From NCBI GenBank assembly GCA_034401795.1, contig CM067372.1, forward strand, positions 19,247,924-19,311,923: 64,000 nt of DNA, written 5' to 3'. The stretch is from Chaetoderma sp. LZ-2023a (taxonomy: Eukaryota; Mollusca; Caudofoveata; Chaetodermatida; Chaetodermatidae). Shown here one piece after another: positions 1 to 64,000 of this stretch (its first letter is position 1; every line of letters starts with the position of its first letter). The position numbers and the translations under genes were made by a program. The notes under the pieces are model-generated. The model made no database searches, was not told the DNA's origin, and worked only from the letters and a program-made list of their open reading frames with translations.

Positions 1-172
1 CGTGGGGCAGTTAAGTCACTGTGCATTGCACGTGGGCATCTCAGTCACTGTGCATTGCGCGTGGGGCATCTCAGTCACTGTGCATTGCGCGTGGGGCATC
101 TCAAGTCACTGTGCATTGCACGTGGGGCAGTTAAGTCACTGTGCATTGCACGTGGGGCATCTGAGTCACTGT
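1..172. repeat. Minisatellite, about 30-bp unit
   Basis: About six tandem copies of a unit of roughly 30 bp containing GTCACTGTGCATTGC and GTGGGGCA. Units vary between CTCAGT and TTAAGT at their junctions. The array is cut by the window start, so its full size is unknown. The open frame through it is a by-product of the repeat and is not a gene. Confidence 0.9.
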
Positions 173-479
173 GAAGAAAACAGGAAACCATAGTTACTTT
201 ATGATATAAGTCCACTTGAAACCTGTGTGACGAGCCATTGCACTCAAATTAATTTTTTAACATTCTAATACACAGTACAATAATTATGCATATCAATGCT
301 GACATATAAACCATTTCAATCAATGAAATTTCATGTTTTATGAGTAAGTGTTAGCAGTGTATTTAATATTGAACAATTAAAAATCTGTTACATTATCGTT
401 TCCGGAATACAACGCTTTTGCCATCCTTCTCGATATATATATACATACGACATGTACATTGATACAGGCATTCTATGAT
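173..479. other. AT-rich spacer, no gene seen
   Basis: AT-rich sequence between two minisatellites. I see no coding frame, tRNA or element terminus. Confidence 0.6.
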
Positions 480-1268
480 ATGTTTACTTTCCATCGTCAC
501 CATGTTTGCTTTCCATCATCATAATGTTTGCTTTCCATCGTCACCATGTTTGCTTTCCATCATCACAATGTTTGCTTTCCATCATCACAATGTTTGCGTT
601 CCATCGTCACCATATTTGCTTTCCATCATCACCATATTTGCTTTCCATCGTCACCGTGTTTGCTTTCCATTGTCACCGTGTTTGCTTTCCATCATCACAA
701 TGTTTGCTTTCCATCATCACAATGTTTGCGTTCCATCGTCACCATATTTGCTTTCCATCATCACCATATTTGCTTTCCATCGTCACCGTGTTTGCTTTCC
801 ATTGTCACCGTGTTTGCTTTCCATCATCACAATGTTTGCTTTCCATCATCACAATGTTTGCGTTCCATCGTCACCATATTTGCTTTCCATCGTCACCGTG
901 TTTGCTTTCCATCGTCACCGTGTTTGTTTTCCATCGTCACCGTGTTTGTTTTCCATCGTCACCGTGTTTGCTTTCCATCGTCACCATATTTGCTTTCCAT
1001 CGTCACCATGTTTGTTTTCCATCGTCACCATATTTGCTTTCCATCGTCACCATGTTTGCTTTCCATCGTCACCATGTTTGTTTTCCATCGTCACCATGTT
1101 TGTTTTCCATCTTCACCATGTTTGCTTTCCATCGTCACCATGTTTGTTTTCCATCGTCACCATGTTTGCTTTCCATCGTCACCATGTTTGTTTTCCATCG
1201 TCACCGTGTTTGTTTTCCATCTTCACCATGTTTGCTTTCCATTTTCACCATGTTTGCTTTCCATCTGG
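480..1268. repeat. 22-bp minisatellite with 132-bp higher-order unit
   Basis: About 36 copies of a 22-bp unit (TTTGCTTTCCATCGTCACCATG with CATCATCACAATG variants). A six-unit block of 132 bp is repeated about three times: the diagnostic TGCGTT variant recurs at 595, 727 and 859. The unit lacks stops in all three plus frames, which yields three overlapping 258-284 aa open frames rich in Phe, His, Cys and Ser. These are artefacts of the repeat. Confidence 0.95.
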
Positions 1269-1788
1269 GAAAGAGTTTATGACCATGAGCAATCATTGTT
1301 CAAAGCGACATTTTGGTGTGCATGTTTGAATGTGTGAGCTATCCAAATGGCATGGCAGTATAAATTCTGAGATGCATGTGTGCGTGTCCGCTATACGTCG
1401 GTAATGCATGACTGCTTTTGTGTGTGGCGTGTGGGGTTGAACCGACACACGTGTAGATTTTTCTGTTCTTAAGCAAATAAACATGTGTCATGTCCAATGG
1501 GCCGAGAATTCATCGGAAAGTAAATTTCACTGGTCGAACATGCCGCTGTCTGGATGAGGCGATTCCTCACATTGACACGAGTGAGGTTTCTGGGTGCTAT
1601 TCCCAAGGAAACCTTTCTGAGAGTCTGCATAGTAAGCAACATGCATAGCAAGCAACACCATTACCAAATTGCACCAAAGACGGATTTTTCTTTAACTGAT
1701 GTGTACACTTGTGAATTTTAGGCGCCATCTAATTCACAAGGTTACACATCAGTTTAACCAAAATGTAATGGACTGAATGATGACAAAA
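1269..1788. other. Spacer with a small hairpin
   Basis: No gene seen. It contains an imperfect hairpin with 27-bp arms at 1691-1717 and 1731-1757 and a 13-nt loop. This may be the relic of a small foldback element. Confidence 0.6.
1691..1757. repeat. Inverted repeat (hairpin)
   Basis: The arms read AACTGATGTGTACACTTGTG on the left and the near-complement on the right, separated by TTAGGCGCCATCT. Pairing is almost complete. A MITE remnant is likelier than an RNA gene, because no promoter or flanking conservation can be judged here. Confidence 0.7.
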
Positions 1789-1828
1789 TGCGCGCGCGCG
1801 TGTGTGCGTGCGTGCGTGTGTGCGTGTG

Positions 1829-1884
<56 letters not shown>

Positions 1885-1886
1885 TG
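1789..1886. repeat. (GTGC)n microsatellite
   Basis: Alternating CG/TG tract passing into a long GTGC (equivalently GCGT) tetranucleotide run. The same tetranucleotide recurs at 5868, 14811 and 59351, and in the other orientation at 5341, 20639 and 29713. Confidence 0.95.
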
Positions 1887-2691
1887 AATATGCCTACCCC
1901 TCCCTTAAAAGAGAGTGTTTTTGAAGGGCCGCCACAGGGTTATATCTGACGCTATAGTCTCACTGCACAATGATGTATGAGTATGCATCACACACCCCAC
2001 CCTCTTATATGTGGGTTGGTAGTCTAGAGGTCCCCTTAACACGTTAAAATTTCAATTTTCTAGGAGATCATCCACTGCATATCTGGAAATACATATTGAG
2101 CTTCGACTGGATGTGAAATTATTCTAGAAGTTGTCCTAGATCTCAGTTATGTGCTGATATGGAAATCCTTTGAAATTACACTCGACAATATTGCATCACT
2201 TACTCTTACACATGCCAAAATAGTCATCAAAACGATACATACAACGGTTAGTTGAACGCATGTTTAAACTGGTAACTACCATAATTTTCTGTAAATTTAC
2301 TTTGTTTTTACTGCCTCTTGCCCTATAGATATCTATACCTAGTTTGCTAAGTGATTTTATTGACCATGTTTGGCGTGGTCTCTTCCCACTCTCATACACC
2401 CACACCCAACAGAATCGGGAGAATCGGTCCCACACTGGTGTCATATCTTGCATTAAATCTCATGACATTTCGATAGATATACACATATTTAACTAATATA
2501 AACACAGACATAGCCAGCTGTCATGGTTGTGAACATGCCTCCATCCCACCACTGCACTCCAGCACCCAACTTCCAGGGCGTATGTCAACAATCATGCAGT
2601 GCAAAGACAAACTGTTTAGGTGCTGTTACAAAGAAACCCACAAACATGTCAAGCCTGCTTAACCATTTCAATACTAATATATACATAGACC
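1887..2691. other. Intergenic, nothing recognised
   Basis: Mixed sequence downstream of the GPCR on its strand. No supported coding frame or element boundary was found. A short minus frame at 2196-2453 has no recognisable domain. Confidence 0.55.
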
Positions 2692-2697
2692 TTTATT
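2692..2697 (-). promoter_or_regulatory. Candidate poly(A) signal for the GPCR
   Basis: AATAAA on the minus strand, about 185 nt downstream of the GPCR stop codon at 2880. Spacing and orientation suit a short 3' UTR, but the hexamer is common in AT-rich DNA. Confidence 0.4.
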
Positions 2698-2879
2698 TAT
2701 GACATTCAACAGGACATTTTGACAATGTCAGGTTATTCACGATAGGCAATTTGTTGATAAGCAAGTGCTGGACATGTCATTCACTCGGCGACACACTTTG
2801 GACTGACCAACATAGATGTCTCCCAGCCAGTGTTACAGCGTTAAAATACACCAGATTTCAGCTAACAACCTTACTGCAG

Positions 2880-3881
2880 TCACATAACTGCTTTTACACG
2901 GAATAATTTCTTCAAGTCATCCCTGATGTTTCGTGATAGGAATGCATAAATAAAGGGGTTTACCACAGAATTAAAGTTCTGTAGAAATTCGAGAAAAAAA
3001 TTGATGGTAATATGACCTGGCCCTGATTGTACGTGGAGCAATTCATGCACCCAGTCATTCACCATGTTAGGCATAATGGCTAGGAATGATACAACTATGA
3101 CCAAGCCCATTGCGCGTACATCTATGGTCTGTCGGTGGTGTGTATTTATCTCAGACAGAGCCTTCGCCGAACTCTTTGTTACTCGCCACATACCAATTTG
3201 TTTAGCACCTTGGAATGCCACTATCAAACACAGAGGTAATAAATATAACGTACCTTCAACTAGAAAATTTTTTATGTTCTCGTCACCATGCCATGCGCAA
3301 AATGTAACAGACGTAGAGGCGTTGTTGTAAATGAATGTCAATGGACGGTAGATCCAGACCATGGGGAGGTTGCATACAAGTCCGGCTACCCATATAACAA
3401 GGCATACGTTTCTTACTACAGCTATGCTAACCCTGGCTCTGGCCCAGAGAGGATGGCACAGTTGGATATAGCGTAAGATTGCGAACCAAACAAGATGATA
3501 CAGGGAAATGTACGTCAAGGAAACAACCTCATATCCGCACATACTGCAGACAAATTCTGCCTCTGGGATGGCAATAGTGGGCAAAACAAATACTGTAGCG
3601 ATTATTATTCCTATCAAGATACCAATATCTGCACATGCCAGGCTAAAGATAGCGATAAAGGTCGCACTTTTATGCTTACCAAACTTAAATATATAAACAA
3701 CAAGAATAAGGTTAGCTGCTAGGCCTATCAACATGAATAATATTTGAAGGCTTTTGTAAATGATCATGCTAGACGGTGTGGCGAAATCGAGGTATGCCCT
3801 AACTGATGGAGGCAGACCATCATCGCCCAGCAAGGTCAGAGTTCTTATTGTGGTCGCAGGACAGTTACTTCCTTCACACAT
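2880..3881 (-). CDS. Class A (rhodopsin-like) GPCR
   Basis: Plasma-membrane seven-helix receptor of 333 residues, encoded without an intron. Visible landmarks: N57 in helix 1 (GLAANLIL), D85 in helix 2 (LACAD), C112 at the top of helix 3 pairing with C195 in loop 2, a DRY-position variant reading LRY at 136-138, W164 in helix 4, P216 in helix 5, P271 in helix 6, and NPFIY at 308-312 followed by an amphipathic helix 8. The Asp of DRY is replaced by Leu, which in class A receptors can raise basal activity. That consequence is inference. The N-terminus is short (about 40 residues) with two Cys and no cleavable signal. This layout is typical of invertebrate peptide-receptor-like orphans. The ligand cannot be told. 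The start is the first Met of the frame, and the length is normal for the family. It is surrounded by repeats, with no neighbour of related function. Confidence 0.88.
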   Translation of the reverse strand: MCEGSNCPATTIRTLTLLGDDGLPPSVRAYLDFATPSSMIIYKSLQILFMLIGLAANLILVVYIFKFGKHKSATFIAIFSLACADIGILIGIIIATVFVLPTIAIPEAEFVCSMCGYEVVSLTYISLYHLVWFAILRYIQLCHPLWARARVSIAVVRNVCLVIWVAGLVCNLPMVWIYRPLTFIYNNASTSVTFCAWHGDENIKNFLVEGTLYLLPLCLIVAFQGAKQIGMWRVTKSSAKALSEINTHHRQTIDVRAMGLVIVVSFLAIMPNMVNDWVHELLHVQSGPGHITINFFLEFLQNFNSVVNPFIYAFLSRNIRDDLKKLFRVKAVM

Positions 3882-4754
3882 ACTGAGGGATTTATTAAAA
3901 AGAATAACTGAGGAAACCTTGTTGGAAATATCTTCGGTGATTAAAATATCTCACAAAGTCTCTTGAAAATCAGGAAACAGCACGAACCAATACATTCTTC
4001 AAGCGAGATATTATTATTAATAATCCATGCCCATTAGTTGTGAACCAGCAACGTAGTGTATCTGTCTTGAGCTATCTATACGGATATTCGTCTACATCAT
4101 GTCTTGTCCAAACAGAGATGTGTGCACTAGCCACTCCTTAGTATGACTATGACAGCGCATTTATATCAGATTAATCGTCTAGAAAACATACATAACATAT
4201 TTTCTCAGAGCGCATTCACCTGCCGGCTGTATCAGGCTCGCATTCTCATCATGTAGTTACACAATGACTTTGTTTCACCCACACTCTTACCGAGTTCATT
4301 ACAACATTACAGCAATTCTTGTTTTACTTGTTCTAAGTGGGAATAAAATAACCACCATTATCTTAAAAAAGCGATCTCTTTGTGAAGCAGATCAATGGCA
4401 ATATCCTAAGTGTAGGTCTACCGACTACAGCGCTGTAGATCGCTCGAGGCATTTCGATTGTTTCTGTTTTGTTTTATGTTTGGACTGTAGTCCATCTCAA
4501 GCCGATATGTTTGAACAAGACAGGTGTTTGTGGTAAGCAATCCTACCACCAGTATTGTTATATCTCAATGCTATGCTTCCTTCCTGGCAGACTTTAGCAG
4601 CACAGCCCTGGACACGGTAAGAAAAGATAGATTTATTCCGGAATACACACCAACAGAAGCATAGGAAGATGTCGATAATAATTGCAATGTATGAATAGTG
4701 AGTTATAGTTTATATATTTAGCTGGTTATTCATATGTCTGTTTATTTATCTATC
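3882..4754. other. GPCR upstream region, no gene seen
   Basis: On the GPCR strand this is the 5' flank. No clear core promoter can be defended. A plus-strand 90-codon frame at 4264-4536 shows no domain and is probably chance. Confidence 0.5.
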
Positions 4755-4759
4755 TATCT

Positions 4760-5098
4760 GTAGTGTGTAGCTGGCTCCTTTAGTTAGTTAGCTGTAGTGT
4801 GTAGCTGGCTCCTTTAGTTAGTTAGCTGTAGTGTGTAGCTGGCTCCTTTAGTTAGTTAGCTGTAGTGTGTAGCTGGCTCCTTTAGTTAGTTAGCTGTAGT
4901 GTGTAGCTGGCTCCTTTAGTTAGTTAGCTGTAGTGTGTAGCTGGCTCCTTTAGTTAGTTAGCTGTAGTGTGTAGCTGGCTCCTTTAGTTAGTTAGCTGTA
5001 GTGTGTAGCTGGCTCCTTTAGTTAGTTAGCTGTAGTGTGTAGCTGGCTCCTTTAGTTAGTTAGCTGTAGTGTGTAGCTGGCTCCTTTAGTTAGTTAGC
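4760..5098. repeat. 34-bp minisatellite
   Basis: Ten near-perfect head-to-tail copies of a 34-bp unit built from GCTGTAGTGTGTAGCTGG and CTCCTTTAGTTAGTTA. The lack of divergence between units points to recent expansion or homogenisation. Confidence 0.96.
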
Positions 5099-5340
5099 TT
5101 CGGGTTGGCTTCCCACTTATTACAGGCACTGAATCTCAGAAAGCTATGCGGACGATGTTGTTTCTATCAGTATAGGGCATACATTTCTTGGCCTTGGGGG
5201 TGGAGGTGGGGGTTGGCGGGGGGGGGGGGGGGGGGGGGGGGGAGACGGTGTTGGTGAACTAAAATATAGTTACACATGCCAGAAGTACTGATATAAATAT
5301 GAGTTCAGTTGAAGTATGCAATGACATGGTCTATATTGTT
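5099..5340. other. Spacer with G homopolymer
   Basis: Contains a G-rich stretch ending in an unbroken G run at about 5218-5242. It could form G-quadruplex DNA, and its length is likely to be unreliable in an assembly. No gene seen. Confidence 0.7.
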
Positions 5341-5438
5341 AACGCGCGTACACACGCACGCACGCAAGCACGCACGCACGCACCACACACGCGCGTGGCA
5401 CGCACGCACGACCGCACACACGCACACAAATGCAGGCA

Positions 5439-5478
<40 letters not shown>

Positions 5479-5562
5479 CACCTACCCAGACACACACGCG
5501 CGCACACACACGCGCGCACGCACGCACGCACGCGCGCAGGCGTGCACACACGCACGAACGAA
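5341..5562. repeat. (CGCA)n, (CT)n and (CA)n microsatellite block
   Basis: CGCA/ACGC tetranucleotides, then a pure CT run at about 5441-5474, then CA/CG dinucleotide and ACGC tracts. Open frames here (Arg/Thr/His-rich on plus, Cys/Val/Arg-rich on minus) are repeat artefacts. Confidence 0.93.
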
Positions 5563-5867
5563 CGCACTCTGTAATATGAGGCTGAAAGCTGTGTTTAGAT
5601 GTTTTAGTTTCAACTGACGTTTTACCGGTACCACTTAACCTAGCTGTCATTTCATGACGAGAGATTATTTCCACATACAGGTATTTAAGTTGTGGTCGAC
5701 TACCTAGAATGTCACGTCACGACGCGAATCCAGCAGCTAAAAGATTTAGCCAGGAATGTGTTAGTCGCTTCATTGGATGTGAAAACATTAGCTAAGTATT
5801 TACGCTCGTTTAACAGTCGATTTAGTGTGTACGCGGGGAGGGTGGGGGACGTGGTGCGCGCGGTGTG
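5563..5867. other. Spacer, nothing recognised
   Basis: Unique-looking sequence between two microsatellites. No gene or element terminus recognised. Confidence 0.5.
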
Positions 5868-5965
5868 TGTATGTGTGTGTGTGCGTGCGTGCGTGCGTGC
5901 GTGTGTACGTGCGTGCGTGCGTGCGTGGGTACGTGTGAGCCTGCCTGCCTGCGTGCGTTCATGTG
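5868..5965. repeat. (GTGC)n microsatellite at the LINE 5' edge
   Basis: TG/GTGC run that ends directly where the LINE reverse-transcriptase reading frame begins, so the microsatellite marks the truncation point of the retroelement. Confidence 0.9.
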
Positions 5966-5974
5966 TGCGTGCGT

Positions 5975-7036
5975 GTTCATAAGCTAGTTCCTCAGTGCTG
6001 GAAGGAAGCCAGAATGACCCCTATTCTGAAAAAAGGGAAGAACAAGACGAAAGTGCTGAGCTACCGTCCAATCAGTCTTACAAGCTGCTTATGCAAGACC
6101 ATGGAGCGCATCGTCAACCAGCTGTTGCAGTGGTACCTGGAGTCGGAGAACATTATAGTTTCAGAGCAGGCCAGCTTCAGAAGATACAGGAGCACAGAAG
6201 ATCAAACGACACATCTTGCACAGGTCAAAGAGGACACTTTTCAAGCCAAGAAGTTGATGCTAGCTGCCTTTATCGATCTGTAGAAGGCATTTGACAAGGT
6301 GTGGCAGGATGGCCTCCTCGTGAAGCTCCGGCGCACAGGCATCGGTGACAACATGTTCCGATGGACCAAGTCATACCTACACAATCGCAGAGCTAGGGTG
6401 CTGGTGGATGGACAATCAGAACGTATTGCTGAGACAAGGGGTGCCACAAGGCGGAGTACTATAACCAACTCTGTTCATACTCTTCATTAATGACATTGTA
6501 GCAGAGCTGCCCAATGAGATCCATGCAGCCCTCTATGCAGATGACCTCGTACTTTGGTGCACCGAGGAGTACACAACGACTGCCACGTACAGAATGCAGC
6601 TCGCCTTGGACAGAATTACAGCTTGGGGCAATCGCTGGTGTATTACCATCAATAAAGAAAAATCATCAGCCATGCTATTCTCACTGTCCACCAAAACCAA
6701 GGTTGGCAATCTGACACTGGGCGGTACGCCACTCGAGTATGAGGACCAGCAGACATACCTGGGAGTCACCTATGACAGAAGATTAACATGGAAGGAGCAC
6801 ATCCAGAACGCAGAGGCAAAGGCCAGAAGAAAGCTAAACATCATGAGGAAGCTGGCAGGAACAAAGTGAGGTGCCAATGAAAGGATCCTCAAGACCATCT
6901 ACCTAGGTGCCGTACGACCACACCTTGAGTATGGATCCAGCTCATCGATCACAGCAGCTAAATCTCATCAACAGAACCTCGACAGAGAACAAAACCAGGC
7001 ACTGCGCATCATCACTGGTGGAATGAGATCAAAACC
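5975..7036 (+). pseudogene. LINE reverse-transcriptase domain (broken)
   Basis: RNA-templated DNA synthesis domain used in target-primed retrotransposition. The frame opens with the ARMTPILKKG / YRPISL block typical of the RT N-terminal region. An in-frame TAG at 6281 separates FIDL from KAFDKVW. A +1 frameshift near 6435 precedes the VPQG block, which is followed by a TAA and then by the catalytic YADD box at 6534-6545. Thumb-like sequence follows to a TGA at 6867 (LGGTPLEYE, YLGVTYD). The same frame continues recognisably (GANERILKTIY, RPHLEYGS) to a TAG near 7036. At least four disabling changes show this copy is dead. Confidence 0.88.
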
Positions 7037-7423
7037 ATAGAAAAAATGGAGCAGACAGCAGGCATCCCCCCACTTAGCAAATGAAGGGAATGCAAAGCAC
7101 TGATCCAAGCTGCAAAGTTCAAATCGTTCAACAACCACCCGATGAAGATCAGGCAAGCACAGCTGTCAGCAGGAAGACTTAAAAGATCAAGTTTTGTGAA
7201 AGAGACAAAAGCACTTCAAAGGAAACACCAATAAATGTTGCCAGCACAAATAGAAGACCCAAACCACACACTTGATCCTCCACCCTGGGAAAACAAACTA
7301 GAGAGCATAGCTATTCGCACCACAGTACCTCATCTCACAACCAAAGATGAACACAGTGATGTGAGCAAGAAGGCCCTGACCATAGCATGCTGGAAGAAAT
7401 GTACGCTCAGGAGACATAGATAA
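7037..7423 (+). pseudogene. LINE linker between RT and RNase H (degenerate)
   Basis: Degenerate continuation of the LINE ORF2 between the thumb region and the RNase H domain. Frames switch, and no independent domain is recognised. It is included because both flanks belong to the same element. Confidence 0.6.
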
Positions 7424-7811
7424 GGATCTACACAGATGGATCAGCCAAAGATGCAATTAGGAGCGGAGGTGCTCGACTGCACATACAGTATCCAAACGGA
7501 CAACATGAGTCAGCTGCAATACCGACAGGTAAACACTGCACACACTACAGAGCTCAAGTCGAAGCACTGGTTCATGCAGCTAATACCATCAGCAGAACAG
7601 CAGACCTTATTGCACAGATTGTCTTTTTATCGGATGCCTCTCCGTCCTTGAGGCTATCACCAAAGGTACGCTGCCACAACTTGAGGAAGCACTACAAACC
7701 ATCAAATGCTTTCGGATAGCATTGCAGTGGATCCCCCCACTCTGTGGAGTCCAAGGAAATGAGGAAGCAGACAAAATGGCAAAGGTGGGTGGAGAAGAGA
7801 ATCAGACATAA
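7424..7811 (+). pseudogene. LINE RNase H domain (broken)
   Basis: Starts at an IYTDGSA motif carrying the first catalytic Asp, continues through the HYRAQVEALVHA helix with its Glu and LSDASSVLEAI with the next Asp, and ends at GVQGNEEADKMAK with the last Asp. The usual SHCG before GVQGNE reads PLCG here. Reading through requires frame changes, and the segment ends at a TAA near 7809. An RNase H in a LINE separates the I-like groups from Jockey proper. Confidence 0.8.
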
Positions 7812-7814
7812 AAC

Positions 7815-8174
7815 ATGGTTACCCATCAAGAGATGAAGACTATCATCAAGTCACTCTATAGAACACCTCAATCAGAGGATGCCTACCATCATCTCTCGAG
7901 GCCAGAGCAAGTGACCATTTTTCGTCTCAGAACTGGACATAACAGACTAAACCAACACATGTACAGGCCGTTCCACCTTACGACATCGCCCGCTTGTCCG
8001 TGTGGAGAAGCAGAACAGACCGCAGAGCACATACGTCAATGTTGCAGTACGTATCAGCTGCTGGGAGAAGAGATCTGGCCTTTGTCAACCTTTTTTCTTG
8101 AAAAGCTGTATGGGCCTGTGGAAGAACTGCAGAAAACCACAGATTTCATCTTGAGAACGGCTCTCCAAGTGTGA
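7815..8174 (+). pseudogene. LINE C-terminal zinc-binding segment
   Basis: The last 119 codons of ORF2, still open. It carries FRLRTGHNRLNQHM followed by CPCGEAEQTAEHIRQC, a Cys/His cluster characteristic of the extreme C-terminus of RNase H-bearing LINEs. The stop at 8172-8174 is probably the original ORF2 terminator. On its own it would not be functional. Confidence 0.8.
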
Positions 8175-8257
8175 TACCAGCGACCGAAAAGAAGATAAGC
8201 TAGACCACGTGATGATAAAAACACATGCCATCTTACACACGGCACTGTATTATAGTG

Positions 8258-8740
8258 ACGGCACTGGATCAGCTGTCTCGTAATGTTATATATGTACACT
8301 TACATTCCCATTTGCTGCTATGTTACTCATTACTCTGCTTTCAAAAATGTCGCACCTAACTAGTTATCTATGTGACAAATGAGGCAACATACCATCTCAT
8401 GCCAAGAGTGGAGAGTTGACGGATATGCGGACATGCTGGCTCCTATATGACAGAGTGAAGAGGTGATGGATATGCGGACATGCTGGCTCCTGTATGACGG
8501 AGTGAAGAGGTGATGGATATGCGGACATGCTGGCTCCAGTATGATAGCGTCGAGAGTTGATGGTGACGGCACTGGATCAGCTGTCTCGTAATGTTATATA
8601 TGTACACTTACATTCCCATTTGCTGCTATGTTACTCATTACTCTGCTTTCAAAAATGTCGCACCTAACTAGTTATCTATGTGACAAATGAGGCAACATAC
8701 CATCTCATGCCAAGAGTGGAGAGTTGACGGATATGCGGAC
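8258..8740. repeat. Direct duplication at the edge of the 47-bp array
   Basis: A block of about 180 bp at 8258-8436 is repeated almost perfectly at 8561-8740, 303 bp later. It contains GACGGCACTGGATCAGCTG at its start and the first minisatellite unit at its end. It looks like unequal exchange that copied the array border together with flanking DNA. Confidence 0.9.
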
Positions 8741-11118
8741 ATGATGGCTCTTGTATGTCAGAGTGGAGAGTTGATAGATATGCGGACATGCTGACACTAG
8801 TATAATAGGGTGAAGAGGTGATGGATATGCGGACATGCTGGCTCCAGTATGATGGCGTGGATAGTTGATGGATATGCGGACATGATGGCTCTTGTATGGT
8901 AAGGCGAAGAGTTGATGGATATGCGGACAAGCTGGCCCTAGTATGATAGGGTGGAGAGTTGATGGTTATGGGGATATGTTGGTTCTTGTATTATGGAGTG
9001 GAGGGTTGATGGTTATGGTGGTATGCTGGTTTTGTATCATAGAGTGGAGGTTGATGGATATTGAACGCAGAAGAAGAAGAAGATGGAACACAGAAGATGG
9101 ATATGCGGGCATGCTGGCTCTAATATGATAGAGTGGAGAGTTGATAGATATGCGGACATGCTGACACCAGTATGATAGGGTGAAGATGTGATGGATATGC
9201 GGACATGCTGGCTCCAGTATGATAGTGTGGAGAGTTGATGGATATGCGCGCATGCTGGCTCTTGTATGGCAGAGTAGAGAGTTGATAGATATGCGGACAT
9301 GCTGACACCATTATGATAGAGTGAAGAGTGGCTGGATATGCCGACATACTGGCTCCTGTATGATAGGGTGGAGAATGGATGGATATGCAGACAAGCTGGC
9401 TCTTGTATTAGAGAGTGGAGGGGTGATGGATATGCGGCCATGCTGACACCAGTATGATAGAGTGAAGACTTGATGGACACGAGGATATGATGGCTCATGT
9501 ATGGTAAGGCGAAGAGTTGATGGATATGCGGACAAGCTGGCCCTAGTATGATAGGGTGGAGAGTTGATGGTTATGGGGATATGTTGGTTCTTGTATTATG
9601 GAGTGGAGGGTTGATGGTTATGGTGGTATGCTGGTTTTGTATCATAGAGTGGAGGTTGATGGATATGGAACGCAGAAGAAGAAGAAGATGGAACACAGAA
9701 GATGGATATGCGGGCATGCTGGCTCTAATATGATAGAGTGGAGAGTTGATGGGCATGCAGGCATGTGGGCATCCTGGCTCCAGTATGATAGAGTGGAGGG
9801 TTTTTTGGTATGCGGATATGCTGGCTCCTGCATAGTGGAGTGGAGAAGATGATGGATACGCGGACATACTGGCTCCATTAAGATATAGTGGAGAGTTGAT
9901 GGATATGCGGACATGCTGACCCCTGTATGGCAGAATGGAGAGATGATTGATATGCGGACATGCTGGCTCTAGTATGATAGAGTGGTGAGTTGATGGATAT
10001 GCGGACATGCTGGCTCCATTATAATAGAGTGGAGAGTTGATGATATGTGGACATAGTGGCTCCATTATGATAGAGTGGAAAGTTGATGATATGCGGACGT
10101 GATGGCGCCTCTATGATATAGTGGAGAGTTGATTGATATGCAGACTTGCTGGCTCCTGTATGATAGAGTGAAGAGTTTCTGGATATGCGGGAATGCTGGC
10201 TCCTGCATAGTAGAGTGGAGAGAGGATGGATATGCAGACAATCTGGGTCTTGTATGATAGAGCGGACATGCTGGCTCCTGTATGATAGAGTGGAGAGATG
10301 ATGGATATGCGAACATACTGACTCCTGTATGATAGAGTGGAGAGTTGATGGATATGCGGACATGCTGGCTCCTGTATGATAGAGTGGAGAGTTGATGGAT
10401 ATGCGGACATGCTGGCTCCTGTATGATAGAGTGGATAGTTGAAGGATATGCGGACATACTGGCTCCTGTATGGTAGAGTGGAGAGATGATGAATATGCGA
10501 ACATACTGGCTCCTGTATGATAGAGTGGAGAGTTGATGGATATGCGGACATGCTGGCTCCTGTATGATAGAGTGGAGAGATGATGGATATGCGAACATAC
10601 TGACTCCTGTATGATAGAGTGGAGAGTTGATGGATATGCGGACATGCTGGCTCCTGTATGATAGAGTGGAGAGTTGATGGATATGCGGACATGCTGGCTC
10701 CTGTATGATAGAGTGGAGAGTTGATGGATATGCGGACATGCTGGCTCCTGTATGATAGAGTGGAGAGTTGATGGATATGCGGACATACTGGCTCCTGTAT
10801 GATAGAGTGGAGGGATGATGAATATGCGAACATACTGTCTCCTGTATGATAGAGTGGAGAGTTGATGGATATGCGGACATGCTGGCTCCTGTATGATAGA
10901 GTGGAGAGTTGATGGATATGCGGACATACTGGCTCCTGTATGATAGAGTCGAGAGATGATGGATATGCGAACATGGTGGCTCCTGTATGATAGAGTGGAG
11001 AGTTGATGGATATGCGGACATACTGACTCCTGTATGATAGAGTGGAGAGTTGATGGATATGCGACATGCTGGCTCTTGTATGATAGAATGGAGAGTTGAT
11101 GGACATGCGGTAATGCTG
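8402..11118. repeat. 47-bp minisatellite array with 605-bp higher-order repeat
   Basis: About 2.7 kb of tandem units containing GATGGATATGCGGACATGCT. Unit length measured between CCTGTATGAT markers at 10324 and 10371 is 47 bp. The right part (10300-11100) is homogeneous and the left part diverged. A 605-bp block seen at about 8880-9130 recurs at about 9485-9735, including an internal GAA-rich insertion. 47 is not a multiple of 3 and the units lack stops on the minus strand, so all three minus frames stay open for up to 381 codons. No real protein is implied. Confidence 0.95.
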
Positions 11119-11210
11119 GTTCTTGCTAGTGCGCCCATATGTGCCCGCGGACGTGTGTGCTTGTGTGCGTGAGTGTGTGCGTGCATGCGTGCGCGCACGC
11201 CTGTGCGCAA
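11119..11210. repeat. TG/GC-rich microsatellite
   Basis: Degenerate TGTG / GTGC / GCGC tract that closes the minisatellite array. Confidence 0.8.
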
Positions 11211-12584
11211 GATTTAGTATGACACTTATGTCATGTTTTGGCTAGACCTGCCATGAATCCGCTGATAGATTAAGTGTCAGTTGATGTTGATGCAGACTAG
11301 AGACAATAACAGAAAAGCTGTTTATTCATTAATAATAAACTCCCTGTGGTAATTACTGGCAGCAGTGATCGTCTCGCTTCTTACCTGGGGAGGCGAACAA
11401 ATTCCTCAGGTATCGCAACTAGCTTGTTTACAGTAAGCTCACTTAAGCTGTGCCAATTACAGGAATGTCTAAAGCGTCTCCAATCGTACATACTCCTCAT
11501 GAAGTATTAGCGTTCTGTCTCAGCATCTCGTTGCTGTGGAATCATTTGAATGATGTTCTTGTAAGCAGTTGCAATTGAGGCCAGCAACAGTTTTCGGCAA
11601 CTTTATTGTCAAGATGAATAGAGGACATTCTTCCAATAGATCTTACAAATTACATTTTGTTCTTAGTGCTTTCAGCAAAACCAGTAGGTCTAAACTATAA
11701 GGTTTTCATAGAGGTTGGACGAATGAAGTTAAGCTAGTTACCCTCAAATTTGTTCAATAAAACCTAAATTTATTTATTGAAAAATTGTATTTACAGACCA
11801 AAAAATTTACGGCTGGAATGACTGGATGTTAAATTGTCAAAAATGGTCTCCTCTTGCAGTATGCAAATATATATTTCTCAAGAGCACTGTACAAGCCATT
11901 TTGGTCCGACATAAGTCTTCAAGGGTTAAGAAGATGTTTGGCGATGTTTTATGAGTTGGTATATTGGGAGTATTTCTGGTTGCGCAGGTGTGCGGTGAAT
12001 AGCAGAGTGGGGGTGGTGGGCAAGGTGGGGTGGGGTGATATTACTACTGATACAGATGTTATGTTTTGTGAGGTAGTTGTGTCGTTGTGGTTGTGGAGTG
12101 CAGCGGGGTGCATTAGAAAGTAGGCCTATACTGGATATGAGATCAGTACCATCAGAATGTTTTCACAATTGAACCTTTTCAACACCAAAGTCAGTATTGC
12201 AAAATAGATATACAAGTAGACTCTTGGATATTGCGAAACTATTTGACTGAAACGGCAATTAGTTTAGGCCGCACTTAGGGAATTCAGGCGACTTATATCT
12301 TAAATCATAAATGTTGTATCAGTTTTGGTATTTCGCGGATGGTGGGTCTGAGGTGGTGGTCAAGGATTTGCACGTGGTATGCTCGTTAGCTGTTCTGGTA
12401 TACTACACAGGGTGATTACTCATGGTTGACGCGCTCATTTATCATGCCGAACTGTCCAATATCCAACAATTATAATGTTTACATCGACCGACCGATGCGC
12501 TTCATCGGCCACGTCTGTAGGTTTGCTTAAGTGATGCGATATTTCCGGCTCCAGTTTGTATAAAACAATGTCAGCAACAGCGTC
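11211..12584. other. Intergenic, no gene supported
   Basis: No recognisable domain, RNA gene or element end. The plus 89-codon frame at 11854-12123 is of ordinary chance length and shows nothing familiar. Confidence 0.5.
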
Positions 12585-12810
12585 TAGTCAAATTAGTTTC
12601 AAAATATTCAACAGCATGCTTATTAAATAGTTAAAATATACAATTCACGCAACCTGACATACTATTAAGAGTTTAAGACGGACTAAATCGAATCATCAAT
12701 GACGTAATTGATTATGACGTCACCCTACACGTCACTTAGTTGATTATGACGTCATATGATTGATTGAGAAACTGGATTCATGAATTGATGGCGCCATAAA
12801 CACACAATTA
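12585..12810. repeat. Dispersed repeat with foldback arm and CRE-like boxes
   Basis: Begins with the foldback arm AGTCAAATTAGTTTCAAAA, then a body containing GATTATGACGTCA twice, CACGTCAC, and GGATTCATGAATT. The body is also found at about 58935-59075, in the same order. TGACGTCA palindromes lie at 12715-12722 and 12747-12754. It is likely a non-autonomous DNA element. Confidence 0.75.
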
Positions 12811-13985
12811 TGACGCCATCTGCGCAATTAGACACTTCCGTGTTCAATCTAATGTCAGACCATTTCATGAAACTTCATAAACAATGATCTGGGGTCGGTC
12901 AACTTCCGCCAATGAAATTGCTCGATTAGAAATAAAGGCAATCTCACTAGTGGACTGAAAATCGCTCATTCCACTACTTCACATAGCAGGTGATCAAAGG
13001 ACTGCGCGTAGGTCGATGGCCACGTAGCTACAGCGACACTATGTAAGTGGGCGTATGTTAGTACGATGATCCGTTCCTAGTTAAGCTCTACCTGCTTTAT
13101 ACACGTGTCTGACCTAAACACTATGAACTCTGAATTTTCAGAATCTCAATTTCGAGGCACAATTCACAAAATACATAGACTTCAAACAATTTCTGTGAGG
13201 TCATCCCCTCTTTCATGGCGGGCCTACATCATGTGATTGTGGCTCATAAATGAAGGACGTATATTATTATGCCAGATACTTGAGTGCATCCATAATGCTG
13301 ATCTAGACACCTACTAACAAGTTTCATGTGGAATCCACAGACACTGATGTATGTATTTCCAGACACATATTACATGTTTCTGATGTTTGTTGAATTAGCA
13401 CGAGTATCCACACTAGGCTTATGAGGTGCAGTTTGAGTCTACAACACTCCAGGGTGCGGTGCTATGATCACAATGGCCCCTACCCCCCTCACCCCCATAC
13501 TCGCATCGACAGAGGGTAATCCTCGTAACTCCGGCTAGATCGGGCCGATGATGTCACAAGAATGCTTCACCTCTGGCTCCTGTATAATGTTTTACACATT
13601 ATACTTTTATCATAACATATGGACCTACATTGAGACATTGCTATGATCGTAGATTGCTTGGCAAATGCAAATGCATTTTAGTGTGATGTGATGGCCTACA
13701 TGGGGACTGAGCTGGTAATAAAAAGTACAATTGATGCTGCCCACATGTTCCCATTGGCAAGAGTAGCTTTCTTGTGATGGTGTATTTGCATGCAGCCATT
13801 CGGTGAGTGTTGTTCCGAATCTGCTCTCACAGGTCCTGTGGTCATGTAACATATATTTATATGGACATGCTGGGTCTGGTAGTCCTGCAAGCATCTTTCA
13901 CAGGCTCGGTTGAGGGTCGGGCCAGACACGGACTAGATGAGGATAGACGATCATAGACGATCATAGAAACACATGTGCGAGAATA
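12811..13985. other. Intergenic, no gene supported
   Basis: Short minus frames at 13625-13929 overlap each other in two frames and contain no domain. Nothing else recognised. Confidence 0.5.
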
Positions 13986-14016
13986 TCAATGATCATCTAT
14001 TGGAAAGCATTTGTAA

Positions 14017-14096
14017 GTGTGCGCGTGGTGGCATGTGCTTGCGTGTGTGAGTGCGTGCGTGCGCGCGTGCGAGCGTGTGTGTATGTATGTATTTTA
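14017..14096. repeat. GTGC/TG microsatellite
   Basis: Degenerate GTGC, TG and GTAT tract leading directly into the SINE-containing unit. In SINE orientation it occupies the position of a 3' simple-repeat tail. Confidence 0.85.
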
Positions 14097-14101
14097 ATTT
14101 T

Positions 14102-14275
14102 ATTGACGCACTGGCAACGTGCGGCTTCAATTTCCATGTGCTAACTTAGCCGACAGTGATGCACCCGTTAGTTTAATTTGTTGATCACCATCTCCCGGTC
14201 GGGGGATCGAACCGTCATCCTGCAACTCCGCATAGCATCAGCAACCAGGCATCTTTCCACTGGACCACCGCACCA
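14102..14275 (-). mobile_element. tRNA-derived SINE, copy 1
   Basis: Read on the minus strand, the head starts GGTGCGGTGGTCCAGTGG and shows an internal RNA polymerase III A box (TGGTCCAGTGG, plus 14257-14267). A B box follows (GGTTCGATCC, plus 14204-14213) at a spacing normal for a tRNA. About 100 bp of unrelated body and a simple-repeat tail follow, so this is a SINE rather than a functional tRNA. The parent tRNA was not identified. Confidence 0.75.
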
Positions 14276-14446
14276 AGACTATAAGTCAAGGATTGGCCGA
14301 CCAGCTTTCACATGTCTGATATACTGACACACTGACGATTCATATGGGACTATCTGTGGATGCATCTGTCACAATCAATCCTAGGCTTTTACGCCTATTG
14401 TACTCTGACTCCAGCACGGCTCTGGCAGTATATGTATTTTTATTTT

Positions 14447-14620
14447 ATTGACGCACTGGCAACGTGCGGCTTCAATTTCCATGTGCTAACTTAGCCGACA
14501 GTGATGCACCCGTTAGTTTAATTTGTTGATCACCATCTCCCGGTCGGGGTATCGAACCGCCATTCTGCAACTCCGCATAGCATCAGCAACCAGGCATCTT
14601 TCCACTGGACCACCGCACCA
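14447..14620 (-). mobile_element. tRNA-derived SINE, copy 2
   Basis: Second copy within the tandem unit, with the same A box at 14602-14612. The B box at 14549-14558 reads GGTTCGATAC, one change from copy 1. The copy arose by local duplication, not by a separate insertion. Confidence 0.75.
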
Positions 14621-14806
14621 AGACTATAAGTCAAGGATTGGCCGACCAGCTTTCACATGTCTGATATACTGACACACTGACGATTCATATGGGACTATCT
14701 GTGGATGCATCTGTCACAATCAATCCTAGGCTTTTACGCCTATTGTACTCTGACTCCAGCACGGCTCTGGCAGTATATGTATTTTTATTTTATTGACGCA
14801 CTGGCA

Positions 14807-14813
14807 ACGTTCG

Positions 14814-14884
<71 letters not shown>
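14807..14884. repeat. (GTGC)n microsatellite flanked by inverted 14-mers
   Basis: Long pure GTGC run. It is bracketed by TTGACGCACTGGCA (14793-14806) and its exact reverse complement TGCCAGTGCGTCAA (14882-14895), so the microsatellite sits in the loop of a short inverted repeat. Confidence 0.93.
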
Positions 14885-14895
14885 CAGTGCGTCAA

Positions 14896-15413
14896 ATGTC
14901 TACTGCATGTGTGCCACCTGCAGTCTTGCACTATCCTGCTATAACCATGTTACAATATATTTCAATTTAACCCTAATTAACCCCTTGAAACGCACCCCAT
15001 TTTATGCGATTAGTTAAAAATGGATCTTTAGTAACATATTTGCCATCTCGATAATGCATATCACATTCCATCATCAATCCTCAAACTGCAATTAACACTC
15101 CATCCATCCATCTCACTGGCTGAGGAAGCATCAACACAAATACAGACATCTGTCTATATCGTTAACACATCATATATACCCACTGACAGATGTTTCAATA
15201 CCAGAACAATGCTTGTTGAAGCCATCATCAGCATCCAACCACTCTGGCACTATGCCATTGGTTGTTTCGTCAGTTGTCGGTCGCTTGTTACAATACAGAA
15301 ACTATTGATTAGATGCTGTTTACTTTATTTCTTGACGTATCTAGCGCCGTCGTGAATATTTAAAAGTCCATCAGTTGTACGAATTGTATGTCTTTACTAC
15401 TTACTAAACAGTA
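14896..15413. other. Intergenic, nothing recognised
   Basis: No coding frame, RNA gene or terminus recognised. Confidence 0.5.
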
Positions 15414-15506
15414 TGTTGAATATTTTGAAACTAATTTGACTGGGCGCTGATCGAGCCATAGGCAACAACGTCCCCCAATCAAACTAGTTTCAAAATATTC
15501 AGCAGC
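15414..15506. repeat. Foldback MITE, TTTGAAACTAATTTGACTG family
   Basis: Arms of about 30 bp (TTGAATATTTTGAAACTAAT on the left, complement on the right at 15476-15506) around a loop with GGCAACAACG. Family members or half-members occur at 12585, 17233, 53231, 53506 and 58900, with related arms in the large palindrome near 61 kb. Confidence 0.85.
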
Positions 15507-16735
15507 TTATCTGTATAGTTACCTAGAAATTGGGGATTTAAATCATACAAATTGATTCCAACACACGGGAAAATGCGGGCGGAGCTTAGCTAGAAATGGG
15601 CGGGCATAGGTAGAAATGGACCCCTCTATTAACTCGATGTCAATCACGTGTTACTTAATCTACTGCTAGTTATTTCTCCTCGTCTATTGGCTGATTCGTT
15701 TGATCATCTTTATGTCCATTAGCAGAGAATCATTGGCTAACTATCTACAGGTGTTGCAAAGTATACTCATTTATTAGACTCTGTTATTATTAAACCACAC
15801 AGGACTTTTGTTGATCTTGTATCTCAAATTATTGAAGTCACTAACATTTCTGATTCGGACAAGAACATAATGCGAACTTGCACTTTTTATTAGCAAACCA
15901 CTTTCCAGGGGTTTGGGTGGTGGAGGTCATCGCCCTCCCTTTAACCGTGACGTCTACAAAGCGACCTATACATGACTACCAATACTGGATTTCCTTTTGC
16001 AAACTAATCCAACGTTGTTCGTAGTCTGGAAAGCACTGTGGGAGACAATAATAGAAGCGTGTACGCTCGGCCTAGCGGGTTCTAATAGCCACCTTCGGCC
16101 GTCCTATCAAACATGTCGGCTCCGATCCCCGGATAGTCGGCACAAGACACAAGCGCAGGTAGAAGTCTTACCTTCAACAAGTTCCAACATCAATCTATTT
16201 AATATGTGTACTTAGATGACCATCACAAAACATCGACACAGGGACAGAACCCTCTCAGCACTAGTTCAGTAGGGCGCGTAAAGGATTGTATCCTGCGTAA
16301 CACCACACACTTAACATGATGATCCGGTTGTCGAAAGATTGCAGGTCGGAGCAGGACCACCATCGATATTGTGGTCAAGGAAGCGGAAGTAACGCGATCG
16401 AGATAGCAACATTTAAGACTAAAGCATAAAAGAGAACTAAGCATAAGCTTAGACAGAAAGGTTATGCAGACAAGAAGCCATGAATATGCTGCCATTACAC
16501 GACATTGACTGCTCGATAACGATAAAGATTCGCTTAAGATCTCCGCCTACATCTCCAACATAAAACAAGCTGAGTGCGCGAGTGTAACTCCCTTCCACCA
16601 AGCCAATGTACCTTTCTGGTTTTAGCTATGCCCCGCCCATCACTAGATAAGCTCCACCAACACTTCGCCGTGTTGGGATTGATCGACCCCTGAATGCCCA
16701 AACTATCAATTTCCTGAAAATTATACAATTAAGCT
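15507..16735. repeat. Dispersed repeat pair in inverted orientation
   Basis: A block around 15565-15607 (GGAGCTTAGCTAGAAATGGG) is the reverse complement of 16617-16660 (TAGCTATGCCCCGCCC). A third related block lies at 58785-58825. The pair may be the ends of one non-autonomous element of about 1.2 kb, or two independent insertions. Minor frames inside (15997-16215, 16223-16495) show no domain. Confidence 0.6.
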
Positions 16736-17204
16736 TTTTTCTGTGGTTGTTTCGGTGACGACCGGAAGTTCATCCATAGGCCCCGTGTCATATAGATCTA
16801 AATAATATTTTGTAAACTGAAATCAACAAAAACTAATTTGCTGCTTAGGATGAACACGGCCTTGTTGCTGTCTCCTAATGTACTGTTGCTAGGCATGTGC
16901 ACGCGGTGCAGTTTTGTTGTTTGGGTTGGGGTGGGGTGGGGTGTGGAGGTGGGGTGGTGTGTGATGGGGTTATGGAAGGTGGGTGGGGTGGAGTGGGTAC
17001 CTTTTATTCGATAAAGATATAACCTGGGTTTTGGTCTGAAGGAGGGCAAAGTGTCTGAAACTAAATCTGGAAGGCAAATTAGGCTAACATTTAAATAAAT
17101 ATTTTAAAGTGAGATGAACATCAACAGTAATGCGATCAAATCAAGAACAAATAAATTAAGTTAATGCCATGTGAATAAAAAAAAATCAAGAAAGGGGGAA
17201 AATG
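16736..17204. other. Spacer with G-rich tract
   Basis: G-runs at about 16918-16998 (repeated GGGTTGGGG / GGGGTGGGG) have the spacing of a G-quadruplex-forming tract. No gene seen. Confidence 0.6.
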
Positions 17205-17462
17205 ATGTTGCTGCCTATGGCAACAATAGCGGCCAGTCAAATTAGTTTCAAAATATTCAACAGCATGTTTGTAAATAGTAAAGACATCTTTGCTCTCAGA
17301 TAACATATTTGGGTAATTTAAAATTCTAGCATAGGGTTTCTGGACACCAGCTTGCATGTAGAACATAGTAAAATAGGTTTGGATGTAAAATTCATTTAAA
17401 TACATCCAAGATGGTCAATAAATAGCAATATTTTGCCCTAAATTCATGTAATCAGATGATAT
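17205..17462. repeat. Dispersed repeat, inverted relative to 38545-38700
   Basis: A foldback arm (AGTCAAATTAGTTTCAAAA) is followed by about 170 bp whose reverse complement is found at 38545-38700. The shared peptide-like stretch NEFYIQTY...QAGVQKP...NMLSE on the complementary strand reflects nucleotide similarity. I see no evidence that it is a real exon. Confidence 0.7.
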
Positions 17463-17515
17463 ATTTTATTGATCTATAATGAATTTTTGACTTATAACTT
17501 GCCAAGCTGCATGTA

Positions 17516-17516
17516 C

Positions 17517-17600
<84 letters not shown>
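17516..17600. repeat. (ATT)n-(GTT)n microsatellite
   Basis: Pure ATT run switching to a pure GTT run. It abuts the first recognisable codons of transposase copy A, so it marks that copy's left break. Confidence 0.95.
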
Positions 17601-19592
17601 CAAAACTGCAGCAAAACTCATTGCAAATGATGTCAAATCCATTGTTATTCCATATGACACCTACCCAGCCATAGACTGTATGGCAAATGCTGACTCTACT
17701 GTGAATTATATTCCTAAGACACTGCGAGTACTTTTGAAACTATGATTGCTGGTAAAAATGTCGATGTAAAGCTTGCATCGATTGGACAATCTGGACATGC
17801 AAGCAATACGACCGAGGGCCATACTAGCGCCACGTCAACTGAGCCTCAGGGTCCAGATGCACCATCACTTCGCATCACGGTTTCTGACAGACACACTTAA
17901 TGTACATGGTTTCTCATGTTCCTATGCTGAGGTAAAACGATATGAATGAAGTGCGGCAGTTCGACAAGAGACTGAAATACATAGAAATACACATGGACAT
18001 ATTATTCAATATTGTGCAGACAATGTAGATCATAATGTAGCAACCATCGATGGGACAGGGACATTCCATGGGATGGATATAATAGCTGCTGTTACACCAC
18101 GAATACAAGCCCAGAGTAAACCTATTCCCAAGGTGCAGGTGGCAACTTCAGATATTGCTGCAGTTGGCAGGATAAACATTGAGTATTTTAAGATCCTTCC
18201 AACAATCCAACCTCTCACCTATCTACCGCTTGTACACATGGCAGTAGAAGATCCTACATCACAATTAGATGTGCTATCTAAGACCTCCCTACTTCTTCAC
18301 ATGCCAAGGCCAGCATGGTCGGGCATGATGCAGATGTTACATCATGGTCAATACGCTGGGCAATCTTCTGTAATGTTCCTCTAAATGATTGACATTGATC
18401 CACGTGATCCATCCTGTGTCTACTCTACGCTAAGATTTGTTTCCTCCCAGGCTAGGAAATATAATGTCACACCCGTACTCACATTCGACCAACCATTATA
18501 CTGGAGTCTTTTAAAACAATTATTCGGTCTCAGCCAATTGACAGTGATCTCACGCACATTGTCAGACTCGGAGGATTCCAGATGGAGATGAGCTTCCTGA
18601 GGAGCATTGGGCACCTTATGTCAGGCTCAGGACTGCAAGAACTACTTGAGATCGTATATGCTAGCAATATTGTGAGCCATATGCTGTCTGTGTCCAGAGC
18701 AATGCGCGGTCACATGCTGGTAGATGCTGCACTGAACACAAATCTTGTGGCCAATGTATACAATGTGCCTGTACCAACCAAAGAGACAGTAGAGAACACC
18801 GGTGTTGAGATAACCAATGATAGTCTTGAGATAGATGCAGTAGGGATGCGGGTTAAACAAGATATTGTCACAGCGTACTTAACCTCAGAAACAGAACTGT
18901 ATGGGCGTGCAGTATCTTCTGAATTGTCTGTGGACGAAGTTTGTTCAGCAGAGGTATTAGTGAGAGTCCAAGGTAAACTAAATAAGTATAAGGAAATGAT
19001 GACTATGCGGACAGCAATACTCTGGATACAATATTTGAACATGGTGGACATCCTGAATAACTTTCTGAAAGCTAAGCTGACAGGCAACTCGAGATTACAC
19101 CTTCAAGCAGTCCGAGAAATGTTACCGTACTTTGTGGCATCTGGACACACACTATATGCCAAATCTGCATACATTTACCTGCAACTGATGCATCGTCTTC
19201 CAGAAGCGCATCCAGATATCTACCAGAAATTTGAGGACGGATACCATGTGGTGAGGGGCAGTGACAGATATTGGGAAGGACTCTCAACAGATCTCATTAT
19301 TGAGCAGGTACTAATGAGAAGTGTCAAGATACATGGGGGTTTGACAAGTGGAAAAGGAATGACAGAGACCCAGCGGTTAGTGTGGGTCCTCTCAATACCT
19401 CCATGCACAGCCATCAACCAGACCATACAGAATTTCAGCGGTGTCCCATATGAAACAAGTGACCAGCACAAGGACACATCAACAGCTAGACAAGCTAGAG
19501 ATGTCAGTGCCAGTATTGATCCTACCAGCTATCTCAGAGAAAGATCCATTCATTGGGAATACACCACTGCTTAAGGTTGCTAATGACATGAC
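17601..19592 (+). pseudogene. XPG-type transposase family, copy A (left part)
   Basis: Middle domain of the protein family shared with copies B-D. It begins at TAAKLIAND, next to the microsatellite, so the N-terminal Cys modules are missing. Recognisable blocks in order: LRVLLK and KLASIGQ (17720-17800), a conserved ADNVDHN / GTFHGMDIIAAVTP block (18015-18105), MPRPAWSGMM and IDIDPRDPSCVYSTLRF (18300-18440), then a 330-codon open frame 18582-19574 with SIGHLMSGSGLQELLE, RAMRGHMLVDAALNT, YVVRGSDR-like VVRGSDRYW, EQVLMRS and GGLTSGKGMTET. Stops and frameshifts lie before 18582 and near 19500. The reading frame is cut at 19592 by a BEL/Pao LTR and resumes at 37521. Family membership rests on alignment with copies B and D and on recall of similar uncharacterised metazoan proteins. 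The transposase role is inference. Confidence 0.8.
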
Positions 19593-19820
19593 TGTGGGGG
19601 GGGGGGGGGTAATTTCACATAGAAACAGCTTGGAATATGGCGTGAGAAGGTACAGAAACGCTATACTAGTTACTTCAAGTGCTAAACCTGAACTGGCTTT
19701 ATTATACATAAAATAACTAAGCTCACTCTCTCCATCTACAGCTGAGACATGATTGGTTAAAAGGCAAACATGCAACAATGAGTAGGATTAGATTACTATG
19801 ATTATTAAGCATCTCCAACA
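19593..19820 (-). repeat. BEL/Pao 3' LTR
   Basis: Matches 37300-37520 apart from a few substitutions and a G homopolymer near its inner left edge (19595-19609). Read on minus it starts TGTTGGAGATGCTT. The neighbouring purine tract on the minus strand identifies it as the 3' LTR. Confidence 0.92.
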
Positions 19821-19831
19821 TTCTCCCGCCT
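19821..19831 (-). promoter_or_regulatory. BEL/Pao polypurine tract
   Basis: On the minus strand AGGCGGGAGAA directly precedes the LTR start TGTTGG. This is the expected primer site for second-strand synthesis. Confidence 0.7.
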
Positions 19832-20019
19832 CGAAAGGTGGAGCTAACTGCTTGAAATATCGTTGAATTATGGTTGTGATGTCTTCTGTTAACGACTAAT
19901 GCTAAGATATATAAATGCAATATAATTACTTGAAAATGAAATGCTAAAATATCTAGAGTACAATTAGAAGTAAATGCGTAATAAGATTTGAATAACAACG
20001 CATAGACTCCCTTTACATA
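19832..20019 (-). other. BEL/Pao 3' internal region, distal piece
   Basis: Non-coding sequence between the BEL polypurine tract and the gypsy insertion. It continues on the other side at 31646. It ends with CATA, the 4-bp target duplicated by the gypsy insertion. Confidence 0.7.
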
Positions 20020-20635
20020 TGTGAGAGAGTGAATTTACATGACTTTAATTAATGAATAAATAACTTTCCACCCAGCCTATGTACTTGTTTAAGCCACACG
20101 GTATATGCTCAATTCCAGCATTCGCTGGTCATATTAATTAACCTGTCACCCTCCCAGCTAATTTATGCATGCTTGGTGTATGAATATGTATCTAAGAGAG
20201 GAGCTGGACTTGGTTGCTGAGTGCATCTTGGATAGTAATCTTGTGTCACATGAGATAACTTGAGGTATCCATGTGAAACTGAGTTGGTTTAATCCGGCTA
20301 TCCCATAGGTGTAATTTAGTAACTAAGATATAGTTCAGGACTATTTGGCGTCAATTAAAATCTGACCAGATCAGGTTGCAGTAATGGGAGGCAGGGAGAA
20401 CAGCTGAGTGAGAGAGGAAGTCAGAACTGTGTTTAATAGGACCGGACTGTGCATAGCAGGAGTGAGAGTAAAAACCTATAAAGGTTAGCACAGTGAATTG
20501 CATGGCATTTACCTAAAAATATAGACATGGCTGTTTTTCGGCATTGTATGGCAAATTAAAGGATGAGAACTGAATAACCAGGCTTCATGGTAAGTGAAAT
20601 TTAACATTTAATTAAGTATGATGTAATCCAACACA

Positions 20636-20667
<32 letters not shown>

Positions 20668-21349
20668 GCACACACATGCATGCATGAACGCCTGCACGCA
20701 TGCACCACACACACACACGTGCAGGCACGCATACACACACCCACCCAACACACAGAGCCTGAACGGGATACAATAATATTAGTATTCAGCTATTGTACAG
20801 AAAGCAGGGAATATTTCAGCAGGAATAAACTATTTGATATTGCTCATTAGATGGTCATTTTGCTTAATGAGGTGAGAAGAGAATCCGTCCAGGGTAGTGA
20901 ATTTCCAAAACAGTCACCAATCATATGGGCTGGTTTGTTGAATTGTAGATCCTGGGAATTTGGGATGAAACTGGGCAGTGTGCACACACATATTAGCGTC
21001 ATGAACTGTGGGATTTAAGCTAGACACACTATGTATACTGCCTGCTACAATTACCATGCAGCTGCAGGTGCATTGTAGAAGCGTTTAATATGGCTAGCGG
21101 GTCAGTTGATTTAATTATCCTCCATGAGGCTGCACAACCAGACACCCTTAGATGTTGGTAGAAATCAAGGGGGAGGACTGCTGTCAGTAATAAACTGTGC
21201 AGGGCTCTGACTAGACATATTTATTTCCCTTTCTTGACTTACTACCTAGTGTATATCTAATGCGTTATTCTGCATCTAGTTGGTGTAAATAATACAGTGG
21301 ATGATTTCTTATTGGACTAATCGGCTTACCCTGTATAATAATAATGATG

Positions 21350-21407
<58 letters not shown>

Positions 21408-22555
21408 TAATAAATATCACTGGATATTATTTTGTTTACATTTTAATGAATACTTATATTAAGGAGGAAATGGGTTAATATGAGATTTGCAATGCTGTAG
21501 CGTAAATGGGCCATTATAAACAGGCTATGTTCCATATATACATTATACCTTACCATAATTGAAAAGTAGCTTAGTGGATTATCTTAATATTTTACATATA
21601 CTTTGTTGGGCGTTTTGATGACGTTGTTACCATGTAGTAATTACTTTATTCAGGATTCAAATGACGGCTATTCGGTGGGATTGCTGTAGAGAATCTGGCA
21701 TCCGAAATGTTGTCTTGTAAGCTATGGGGTGAGTGTCAGGAAATGTAATTACATCCAAGTATGGATGTCTGGTGTGATCTTAGAAGCTATTCCATATCCT
21801 ATTAAGTTGTGCACCCAGACTTTACTACTATCCTATATCCGGTATGTCATCTGAATGGACAAGATGGTTACTAACCAATGGTGTTGATGTAATCATGGGA
21901 CGTTGCCGAAAAAGGAACATCAATAATAATTAAAAGAAAAATATAATCTAGTTATGGAACTGGAAGCTAATAGAATAAGTATATTGTTTATTATATATTT
22001 ATGCTTTGATAAACTAGTTAGGATCGCTGATTGAGACATAGCTAGAATGTAGATGAATGATAAGATCAAGAAATGTTATCTGATAGTCGGATTATGCAAG
22101 CATGGTGTAACTTTATGAAGACATTTAGATTGTTTTGATTATACTTTTATGATATATAATATTGGTATTTTATTGTATTGTTCTTATGGATATGAACACC
22201 CAGTAAGAGGCGTCCATGTGACCGCATATTGCAATGGGATTAATTTGGGTCACAATTAATCGTCCATGGGTTTCCATATCCTGCCATATATTAAGATTAT
22301 TCCTTAATGTGTTTATCCTCTTTTCTTTTAACTATGTATGATACATCAGGGTTTCTGATACATGAGTTTTAACCTGAAAACCATGGTATTCAAAGCAACA
22401 TCACTGTAAATAAATTCGCCTATATAGCATTTCATCAGCCAGTGTTTATGTTTCATCTATTCCTCAATTCAACGAACTTAAGGTGACATATAAGAACTTT
22501 GTCACTCGTAGCCGGGTAGTACAACCATATTGCAAAATGTATTTACCCTGTTACA
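20020..22555 (+). repeat. Gypsy 5' LTR (2536 bp)
   Basis: Starts TGTGAGAGAG and ends CCCTGTTACA. It contains an ACGC microsatellite at about 20632-20670 and an ATA run at about 21345-21405. A TATAAAGG box at 20477-20484 and AATAAA at 22409-22414 are candidate promoter and polyadenylation signals. No gene of its own is seen in the 2.5 kb. Confidence 0.95.
20477..20484 (+). promoter_or_regulatory. Candidate TATA box in the gypsy LTR
   Basis: TATAAAGG, identical in the 3' LTR at 29557-29564. It is the best core-promoter match I noticed in the LTR, but is unproven. Confidence 0.45.
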
Positions 22556-22556
22556 A

Positions 22557-22576
22557 TTTGGCGCCGCGAGTAGGAT
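22557..22576 (+). promoter_or_regulatory. Gypsy primer-binding site
   Basis: TGGCGCCGCGAGTAGGA begins two to three bases after the 5' LTR end. Its complement ends GGCGCCA, fitting the 3' end of a tRNA with a G discriminator, possibly tRNA-Ser. The tRNA identity is not verified. Confidence 0.65.
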
Positions 22577-23487
22577 TGAGGACACTGTAGAACTTTATTA
22601 ATTTAAGTTAGGGACATAGACACTGATGTATCATCATAATAGGCACCTGGGAGCAGTACAGTGAAGGCTGAGAGGCAAAGGGACATCCCAGCATCACACA
22701 TACGACAGCAGCATCAGAAACCCCCATATGCAATGGTCCGTTATTATGGAAGAACATCATCAAGTTGCTATCCGATACGGTAACATTATAGACTCATACT
22801 ATTACCATGATTGTGACGCTTAGCCAGATTCATCTCCAAGATATATTTAAGAGACATGTTGTTTATTGTTGATAAGTTCATCACGGTGTTAAAGGATGAT
22901 ACACGGTTCATAATGATTGGCTATTAACCAATTAGTTGCATGACCTCCTTAATTGCTCATTATATTAGAAATGTACTACATAATTGTTTTTTTTCGTATA
23001 TGGTGGTCACTTGTATTGTGTTTCACACTTGCTTTGTTCCTAAACTAAGTGTGTATCTATTGATAGTTACGCTAATGTTGGTGTCTGTGTGACTGCAGCT
23101 GCATAGAGGCATAGGCCTATAGCATATATTCATGTTCCATACAGTCCATGAAAATCTGCTTACGCCGATGCAAGGAACATCTATTTGGAAATCCCCAAGT
23201 TGGTAGCTGTGGGACACAGCTATTGAATATTTGGCGGTCTTTCAGTCTGTCGGTAGAGATGCCAAAGTTCATACATGCCTGTTTGATTGAGTGTTGAATT
23301 TCCTATCAAACTTGGAAATTACAAGATCGTGTACATTTGTATGACTCCTTAATCATATAAACAATGGCAATAAAATTGATTTCAATTGCAACATAAATTA
23401 ATTTAAATTGCAACATACATTAAATTCAATTGCAAAATAAGTTGATTTCAATTGCAACATAAATTAATTCTAACAAATAACTTTGAA
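22577..23487 (+). other. Gypsy 5' untranslated leader
   Basis: About 0.9 kb between the primer-binding site and the gag start. A CAATTGCAACATA-like 25-bp motif is repeated about four times at 23383-23465, just before gag. No ORF of note. Confidence 0.7.
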
Positions 23488-24594
23488 ATGGATGCCGAAT
23501 TGTTGCAGGCTGAAGTGGCCAAATTAAAGCTAGAACTAGACCAAGCCAAAGATGAGAACACGAAACTAAGGGAAAGGGTTAAGAAAAGTAAACCTACTCT
23601 ACCTGGGGGTAATGATCATAAGGGCACCACAGGTGGGGTTGGGGAAAGTGAAATGTCACAACAAGCAGAACCCTCCCGCATAGTTTATCTAGCACCAGAG
23701 AAACGTCTGGAGAAATTTAGTGGGCCAGGGGATCACAGGTTAACCCTTGAGGAATGGATATCAGATATGAAAAATTATATAGAATCACATCCCATGTCCA
23801 GTGCCCAAGCTTACTGCTTCATCCGAAATAACCTTGTGGGACCAGCCCGAGCTGAAATTGAAAGCAGAGAAGAGGTAGAAACGGTAGATGAAGTTTTCCA
23901 CGTGTTGCAGGAAATCTTTAACGAGTCTGGAACTGTACACCAGCGCCGACAAGCTTTCTATCGGCGTCGACAAGATCCACGAGAAACAATACTAGAGTTT
24001 TCCCATGAGCTACTAAAGTTAATACGCTCCATTGAACAACTTGACCTTAGAAGTAAAAATGAAAAGGATGACATGCTGAAATCTCAATTTGCTGAGGGTG
24101 TTGCCGATATCAGTCTCAAAAGAGAACTTCACAGGCGGATTTCAGAATACGAAGAGGACACTTTCTTTGAAGTGCGTGACTGGGCCATTGAGTGGTGCAG
24201 AAGGGGCCAGCGAAATGAGGGAAGAGCACAAGTTAGAGAAGCAGCAGCCAACAGCATTGATGGAGATCTTCCCCTCATTGACCTAATGAAACGGCAAAAT
24301 CAGTTGTGGGAGCAACAGTTGCACAAGCAAGCAGAACAAACCCAGAAAATTGAAGAGCACATGGATGGACTTATGAAACTGATGATGCAGCAGACCAGGA
24401 ACCAGTCAACACCCAATAAAAGTCAAGTCAGTAAACAGCAATCAGTACCAGCTTGTTTTCAGTGTGGAAGTCCTCAGCACTTTATACGTGACTGTCCTCA
24501 AGCTAGACTAGGACATCAGGGAAATCCGTCGAATCAGGGTCTGGCAAGATATGACTACAACCCATCACAGCAAGGTAAGGCACCATTAAACTAG
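23488..24594 (+). CDS. gag: Gypsy Gag
   Basis: Structural protein that assembles the retrotransposon particle and packages its RNA. The frame opens a little earlier, but the first ATG is at 23488, giving 368 residues. Residues about 4-36 form a Leu/Glu-rich coiled coil (AELLQAEVAKLKLELDQ). The capsid-like part contains KFSGPGDHRLTLEEWISDM and FIRNNLVGPARAEI, resembling the gag fold of gypsy elements and PNMA-type domesticated proteins. A CCHC zinc knuckle, CFQCGSPQHFIRDC, lies near residues 323-336. No stop or frameshift interrupts it. The 3' end overlaps the pol frame by 16 nt. Confidence 0.93.
   Translation: MDAELLQAEVAKLKLELDQAKDENTKLRERVKKSKPTLPGGNDHKGTTGGVGESEMSQQAEPSRIVYLAPEKRLEKFSGPGDHRLTLEEWISDMKNYIESHPMSSAQAYCFIRNNLVGPARAEIESREEVETVDEVFHVLQEIFNESGTVHQRRQAFYRRRQDPRETILEFSHELLKLIRSIEQLDLRSKNEKDDMLKSQFAEGVADISLKRELHRRISEYEEDTFFEVRDWAIEWCRRGQRNEGRAQVREAAANSIDGDLPLIDLMKRQNQLWEQQLHKQAEQTQKIEEHMDGLMKLMMQQTRNQSTPNKSQVSKQQSVPACFQCGSPQHFIRDCPQARLGHQGNPSNQGLARYDYNPSQQGKAPLN
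24579..24594 (+). promoter_or_regulatory. Gag-pol -1 frame overlap
   Basis: Pol is open from 24579 in the -1 frame relative to gag, while gag ends with TAG at 24592-24594. The overlap holds CATTAAACTAG. ATTAAAC is near, but not identical to, a classic X XXY YYZ slippery heptamer, so -1 frameshifting is likely but its exact site is inferred. Confidence 0.5.
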
Positions 24595-27527
24595 TTTCGC
24601 CTGCCGTTGCGAGCCAGACGGTAGGCGATTATAATACAGGAGAACCTGCTATAATTAGTAATGCAATTGGTCGTTGTCCTGAGAGTAAAATTAAGATAGG
24701 CTCTGTAGAGATACCATGTCTCATTGATAGTGGAGCAGAGATATCCACTATCACTGAGTCTTTTTATTTGACACATTTGAAAGAGAGGGATGTTTCATTA
24801 GTTGACATAGGTTCACAAATAACGGTGTCCACAGCTAATGGAACAGAACTGCCTTTCATTGGCTATGTTGAGGTTAACATTGACCTGTTTGGCATGTGTA
24901 TTCAGGATGTAGGATTTTTAATTGTTAAGGATCCTTTTAGTGGGCCATCTGTCACTAGAAAAAAACGCTTACCAGGAGTTGTTGGAAGTAATATCCTACA
25001 GAAACTACATGTGCTACTGGGGGCAAACCAAACAATGAGTCAATCCATTTCTCAGAATCCAGGAGCAAAACCATGGTTGGAAGTGTTATCTTTATATGGT
25101 CAGCTTCCTGGTATCATGTATCAGCATGAAGAACTTTCCACCTATGGATATGTTAGAATTTCTGGTAGACAACCTATTTTAATTCCAGCCGGATCTGCCC
25201 GTGTTGTTACAGCCACAAGTCGTAGTGATATTTGTGCAAATTATTATGCCCTAGTGGAGAACTTGAAGGTAAGTACTCATCTCCCAAAAGGAGTAGTAGT
25301 AACACCAGCATATGTAAAAGTGGAGCAGGGCTGTCTAGCCGTAAGTATTGCCAACTTTAGTGAGGACGACGTATATCTGCAACCGCACCAACGGGTTGGA
25401 ATCTTGACCAAAGGGCTTCTTATTAACACAGAGACATTTGAAGTAGAATCCAAACAGTATGACTCCTCAATAGATAAGTTAGAAGTGAACCAAGCAGAAG
25501 CAGATTTATCTACTAGAGATATTGTTTCAAAATTGGATATTGGAAGTGACCTTACACTACAACAGCGGGAGCAGATAAATGATTTAGTTTTCAGGCATAA
25601 AAGGATTTTCAGTAAAGGTGATCATGATTTAGGCTACTGTGACTTGATTAAGCACAAAATTACGCTGACAGATGATATACCAGTTAAATTGCCACATAGA
25701 CGAATTCCTCCAAATCAAATGGAGCAAGTAACTAGGTACATCAATACACAACTTGCTTCTGGAATCCTTCGGCCAAGTATATCGCCATATGCCTCGGCAA
25801 TAGTGGTAGTTAAGAAAACTGATGGAACCATCAGGGTGTGTGGAGATTTCCGGTTATTAAATGCAAAGACTGTGAAAGATGCCCATCCACTCCCACGTGT
25901 TGAAGAAGCTCTGGATGCCTTAAAAGGTGTAAGATATTTCTCCACAATCGATCTTGCACATGGCTTCCTTCAATGTGCGCTGGAGGAAAAAGACATGCCC
26001 AAGACTGCTATACGTGTAGGAACCTTTGGACTCTTTGAATATACAAGATTGCCCATGGGGTTATGCAATTCTCCTGCAACATTTGCCCGTCTTATGCAAG
26101 CTTGTTTAGGTGATCAAAATCTGCTTACATTAATTGTTTATTTAGATGACATCTTGGTGTATGGACAATCATTTGAGGAAATGATAGAGAGGTTAGAACT
26201 AGTTTTTCAGCGTCTATTGAAATTTGGTCTCAAGCTCAAACCAGAGAAGTGCCATCTATTCAAGAAGAAAGTAAAATATTTAGGACACCAAATCTCAGAA
26301 GAAGGCATTGCCACAGATCCAGACAAAATAGAGTGTGTGAAGAATTGGAAAACTCCAAAGACCGAGACAGAGTTAAGATCGTTCATCGGCCTCGCCTCAT
26401 ACTATAGAAGATTTGTGAAAGGATTTGCACAGATAGCCAAACCTCTCCATCAACTGTTTGAAGGACATAATAAAAAGAAGAAACAGCTAAAGTCTAAGCA
26501 AAACCGCCGATCATTTTGTGAACGATGGGATGATTCCTGTGACAAAGCCTTTGAAAACCTCAAAGAAATGCTAACCAGCTGTCCATTATTAGGATACCCT
26601 GATTTTTCGCAACCATTCATCGTGGAAACAGATGCCAGTTACAGAGGCCTCGGTGCTGTTCTTTCGCAACAACAGGATGGCAGGTGTGTTGTCATTGCCT
26701 ATGCAAGTAGAGGACTCCGACCAGCTGAAAGAAATGATGCAAATTATAGTTCTATGAAACTCGAGATGTTAGGTTTGAAGTGGGCCATAACAGATAAGTT
26801 CCGAGACTATTTATTAGGTTCAAAATTTGTAGTATACACCGACAGTAATCCTCTTTCATATATACAAACAGCCAAATTAGGAGCGACAGAAGCTAGATGG
26901 ATGGCACAGTTGTCTCAGTTTGATTTTACTGTTAAATATCGTTCAGGGAAGTCCAATCGGAATGCAGATGCTCTTAGCCGGTTACATGCTAAGGTTCATG
27001 CTAAAGCAGAAGAATTGTTCCTGGATCGTAGAACCGTTTTTGGGGGAATAGTCGTACCGGTGGAATTAAGAAGGAAAATCAGTGAGTTGCAAAGATTGGA
27101 TGTATCAGCAGAGGAGATGCAGACCTCGGGTCAATCAAGCCCATCAACGGATGCGCATAGTGTTTCAGATACCTTGCCATCATCCAGTAGTACAGAATTA
27201 GCTGAACTGCAGAGATTAGATAGTGAGGTTGGAAGACTGGTATATTTTTGGAAACATGGAAAACCTGCTAGAAACCAGACTCGCAATGAATCTAGTAACG
27301 TTCAGAAATTAGTCAATCAATGGAATCATTTGAGGGAAATTAAGGGTGTTCTATATCGTATCATTTGGGTGGATGGCCAAGAAGTGACCCAATTATTGTT
27401 ACCCTCCTCATTGAAGAGTCAAGTTCTGGAAGCCATTCATGACAAGATGGGACATCAAGGTAAGGAACGAACCTGGATGTTGATCAGAGCACGGTGCTAT
27501 TGGCCAAAAATGTTTGCCGAAATATAA
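24579..27527 (+). pseudogene. pol: Gypsy Pol, part 1: protease, RT, RNase H, integrase start
   Basis: Order of domains: aspartic protease with LIDSGAEIS near 24725, a spacer of about 250 residues, then reverse transcriptase. The RT runs from YASAIVVVKKTDG through FSTIDLAHGF and the catalytic YLDD box at 26139-26150 to YLGHQISEEGI. RNase H follows (FIVETDASYRGLGAVLS, VYTDSNPLSY), then the N-terminal zinc finger of integrase (HDKMGHQGKERTW). All key acidic residues I can check are present. The frame stops at TAA 27525-27527 in the middle of the HHCC zinc finger. The same frame reopens at once, so this is a single nonsense change in an otherwise open Pol. No usable ATG lies at the 5' end, consistent with expression by frameshift from gag. 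Confidence 0.93.
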
Positions 27528-29066
27528 AGTCACTGTCAACATTGTCAACGTTGTTTGTTAGCCAAATCAAAGCCAAAGGTTCACACTACCATGAAAAGTT
27601 TGATTGCTAGGAAACCATTGGACATATTGGCTATTGATTTTACACTGTTAGAACGATCTAGTGATGGACGTGAAAATGTACTAGTGATGACTGATGTCTT
27701 TACAAAACTAGTCCTGTGTGTTCCAACACGTGACCAAAAGGCACATACCGTTGCAGAAGCATTGGTTAAAGAATGGTTTTTAAGATATGGTATACCACGC
27801 TCCATTCATAGTGACCAAGGCAAGAATTTTGAATCTTCCGTTATTGCAGAATTGTGTAGCATGTATAATATCAAAAAGACCAGAACTACACCATACCATC
27901 CCCATGGAAACGGACAGACTGAGAGGTTTAATCGGACATTTCATGATTTGTTGAGGACATTAACACCAGAACAGAAGCGGAAATGGCCTAAGTACATTCC
28001 AGAGTTGGTCTGGGCTTACAATGTGACACCTCATGCATCAACTGGTTATTCACCTCATTTTCTTTTCTTTGGCCAAGAAGCCTGGTTGCCCATTGATAGT
28101 ATGTTGTCAGGTGGCACGGATACACATGAGGACATGGCTATGCATGACTGGATAGAACAGCATCAAAAGAAAATGGAGATCGCTCAGAAATTAGCAGGAA
28201 ACAAACTCAGGGAGGAAGCAGAAAAACGTCAGAAACGATGTGATGAAAAGGCTAGTGATTTTGATATATCCCCAGGAACCAAAGTTTACATCAAGAATAG
28301 AGGAATAAAAGGGCGGAACAAGATTCAAGATCGGTGGTGTGATAAACCCTATGTAGTAATTAGACGAATAGATCCATTAAATCATGTCTATGAGATTCAA
28401 CCAATAACTGGCATTGGCAATATTAGGCGAGTACATAGGACTGAATTGTTAAATGTGCATGAATATGTTAGTATGTGTGACAGAGATGTTATTCCCAGTG
28501 ACGATAAGAATTCTTGTGATGAGGAGTTCCAGCAAGGTGAAGACAACATAGATGATGATCAACCAGATATATCTACCTCAGAGAATGAAGATATTGATTT
28601 GTCTAATGTAGCTGCTGCTTTAAATAATGCAGATATTAATCGAACACCAGTCACAAATCATCAAAGTAACCATTTAGAATCAGCAAGCCGCTTAAGGAGT
28701 ACGACAAGTAAAACGGTTCAGGAAATAGCAGAGTCACTGGATAATATTGGACCTGATCTACGGTTAGGAGTGACAGATGGATTATCCATTGGACATGGTA
28801 GGATATTCCAGGATGCTAGTAAAGTCTCTGAGAACATTGGGGAACCTCCAATTCTTAGGCGATCTACACGGATCACAGCGGGAAAGCATAGCGACAGGTT
28901 AGGGTATACAGATACCAGTCAACTCACCAGTGAAGCCGTACAAGTTGTGGTGAAACAAGAAGGGTTTATGAGTGAAAGCACATCAGGAATCATAGCCGAC
29001 CTAGCTAAGGCTCAACGTTTATTAGCACTAGTTCTAACAAAACAACTTAGCCCAGTTGATAAATAA
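27528..29066 (+). pseudogene. pol: Gypsy Pol, part 2: integrase core and C-terminal tail
   Basis: Continues in the same frame after the premature TAA. It starts with the remaining CxxC of the zinc finger (HCQHCQRC), then the DDE integrase core: LAIDFTLL carries the first Asp, HSDQGKNF the second, and NGQTERFNR the Glu. A GPY/F-like module follows (NKIQDRWCDKPYVVIRR), then about 200 residues of acidic, low-complexity C-terminus (EDNIDDDQPDIS) with no chromodomain I can recognise. Integrase would join element cDNA to the host chromosome. It ends about 30 nt before the 3' polypurine tract, so there is no env gene. Confidence 0.92.
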
Positions 29067-29088
29067 TTGTCGGGACGACAAAATGAAA

Positions 29089-29099
29089 GTTGGGGAGAA
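29089..29099 (+). promoter_or_regulatory. Gypsy polypurine tract
   Basis: GTTGGGGAGAA immediately before the 3' LTR start (TGTGAGAGAG at 29100), the expected position for the plus-strand primer. Confidence 0.8.
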
Positions 29100-29715
29100 T
29101 GTGAGAGAGTGAATTTACATGACTTTAATTAATGAATAAATAACTTTCCACCCAGCCTATGTACTTGTTTAAGCCACACGGTATATGCTCAATTCCAGCA
29201 TTCGCTGGTCATATTAATTAACCTGTCACCCTCCCAGCTAATTTATGCATGCTTGGTGTATGAATATGTATCTAAGAGAGGAGCTGGACTTGGTTGCTGA
29301 GTGCATCTTGGATAGTAATCTTGTGTCACATGAGATAACTTGAGGTATCCATGTGAAACTGAGTTGGTTTAATCCGGCTATCCCATAGGTGTAATTTAGT
29401 AACTAAGATATAGTTCAGGACTATTTGGCATCAATTAAAATCTGACCAGATCAGGTTGCAGTAATGGGAGGCAGGGAGAACAGCTGAGTGAGAGAGGAAG
29501 TCAGAACTGTGTTTAATAGGACCGGACTGTGCATAGCAGGAGTGAGAGTAAAAACCTATAAAGGTTAGCACAGTGAATTGCATGGCATTTACCTAAAAAT
29601 ATAGACATGGCTGTTTTTCGGCATTGTATGGCAAATTAAAGGATGAGAACTGAATAACCAGGCTTCATGGTAAGTGAAATTTAACATTTAATTAAGTATG
29701 ATGTAATCCAACACA

Positions 29716-29747
<32 letters not shown>

Positions 29748-30429
29748 GCACACACATGCATGCATGAACGCCTGCACGCATGCACCACACACACACACGT
29801 GCAGGCACGCATACACACACCCACCCAACACACAGAGCCTGAACGGGATACAATAATATTAGTATTCAGCTATTGTACAGAAAGCAGGGAATATTTCAGC
29901 AGGAATAAACTATTTGATATTGCTCATTAGATGGTCATTTTGCTTAATGAGGTGAGAAGAGAATCCGTCCAGGGTAGTGAATTTCCAAAACAGTCACCAA
30001 TCATATGGGCTGGTTTGTTGAATTGTAGATCCTGGGAATTTGGGATGAAACTGGGCAGTGTGCACACACATATTAGCGTCATGAACTGTGGGATTTAAGC
30101 TAGACACACTATGTATACTGCCTGCTACAATTACCATGCAGCTGCAGGTGCATTGTAGAAGCGTTTAATATGGCTAGCGGGTCAGTTGATTTAATTATCC
30201 TCCATGAGGCTGCACAACCAGACACCCTTAGATGTTGGTAGAAATCAAGGGGGAGGACTGCTGTCAGTAATAAACTGTGCAGGGCTCTGACTAGACATAT
30301 TTATTTCCCTTTCTTGACTTACTACCTAGTGTATATCTAATGCGTTATTCTGCATCTAGTTGGTGTAAATAATACAGTGGATGATTTCTTATTGGACTAA
30401 TCGGCTTACCCTGTATAATAATAATGATG

Positions 30430-30493
<64 letters not shown>

Positions 30494-31641
30494 TAATAAA
30501 TATCACTGGATATTATTTTGTTTACATTTTAATGAATACTTATATTAAGGAGGAAATGGGTTAATATGAGATTTGCAATGCTGTAGCGTAAATGGGCCAT
30601 TATAAACAGGCTATGTTCCATATATACATTATACCTTACCATAATTGAAAAGTAGCTTAGTGGATTATCTTAATATTTTACATATACTTTGTTGGGCGTT
30701 TTGATGACGTTGTTACCATGTAGTAATTACTTTATTCAGGATTCAAATGACGGCTATTCGGTGGGATTGCTGTAGAGAATCTGGCATCCGAAATGTTGTC
30801 TTGTAAGCTATGGGGTGAGTGTCAGGAAATGTAATTACATCCAAGTATGGATGTCTGGTGTGATCTTAGAAGCTATTCCATATCCTATTAAGTTGTGCAC
30901 CCAGACTTTACTACTATCCTATATCCGGTATGTCATCTGAATGGACAAGATGGTTACTAACCAATGGTGTTGATGTAATCATGGGACGTTGCCGAAAAAG
31001 GAACATCAATAATAATTAAAAGAAAAATATAATCTAGTTATGGAACTGGAAGCTAATAGAATAAGTATATTGTTTATTATATATTTATGCTTTGATAAAC
31101 TAGTTAGGATCGCTGATTGAGACATAGCTAGAATGTAGATGAATGATAAGATCAGGAAATGTTATCTGATAGTCGGATTATGCAAGCATGGTGTAACTTT
31201 ATGAAGACATTTAGATTGTTTTGATTATACTTTTATGATATATAATATTGGTATTTTATTGTATTGTTCTTATGGATATGAACACCCAGTAAGAGGCGTC
31301 CATGTGACCGCATATTGCAATGGGATTAATTTGGGTCACAATTAATCGTCCATGGGTTTCCATATCCTGCCATATATTAAGATTATTCCTTAATGTGTTT
31401 ATCCTCTTTTCTTTTAACTATGTATGATACATCAGGGTTTCTGATACATGAGTTTTAACCTGAAAACCATGGTATTCAAAGCAACATCACTGTAAATAAA
31501 TTCGCCTATATAGCATTTCATCAGCCAGTGTTTATGTTTCATCTATTCCTCAATTCAACGAACTTAAGGTGACATATAAGAACTGTGTCACTCGTAGCCG
31601 GGTAGTACAACCATATTGCAAAATGTATTTACCCTGTTACA
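29100..31641 (+). repeat. Gypsy 3' LTR (2542 bp)
   Basis: Near-identical to 20020-22555. Differences noticed by eye: GGCATC for GGCGTC near 29428, GATCAGG for GATCAAG near 31153, AACTGTG for AACTTTG near 31583, and two extra ATA units in the microsatellite. It ends CCCTGTTACA. Confidence 0.95.
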
Positions 31642-31645
31642 CATA

Positions 31646-31979
31646 TGTTAGACGTGTCCACTTCAGTTTAAACATTTTAATATGTTCAAACATGGAGGTT
31701 TCAACATTAATATGTTTAAACGGGATTTGAACGTTTACAAACCGAAACAAGAGTAACAATGAATATGAGATATAGGCCATGTAATATCAGTCATTTCAAT
31801 AGTTGAATTTCCAAGGTACGTGAAACTACAATGCTACAACTACAAACCAATAACCACATGACGTAGAGATAATATATGAAGTAAAACAATTGTGTTAAAT
31901 ATAAACCATATATGATATATGTAAGTCATTCGAGTGAAGTGTCAAAAGAATATGAAGCAATGATGTTATTAACACGCAA
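31646..31979 (-). other. BEL/Pao 3' internal region, proximal piece
   Basis: Non-coding AT-rich sequence between the BEL integrase stop and the gypsy insertion. It joins 19832-20019 across the insertion. A duplicated ATATGTTCAAACATGGAGG-like motif occurs at 31660-31730. Confidence 0.65.
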
Positions 31980-32813
31980 TTAATAGTCATATGATTTAGC
32001 TATTATCTTGATTTTGTCTTTGGCAATTAATGACGCTTCTCTAGATGGGCGTAAACATGGCATGTCCTGAAGATTTGATTCATTACTAGCATGGTTAACG
32101 TTGGATTTGATGCTAGTATCAGGAATTATTGTGGTTGATACCTCAAGAGGGTATAGTTTGTTATGTGGTCGATTCGTAACACCTTTGGCAGTTTTAATTT
32201 TAGCCAAACGGACCAAGTTATCGTTGCCGTAGATAAGTTCTGTTACATGTGCGAGCTTCCAATTTATCCGATTTTTAATATCATCATGAACTAGAACTAC
32301 GTCACCCACCCGTATGACATTATCAGTACCGCCGGTACGTTTATTACCCGTAGAAATGTGTCTTTCTCGTAACGCAGTGACGTACTCATTAATCCACCGT
32401 TGCCAAAAATGTGTTTGTAGCATGGCTAGACGCCTAGCACGCTTTTCGAGCTCAATTTGTGAATCGCCGAATGTCGCATCTTTAATATCATCGTCTGTTA
32501 CATCTACATGCGGTAGATTGGTAAGAACGCGTCCGTGTATTAAGTGTGAGGGTGTTAAAGGGGTGGGATCATTTATGTCCGCTGAGTAATACGTTATCGG
32601 CCTGTTGTTCAACACGGTTTCAATTTCAGTCACGACAGTAGTGAGTTCTTCTAGGGTTATGAATGCCCTGCCAAGGACCTTCTTGAGAACAGTTTTCGTC
32701 AGTCCGATTAGCTTTTCCCAAAAACCTCCATGCCAGGGAGCACACTTTGTGATAACTGCCCAATCAACATGCTGGCTTGTCATGAATTCTCCAACTTCAC
32801 TAGAATTGAACAA
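31980..32813 (-). pseudogene. pol: BEL/Pao integrase core end plus DUF5641-like tail
   Basis: Open for 277 codons. The integrase end shows KCAPWHGGFWEKLIGLTKTV with the last catalytic region and ETVLNNRPITY. The tail shows TPSHLIHGR, HFWQRWINEYV, LRERH and GDVVLVHDD, which is the DUF5641 domain that characterises BEL/Pao integrases. It is the best preserved part of the element. Its frame differs from the upstream pieces. Confidence 0.92.
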
Positions 32814-33083
32814 CTTACTGATTTCCCTCCCCGCCGACAGAAAAGTTGAGGCATTGTCAGATCAATTTGTTCGGTAGAGATCTACGAGCGGCAAAGCGTC
32901 TGAAGGCGTGAAGAAATGAAGCAGTAGATCAATTTGATACCGTTTCAAGATGTACCGCACGAGTATTAGCGCATGTAAATAATAGAATGTATGCTTTATC
33001 TCCATGTCTTCTTCTACTGTTCGATTTAACATAGATCGCTCCAGTATAGTCTAATCCGCAGATGGTGAACGGGGGTGCTTCTT
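32814..33083 (-). pseudogene. pol: BEL/Pao integrase core, degenerate
   Basis: Links the integrase zinc-binding part to its C-terminal half. Frames are disrupted, but RFVRYILKRYQIDLL-like fragments and the spacing indicate the DDE core lay here. Confidence 0.6.
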
Positions 33084-33942
33084 TTAGTCGACGTGCAGAA
33101 GTGATGGTGACTCTGGTAACGCGTAAGCGGATCCAGTTACTAGTTTACACTGGACGCAGTGTCTAAGTACGCTTTTATCTGTTTGACGTATTCTGGTTAT
33201 CCAAAATCTTTGACGCAAATATGCCATTGTTGACTCTTGACCTGCGTACAAAATTCTATCGTGAGCATCTCGGATTACAAGTTTTGTAAAAAGACCTGTT
33301 TGCGGGTAGCAAAATCGGGAATTTTGCATCATAGTGTACCGGCGCATTATGTAATCGACCACTTACACGCAGAAATCCATTACTGTCGCAAAACAGACGT
33401 AACTGTCTCACTAGCGTATTTCTATTCTTATGCCTTTCATTTCGAAGTACTTCTAATTCTCGCCTATAGTGATCCTGTTGTACGTATTTTATCCAAGTGT
33501 TCTCTGCAGCAGTAACCTCACTGACGGATAAATAATGCGTGTTTGCACGTTGCTTAGTTCGCAGTAGTTCTATGAAGCGCATTGCATAAGCAGTCACTCT
33601 GTACAGTTTCAAAAGTGATGAGTAATTCTCTGGATTTATGATACCTAATCCGATGGGATTGGGACTCGAATTGTCCTCAGTTTTGGTGTCCCGTTGTGAC
33701 AGACACAAAACTGATTGACATGTCGGGTCTGTACCCGTAGTTAGAACTGCACTGTCAAACAAATGACAAAGAGACCAATCGCCTTGACTAAGCCAGCTCG
33801 GCCCATTCCACCAGATTTGTGACTGACCGAGTTCTGATGACGTCAGACCACGCGAAACCAAATCTGCTGGATTGTCAGCTGTAGGACAGTATTTGAACTC
33901 ATCAATCGATTTGGATTTAATCACCTTAAGTCGATTTGTCAC
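33084..33942 (-). pseudogene. pol: BEL/Pao linker and integrase zinc-binding domain
   Basis: Two overlapping frames. The upstream one (33256-33942) carries PTADNPADLVSRG, typical of the RNase H-integrase junction in BEL elements, and SGRLHNAPV. The downstream one (33084-33362) carries LVIRDAHDRILYAGQESTM, FWITRIR and HCVQC, the HHCC-type zinc-binding motif. A frameshift near 33300 divides them. Confidence 0.88.
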
Positions 33943-34309
33943 GAATGTCGGTAGTATTTGTCACTATTAACCCAATGCAAAACGATCTGACTGTCCGACC
34001 ATAATACTCGTTTCGAAATCGTAATTACTGGTGCAATCGATTTGTGTACATAATCTAATAAGTTCGATGCTATTAGCGCTGCTAATAATTCAAGTTGTGG
34101 AATGGTTAATTCCTTGATGGGCGCAATTCGTGATTTTGCCATAACGATAGAAGCTTCTTCATGACGCACATCACGTATGTACACAACGCAACCGTATGCC
34201 ACTTTGCTCGCATCAGCGAACGCATGCCGTTCCTATGCAGAATCTGGGTCTGACTTATGCTTGAAATATTGTCGCTCGAGTTTCGTATTTGACGCGGAAG
34301 AAAGATCAT
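33939..34309 (-). pseudogene. pol: BEL/Pao RNase H domain
   Basis: Frame fragments with AYGCVVYIRDV, KSRIAPIKELTIPQLELLAA and VLWSDSQIVLHWV. These are the BEL-type RNase H blocks containing its Glu and Asp residues. A frameshift near 34200 splits the domain. Confidence 0.88.
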
Positions 34310-34529
34310 CGACGATCTCCTTCCATTCGCTTACTAGATCATCTGAAATTGGTTGATCACAATCGTATTTAGATTTCCATAGTGCTTGTATGAATAGTTT
34401 CGCTCGTACTTGAATTGGTGATAAATAACCTAGAGGGTCATAAATGTATGCAGCTACTTTAACTACGGTTCGCTTGGTGATACTTCGTCTTTACTATCAA
34501 TCGCAACATTATGTCGATAGGAAATACAA
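34310..34529 (-). pseudogene. pol: BEL/Pao RT-RNase H connection, degenerate
   Basis: Fragments such as YDPLGYLSPIQVRAKLF and WKSKYDCDQPI-like reading on the minus strand match the connection region after the RT palm. The frame is interrupted. Confidence 0.65.
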
Positions 34530-35281
34530 TCAGCTTCGGTATCCCATTGAATTTAATGTTTTTAATGGTTTAATGTACTCTCGCAATTCTAGAGAATTTG
34601 TCGACCAAGCTCCCAACTGAAATCTGCCTGCTGACATTATTTCATTGGCGTCATCGTAGTACTGAATAGCTTCCCACCCACTGTCGCAACCTGTAACCAC
34701 ATTATCTACGTAAATATTGTTTGATAGGTCATGTGCAATGATTGATTGATTAGCTTCTAGGTGGCTACGGACAGTGGAATTCAGGATGAACGGTGAGCAA
34801 ACTGCTCCAAGCAAGATGACCTTGAACTGGTAGACCTCAAAATCACTTTCAGGGTCATGGTAATTGGATAACCAGTAAAATTTAGTGTATTTGCGATCGT
34901 CCCGGTCCAAGCCGATTTGGTGAAATGCTTTCTGAATATCAGAAGTGATAGCTATCTGATGAAGTCTAAATCTTAATATGATAGCTGCTAAATTGTTCAA
35001 TAATGGGGGTCCTGTTTGTAAAAAGTCATTCAAGAACGGTCATACACTACACGTAATGGGGTTGAATCCGAATCCTTTTTTACTGCTCTGTGAGGCAAGT
35101 AGTGCCCACACGTTGTGTCATCATTATCTACGGGTTCTATGTAGCCACGTGAGAGTTGCTCCTGAATAATGTTATTGTAAGCCTCGCGTAAATCCGGAGA
35201 AAGTCGTTGTATCATGGCACGAGTTCGATTTTCTGTCACCGATCGATTAATTGGCAATGGCAAGTGATCATATATTTCCAC
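34530..35281 (-). pseudogene. pol: BEL/Pao reverse transcriptase
   Basis: Two frames. The N-terminal one (35030-35281) has INRSVTENRTRAMIQRL, GYIEPV and YLPHRAVKK. The C-terminal one (34530-35033) has LNDFLQTGPPLL-like DFLQTGPPLLNNL, ITSDIQKAFHQIGL with the first catalytic Asp, and YVDN where BEL elements have YVDD, so the second catalytic Asp is Asn. The frame break falls near 35033. The active-site change alone would probably kill polymerase activity. Confidence 0.9.
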
Positions 35282-35456
35282 GGTAATTTTGCTATGTAGC
35301 GTCCCTCTTCTTTTCGAATATGAGTTTTGGAATAGTCTACATGATCAATAACTGATTTGAGTTCATCATTTTGCACTCCTATTGTTTTTAAGTCCCAGAA
35401 TTTATGTAACCCGATCAATATTGACATGATATACGGCGGTATGTTTAGATCGCTGG
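35282..35456 (-). pseudogene. pol: BEL/Pao protease-RT linker
   Basis: Contains HKFWDLKTIGVQ and HIRKEEGRYIAKLPWK, the conserved segment preceding the RT in BEL/Pao polyproteins. Its frame differs from both neighbours. Confidence 0.8.
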
Positions 35457-36419
35457 TTAGATGGACGTCACGTAAGTTGGCCCCGACAACAGATAACCAA
35501 GTTTAGAAGAGACTGCTGTCGGGCCGGAACCTCTCACAATATGATCTCCTACTATAGACCAATAATAGTGTGCACCGATAAGAACTAAGATCGCGTCCAT
35601 ATCTGTATGTGTGCATGAATATGCGAGTTTTAACTCTTGTAGGTAGGGCAAATCGAGTACAGATTTTTTAACATAGTTTTTGAGTGGTGTGGAGATTTTA
35701 GGAACTTCTAGGGCGCTAATGTCCATGTCATTTGAATCATCAACTGTATGTAACATGAAGCTAGTGATTGGCAATGATCGTAATCCTGTATTTCCGCCAA
35801 AAGCAGAAATCTGAACAGTCTCCATGTCATGACATTTTAGGCTTAACATGTCTGCAGCTTTCTGCGTAATAAAGAAACATTGCGCACCTTCGTCGAACAA
35901 GATAATGACAGTAGCTGAATCTTGTCCATTTGAAATATTTCCCACCACTGTTTTTAATAGGACATGTCCATTTAGTCTTGCTAGGGAAATCTTGGTATCA
36001 TCCGTTGATGTGTGTTTTCCTACGATGTTGTTGGATGCAGCTGGCGTTGGTGTATGGGTGCCAGACTTTGATTCATTACACAGAGAGGTGTGGTGTTTGC
36101 GCTGGCAAATACGACACCTATACTTAGATTTGCAATCAGCTGCGCGGTGTTTGCCTAGGCAGTTGACACATAAGCGGTCTCGCACTACAATTTGATAGCG
36201 TTTATGCTTATCAGAAATGACCTGGCAATCCCCTGATGTATGCGATCCCTTTGCAGAACGCGCACTGTATAGGGCGTTCCTTTGTGAAACTCGACACTGT
36301 CTGATTACGGATCTCCGTTTTACGAAGGGAATGAGAGGAACGTGTGTGGAAGGCTGCTGTGGAATGTGTACCTCCATTATAGTCCACGGCCTCGATGAGG
36401 TCACAAGCCTACATGGCAT
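35457..36419 (-). pseudogene. BEL/Pao zinc knuckles and aspartic protease
   Basis: 320 open codons. CVNCLGKHRAADC and CRICQRKHHTSLC form two CCHC knuckles for RNA binding. VIILFDEGAQCFFITQKAADML is the protease region. Its active-site triplet reads DEG where D[S/T]G is expected, a substitution that should abolish catalysis. Downstream the frame reaches GSGPTAVSSKLGYLLSG, the typical end of the BEL protease linker. Confidence 0.9.
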
Positions 36420-37269
36420 CTATTTCCTTCTGAAGTGAGGATATTAACCCTTTAATGTCCCATTCATTGTTACCGTGTTCTCTGGTCATTTGTCCTCGAA
36501 TGGCTGGCGGAAGTTTATCTAGAATGACAGGAACTAACAAGTCCCCATAAGTGTCCTCTGTTTTGCCTAATCTAGCAAGACCACGAATAAAAGATTCCAG
36601 CCGGTCATTGAAATCACGCAGAGAATTTAGAGAATTTTCAGGCCTACGCAGCTCCCACAATGCCTCATGTATGCGCTTACTATTTTGTGAGACTGTCCAT
36701 AAGGAATACGCAGCAAATCCATGGCGTGTGTGTAATTACTGTCCGTTAAAGACAAACCATTTATTGCTCTAGCGGCTTCACCTACGACCTGTGCACGGAG
36801 ATATTGAAACTTCTGTACGTTTGTTAATCCATCGTCCATGTCAATTGCTGATCTAAATGTGGTATGAAATTCAAGCCATTCTAGTATGTCACCATCAAAC
36901 TTCTTGAGCGCTAATTTTGGCAAATTAATATTCTTTTTCTGATTCGAAGGGTTAAACGTGACATCTGAATTAGGATTGTCAACTGGAGTAAATCTAAGAC
37001 TTACTTGTCTTTCACACTTGATCAGTTGTTCTTTACTCTGGGTGATGTAATCGTCCGCTTCCGTGAGAAATTGTTCCACATCGCCATCCGTCCACCTCAG
37101 TAATGGCACCGAGCTTGTCACTATAAGTACTGAGTGCGGCGACGATAGTATCATGATCTTCATCATCGAGCACAGCTTTAGCAATTATGTCACGAATTTT
37201 ATTTTGCTGTTTTGTAATTTGTCCACGATACACTCATCTTACTTTAACTAGCCTTGATTTCTCTGCCAT
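36409..37269 (-). pseudogene. gag: BEL/Pao Gag
   Basis: The start codon is at 37269 on the minus strand (MAEKSRLVKVR), followed by an in-frame TGA after 11 codons. The coding then passes through three frames. Recognisable blocks are LPKLALKKFDGDILEWLEFH, NVQKFQYLRAQVVGEAARAI and MDLLRIPYG (36627-37184), then ENSLNSLRDFNDRLESFIRG and ILDKLPPAIRG (36409-36660). This is the standard BEL/Pao capsid-like domain. Confidence 0.9.
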
Positions 37270-37279
37270 AATTAACTAA

Positions 37280-37297
37280 TCCTGGTTACGGCACCAA
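37280..37297 (-). promoter_or_regulatory. BEL/Pao primer-binding site
   Basis: On the minus strand TGGTGCCGTAACCAGGAT begins three bases after the 5' LTR. Its complement ends in CGGCACCA and resembles the tRNA-Phe 3' end imperfectly. The tRNA identity is uncertain. Confidence 0.6.
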
Positions 37298-37299
37298 CA

Positions 37300-37520
37300 T
37301 GTAGGGGATTAATCCCACATAGAAACAGGTTGGAATATGGCGTGAGAAGGTACAGAAACGCTATACTAGTTACTTCAAGTGCTAAATCTGAACTGGCTTT
37401 ATTATACATAAAATAACTAAGCTCACTCTCTCTATCTACAGCTGAGACCTGATTGGTTAAAGGTCAAACATGCAGCAATGAGTAGGATTAGATTACTATG
37501 ATTATTAAGCATCTCCAACA
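37300..37520 (-). repeat. BEL/Pao 5' LTR
   Basis: 221 bp, starting TGTTGGAGAT and ending CCCCTACA on the minus strand. It matches 19593-19820 almost throughout. Differences include a G run and several substitutions, many more per base than between the gypsy LTRs, consistent with BEL being the older insertion. Confidence 0.92.
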
Positions 37521-37812
37521 ACGACAGTCCAGGAAGGAGTCAACGTTGAAAGATCAAGAGATAGTGGAGAAAAGATTCTAGCCTTCATGGATGGGAAATC
37601 TGTGGGAGAGTTCACCTTCCGTAAAGTAGATAGAGCAGTGACACTTGATTCAAGATCTGTTGTCAAGATCAAAAGAGAATCTGTGAAGGTCGATCCACAG
37701 TTGATAGTTTGATAGTTTGATTGATGGGAGATTGATAACTGTTGGTGAGCGTTAGAAAGATCTACCATCACTGTTCAAATATGGACTCTGTAGTCACCCA
37801 CCTGCACTATGG
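37521..37812 (+). pseudogene. XPG-type transposase family, copy A (right part)
   Basis: Continuation of copy A after the BEL insertion. Removing one 5-bp target duplication brings the two sides back into one reading frame at VANDMT / VQEGVN. The part reads VERSRDSGEKILAFMDG, FTFRKVDRAVTL and VKVDPQL, then after a stop LFKYGLCSHPPALW, all blocks of the family between the GGLT motif and the nuclease module. It ends at a GGAT microsatellite, so the C-terminal nuclease module is missing. Confidence 0.8.
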
Positions 37813-37895
37813 ATGGATGGATGGATGGATGGACGGACGGACGGGCGGGCGGGCGGGGGGGGGGGGGGCGGGCGGGCGGGCGGGCGGGCGGCGGG
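37808..37895. repeat. (GGAT)n-(GGGC)n-poly(G) microsatellite
   Basis: GGAT run passing into GGAC, GGGC, a G homopolymer and more GGGC. It marks the right break of copy A. Confidence 0.95.
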
Positions 37896-38318
37896 ATATT
37901 TAGGCGTATAGGGGTCCACGGTGCAATGCATCTTAAACAGATCTTAATACGTGGGCTGACTACCGGCCCCTAACTTACCTTCTGACTCTCACGGTCAGGA
38001 GTCAGGATACTAGTGAGCAATGAGTAGAACGGTGGTAGTCGATGTGACCAAACATAAGGTCCTCTGTAAAAGCTAGGCGACTTCAACTCATGTCCTGTTG
38101 CTAATTAAAAATCACTCCACAGCAATGCCACCGATGACATGGACAACATTCTGCTCAAGAAGGCATCGTAAGGTTGTAAAAAGGGGGGGGGGGGGGGGAC
38201 ATTTGCAGTAACAAAATTACACCCAGTCGGGTGAACAGACTCCCCTGATTCGTTCGTCAGTAAGGAAAATTGCTCTTATCTCTTGATAGAATGTGTTTCT
38301 GATCTTAATGCAGAAAGT
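37896..38318. repeat. 420-bp direct repeat, copy 1
   Basis: Nearly identical to 39281-39697, starting ATATTTAGGCGTATAGGGG and ending TTAATGCAGAAAGT. It carries an expanded G run at 38184-38199 where copy 2 has only GTGGGGG. No TG..CA ends and no coding, so it is not an obvious LTR. Confidence 0.93.
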
Positions 38319-38455
38319 GGGTGGGTGGGTGGGTGGGTGGATGGATGGGTGGGTGGGTGGGTGGGTGGGTGGGTGGGTGGATGGGTGGGTGGGTGGATGG
38401 GTGGATGGGTGGATGGATGGATGGATGGATGGATGGATGGATAGATAGATAGATG

Positions 38456-38512
<57 letters not shown>
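38318..38512. repeat. (GGGT)n-(GGAT)n-(GATA)n microsatellite
   Basis: Three successive tetranucleotide phases, each one substitution away from the next. The Ser/Ile/Tyr/Pro/Thr-rich minus frames here are artefacts. Confidence 0.96.
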
Positions 38513-38544
38513 AACATACCATCTGATTACATGAATTTATGGCA

Positions 38545-38775
38545 AAATATTAGTATTTATTGACCATCTTTGGTGTATTCAAATGAATTTTACATCCAAA
38601 CCTATATGTTCCCCATGCAAGCTGGTGTCCAGAAACCCTGTTTTAGGATTTTAGATTACCCAAATATGTTGTCTGAGAGGAAAGATATGACAAAATATCG
38701 ATATTTGGCGTCCATATTGGATTTATGCAAATTAGGCATAGTTCCCCATGAGGGATTTCTTAGGACATTTAGTAT
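38545..38775. repeat. Dispersed repeat, partner of 17300-17440
   Basis: About 150 bp that is the reverse complement of 17300-17440. It extends right into sequence not seen in the other copy. Confidence 0.75.
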
Positions 38776-39280
38776 GGTGTTCTGGTGACCTCATAGAAAT
38801 GCACTGTGGTAAAACAAACTGTGTTGCAATTTGTTCCAAGTTGAGTGAAAAATATGGCTAGATTTCCTGGACTAATACGATGAAGATAAGCAAATGAGTA
38901 ATCAATATCTAGGACTTAGACGTCCGAGGTGCGTGAATGCCTATGCCATCACAGATATCATCAAAAAACCACATCTAATGGGCGCGCTTCAGGGCATATG
39001 GCATCGCCAATATAGCGTATGCCCTGAAGCGCTCTTGACTTTATGTAGTGAATGGTATACATGAAATTGAACTTGAGCCCCTGGACAATATATATGAACC
39101 TTAGGCCCGTTTTGTAAGTCGAACTTCCTTCGCGCCGCGCTAATGACCACTGGTTGATTTATGTCGTGGACTCTGTCATTTTCAGGCAGATTTAGCTGGC
39201 ACGGCACAAGAGAAGTTCGACTTATCAATCGGGCCTTATATATCCATATGGGTTGACCAGCGCAAAACTGATAGCAAATA
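38776..39280. other. Spacer with hairpin and MITE
   Basis: No gene. It contains a perfect 17-bp-arm hairpin (GCGCTTCAGGGCATATG, 38984-39000 with 39016-39032) and the Harbinger-like MITE listed separately. Confidence 0.7.
39101..39238. mobile_element. Small MITE, Harbinger-like
   Basis: Inverted ends GGCCCG...GTAAGTCGAACTTC and GAAGTTCGACTTATC...CGGGCC enclose about 130 bp. Each end is flanked by TTA, fitting the TWA target preference of PIF/Harbinger elements. No coding capacity. Confidence 0.65.
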
Positions 39281-39697
39281 AGATATTTAGGTGTATAGGG
39301 GTCCACGGTGCAATGCATCTTAAACAGATCTTAATACGTGGGCTGACTACTGGCCCCTAACTTACCTTCTGACTCTCACGGTCAGGAGTCAGGATACTAG
39401 TGAGCAATGAGTAGAACGGTGGTAGTCGATGTGACCAAACATAAGGTCCTCTGTAAAAGCTAGGCGACTTCAACTCATGTCCTGTTGCTAATTAAAAATC
39501 ACTCCACAGCAATGGCACCGATGACATGGACAACATTCTGCTCAAGAAGGCATCGTAAGGTTGTAAAACGTGGGGGACATTTGGAGTAACAAAATTACAG
39601 CCAGTCGGGTAAACAGACTCCCCTGATTCGTTCGTCAGTAAGGAAAATTGCTCTTATCTCTTGATAGCATGTGTTTCTGATCTTAATGCAGAAAGTA
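39281..39697. repeat. 420-bp direct repeat, copy 2
   Basis: Partner of 37896-38318, offset about 1384 bp. After the shared GCAGAAAGT it leads into the CCAACTGG tract rather than the GGGT run. Confidence 0.93.
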
Positions 39698-39711
39698 TGT
39701 GCAAACTGACC

Positions 39712-39812
39712 AACTGATCAACTTGCCAATTCATCAACTGGCCAACTGATCAACTGGCCAACTGGCCAACTGGCCAACTGGCCAACTGGTCAACTGAGCA
39801 ACTGGCAAACAC
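39712..39812. repeat. CCAACTGG 8-bp tandem repeat
   Basis: Imperfect tandem CCAACTGG / TCAACTGG / TCAACTTG units, about a dozen copies. Confidence 0.9.
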
Positions 39813-40249
39813 AGTTACATTTACGAATAAAATCCGATCACATGTTCTAATTGGTATCTTACATCAATCATGCAGACCTCGCAGATCACACAGTCATCAA
39901 GCGACAATTTGTTTCAGGGCGTGGCATCGGTGATGTTGATATGGCGGTCTTGGCATGCTGAAAAACAGAGAGGTACCGGGGATATACAGCCGATAAATCC
40001 AAGAAGCAAATTAGCTATAAATACATTTCCAACCCAACCTGTGACTAGTTAAATTACAGGCAGAATATATATGTGAAAGGTCAAATTATTGCAGAGCTTG
40101 GCTTTTGACAGTACATGAGTAATGGCCACACTAGGAAAGAGTAGGCCGATGTAAAAATAGCAAACGTAATTATCTACATTTTTTCTAATTGTGAAACCTT
40201 AGCCAAGCAATTATAATGTTTCTACGCCTGTTAATGTTGTAGTTTCGGT
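39813..40249. other. Spacer, nothing recognised
   Basis: A 60-codon plus frame at 39870-40052 has no domain. No element ends seen. Confidence 0.5.
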
Positions 40250-40350
40250 CGGCAGCAGCGGTGGCGGCGGTGGTGGTGGTGGTGGCAGTGATATTTTTGT
40301 TGTTGCCACTGATGCCATTGCCGTTGTCGCCGCCGCCGCCGCCACCGCCG
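40250..40350. repeat. GGC/GTG/GCC triplet-rich tract
   Basis: Imperfect GGTGGC then GCCGCC triplets, giving Ala- or Pro-rich frames on both strands. Treated as simple sequence. Confidence 0.8.
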
Positions 40351-40569
40351 CCGCTGTCGCCGCCGTCGCCATCTGTAGTGGTAGTAGTGCGATTGCCGTC
40401 GTCCCCGCTGCAGCCACCGTTACTCGTTACTCCCGCGGTCTCAGCTCAGTGCCCGGTTCCTCAGCTACTGGTGCTGTTACTTCTATCGATAACACACTGT
40501 TACATATACTCTATCTCTTCTGCTTTTACTGTAGACTCTACCTAATGTAATTGCTTCCGAAGGTACGAT

Positions 40570-40975
40570 TGCTCCTGCTGCTGAACCCGCAACTGTTTCT
40601 GCTGCTTCTTCTGCTGGTCCTGTCGCTGTTTCTCCTGCTGCTGGTGGTCCTGTCGCTGTTTCTGCTGCTGCTTCTGGTCCTGCAGCTGTTTCTGCTGCTG
40701 CTTCTTCTGGTCCTGCAGCTGTTTCTGCAGCCGCTGCTGCTGCTGGGCACCGCAGCTGTTTCTGCTGCTGCTGCTGGTCCTGCAACTGTTTCTGCTGCTG
40801 CTGCTGGTGGTGGTGGTCCTGTAGCTGTTTCGGCTGCTGCTGCTGCTGCTGCGGTGGCGGCTGCTGCTGCTGCTGCTGGTGGTCCTGCAACTGTTTCTGC
40901 TGCTGCTTCTGGTGGTCCTGTAGCTGTTTCTGCTGCTGGTATGATGATGATGATGATGATGGTTGTGGCGGTGGT
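40570..40975. repeat. CTG-rich minisatellite
   Basis: Imperfect 27-36-bp units built from CTGTTTCTGCTGCTG and GGTCCTGCAG. Unit lengths are mostly multiples of three, so frames stay open on both strands: Leu/Val-rich on plus, and Gln-rich, Ala-rich or Ser-rich on minus. The minus QQQKQLQDQ pattern would be a Gln-rich coiled coil if translated. No splice signals or flanking conserved domain support an exon. Confidence 0.8.
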
Positions 40976-42098
40976 GGTGATTGTGGTGGCGTTGATGATT
41001 GAAATCCTTATATGTTCCATGCATTCACTTTTAGCACAGACATTCCTGTAACTGAGAAATTATCTGAAAGCAATCTTTTATCTGCGGCCCATCAGACATG
41101 GTCTCTTTACTTACATCAGGTGTATGTTTATGGATACTTAAATCCAGGTGCTAATGTCTCTGCTGACAAGGTGCAATCATTACCGAGATTGCTGCCAAGA
41201 AATACCAACCCTCCGTAATAGCTACAGACAGCCATTAGTAAATCTGTTTTGTAACCATAGGGTATTCAAATGTAGCAATAACCACGGAAATAGATAAACA
41301 TACACAGATGTTCGGCGCCATTATTTACGCAAAGTGTCTAGCAGTTTAGTGTTGATAATTCACGAACTCTTTGTTAATCTAAAGTCATCGATTATGTAAA
41401 GTGGGTTCATAATAAATCACGATTTACTTTGCTGATTTTCCATGTTCGATTCAATGGCGAACGCATTATTACTTTATTTCATTCAGAACAATGTTAAATC
41501 TAATTTTGACTGGATTGTGTTAATTGTGGAATGTGGGACTGTTTGCGATTTACGTCATTATGCGCTATGAAGCTATGCCAAACATGGATAATAACTGCCA
41601 GTTAAGTAATAAAACCACGATTTTATTGTAAGTTATACATCGCAGCATTCCGATATTCATCACCGACACGAGACCGGCAGGTATGGCGAAGCAACGATAC
41701 AATACTATTTGCTCAATGTTGGTGGGGTATGGGGTGTGTGTGGGGGTGGGCGGGTGCAGGGGTATTTGAGCACTATCTCCCAGGATTCAGTGTTGGCGGG
41801 ATATCGGAGTATAATTTGGCGATAGTATGAAACAGTTATTCAAATCAGTCCTTGCGTCATTAACCTATAGCAGCATGATTTCATTTTATCACACAAGATC
41901 TTTGACGTATTCAATCTCATGAACAAAACGTTGCTTACATATTCTATATGGGCTGGGGTCACATGAACAGAGGTGTCTGAGAGGACTTTTGGGACATTGC
42001 TTAAAGTCGAGGACAAAGTCTTAACTTGTGAAAATCAATGAAGCAATTGGCATGCTGTATATATTAGTCATGGTCAAAATACGGTGTCCAGATATAGA
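40976..42098. other. Intergenic, nothing supported
   Basis: A 68-codon plus frame at 41012-41218 is unfamiliar. The rest is AT-rich with no recognisable element end. Confidence 0.5.
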
Positions 42099-42099
42099 T

Positions 42100-42446
42100 T
42101 TAAAGGTGCATCGTCAAACGAGAATGCTTGAAAAGAAAATTGTTATAATTGTATTCTTTTATAGGCTTAAATTATGTGTCTATATGTAATGAAACGAAAT
42201 AAATTTTAACATATGATGATTTCATTCCATATAGATTAATGTAATTGTTTAGGTTGTGAAATTGAAATAGAGGCTCGTGCCTCTATTTCAATTTCGCAGC
42301 TTAAAGAATTATATTAATCTATATGGAATGAAATCATCATATGTTAAGATTTATTTCGTTTCATTACATGTAGGTTTAAGCTTCTAAAAGTATATAATTT
42401 AAACAATTTTATTTTCAGTAATTATGCTGTGAATATGCACCTTTAA
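42100..42446. mobile_element. Palindromic MITE (AAGGTGCAT family), copy 1
   Basis: Near-perfect foldback centred at about 42272. The arms include GAAATAGAGGC at the loop and CATATGATGATTTCATTCC further out, and end in AAAGGTGCAT / ATGCACCTTT. TTAA sits at both outer edges (42100-42103 and 42443-42446), which would suit a piggyBac-type target, although TTTAAA could also be part of the arms. A related copy is at 62467-62800. Confidence 0.85.
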
Positions 42447-43530
42447 AACAGTATATGAACTGCTATGAATTTGGAGTTGGTAACACACATATGTTTATAT
42501 ACAACATAATGACATCTTACATATGACCTGGTCACAAAACACTGTAAGCAATACATGTTGGCTCTATCTGACACCCTCGTCAGCTCAATCAGGTGTGTCA
42601 AACACTGATCTATGTAAAGAACAAAGCGAATCAGTTAGTACGTCTTGGCTAAGTTTGAGAAATTACAATTGGTCAAATCCATTACATTTATGACTATAAC
42701 TGATTCGCTAATATATAGTATTATAGTGCGATTTCTCAAACTTAGTATACCTACTGACTTTGCAATATGATTAATTAACAGACTTATCCAAATGCTCTAA
42801 ACTGTGTATACGGTCGACATGTATTTGTCTGGCATGTAGGAACACCGGGAAATGAGTAAGTTCGACAAAACATAGCTTACAAATGTCAAATCAACATTAC
42901 ACCGTATCATAAATAATATCTTGATATGTAATATAACGTTGAAATTCCATCTATCGAATATCGGCGCAAAGAGGAATTAACCGAATACTTCACTCCTGGA
43001 GACGACATTAGAATATGGCAGATTCCAGACAAAGAAAATACGCGAAGTGTGGCTAACGGTTGCAACACGCGCCAACAATAATGTTGACGCGTAGCAGATC
43101 TGCTCAGATACACAGCCAGGGGCATACCGAGGTCCTACTGATATTGTCTGCCATGTCAGTTGCAAACATTGTAACTAGCTGTGCGTTCTCCTCGTATAGA
43201 CCTCGTTATCTTCGTGGTATATATACGTACAATAATCTTCCAAGTAATCTACTGCTTCCAACAGGAATATGTTACATAACGACGGTATATACAAGTTAGA
43301 ACAAACAGCCAGGATGCGAACATTTGCGTTCTGTGGATTTGATTATTCGCCACGTGTGTTGGCAGTCCTATGCCGGAACAATCGACCGAAGCTTCAAGGT
43401 ATGCTTGACAGGTGCTGATGGAATTTTGAAATCGCTTCATGGCCTTGATTCATCCCGAGGGTTTTCGACAATATTTTGCTTTTCAAGGCTAGAATAACAT
43501 TAACAAACCTGGACTAGATTTCTTAAATCT
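42447..43530. other. Intergenic with interleaved inverted motifs
   Basis: No gene. GCGAATCAGTTA (about 42627) and TAAGTTTGAGAAAT (about 42651) recur inverted at about 42699 and 42730, in an interleaved rather than nested order. Confidence 0.55.
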
Positions 43531-43770
43531 GTCTCACACTAGGAGACCATTTCCATGGGAGTAGATGGAAGTATGTGCGGATGATTGAGAGCGTGAAATA
43601 GTCGCTAATAGTCTAGTCGTAGTAGCCAGTTTTGGTGGGTCAACCTAGACAAAATTCCCACCTAAATCTTTTTTGTGTCATTCGATATGTAAGGTCACCC
43701 AGAAGCACATATTAAAAATCCCCATAGATCCCTTTTGGGCGGAACTTTTGGCGAGGGTTTGAATTTGAGC
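43531..43770. repeat. Left terminal inverted repeat of the copy B element
   Basis: Outer block TCTCACACTAGGAGACC and inner block GACAAAATTCCCACCT through GGGTTTGAATTTGAG, both matched in reverse complement at the right end. Confidence 0.75.
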
Positions 43771-44124
43771 ATGTTTTTATTTTCTTCTCAAACCACTTTT
43801 ATAGATATCTTAAATCTATGTTCACGATCTTCTTTAAAATCATATCTAACATCTCATTTGTCGTATTACCCTTAATAATACATTGTTAAGGTATCTCATG
43901 ATAGATTTAATTTGAATTTGAATTTGAATATCTAGTTGTTAATAATTTAAATTATATTTGTTCCAGGGTAAATTTAGAAAACTCGTTATCAAGTAAATCA
44001 AACGTCATCTATGCGAAGTCATAATTATACAGAGTGTGTATAATGACTTGACTTCATTCTTCTTGAAACAATATAAAATACACATCGTGGTCATATTCAT
44101 TTCAACACGAGTATCATTGATACG
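43771..44124. other. 5' leader of the copy B gene
   Basis: AT-rich, non-coding stretch between the left TIR and the first ATG. No promoter can be assigned. Confidence 0.5.
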
Positions 44125-46722
44125 ATGAGTGGAATTGATTCTACTGATAGTGGCAGTGAATGTGACAGCGCTATACACGAGGAAAACTGCGTGATCTGTT
44201 TGCAGCCATTTGAGAAATGCGACCCTCCAATTCCTGTGACGAGATAGGGTCTTGAAATACTAATCCGTTTCAGTGATATTCGAAATGATGAAGAACTGCA
44301 TCGGTATATGGTTAACAAGAGTGACGCTACACCTATGGGCAAAATGCTTATTCATGCTGGCTGTAAAAAGAGATACACTGACCCCAGGAAAACCAAAGTC
44401 GGGTTGCCGGAAGTAGCACGATCCCCCAAAAGATTAGCATCCTCTACTCCACATCCATTCGACTGGAACACTGATTGCCTCTTATGTGGGGCAGAGGCGA
44501 TAATAGATAGAACGCATCCAGATAGGGTTGTTATCATGTCTGTGCATAAATTAGAGCTAAGGAAGAGTATAGAGGAACACTGTGACAGTAGGTCCGATTA
44601 CTGGTTCCTTGAGATCCGCACTCGCCTCGAGAGTTGTATAGATTTAGTTTCAGAAGAAGTAGTTTATCATCGTTTTTACTAAAGGAAGTTCATGCGCACA
44701 TTATCGACCTGACAGGCCATGGGCCGACCTGTTGACGACGAAATGGGACATTGGTTTGAAGTCTTGTGCAATTGGCTAGAAAATGTGTGTGAATTAGAAT
44801 CATACACAATTGTTGATCTTCATGCGATAATGGTGGAGTTAGCAGGTGATGTGGCAGTATTTTGTCTGAAGACACTGAAACGAAAGCTCAACGAGCATTG
44901 TTATTATGGTGATCATGCATTTTTCGCTGAAGTATTGGGTAGGAACGATGTTGTTTGTTTTCGCAATACGGCAAATTACATCATCAATGGAAAGTGGTAC
45001 ACTGAAAGGCATGACAACGCTGAACAAGTGGTCAATCGAATCGTAACAGCCGCTGCACGAATTACATGCGAAGAAGTGCGAGAAGCAACTCTTACCCAAG
45101 GATGTATAGGAAATTCGAAGAGGAAGGCTACCATACGGTACGGAGAAGTGATCGTCTATGGTCTGGACTGTGGATTGATTTCGTTATAGAACAGGTTCTG
45201 ATGAGGTCACTGAAAAGCTGTGGTGGACTGACTCGAGGAAGGGGCATGACTGAAAGCGTGAAGCATCATTGGGTCTACAGTATGCATGCGTGTGCTACTG
45301 TGCATGATGCCATGCCCAGTCTGACAGGGAAGCAACACCTTACGAGCGATCAACATGTGGACATGGGAAGAACTAGACGCGAGCAAGTACACACATTAGA
45401 TGACCCTAAACCGGGAATCAAGATTGATAAACAAACTGAGCGAATTGATCCATCGGTTTTGTTCATGCGATGTACTGCACTAGTGCAAAGAGAAGATGAG
45501 GATATTCTTCCTTACGTTAGACACGAAATGACTGCAGTTGCTACGTCGTTATTTAAAGAATAATAATCCATGAGGAAGTTGGATACGTCAGACGTGGCAA
45601 GAAGAATACAGATTGATCTGATAAACATCGACGAAGCTAAGTCCTCATAGCATGCCTGTGATAGTTGGGGGATGGCTTCTACATTACATAAGATGGCCAA
45701 AAAATACAACATATGTTCAGGTGCTTGAACAGTACAGTTCCTATCTTGAACACACGTAGAGAATGAGTTGCATTGTGTTTGATGGATATGAGGATGTTCT
45801 TTCAACAAAGGACAAGGAACAAGGTCGACGGCAAATAGGCAAGATCTCTGCTGATATATTGGTGAACGTCACAGTGAAGACTCATGGATAGACTGATAGT
45901 ATCAACGGCACTTGACTATGCGAGAAATGGTCAGCCAGTCATAGTTGTTGCTGAGGACACTGACATCTTTACAATGTTGCTGTATCACTGGGACGATAGA
46001 TTGGCAAACATTTTCTTGAAGAAGGAAGTGAAACGCTCAAAACATGAGCAATTGTATGGTCTCAAGGAAGCTGCTGATGCCATCCCAGCAAAGATACGAA
46101 AGCGTATAATAACAATTTATGCTCGGAGTGGCTGCGATACAACTTCTGTCACGTTTGGCTATGGTAAGACGAATCTTCTGAAGGTAATGTCTAAGTCCAA
46201 AGCGGTATATGATGTGTCTGATATAAACGGGAGTTGTGCCGCATCACAGGAACAAGTTGGCAGTGCAGGAATTAGCCTATTCCGGGGCCTGTATGGTGGC
46301 ACTGAGAAGGACATGCTTACTTCTCTGAGATATGCCCGATATATGCAGATGGTTGTGAAGGGAAGTAAGATAGAGACACAACGACTGCCACCAACTGAGC
46401 ACGCAGCTTACTTCCACAGCCTCCGCATGTCAGATGTCTAACTCTTACTAACGATGAACTGGTCCACAATGATTGGAGATGGAAAGAGGTACATGGATCT
46501 TTATGCCGGATAATGACAGATCTTGAAACTGCTCCAGCGAAGGTACTCAATTTCATTCGTTGCAAATGCAAAGTAACAACAAAGAATCCGTGTGGCACCA
46601 CTGCTAATGCAACAAAAACGGATTGAAATGTGTGATCGCATGTGCAGGGTGCCGAGGTCAAATTTGCAGCAACATCGACCACCTGATAACTATTGATGAA
46701 GAAAATGGTGGTTTGGACTTAT
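44125..46722 (+). pseudogene. XPG-type transposase family, copy B
   Basis: Putative DNA-cleaving transposase, broken. N-terminal zinc-like module CVICLQPFEKC with CKKRYTD (44188-44380), interrupted by TAG at 44245. Second module DWNTDCLLCGAE with THPDR (44461-44525). Stops at 44680 and 44710, then GRPVDDEMGHWFEVLCNWLE and CFRNTANYIINGKWY (44719-45090). The whole middle domain present in copy A is deleted near 45090. Coding resumes at YPRMYRKFEEEGYHTVRRSD, FVIEQVLMRSLK, GGLTRGRGMTESV (about 45222) and IDPSVLF. The C-terminal nuclease-like module has CIVFDGYEDVL (45769-), AEDTDIFTMLLYHW (45950-) and SGCDTTSVTFGYGK (46127-). These correspond to XPG-N, XPG-I and the helix-turn region of FEN1-type enzymes. 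A Cys cluster (RCKCK, CVIACAGCRGQIC) ends the protein near 46722. At least six lesions make it non-functional. Confidence 0.82.
45763..46441 (+). pseudogene. XPG/FEN1-like nuclease module of copy B
   Basis: Listed separately because it carries the functional clue. The first acidic motif is FDGY at 45778-45789, followed by a K/R-rich stretch (STKDKEQGRR) as in the XPG-N FDG..P..K...R signature. The second is EDTD at 45953-45964 in a hydrophobic context. The third is GCDTTS...GYGK at 46130-46164, the counterpart of the conserved SDY...GIG region of FEN1. A frameshift between FDGY and EDTD breaks the module. The comparison with XPG is from motif memory, not a database search. Confidence 0.68.
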
Positions 46723-46982
46723 AATCTCATGTCATCGCAGGGCACATCCCGACCTCAAAGCGTGTGTTAATGAGCATCTATACTATCCTCAATGATAATC
46801 GTGTTTCTCTTCGCTGACACCTGTGCATCTCAGCTGTTGAGTGATAAGGAAAAATTTTAATTTGTTTACATTTGTATTTATTTCAGATTGTTGAGTGTGG
46901 TGTTTTGTTGGAAAATATCAAATGACGTTGTTTTCCGCTACCATGGCACCTTATTAGATTTCACACATGCTGTAAAAATGGT
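46723..46982. other. 3' region of the copy B gene
   Basis: Non-coding sequence between the last recognisable codon and the right TIR. Nothing else seen. Confidence 0.55.
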
Positions 46983-47420
46983 CCTCAAATTAAAACCCGT
47001 GTAAAAAATTCCGCCCAAATTGGATCAATGGGGATTTTTAGTATGTGATTCAGGATTAATGTCTGCTTCGAATGACACCAAAAAACCGTAGGTGGGAATT
47101 TTGTCACGGTTCAGACCCCTCAACGACTAGGCTATAGGTGGGAGAGAGCAAGTGGACAGCGTCCGCAAATCATGGTCGGTGGTGCTTGCTGAATGGACAA
47201 AATTGCCACCACATGCGCAAGCGTCCGCTAATGGTCTCAAATCGATTTCAACTCATTCACAACGTGTGAGAAGGGCGATAGCAATGACTCACAGTCCGCT
47301 AGCGGTCTCAAGTTAGCTCTTAAGAAATAGATAACACTCTCAAACCGAGTATACTTTGCAAGCAACCACCCGCGAGTGTGTATATAGCAATAGGTCGCAG
47401 GCGGTCTCCCAGTTTGAGAG
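46983..47420. repeat. Right terminal inverted repeat and subterminal repeats
   Basis: The inner inverted block spans about 46983-47105. From 47155 to 47412 several GTCCGC...GGTCTC motifs recur, ending in the outer inverted block GGTCTCCCAGTTTGAGA. Clustered subterminal motifs are typical transposase-binding sites. Confidence 0.7.
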
Positions 47421-48160
47421 ATAATTTATCGCCGGTTATGCAATCACCATAATAAGTCTCATTTTCACAATGGCCTAGGTTGAGCTGCAGTCACCTCGCT
47501 CTGGAGGGATGACGTTGGTCGTCTAGGAGGCTAGTGGTACTACATTCTTCCTCGCTGGTGCACCTCGTGATGATGGCTGATGACACAATGATGCTTAGAC
47601 GTAGACGTGGTGTGGAGCTCGAGCACGAGGGTCGGACCAGGGAATCATGCCTGGACTGGATCTGCTGATATCGTCCCGGATTCCGCTGTCGCTATGGACT
47701 GCCGACATCGCTGTGGATGTAGATGTTGTCGCTCTGCTTTGCTCTCCTTTCTCCAGCGCTGGATCAGCGTTTTAACACAAAGATGAAAGGGGTTGTTTAG
47801 CGACTTGACGACGTGACTGGTAGGTCCCTTTTTAAACCCCTAAATAGAAACACCAGCAAGCACTTATTAATTTTAACAGCAACAACATATAACTTTTGAG
47901 TTCAAAATCAGAATATTTCGTTTGCAATAACTAGGTTTTCAGTTCGTTTTTCCCCGTTTGTTGTTTAGTTAATCACATGACATTATCTTTATTTATTTTC
48001 CTTTAAGTTGTATAATTTTCAGTTTCATTTGTTTTTGAATAATTTGATTTCTATTTTCTCTAATTTCCGCTTTTTACATCTTTTGTTTACAGACTGCCCT
48101 TCACCCCCTTCCCTCCTCCAAGAGAAATAAGGTAATTCCCCCTCCCACCCCTCCTTACTG
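47421..48160. other. Intergenic, nothing supported
   Basis: Mixed sequence with pyrimidine-rich patches (48080-48160). No gene or element end recognised apart from the start of the following direct repeat. Confidence 0.5.
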
Positions 48161-48583
48161 CTATGTTTATGTATGAATAAGTGGTGTTGAAATTGGCTAG
48201 TGTCAGGGGCGATAACTCCTGTTGCCTTAAGCACGTACTCAGGACAGAAATGCTCAAGCTGTCTGGTCTGCTTGGTCAGCTGTCAGCCAATCAGGTGTGG
48301 ACAGCTGGTCACAGTACATGTGGGCAGATGAGAGAGGCGAGTATGAGAGTAAGATACAGGATGGAGAGAGCGAGAGAGCGAGAGAGAAGTAAGAGAGAGG
48401 ACTGTTTTTGATGTCATGTGTATAAAAACTGTGTAGAATATTAAAACAGGTGAAAGATATAATATATAATTTTGTTAATTTTGAACTACACCCCCTCCCC
48501 CACCCCCACCCCCTTGGGGACTACTACCGATACCTACAACATTGCGCTACATATAACACCTATACCCGCCAACCAACAGCTCT
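48161..48583 (+). repeat. LTR-like direct repeat, left
   Basis: Matches 52255-52664 and begins TGCTATGTTTATGTATGAATAA. It contains TATAAAAACTG near 48421, a plausible LTR promoter box, and GGTGAAAGATATAATATATA. A C-rich insertion at 48487-48515 is absent from the other copy. The ends are approximate. Confidence 0.75.
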
Positions 48584-48595
48584 GAACTATCCCCC

Positions 48596-49204
48596 ATGGA
48601 GACGGACTTACTCGGATCATCCACAACATGGGACAATGAAACCCGGTCTCTCATAGAATATTTGGCATCTGGTATTTTACCTGCCTCACAACGCTCAGCA
48701 CTTTCTATTCTTATGCAACAATCCGACTATGCCTTGATTAAGGGGGAGGGAGGGATGTTATTTCACTCCCGTGTGTCTAAAGCAAAACGCACTGGTCTCC
48801 ATTCGCAGTACCAGCTGGTGCTCCCTTCCTCCTTGGTCCCAAGTACATTACAATTGTTTCATGATTCCCCATTGGCTGCGCATGGTGGCATCCATGATAC
48901 TATTTACAGGATAAAAGAGCACTATTATTTTTCCCGTCTAGCAGCAGTGGTTTCTGATTATGTTAGATCATGTCGTGAATGTCAGTCTCGTAAGGTCACT
49001 AAAGTACATGTGAAAGACGCTATTGTTTCGTATCCTACCCCTGCATCCCCATTCTCAGTTTGGGAAGTTGATCTTTATGGGCCTTTACCATGCACATCTC
49101 GTGGCTACACGTACATACTAACAGCTCTTGTCTGGTTTTCTCGATTTCTCTTTGCCGTACCTATCGCTAACAAGGATGATGTTATTGTCTATTCAATAAT
49201 GTAG
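48596..49204 (+). pseudogene. Gypsy integrase fragment
   Basis: 202 codons. It includes the HHCC zinc-binding module (HDSPLAAHGGIHDTIYRIKE then CRECQSRK) and the first strand of the catalytic core (SVWEVDLYGPLP with the first Asp, YTYILTALVWFSRFLFAVP). It stops at 49202 before the second Asp and the Glu, so it cannot be active. The sequence is not close to the integrase of the 20-31.6 kb element and belongs to a different gypsy lineage. Confidence 0.88.
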
Positions 49205-51733
49205 TGTTGCCATTTAGCTTAGTTCTGGAAATGGCAGTAGTTTGCCTTTATTGATCGCATTAAAGTATGCTACTGCGTTTTCAGCGATGGAGGGTTATAG
49301 ACGTTGGTCTTTCCCGGATTTGTTCGTTTGCCCATTCATCTGTCTATTTTGAATTGATTAATCTACATTGTTGTTTCTATTTTCTTATTGTTACTAGTAT
49401 GCTATTTCATATGTGTACATATTTCTATTTTATTAAATGCCATCTCACTTTGTTTAGCCAATTTCTTTCTGAATATTTGCAATGGTATTGAACTGGTTAG
49501 TGATCAGTTGGCTAATCTCTGAGACAGACTGTCAGAAAGCCGTTGCTATCGACTATCAGGCTGATTTTTAAGGTTTGGCAGATACCGCGGATATAACTAT
49601 ACATGCGTTCGGGCTGAAATGCGTTAATTCATGTTTCCCACCACTGTGTGACTTTTGTTCAGAGGTAATGGGTGTGTGTCTAGAAGCCTTAATCGTTTGT
49701 TGTGGGTCTCCAGGATGATTTTTGGAGTAGAATGCAAGGCAATATGCCCTCAAGCTACACCAGAATCATTGGTGTGCGAGGCCTCATGTTTGTTGTTGAA
49801 ATTAACCTATTTCATCCTGCCTGCTTGTAAATACTATATTATGTGTGTTTGAACTAAATTCTGCTGGCCACTTTGAGGACAGTTTAACTGGACGTCGTTG
49901 TTATCGTTGATGACAGTGTTCCTCAAAATGGTCAGCATGATTCAATTGTATTCGGATCGTTAATCAGGGTGAATGGGGTTAATGTGTTTGCACTCTGTAT
50001 AGGTAGAGCGACATGTTATATCAACTGGTTTCAAGCAATTTATTTGAGCTGTGTCGTTTGGTTTCAGTTGGGCAATGGTAACGAACCTTGTTTGCCTTTA
50101 CTACTTACAACATTATTGACTTATTTGTACCCGTTTGGCAATATATTTTTTTGGCCGAAATTATTCTGTATGATATACTATTTTATCTTGGCATTCAGCA
50201 TGGTCCATACTACGGTCATTATGGATATATTACACTAACAATATAACAGTATTGAATCAGTTTTCATTAATGTGCATAATTTTCATGTTCTAACTTGTTA
50301 TATAAAAATTTATGTCATTACTTAATTACGTACTCGAATATTATTAGTTAATTAGCATCAAATAGACAACATTCGTATTAATGGTAATTTAGCGTAGTTT
50401 GAGACTATATATTAACCCTGTGATGTGTTTGATGGTGTGGAGTGACCACAATTTGAGCCACCACCCCTCAAGTATAAAGTTGCCCTTTCATGGTCTGGGA
50501 TTATCTGACATTTTAATGGGCTGTCCAGTTGCAGGAATCACCATGCATAGGGAATTGTCTAAACTAACAATGCTTGAACATAGTTTGTTGCTGGAGTGGG
50601 TGGCGATCTGTTTATGTTTGATCAGGTGGCATGTTCTTGTTTTACTCCTGTGACGTCAGGGAACACCATGTTTACGTGACCAGCTGTTGACAGTCCTCTG
50701 GCTACTGTATCTTTGACTAAACCTATTCAAAATTCTGCCTGTAGCGTTCCATTCATGAATCTTAGCTGTGATGTTCTGCCCTACTAGTTTCGTAATGTGA
50801 AAGTATCTGTCACCATGGAAATGCATGGATTACTTGTGGTCCCGTGATTTCACACATTATGCTTAGTGTACTATTAACTTGACTGCTGACATTCTCCTGA
50901 AGTGTGATGATGATGAAGTGATTGACTGACGCCTGTATCTGACCGGTGGCCTGTATATTTGCATTCCTGTATTGAGTGAATGTGTGAATGCTTGACCCTA
51001 ACGCGTGGGGTCAAAAGTGTTTGGGTTGGTCGTTCTCGTCAGATGTCGCTGCCTGTCTATCATTTGATTATTGTCAGTCTTGCTGAGTTTTAGCTGTCCG
51101 GCCAGTCAAGCGTCTACTATTAGTGTGCCAGCGTGGAAATGTAAAACTTTGCCTCAACTCATTCCCTATGTATGGAGTGATGATACAAAGGGAAAGTCAT
51201 CATGTCTTGACTGTTTGATGTCTGAATTTGATAACCAATAATTTCAAAAAGGTTGAATGCTTTATTTGCAGTCATCTCTAAATGGTGGAGCCATGATAGT
51301 TAGCATTTGTCTGTGATATGGTGGAGAATTAACTTTTTCATCCGACTTTCATTTCAATGTACATTATTGTTTGAAGAAAACAATTCTGCTGGATATTTTG
51401 AGGACAGTCTTTACTGCCACAAATGGCAGTGTTTCTCGGAATATTTGACAGTTTTCAAAATGGACCTAGTGAAGCTAACATTATTGAAGCACAGCATGAA
51501 AGGGGTTAATGTGGTTTCACTCCGTATACACGTGCAAAGACACAGGCAGCTAAGATCGTCCTAATTTATGGACAAAGCCCACTGAAATGATTGTCTTGAC
51601 ATATTGGATGGTTTATTTACTTTGTTGTAATATATTGTACTGGCCATATCACAATTTTGCTAGTATTTTTCTTATAATGTACGTCAGATATTGTACATAC
51701 ACACTTTGTATTAATCTTCGTGGCAACAAGGTC
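49205..51733. other. Interior of the LTR locus, no gene
   Basis: AT-rich DNA with short unrelated frames only. Two diverged copies of a segment around TTCTGCTGG...TTTGAGGACAGT...GGGGTTAATGTG lie at 49858-50010 and 51384-51545. Confidence 0.6.
49858..51545. repeat. Pair of related dispersed segments
   Basis: The segments at 49858-50010 and 51384-51545 share TTTGAGGACAGT, TTCCTCAAAATGG / TTTTCAAAATGGA and GGGGTTAATGTG in order. They resemble distant foldback elements of the TTTGAAA family. Confidence 0.6.
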
Positions 51734-52015
51734 GACTTGTTCCTGTGATGCGGCACAACTCCCGTTTATATCAGACACATCATGTACCGCTTTGGACTTC
51801 AGAAGATTCGTCTTACCATAGCCAAACGTGACAGAAGTTGTATCGTAGCCACTCCGAGCATAAATTGTAATTATACGCTTTCGTATCTTTGCTGGGATGG
51901 CATCAGCAGCTTCCTTGAGACCGTACAATTGCTCATGTTTTGAGCGTTTCACTTCCTTCTTCAAGAAAATGTTTGCCAATCTATCGTCCCAGTGATACAG
52001 CAACATTGTAAAGAT
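51734..52015 (-). pseudogene. XPG-type transposase family, copy C (antisense fragment)
   Basis: A 282-bp piece of the nuclease module, nearly identical to 45965-46262 of copy B but on the minus strand. It runs from TMLLYHWDDRLANIF to CAASQEQV. It differs by GYDTTS for GCDTTS and by a 12-bp in-frame deletion after NLLK. Both borders are abrupt and carry no TIR sequence, so it is a recent fragment transfer from a copy B-like source into the LTR locus. Confidence 0.9.
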
Positions 52016-52254
52016 TTCTTTATGGTGTATTATCTGGTTTCCATTTTGGAAGGGAGTTGCTGGGAGTTGTTGCTGGGAGTTGTTGCTGGATGAGTATGGG
52101 CAGCACTATTCACAGAATGTTATTCGGATGAACACCATATAAGTGAAGTGGCATATTGTAATTTTCTTTTGAATACTGACTGTTATTTGCTCGCCGACGC
52201 TTGTCAATATCAGTATGATAACTCTGTTCTCAATTCTAAATTTGTGGCCGCCGA
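52016..52254. other. Spacer before the right LTR-like repeat
   Basis: Contains a short GTTGCTGGGA triplication near 52066-52090. No gene. Confidence 0.55.
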
Positions 52255-52664
52255 TGTTACGTTTATGTATGAATAAATGGTGTTGAAATTGGCTAGTGTC
52301 AGGGGCGATAACTCATGCTGCCTTAAGCGTGTACGCGGGACAGAACTGCCCAAGCTCTCTGGTCTGCTGGTCAGCTGTCAGCCAATCAGGTTTGGAAACT
52401 GGTCACAGAACATGTGGGCAGATGAGAGAGGCGAATGCGAGAGTAAAACACAAGATGGAGAGAGGGAGAGAGCGAGAGAGAAGTAAGAGAGAGGACTGTT
52501 TTTGATGTCATGTGTATAAAAACTGTGTAGAATAATAAAACAGGTGAAAGATATAATATATAATTTTGTTAATTTTGAACTATCCTCCCTTGGAGACGGA
52601 CTACTACCGATACCTACAACACTGCACAACATATACCACCTATACCCGCCAACCAACAGCTCAT
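52255..52664 (+). repeat. LTR-like direct repeat, right
   Basis: Begins TGTTACGTTTATGTATGAATAA. It matches the left copy across the TATAAAA region and GATACCTACAACA to CCAACCAACAGCTC. Confidence 0.75.
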
Positions 52665-53230
52665 TAGGCAGTAACTGGCAACGCATGGATACATTCAGCA
52701 ACATCTTAAATTTGGTTTATTTTATCTTTTCCTCGTTTATTCCTTTGGGAATCAATAATTGACGTCGTTACATGCAACTTCGTTGCCGTTGTACCCATTA
52801 CAACCCATCACCAACACACGCACAAGTGCTCCCGCGCGCGAACGCACACGCACACGCACACGCACATTCACGCGCACACCCACACGCACACACCAATAGT
52901 CGCGTTGATTCGCTATAGGTCTCAACAATTCATACGTAGGCCTACTCCCAAGTAAATGGTTGCCTAGTCAGGCTTTATAGTATTTTAGTCCTGACTAGCA
53001 AGTTCGCAACTAGTAGGCCTAGGCCTGTGTGTCAGTCTGTCGGTCGGTCGCAACTACAGTATGCTCGCGCTTGCTATACTATGTTTACACATTTAATGTC
53101 GAAGTGACTAGAACCAATCAGCGAATATATACTTGCAACGTCGAAAACCGATCATTTGATGATATACGGCCATCTCAGAGGGGTATGTAGATACCACCGG
53201 ACAATAATTTCAATGGTCAATAACTCTGAA
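52665..53230. other. Spacer with CA/CG microsatellite
   Basis: CACACG-type tract at about 52815-52893. No gene. Confidence 0.65.
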
Positions 53231-53323
53231 TCTGCTGAATAATTTGAAAACAATTTGACTGAAAGTTGTGGGTGGCTAAGCCACCAACAACTTTCAGTCA
53301 AATTGTTTTCGAAATAGTCAGCA
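53231..53323. repeat. Foldback MITE
   Basis: Very clean hairpin with 35-40-bp arms (GAAAACAATTTGACTGAAAG and complement) around GGTGGCTAAGCCACC. Its outer ends are CTGCTGAATAATTT / TAGTCAGCA. Confidence 0.9.
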
Positions 53324-53505
53324 TAATCTAAGTCAAACCCTATGGAAAATGTAGTCTGCAAACATTCAACAGCGAGACAGTTAGCATTTTAAGGTGCGAA
53401 GATGATTTTTCATGTCCAATTAATGTAGCAAAAGACAATATTTATTCCGCATTTCTAAATATTAATATCCAGTCATTGATTCAAATCCATAGTAGGGCTA
53501 TATTT

Positions 53506-53580
53506 TGAAACTAAATTGTCTGGACGTCGTTGCTGTCAGTTTCGAATAAAAATTATTTCCAAAATATTCACCAGAATATT
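53506..53580. repeat. Foldback MITE, diverged
   Basis: Arms TATTTTGAAACTAAATTGTC and AATTATTTCCAAAATATTC with CGTCGTTGCTGTC in the loop. Same family as 15414-15506. Confidence 0.7.
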
Positions 53581-55536
53581 CCTTATTTAAGAACTTATTG
53601 TATCTGGTCAGTTGGTATGAAACACCAATAATGCTAACCAACTGCATGAGACGTGGCTTTCTTGGAGCCAAACGCCTGGCTACGTCGCCCACGCCCTTCA
53701 ATCCGCACCTATGGTAAATGGATATGCGAGAGCGAGCATCTTGATGTCATGATAATTCTCTGACTTGATCTTACATATAATCACAATCAGCTTGATAAAA
53801 CATAAAAACTTATAAAATGTTCCAGATTTTTGCTATCTGGCATCGGTTAGTCTACCGGAACAGAAAAGTGTATTCACCGCCCATAAACTCGTATCAATAG
53901 AACTTATACTGGCGTAATATGAATCCGGGAGCTCGCCTGGAGGAACTTAAATCATGTCGCTCGCCTGGAAGAACTTAAGGTAATATAGACCAAACTACAG
54001 GAGGTAATATGACCTTCAGATCGGCATCCACGCACCACATGTACCAGGAAGCCCCTAGAGCCAAAACATTTTACTAAAATGCCACGGCCATAAAACACGC
54101 ACGTCAATGCTTGGTATGCTTCCAATTTCCAACTACAGCAGGTTCTTAGTAAATGTATCCCATATGAAGTTTATTATCAGACCAGGTATAATATCGTCCC
54201 AGGTGTATAGTTAATGCGGAAATTGTCAGTCAATATGTCTAACAGATCCGTATGGAATTAGTGTTATTTGCCGCCAAACCAATGCAATGCCGTGCACAAC
54301 TATTCTACAGACGTAAAATCAAGTTATTTTGACAACACGACGATTCTGGTTAAGGAAAGTCCTGCAAATCAAGATTTGTGTCATAATCACTGATGCTTGT
54401 GAGTTCAATGGAAGAGAGGGACTATCGCCCTCCTCACGTTTTTCCTCTCCCATAGGGTATCCCAATAGCGCCCCTTGGTTTGGCCCTGCCCATAGTTTAG
54501 ACCCCCCCCCCCACCAACACCCACTCACCACACCCAACCCACCCATCCAGGACAAAGTAGGAAACACATACTAATATCACGTGACATTGTCACGTGCCCT
54601 GTCTTACTACACGCACGTGCCAGCCAAACAAGATGAAGCAAAATGAAATAATTATGAAGTAGGTCTATGTATTCGTGCTTTTAAATCCAACACTCGGAAA
54701 TTCAAAGGATCAAATAAAAGTCAAATTTTTAAATAGCCAAGATGTTTGTACGCCATTATATTTTCTTGCACATTAGTAAGATCTCTTGATAGCGATGCGG
54801 TTTTAAAAGCGGTGTAATACACACGTAAATTGATCAGGAAATAAGCCAAATGAGCCTGAAACTTATAAATAATAGATTGTGTCATGAATAAAATCACGCA
54901 CTCACTGTCATTTCATTTCAAATTCATCTCACTTTAAAAAAAAAAGTTTAATGAGATCTCAGCTGAATTTGGCTGAAATTCGTATCATATTAGCCTGATT
55001 GTGTATAACTCTTGAAATGGACTTTTGCAGGAAAAAGATAAAGAAAAACAATTGTTAGTTTTTCTGAATCAGTACACCCCATTAGTGTCTAGAAGACAAA
55101 AGACCTATGTGTGGACCGTGGCGAATTTTTTTGAACACTGGCTTTACACGCTCATTGAAATTAAGGCTTGGTCCAGGAAAATCGGCAAAAATATATAAAA
55201 ATGATTATTCATTAACATCATAACACCAATGCGCTGTAATGACGTCATCGTGACAAAATCCGATATGACGTCCATTTTCTTGGTCTGTGTTCGCCTCCAA
55301 GTCTGTGTCTGTAACCTTTTTGCCAAAGTCATTTGTTCTGGATGGTTTAAGCTGGGAATATTAGGAATTGACCGAAATGCCATTAGCACCGATGAAGTGT
55401 TGATACTTCCCATCATAGACCTACAAGTAATAAAACATGTACATACGCCACACTGTCTTACATACAAGTACAATTGACGAAATTGAAATTTCTGAGTGCA
55501 TCTGAAAAAATTAAAATATTTGCGTATTGAATGTCC
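53581..55536. other. Intergenic, no gene supported
   Basis: C-rich run at 54496-54512. Short overlapping frames on both strands at 54319-54574 and 55144-55477 lack domains. No element ends recognised. Confidence 0.5.
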
Positions 55537-55664
55537 ATTTGCAGGCCAAGAGAAGGTTATTTTTGAAAATGTACCACTGAAATGACTGGCTCGGTTATCG
55601 AGCCAGTAATTTCAGTGGTAAATTTTCAAAAATAGTCTTCTCTTGGCCTGCAAATGGACATTTC
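55537..55664. repeat. Foldback MITE, TCCATTTGCAGGCCAAGAG family
   Basis: Almost perfect palindrome. The arms run from TGTCCATTTGCAGGCCAAGA inward through TTTTTGAAAAT..ACCACTGAAAT to a central CTGGCTCGGTTATCGAGCCAG. Other members lie at 60038-60135 and 63360-63460. Confidence 0.92.
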
Positions 55665-56482
55665 TCAAGACCTCTGCTGAGGCCGGTCTTGGCCGGTTTC
55701 GTCCTGAAAAGAGTAAAGCTGTTGAAGTTGCTGCCACCAAGAGCTTCGCACACGTGTGGTTACACTTGGTTATACTTGGTGGGTTCCATGCATTAATGAG
55801 CGCAATCGGTAGAATCTCTCAGATAGTGCGAGGATCCGGAATAGATGAAGCTCTGGGTCAAATAGTTGACCCTAATGCTATCATGCACATATTGTCTGGC
55901 AACGCCATTGCGCGAACATTACCGGCCCTCTGTCTTCTTGATCACTGGATCTGATAACACAGACGTGTGGTGGTGATGACCGGGTCAATGACACAAGTCA
56001 GTCCAGTCTCACTACACAACATGCTGAGGATTTGCTAAGTTTGGTTCTTAGTGCCATTTTGAATGCTGATGCTCAAACACTTCAAGGTGATATTGTAAGC
56101 TCGCTCTTGACTTGTTAGTCAAACAAATGTTGTGAGAACTTAAAATCTCATTATCATCCCAGTCTAGAACCACGCAATTATGGATCAAATTACTAACGCA
56201 TATTTGAAAATAAAAGACTGTATTATTTGAGAGACTATAAGGGACTGGAATGGACATTTGAAAGCACCTAGTGCATTTTTAAAAGCTTATTCGCAGCGAC
56301 AGGGCATAGTCACTACACGACACGTACACAGCTTTATGAAAAATATGTAAAAGCTCCCAGAACATCATCTTTGAACACCAGCTTTGTCAGAGGCATGTGG
56401 AAGGCGCTGATGCTGTAGAAAGAACAGAACACTGTTTTAACGGACTCGGTCTCAAGTGTTTGATGAAGTGCGGCTTTACACA
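55665..56482 (+). pseudogene. XPG-type transposase family, copy D (5' part)
   Basis: Degenerate middle domain. FAHVWLHLVILGGFHALMSA and IVRGSGIDEALGQIVDPNAI with HILSGNAIAR (55745-55915) align with SIGHLMSGSGLQELLE...MRGHMLVDAALNT of copy A. LLSLVL-like LSAILNADAQTLQ follows at 56036-56090. Just before the minisatellite, VERTEHCFNGLGLKCLMK (about 56418-56471) corresponds to the VRRSDRYWEGL...EQVLMRS block with a deletion. Several stops and frame changes. The N-terminal Cys modules are absent, cut off by the foldback MITE. Confidence 0.68.
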
Positions 56483-57294
56483 TTGCAGCTTTACACATGG
56501 CGGCTTTAAACATGGCGGCTTTACACATGGAAGCTTTACACATGGAGGCTTTACATATGGCAGCTTTACACATGGAGGCTTTACACATGGCGGCTTTACA
56601 CATGTTGGCTTTACACATGGCAGCTTTACACATGGCGGCTTTACACATGGCGGCTTTACACATGGAGGCTTTACACATGGCGGCTTTACACATGGCGGCT
56701 TTACACATGGAGGCTTTACACATGGTGGCTTTACACATGGCAGCTTTACACATGGCGGCTTTACACATGGTGGCTTTACACATGGCAGCTTTACACATGG
56801 CGGCTTTACACATGGCGGCTTTACACATGGCAGCTTTACACATGGTGGCTTTACACATGGCGGCTTTACACATGGCAGCTTTACACATGGAGGCTTTACA
56901 CATGGCGGCTTTACACATGGCGGCTTTACACATGGTGGCTTTACACATGGTGGCTTTACACATGGTGGCTTTACACATGGCAGCTTTACACATGGCGGCT
57001 TTACACATGGTGGCTTTACACATGGCGGCTTTACACATGGTGGCTTTACACATGGCAGCTTTACACATGGCGGCTTTACACATGGCGGCTTTACACATGG
57101 TGGCTTTACACATGGCGGCTTTACACATGGTGGCTTTACACATGGTGGCTTTACACATGGCAGCTTTACACATGGCGGCTTTACACATGGCGGCTTTACA
57201 CATGGCGGCTTTACACATGGTGGCTTTGCACATGGTGGCTTTACACATGTTGGCTTTACACATGGCAGCTTTACACATGGCGGCTTTACACATG
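56483..57294 (+). repeat. 15-bp minisatellite inside the transposase GG[L/F]T motif
   Basis: About 54 copies of a 15-bp unit GGCTTTACACATGGC (GGCGGC, GGAGGC, GGTGGC and GGCAGC variants). 15 is a multiple of three, so the plus frame reads GGFTH or GSFTH over and over and runs straight into GRGLTESV. That is exactly the conserved GGLTRGRGMTESV motif of copies A and B. The array is therefore an expansion of the codons for GGFTH. All other frames are open too (AALHM, MCKAA, PPCVK). Confidence 0.95.
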
Positions 57295-57780
57295 GGCGAG
57301 GTTTGACTGAATCTGTGTGTCGCCAATCGGTGTACAGCTCTACCCATCTGTGTGTCACCAATCGGTGTACAGCTCTACCCAGCTGGGTGGGAATTCGTGA
57401 TGCAATAGCGACTAGTTCGCAAAGGACGATACGTACTTCTGAAAAAAACCGCGTAGATCTCGAAAGGACCGTTATCTCGCTGATCTTGATAAACTGTTAA
57501 ACTGGTTTAATGATCACACTCAATCCATCTGCAGCATTCCAGGACTTGGATACATTGCCAAGCGGGTGAGCAGCAGAGCATGAGGATGGTATCAAATGTG
57601 ATAGCACCCAGTAAGGTGGTTCCAAACAGATGAATACTGTGCCCTATAATGGTGCACAAATATTAAGCGATCTGAACAAATAAAGACTGCAAGATTTTCA
57701 AACTGGCGTCATATCACGGTGGGGCGAAACAAAACACTGCATATTGATCCATCTATTTTATTCAGTCAATGTTCGACCAT
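57295..57780 (+). pseudogene. XPG-type transposase family, copy D (central part)
   Basis: Begins GRGLTESV directly after the array. It continues with CTALPSWVGIRDAIA, matching the CTAINQTIQNFSG / CATVHDAMPSL block, then RTIRTSEKNRVDLERT, matching SDQHKDTSTARQ. After frame changes it reads HIDPSILFSQC (about 57740-57775), matching RIDPSVLFMRC of copy B. It is broken by stops and by the LINE-tail insertion that follows. Confidence 0.72.
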
Positions 57781-57894
57781 CTAAAAACATTCCTATTCAC
57801 TCAATCTTATTCACTAAATTAAATTTAATATTTTCTCATATTGTATGCGCCTAGAGCATGCTACTGCATGGAGTTTCGCGCGGTATAAATGTAC

Positions 57895-57926
<32 letters not shown>

Positions 57927-57927
57927 T
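57781..57927 (+). mobile_element. 3' tail of a non-LTR element ending in (ATT)n
   Basis: Ends TGCGCCTAGAGCATGC, then CGCGCGGTATAAATGTA and a TTA run. This is the arrangement seen at the 3' ends of many CR1/L2-like LINEs and dependent SINEs. It splits copy D. Only the tail is present, and its class is inferred from the pattern. Confidence 0.55.
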
Positions 57928-58650
57928 TATTATCTCACACAGAATTGATGACGGCTTGGACCCATATTTCGACTGAAAATGTATGTGGTTCCCCTATCCT
58001 CCTTCAAGGACAATTTCATGAGACATCCAGAGAAGCGTAAATTGCCTAACGCACTGTATATGGGTGTACGACGCGAGTCCGTCTGGTCTGCATTTGTTGA
58101 CGGATTTCGTGGCTTCTTCAATACCTAAGATGGAAATGTTACACTTATCAGGGAGCCTTGGGGCAGTAGGCCTACTCGTCATACCGCAAACATCATTTCA
58201 GCCAGTGTATTGTAGTATTCGATTTCAAATAAGGACCCCGAACAGCAGCGACGCAAATCAGATTGACTGCCCGCTGCCACGATAGAGGTGAAACCATCTT
58301 CTCGTCGGTACAACGACCAGGAAGCATTCTGCATGTGATAATACTGCAAATAAAGTTGCCGCTTCATTGCTATGTTCACCGGTCTCCTCAAAGCGAATAG
58401 TCATGTCATAAAATAAGCACTAACAGATGCTGATACATTGATTGCAGGTACCATACTAGATTTTACCAGGAATCAGCAAACTGTTGAAATAATCGTCAAG
58501 GTTACAGACATCATGCTGTCGCTTCTGCATCACAGGACAGATGATATGGCGAATACATACATTCATGATATCATCGGAAGAATAATACAAAAAACTAGTG
58601 GTCCCTTCCACAATCTATTCCATAAAGGATGTGCCATGAAAGCGTGACCT
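57928..58650 (+). pseudogene. XPG-type transposase family, copy D (C-terminal part)
   Basis: VPLSSFKDNFMRHPEKRK (about 57989-58040) matches the PPALF / SLFKE region. The second half contains NTANK and then DADTLIAGTILDFTRN with VIVKVTDIMLSLLHH-like sequence (58425-58535). This aligns with DRLIVSTALDYARN...EDTDIFTMLLYHW of copy B. The EDTD Asp-rich motif reads KVTD here, so an acidic residue is lost. Several stops. The GCDTTS motif is not found. Confidence 0.7.
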
Positions 58651-59340
58651 AATCATTAGAAAAACATTTTATTCCTACACGCATGTATGGCTGTATGTGG
58701 CACGGCATCTACAACACGTGTGCATAGCACGATTACCCGGATGAGAGCTCTAGCAAAGGACAACTCAATGAACCTTTCCATTTTAGCTATGTCACGCCCA
58801 TCTCTAGCTAAGCTCCACCCACACCACACTCGCTTTGGGATCGATCGATCCCTGAACTCCCTGACTATCAATTTCCAGAAAACTATACAGGTAACCTGTT
58901 GATTGTTTTGAAACTAATTTGATTTGGTACTTTTGCTATGTTTATTAAATAGTAGAGCCATACAACGTATCGGATTATTAGGCGTTAAAGACGGGCTTAA
59001 TTATGACGTTGACATACACGTCACGTAGTTGATTATGGCGTCATATGATTGGGTGAGGAAATGGATTCATGAATTCAAGCAATAGCTGGCATACTTTATG
59101 CCGCCGACACTAAGTGAGGAGGTGAAAAGAATCACTATGACGACCAGTCACTTTCACAAGTACCAGATAATGATGACGCAGCCACACATCTTGGAACCAC
59201 AGCGAATGCATACGATGGTACGAGCCCCACATTTCCACAGGTTCTGAGTATTTCTACAAATTATTCACTATGTGAAGTTGGATACTAAAATACTTGTTCA
59301 ACGTCCATGGTGTTAGAAACATTGTCGGTCTTTTAAAACC
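58651..59340. repeat. Dispersed repeats homologous to 12.6, 15.6 and 16.6 kb
   Basis: 58785-58890 resembles 16617-16735 (TAGCTATGTCACGCCC, then GATCGATC and CTATCAATTTCC). 58900-58925 is a foldback arm. 58935-59075 resembles the body of 12610-12790 (CACGTCACGTAGTTGATTATG). So one composite element here unites pieces seen separately elsewhere. Confidence 0.72.
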
Positions 59341-59350
59341 AGTACCTACG

Positions 59351-59401
<51 letters not shown>

Positions 59402-59404
59402 TGT
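59341..59404. repeat. (GTGC)n microsatellite
   Basis: Pure GTGC run. Cys/Val/Arg or Thr/His/Ala-rich frames through it are artefacts. Confidence 0.95.
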
Positions 59405-60034
59405 CGTCCGTACGTGCGTGTGTGTTGTTGGTTTTATTATTGGTACCGACGGATATTGAGACTGTGTGGTGAAATTCATTTGGTGCAAATGTAAAAACGA
59501 AAATCACAACCGATGTGGTACGAAGTTGTGCAGCTGTTTCAAGCATGGAAGCTAGTGTGTAGACGCTAGTGGAGGATGCGACGGAGTTACCAAACATTGT
59601 TGAAATTTATCTCGAAAAATAATTACTAGCCTATTGAAAAGGTCTAATCGACGATGAGAAGAAATATAAATTTTCTCGCAAAAATCGACGTCTTCTTGGA
59701 TCTTTCTATGATGCCGTCATTACACCAAGCTGATATGATGACATCAATAAAGGGTAATTCTTCTTATCATTTTCTCACATTACACCACCACTATAAGAGA
59801 CTAAGAGCAGAAACCCTGCATTGGGGATACTTTATACGACTTGTGTCCATGTGCGACTAAAGTCCAAAATTTAGTGTTGATAAAGAATTTCCTCAAGCCC
59901 CATCATTGGGATTTTTTTCTGACGCTGATTTAAAAAAAATAAGGACAGTTTTTCCTTTACTTTTTCCGGTAAACTTTCCTTTGATTGTCTAATCCTTGAA
60001 TTTGTTCAAGAAAATTTCAACTTTCTCATAGAAA
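59405..60034. other. Intergenic, no gene supported
   Basis: AT-rich. A 68-codon frame at 59654-59860 has no domain. Confidence 0.5.
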
Positions 60035-60155
60035 ATGTCCATTTGCAGACCAATAGAAGACAATTTTTGAAAATTTACCACTGGAATTCGGTGGTAAATC
60101 TTCAAAATTAGTATTATCTTGGTCTGTAAATGGATAGTTCTCAAGACCACTGTAG
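60035..60155. repeat. Foldback MITE, TCCATTTGCAG family
   Basis: TGTCCATTTGCAGACCAATAG and its partner TGGTCTGTAAATGGATA enclose a hairpin meeting at CCACTGGAATTCGGTGG. Related to 55537-55664. Confidence 0.85.
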
Positions 60156-60185
60156 AAGCCATTTTTGCTGATATGAGTGTTAGAC

Positions 60186-60272
60186 CGTGTTCTCACTGGA
60201 GAGTTAATCTGGAATAGCTCCATACCTCAGTATTGTGTTACACCGGTTACGTCTCTAGTGAGAACGCGGCTT
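60186..60272. mobile_element. 87-bp MITE with CCGTGTTCTCACT ends
   Basis: Inverted ends CCGTGTTCTCACTGGAGA and TCTCTAGTGAGAACGCGG around ACCTCAGTATTGTGTTACACC. The same ends bracket the giant palindrome at 60466-62447, so this looks like a small internal-deletion relative. Confidence 0.7.
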
Positions 60273-60465
60273 TATAGGGTTAAACTCGTGTGATATATGG
60301 TCCGCGCGCGAGTTTCTAACAAGGTATGGACAACTTCGCCGATTGCATGTATGAATGTAAAGCTTTTGTCGTGAAATAATACATGCATTGTAAATAGGGT
60401 CAACTCAATTTGCTCCTTGCACCCAGTATTGGCCTACATAGAGTTTTTCTTTAATATTAAAGCCG
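60273..60465. other. Spacer
   Basis: Nothing recognised. Confidence 0.5.
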
Positions 60466-62447
60466 TGGTCTCGCCGGCGAGTTAATCGGGAATAACGCCA
60501 CACCTCAGTATTGCGCTACGCCGGTTAAAGCTCTCGTGTTCCATTAAACAGAGACACTTTTTCACGCGATATAAGATGCCTGTTCAATTTACCTAGCACG
60601 CAATGCTACCCGGCGTGCAATGCTACCCAGCATGCAACGCCTTGACTCCATAATCGTTGTAACTATTGGACGCCATATTCGTTTAGTCTATTGTCTGCAC
60701 AAGCCAGGATTTCTCAAACAAAACCAACCTGCTTGCACGTGCAAATAGTCATTTGTCCTCCAGCTCTGGAAGCGTTAGCATGCACGTAGGACGTATTCAC
60801 GACAGTGCATTCTACAGTCTGTATTTCAATACAGTTCAGAGAAAGTGTCAATGTCCAGAAGAAAATTAGAGAAAGCTTTTATATATATTTTGACAATAAT
60901 TTGCGTGAAAGTTATTGCTATCAATTGCAGCAAGATCATTCAGTCAAATTATTGTCAAAATAATTATTACATAATGCTATTACTACCTGCTACATATTTG
61001 ATACTAGTTTGAATGAAGGTTGTTGCTACAACAGCTTTCAAGGGGTATATTCTAAAATAATCATAATTTTTAGTCGACTCTCGCTACGGATTTGAATAGC
61101 AATTTGACTGTAAATTGTTCATTTCTAAGGCACCAACAACATTGTCGAATTATTATCCACACACGTGCAATCAATATATTACTATTTAGGTAAAGTGAGC
61201 GTAGGCCTATACGCTTTCTCGCCAAGAATGAATTCTTAGCAAACGGCGTGTATGTTTCGTTGACAGATTTGCGCATTTGTTTGAAATTCATTGCTTGAAC
61301 AAAAACGTACACACGGTAGCTAGGCGAAATATTTGCTGCCTGCAGGCAAAGCGTATTTTGGCCATATAATCACTCTACATAGATGGTAATACTGAGCGCC
61401 GTGTGAGTCTATGGACAACAATTTGATAACTTTGTTGTTGCCTTAGTCAGCAACAACTTAGTCAAATTGCTATTCAAATCGAGTCAACTAAAAATTATGA
61501 TTATTTTAGAATATACTGATTGAAAGCTGTTGTAGCAACAACTTTCATTCAAATTAGTATACAATATATAGCAGCTAGTAATTGCATTACCTAATAATTA
61601 TTTTGACAATAATGTGACTGAATGTTGTTGCTGTAATTGATAGCAATAAGTTTCACGCAAATTATTGCCTATATGTCACCGAAACATGCACGCCATTTGC
61701 TAATCATTCATTCTTGGCGAGAAAGCGTATATAGGCTTAAGTTCACTTTACCTAAATAGTAATATATTGATTGCACGTGTGTGGATAATAATTCGACAAT
61801 GTTGTTGGTGCCTTAGAAACGAACAATTTACAGTCAAATTGCTATTCAAATCCGTAGCGAGAGTCGACTAAAATTTATGATTATTTTAGAATATACCCCT
61901 TGAAAGCTGTTGTAGCAACAACCTTCATTCAAACTAGTATCAAATATGTAGCAGGTAGTAATAGCATTATGTAATAATTATTTTGACAATAATTTGACTG
62001 AATGATCTTGCTGCAATTGATAGCAATAATTTCACGCAAATTATTGTCAAAATATATATAAAAGCTTTCTCTAATTTTCTTCTGGACATTGACACACTTT
62101 CTCTGAACTGTATTGAAATACAGACTGTAGAATGCACTGTCGTGAATACGTCCTACGCGCATGCTAACGCTTCCAGAGCTAGAGGACAAATCACTATTCG
62201 CACGTGCAAGCAGGTTGGTTTTGTTTGAGAAATCCTGGCTTGTGCATACAATAGCCAGGATAAACGAATATGGCATCTAATAGTTACAACGATTATGGAG
62301 TCAAGGCATTGCATGCTGGGTAGCATTGCACGCCGGGTAGCATTACATTCTAGGTAACTTGAACAGGCATCTTATATCTCGTGAAAAAGTGTCTATATTT
62401 AATGGAACACGAGAGTTTTAAGTATCTAGTGAGAACACGGTTGTTAG
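60466..62447. mobile_element. Giant imperfect palindrome (foldback element)
   Basis: The left arm (about 60531-61266) and right arm (about 61673-62415) are near-perfect reverse complements, with only scattered substitutions and small indels. The symmetry centre is near 61473 and the loop is about 400 bp. The loop itself holds a third, diverged copy of the inner arm at about 61440-61668. Outside the arms, CCGTGGTCTCGCCGGCGAG (left) and CTAGTGAGAACACGG (right) match the ends of the 87-bp MITE. No ORF of note. Similar arms of smaller foldbacks (CAATTTGACTG) recur inside. Confidence 0.88.
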
Positions 62448-62466
62448 GTAACAGTTTCTAAGAGCA

Positions 62467-62800
62467 AAGGTGCATATTCATACAAATATGCTTGAAAATA
62501 AAATTGCTAAAGTTGTAAACTTTTAGATGCTTAAATTGTGTAACTCGATGTAATTAACGAAATAAATCTTAGCATATGATGATTTCATTCCGTATATGAA
62601 TTAATATAATTTTTATTTGTGAAGGTGAATTAGGGCCTAGTTTCTCTAATTCAATTTCACAACTTAAAAAATATATTAATTTAAGCCTAATAAAATCATC
62701 ATAATATGCTAAAAATGATTTTGGTTCATTACATCTAGGCACGCAATTTAAGCTTCTAAAAGTATAAATATTAAAATTTTATTTTCCGGGATTTTGAGAT
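62467..62800. mobile_element. Palindromic MITE (AAGGTGCAT family), copy 2
   Basis: Starts CAAAGGTGCATATTC and shares CATATGATGATTTCATTCC and the mirrored CATCATAATATGCTA with copy 1. It ends TTTTATTTTCCGG without the mirrored GCACCTTT, so the right terminus is lost. Confidence 0.8.
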
Positions 62801-63355
62801 TTTCCTGGGTTGCGACCAAAATTTTGGAACCTTAGTGTACGATCACATCCTTCCGTGTGTTAAAATTAGAGCCAAATCGGACAAGTAGTTTCCGAGATAG
62901 CCATAGATCCAGAATTTGGTCCGATCGGGATCCGGGTTCTGTTATCCGGATCAAGACCAAACTGTGCAAATCCTAGTGCACTGCAAGTTCCCTCCTTGTG
63001 CTCAAATTTTATCCAAAATCGGATGAATCACGTGTTATATGTCTGCATAGGGCTATTTTTCTCAATGGAGGCACAACTTGGGTGTTGGAATTATAAATTA
63101 AATTTTGCCAGTAACTCAATTTATTTTTCAGCAAAGAATGCAGAGTACAACCAACAAGTGACCATCGCCAAATGATTCCACATTTTTTTAATAAGCAAGG
63201 ATCTTAAATCTCGGTGCTATTGAATTTCCTTTAACACCGTGTTTCTTTGCTAAACGATTTTATGTTCAATAAAGACCGGTCTTTAACCCTGCCTGTGTCC
63301 ACTTGTGGTTTATAATGGTAAAACCCGCGGCCAATAATTCCTCGAGTTGTCTTGA
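62801..63355. other. Spacer with a diverged 141-bp direct repeat
   Basis: CTTAGTGTACGATCACATCC...CAAATCGGACAAGTAG (from 62831) and CCTAGTGCACTGCAAGTTCC...AAAATCGGATGAATCA (from 62972) align throughout, a two-copy diverged repeat. No gene. Confidence 0.6.
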
Positions 63356-63610
63356 GGACTGTCTATTTTCAGGCTAAGAGATGACTATTTTAGAAAATTG
63401 GCCAATGGTGATAAATTCAGTGATAAATTTTCAAAAATGTTCTCTTGACCTGCACATGCGCACTGACTTAACACAAATTTAGATTTCCTTGACCTTTGAC
63501 CCTTTAATCGTCAAACCGGGCAAAAACACCTCTTAAAACGATTTTCCTAAATTCCAGGTATAAACTTACAAAAACCCCAGCCTTCTCTTGGCCGGTAAAT
63601 GGGCATTGCC
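63356..63610. repeat. Diverged foldback MITE copies
   Basis: TTGAGGACTGTCTATTTTCAG...AAATTTTCAAAAATG...TTCTCTTGACCTGC and, further right, CCTTCTCTTGGCCGGTAAATGG are diverged arms of the TCCATTTGCAGGCCAAGAG family. Confidence 0.65.
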
Positions 63611-64000
63611 TGAGCAAGAATGTCAATTTGCTTGACAACTCTTGACAATTTAAATGGTTAATTGATGAGTCGTTTTTTGAGCGCATTGAGGCGCGGTTGA
63701 CACACGAGGGTTAATGATATCCATATCTGTTTTGACAAAAGATTTAATTCTTTTAACATTTAGTAGACATTTTTTTACAAAAAGAAAGCAAAAAGTAATG
63801 CAGTTTGAAATTTTTTGGCAATGCAGTTTGAAATTTTTTTGACAATGGAGTTTGAAATTTTTTTGACAATGCTGTTGGTAACAGGGTAGAAGCTACCAGT
63901 TGAACTCCTGGATACTGGCTACAGCATCCGATTTAGATTATACTATAACAAGACGGGGCACTGGCATAATAATGAGAGTAACGAAGATATTACGGTACAA
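63611..64000. other. Window end with a short tandem repeat
   Basis: A 25-bp unit (GCAGTTTGAAATTTTTTTGACAAT type) occurs three times at about 63799-63871. No gene recognised up to the end. Confidence 0.65.

Follow-up and report, generated by a model that had tools for sequence, protein, structure and literature searches.

A decayed DNA transposon that very likely belongs to the nuclease-encoding Academ lineage in a caudofoveate mollusc

The nuclease encoded by AcademX transposons is of the XPG type. Academ is listed among the DDD/E superfamilies (PMC9587614), and target duplications are described as 3 or 4 bp long for AcademX and as 9 or 10 bp long for AcademH, which has been related to the encoded nuclease and helicase (PMC10045372). 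Curated Academ consensus sequences in bivalves have a mean length of 5,565 bp (PMC10294476), and a RecQ helicase is mentioned in Academ (PMC3627910). In the window, i.e. the 64,000-nucleotide stretch of Chaetoderma sp. LZ-2023a DNA that was analysed here, the locus termed copy B very likely is a dead copy of a cut-and-paste DNA transposon, has an internal deletion, and fits AcademX, the lineage that encodes a nuclease. A sequence-only reading had already proposed an Academ-like DNA transposon with an XPG-fold nuclease, and shared terminal inverted repeats (TIRs), target duplications and the XPG fold support this proposal. The assignment to AcademX is one by features and published descriptions, as the sequences compared were others than the named Academ sequences; since the duplication length, the nuclease, the length, the TIRs and the DDD/E core agree, the element is regarded as a new family of AcademX.

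Ends and target duplications

The protein of copy B is flanked by inverted arms (43629-43778 and 46975-47124) that include GACAAAATTCCCACCT and GGGCGGAA. The top local alignment of the arms, 43623-43769 with 46984-47134, has a score of 114, whereas 500 shuffles reached at most 29, and the matched inverted repeats that had been noticed round copy B are thus real. In 1000 random placements of equal spacing, this score was obtained only twice, both times on the copy B locus, and in a separate placement control (n = 500) once, at an unrecorded location. The runners-up of the placements scored at most 101, and the four that were inspected consisted of three simple repeats and one inverted pair with a score of 70. 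Over 43623-43779, the arm-to-arm alignment comprises 123 identities, 32 mismatches and 9 gap positions.

The termini are defined by other copies in the source genome (2.44 Gb). With 43531-44100 as query for the left end, the search scored 40 of 414 loose candidates. One of these is the window itself; the 39 others are 90-92% identical and start at query positions 69-95, 37 of them at 75-82. At the left junctions of 19 other loci, the flanks are unrelated as far as TAGTCTAG or nearby, which corresponds to 43609; this motif is altered in L004, L006, L009, L013, L016 and L002/L003, the last two of which are similar in look and lie on two contigs. With 46850-47420 as query for the right end (40 scored of 501 loose candidates, window included), all 39 other scored matches stop at query positions 284-293, most commonly at 285, which is 47134. 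Because the genome copies begin and stop there, the element extends on the forward strand from 43609 to 47134 (3,526 bp, internally deleted and decayed, with the termini TAGTCTAGTCG ... CGACTAGGCTA), and according to the alignment of the arms the left TIR covers 43609-43779 (forward) and the right TIR 46973-47134 (reverse). The element had been drawn too wide from the sequence alone: its presumed outer inverted block TCTCACACTAGGAGACC lies outside, as do the subterminal GGTCTC motifs at 47233-47408, and at the respective ends neither is overlapped by any of the 39 further matches scored. Both are ruled out as parts of the element, as the copies terminate inside of them. A left end at 43623, read by eye together with a TAG/TAG duplication, is ruled out too, as the copies begin at 43609.

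Both junctions were readable in 18 copies, which are the window, L012, 11 of the 20 loci of one set, and five pairs of short stretches that were selected since both ends appeared in the left-end and right-end searches. In the remaining nine loci of the set, no right end was found for eight and L034 was dropped for its missing right terminus; L051 and L052, with left ends only, were left out of the count. Exact target duplications of 3 bp were found in 11 of these 18 copies and of 4 bp in two, in comparison to 9 of 306 and 0 of 306, respectively, when left flanks were paired with the right flanks of other copies. The duplications seen were TTA, TAA, TAT, CAG, GAT, TAC, GAA, GTT, AAA, AACA and GTTG, and the 4-bp match of L041/L042 depends on reading the right end as lacking the final A, because that A is absent. 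Among the 18 copies read, L025, L032, L035 and L049/L050 have no matching duplication. Copy B itself has TAA (43606-43608) to the left and TAG (47135-47137) to the right, presumably remnants of a target duplication, which match in two of three positions and were scored as non-matching. The expectation that TIRs and target duplications recur in genomic relatives was thereby borne out, with duplications of 3-4 bp.

Two predicted catalytic folds in one protein

The coding region of copy B is split over three frames with stops, and of the proteins listed, P0285 (1511 aa) is the one most similar to it, colinear with 44-74% identity by piece. The Cys pairs, FDGY with the K/R stretch, EDTD, GCDTTS..GYGK and the C-terminal Cys cluster, all of which had been recognized before, are present. 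On the forward strand, N-terminal Cys/His modules with one stop (44125-44679; P0285 about 24-188) are followed by a winged-helix-like segment (44722-45102; about 205-329) that extends up to the deletion point at 45087-45102, where, by tblastn of P0285 on the window, residues about 330-852 and thus the transposase (DDE) core are missing, a core that is present in copies such as L028. Then come, again by tblastn, the post-core segment with the helix of the presumed catalytic Glu (45087-45629; about 853-1103), the XPG/FEN1-like module in pieces (45625-46498; about 1107-1192 and 1231-1430; fold from relatives), in which also some 38 residues are missing, and the C-terminal CXC cysteine cluster (46444-46706; about 1421-1509).

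Prediction and conservation together show two catalytic folds in one protein. In predicted structures of relatives, the EDTD/GCDTTS segment adopts an XPG/FEN1 nuclease fold, as had been suspected from the order of its motifs. Its seven metal-binding carboxylates have the FEN1 order, assigned by motif order and by alignment with EXO1 in the FEN1 numbering, and all seven are the same in each of the 95 full-length relatives. A profile comparison with EXO1 succeeds for the XPG module; the suggested Pfam check fails, with no match to XPG_N, XPG_I or PIN at E ≤ 1 in three pieces of copy B and in 9 and 28 relatives. The predicted DDE core folds like P-element, Hermes and RAG1 by VIA-align; in Foldseek the structural matches of the core fall short of significance. 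D449, D452, D620 and E887 of this core are likewise invariant in all 95 full-length relatives, and the Pfam matches of relatives include no helicase family.

Relatives in the genome and in databases

P0285 matches 19 of the 20 loci of the set, each in two or three frames with stops, and gives no match in L036. L028 covers 1392 of 1511 P0285 residues including the core, and its element is about 5.87 kb long and flanked by a TAT duplication. A genome-wide protein search, in which 31 of 19,479 candidates were scored, gave 43 matches, ten of which are 37-38% identical to P0285 over nearly the full length, four of these without internal stop; judged by their sequences, these ten look like a second family of the same transposon kind. 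The sample L053-L056 is a chosen one, because three of the four stop-free matches and one single-stop match were fetched. L054, L055 and L056 are 99.3-99.7% identical to L053 over about 5,387 bp, the L053 element having about 5,385 bp, and the ends begin with TAGTCCAGT. Three of these four loci have uninterrupted frames of 1484, 1482 and 1484 codons, the fourth has one stop, and all four have 3-bp duplications (CTA, TTA, TTA and AAA, read by eye). It is likely that this young family has moved recently. Purifying selection was not detected, as silent and replacement differences (L053-L055 6/23, L053-L056 4/10, L055-L056 10/31; L054 left out) have no silent bias, which is expected of copies that drift after insertion. 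In this genome, complete members measure about 5.4 kb. Their TIRs begin with TAGYCYAGT, they duplicate 3 (sometimes 4) bp, and their single gene of about 1,480 codons is uninterrupted; in predicted order, it encodes Cys/His modules and a winged-helix-like part at the N-terminus, a DDE core that resembles P-element/hAT, an XPG/FEN1 nuclease, and at the C-terminus a CXC cysteine cluster.

The window contains further remnants. Copy D (51735-52015, reverse strand) is an inverted XPG-module fragment 5.6 kb from the XPG segment of copy B, from which it differs by 4 mismatches and 12 gap positions in an alignment of 293 columns; of the 21 other loci compared, none exceeds 87% over at least 280 columns. 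By its sequence, copy D probably is a local inverted duplicate of copy B that arose after the insertion. Copy A (17602-19505, forward) is a remnant of another family; its DDE core and the stretch after it share 46-48% identity with the L053 protein. By tblastn of P0285, the window has a third remnant of the protein family treated here (55700-59585, forward), with core (55700-56368), XPG (57955-59310) and CXC (59466-59585) in order. The window also has a fold-back at 42086-42460, whose nested inverted repeats (95 bp at 93% and 86 bp at 76%) surround a 4-nt centre and which looks like a miniature inverted-repeat element, an inverted pair at 60040-60151 and 63345-63458 (about 112 bp, 3.2 kb apart, score 70) that is not a simple repeat, and an open frame at 48596-49204 that by its motifs resembles the zinc finger and core start of a retroelement integrase.

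Three protein database searches, in which scoring was limited to the roughly 8,000 candidates with the most words in common, gave 203, 700 and 405 proteins at E ≤ 0.001, and the best 120 of each were listed. Among the matches listed, the named sources include sea urchin, sea cucumber, bivalves, gastropod, corals, sea anemone, sponge, sea spider, fish and hagfish, and the named relatives are uncharacterised, hypothetical, unnamed or CXC-domain proteins. In Pfam and NCBIfam, no family was found above cut-off for the protein or the core. The best Pfam match is DUF6589 (E 3.5e-06; 26.4 bits with a cut-off of 27) in 10 of the 28 members scanned, among which 20 other families match weakly (best E 0.0071). 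DUF6589, a domain to which no function is assigned, falls just short of the cut-off on the core region of P0127, P0073, P0001 and others. It is precomputed on P0016, P0073 and P0127 among the listed proteins, P0016 giving no match in our own scan, and may be a relative of this DDE core. By tblastn, none of 55 pattern matches in viral contigs and of 73 in prokaryote genome contigs was confirmed as a relative, and a whole-word literature search found nothing that joins Academ with XPG and nuclease, nor anything on DUF6589.

Mechanism and comparison with known systems

In the mechanism that we propose, the N-terminal modules would bind the element ends, the DDE core, as its predicted fold and acids suggest, would cut the transferred strands and join them to the target 3 bp apart, and the XPG module would cut or trim 5' strands, acting on the non-transferred strand during excision or on flaps once joining has taken place. 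The XPG module had been thought of as the nuclease that may perform strand cleavage, of which the XPG fold stands; cleavage and joining of strands are most likely the work of the DDE core, lost in copy B, and the XPG part is then a second nuclease. Tn7 has its non-transferred 5' strand cut by TnsA, the fold of which is unrelated to XPG. Tentatively, and with some doubt on our side, the XPG part might be the dedicated second-strand nuclease of a one-protein transpososome, in which cutting and joining of the transferred strand are left to the DDE core and the FEN1-type domain recognizes the branched end and, as TnsA does in Tn7, cuts the non-transferred 5' strand. Such a role could explain why the nuclease lineage leaves 3-4 bp and the helicase lineage 9-10 bp.

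Other explanations have to be weighed against this. The likeness to Academ is one of features and not of sequence matches to Academ entries, and no Pfam family matches the core above cut-off, DUF6589 being the best, which would also suit a superfamily separate from Academ in which a DDE core and an XPG nuclease came together independently; this is unlikely, as the duplication length, the nuclease and the element length (L053 about 5,385 bp, the mean of the bivalve Academ consensus sequences 5,565 bp; PMC10294476) agree with AcademX. Still less probable is an XPG module that alone is the transposase, next to a DDE-like core as structural relic: the XPG acids are invariant, and copy B has kept the larger part of the XPG module and lost the core, but the four acids of the core are just as invariant and its predicted fold is that of the P-element transposase. 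Because copy B is dead, its retained parts say nothing on need.

That a host gene family, i.e. a domesticated nuclease, lies by chance between inverted repeats would go along with the names of the public relatives among the matches listed, none more specific than CXC-domain protein, but this is made extremely improbable by the 40 matches scored for each end in a single genome (from 414 and 501 loose candidates), by ends that are fixed and flanked by target duplications, by the presence of decayed copies, and by young copies that are nearly identical and sit at different places. With copy B as a transposon, many animal proteins that databases call uncharacterised are tied to one kind of transposon, and their XPG module retains the complete set of active-site acids. 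As near-identical copies with uninterrupted frames exist in one genome, a role of the flap nuclease in transposition becomes directly testable.

The module shares with the 5' nucleases FEN1, EXO1 and XPG the fold, the order of the seven carboxylates, the basic stretch after FDG, and the GxGK hairpin after the last Asp, but it sits in a transposase, and the identity in aligned rows is 11-16%. Like the P-element and hAT (Hermes) transposases, the protein has a DDE core of the RNase H fold in which a large insertion precedes the last acid, as it does in those transposases. The latter duplicate 8 bp and are not known to carry an XPG module. Kolobok lineages with accessory nucleases or helicases likewise combine a DDE core with a downstream nuclease, but they have TTAA duplications and other nuclease folds (PMC9587614), whereas none of the duplications read here is TTAA. 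AcademH belongs to the same superfamily if the Academ assignment holds, but its description includes a helicase and duplications of 9 or 10 bp (PMC10045372), in contrast to the nuclease and the 3-4 bp found here, and the Pfam scans detected no helicase family. From AcademX no difference was found on the features compared, the sequence of named families apart: duplications of 3-4 bp (13 of 18 copies; 4 of 4 in the young family), a DDD/E core, a nuclease without helicase, and TIRs are all present, and with the 3 or 4 bp duplication, TIRs, DDD/E transposase, nuclease, length of about 5.5 kb and occurrence in animals, the element resembles AcademX as described (PMC10045372, PMC10294476, PMC9587614).
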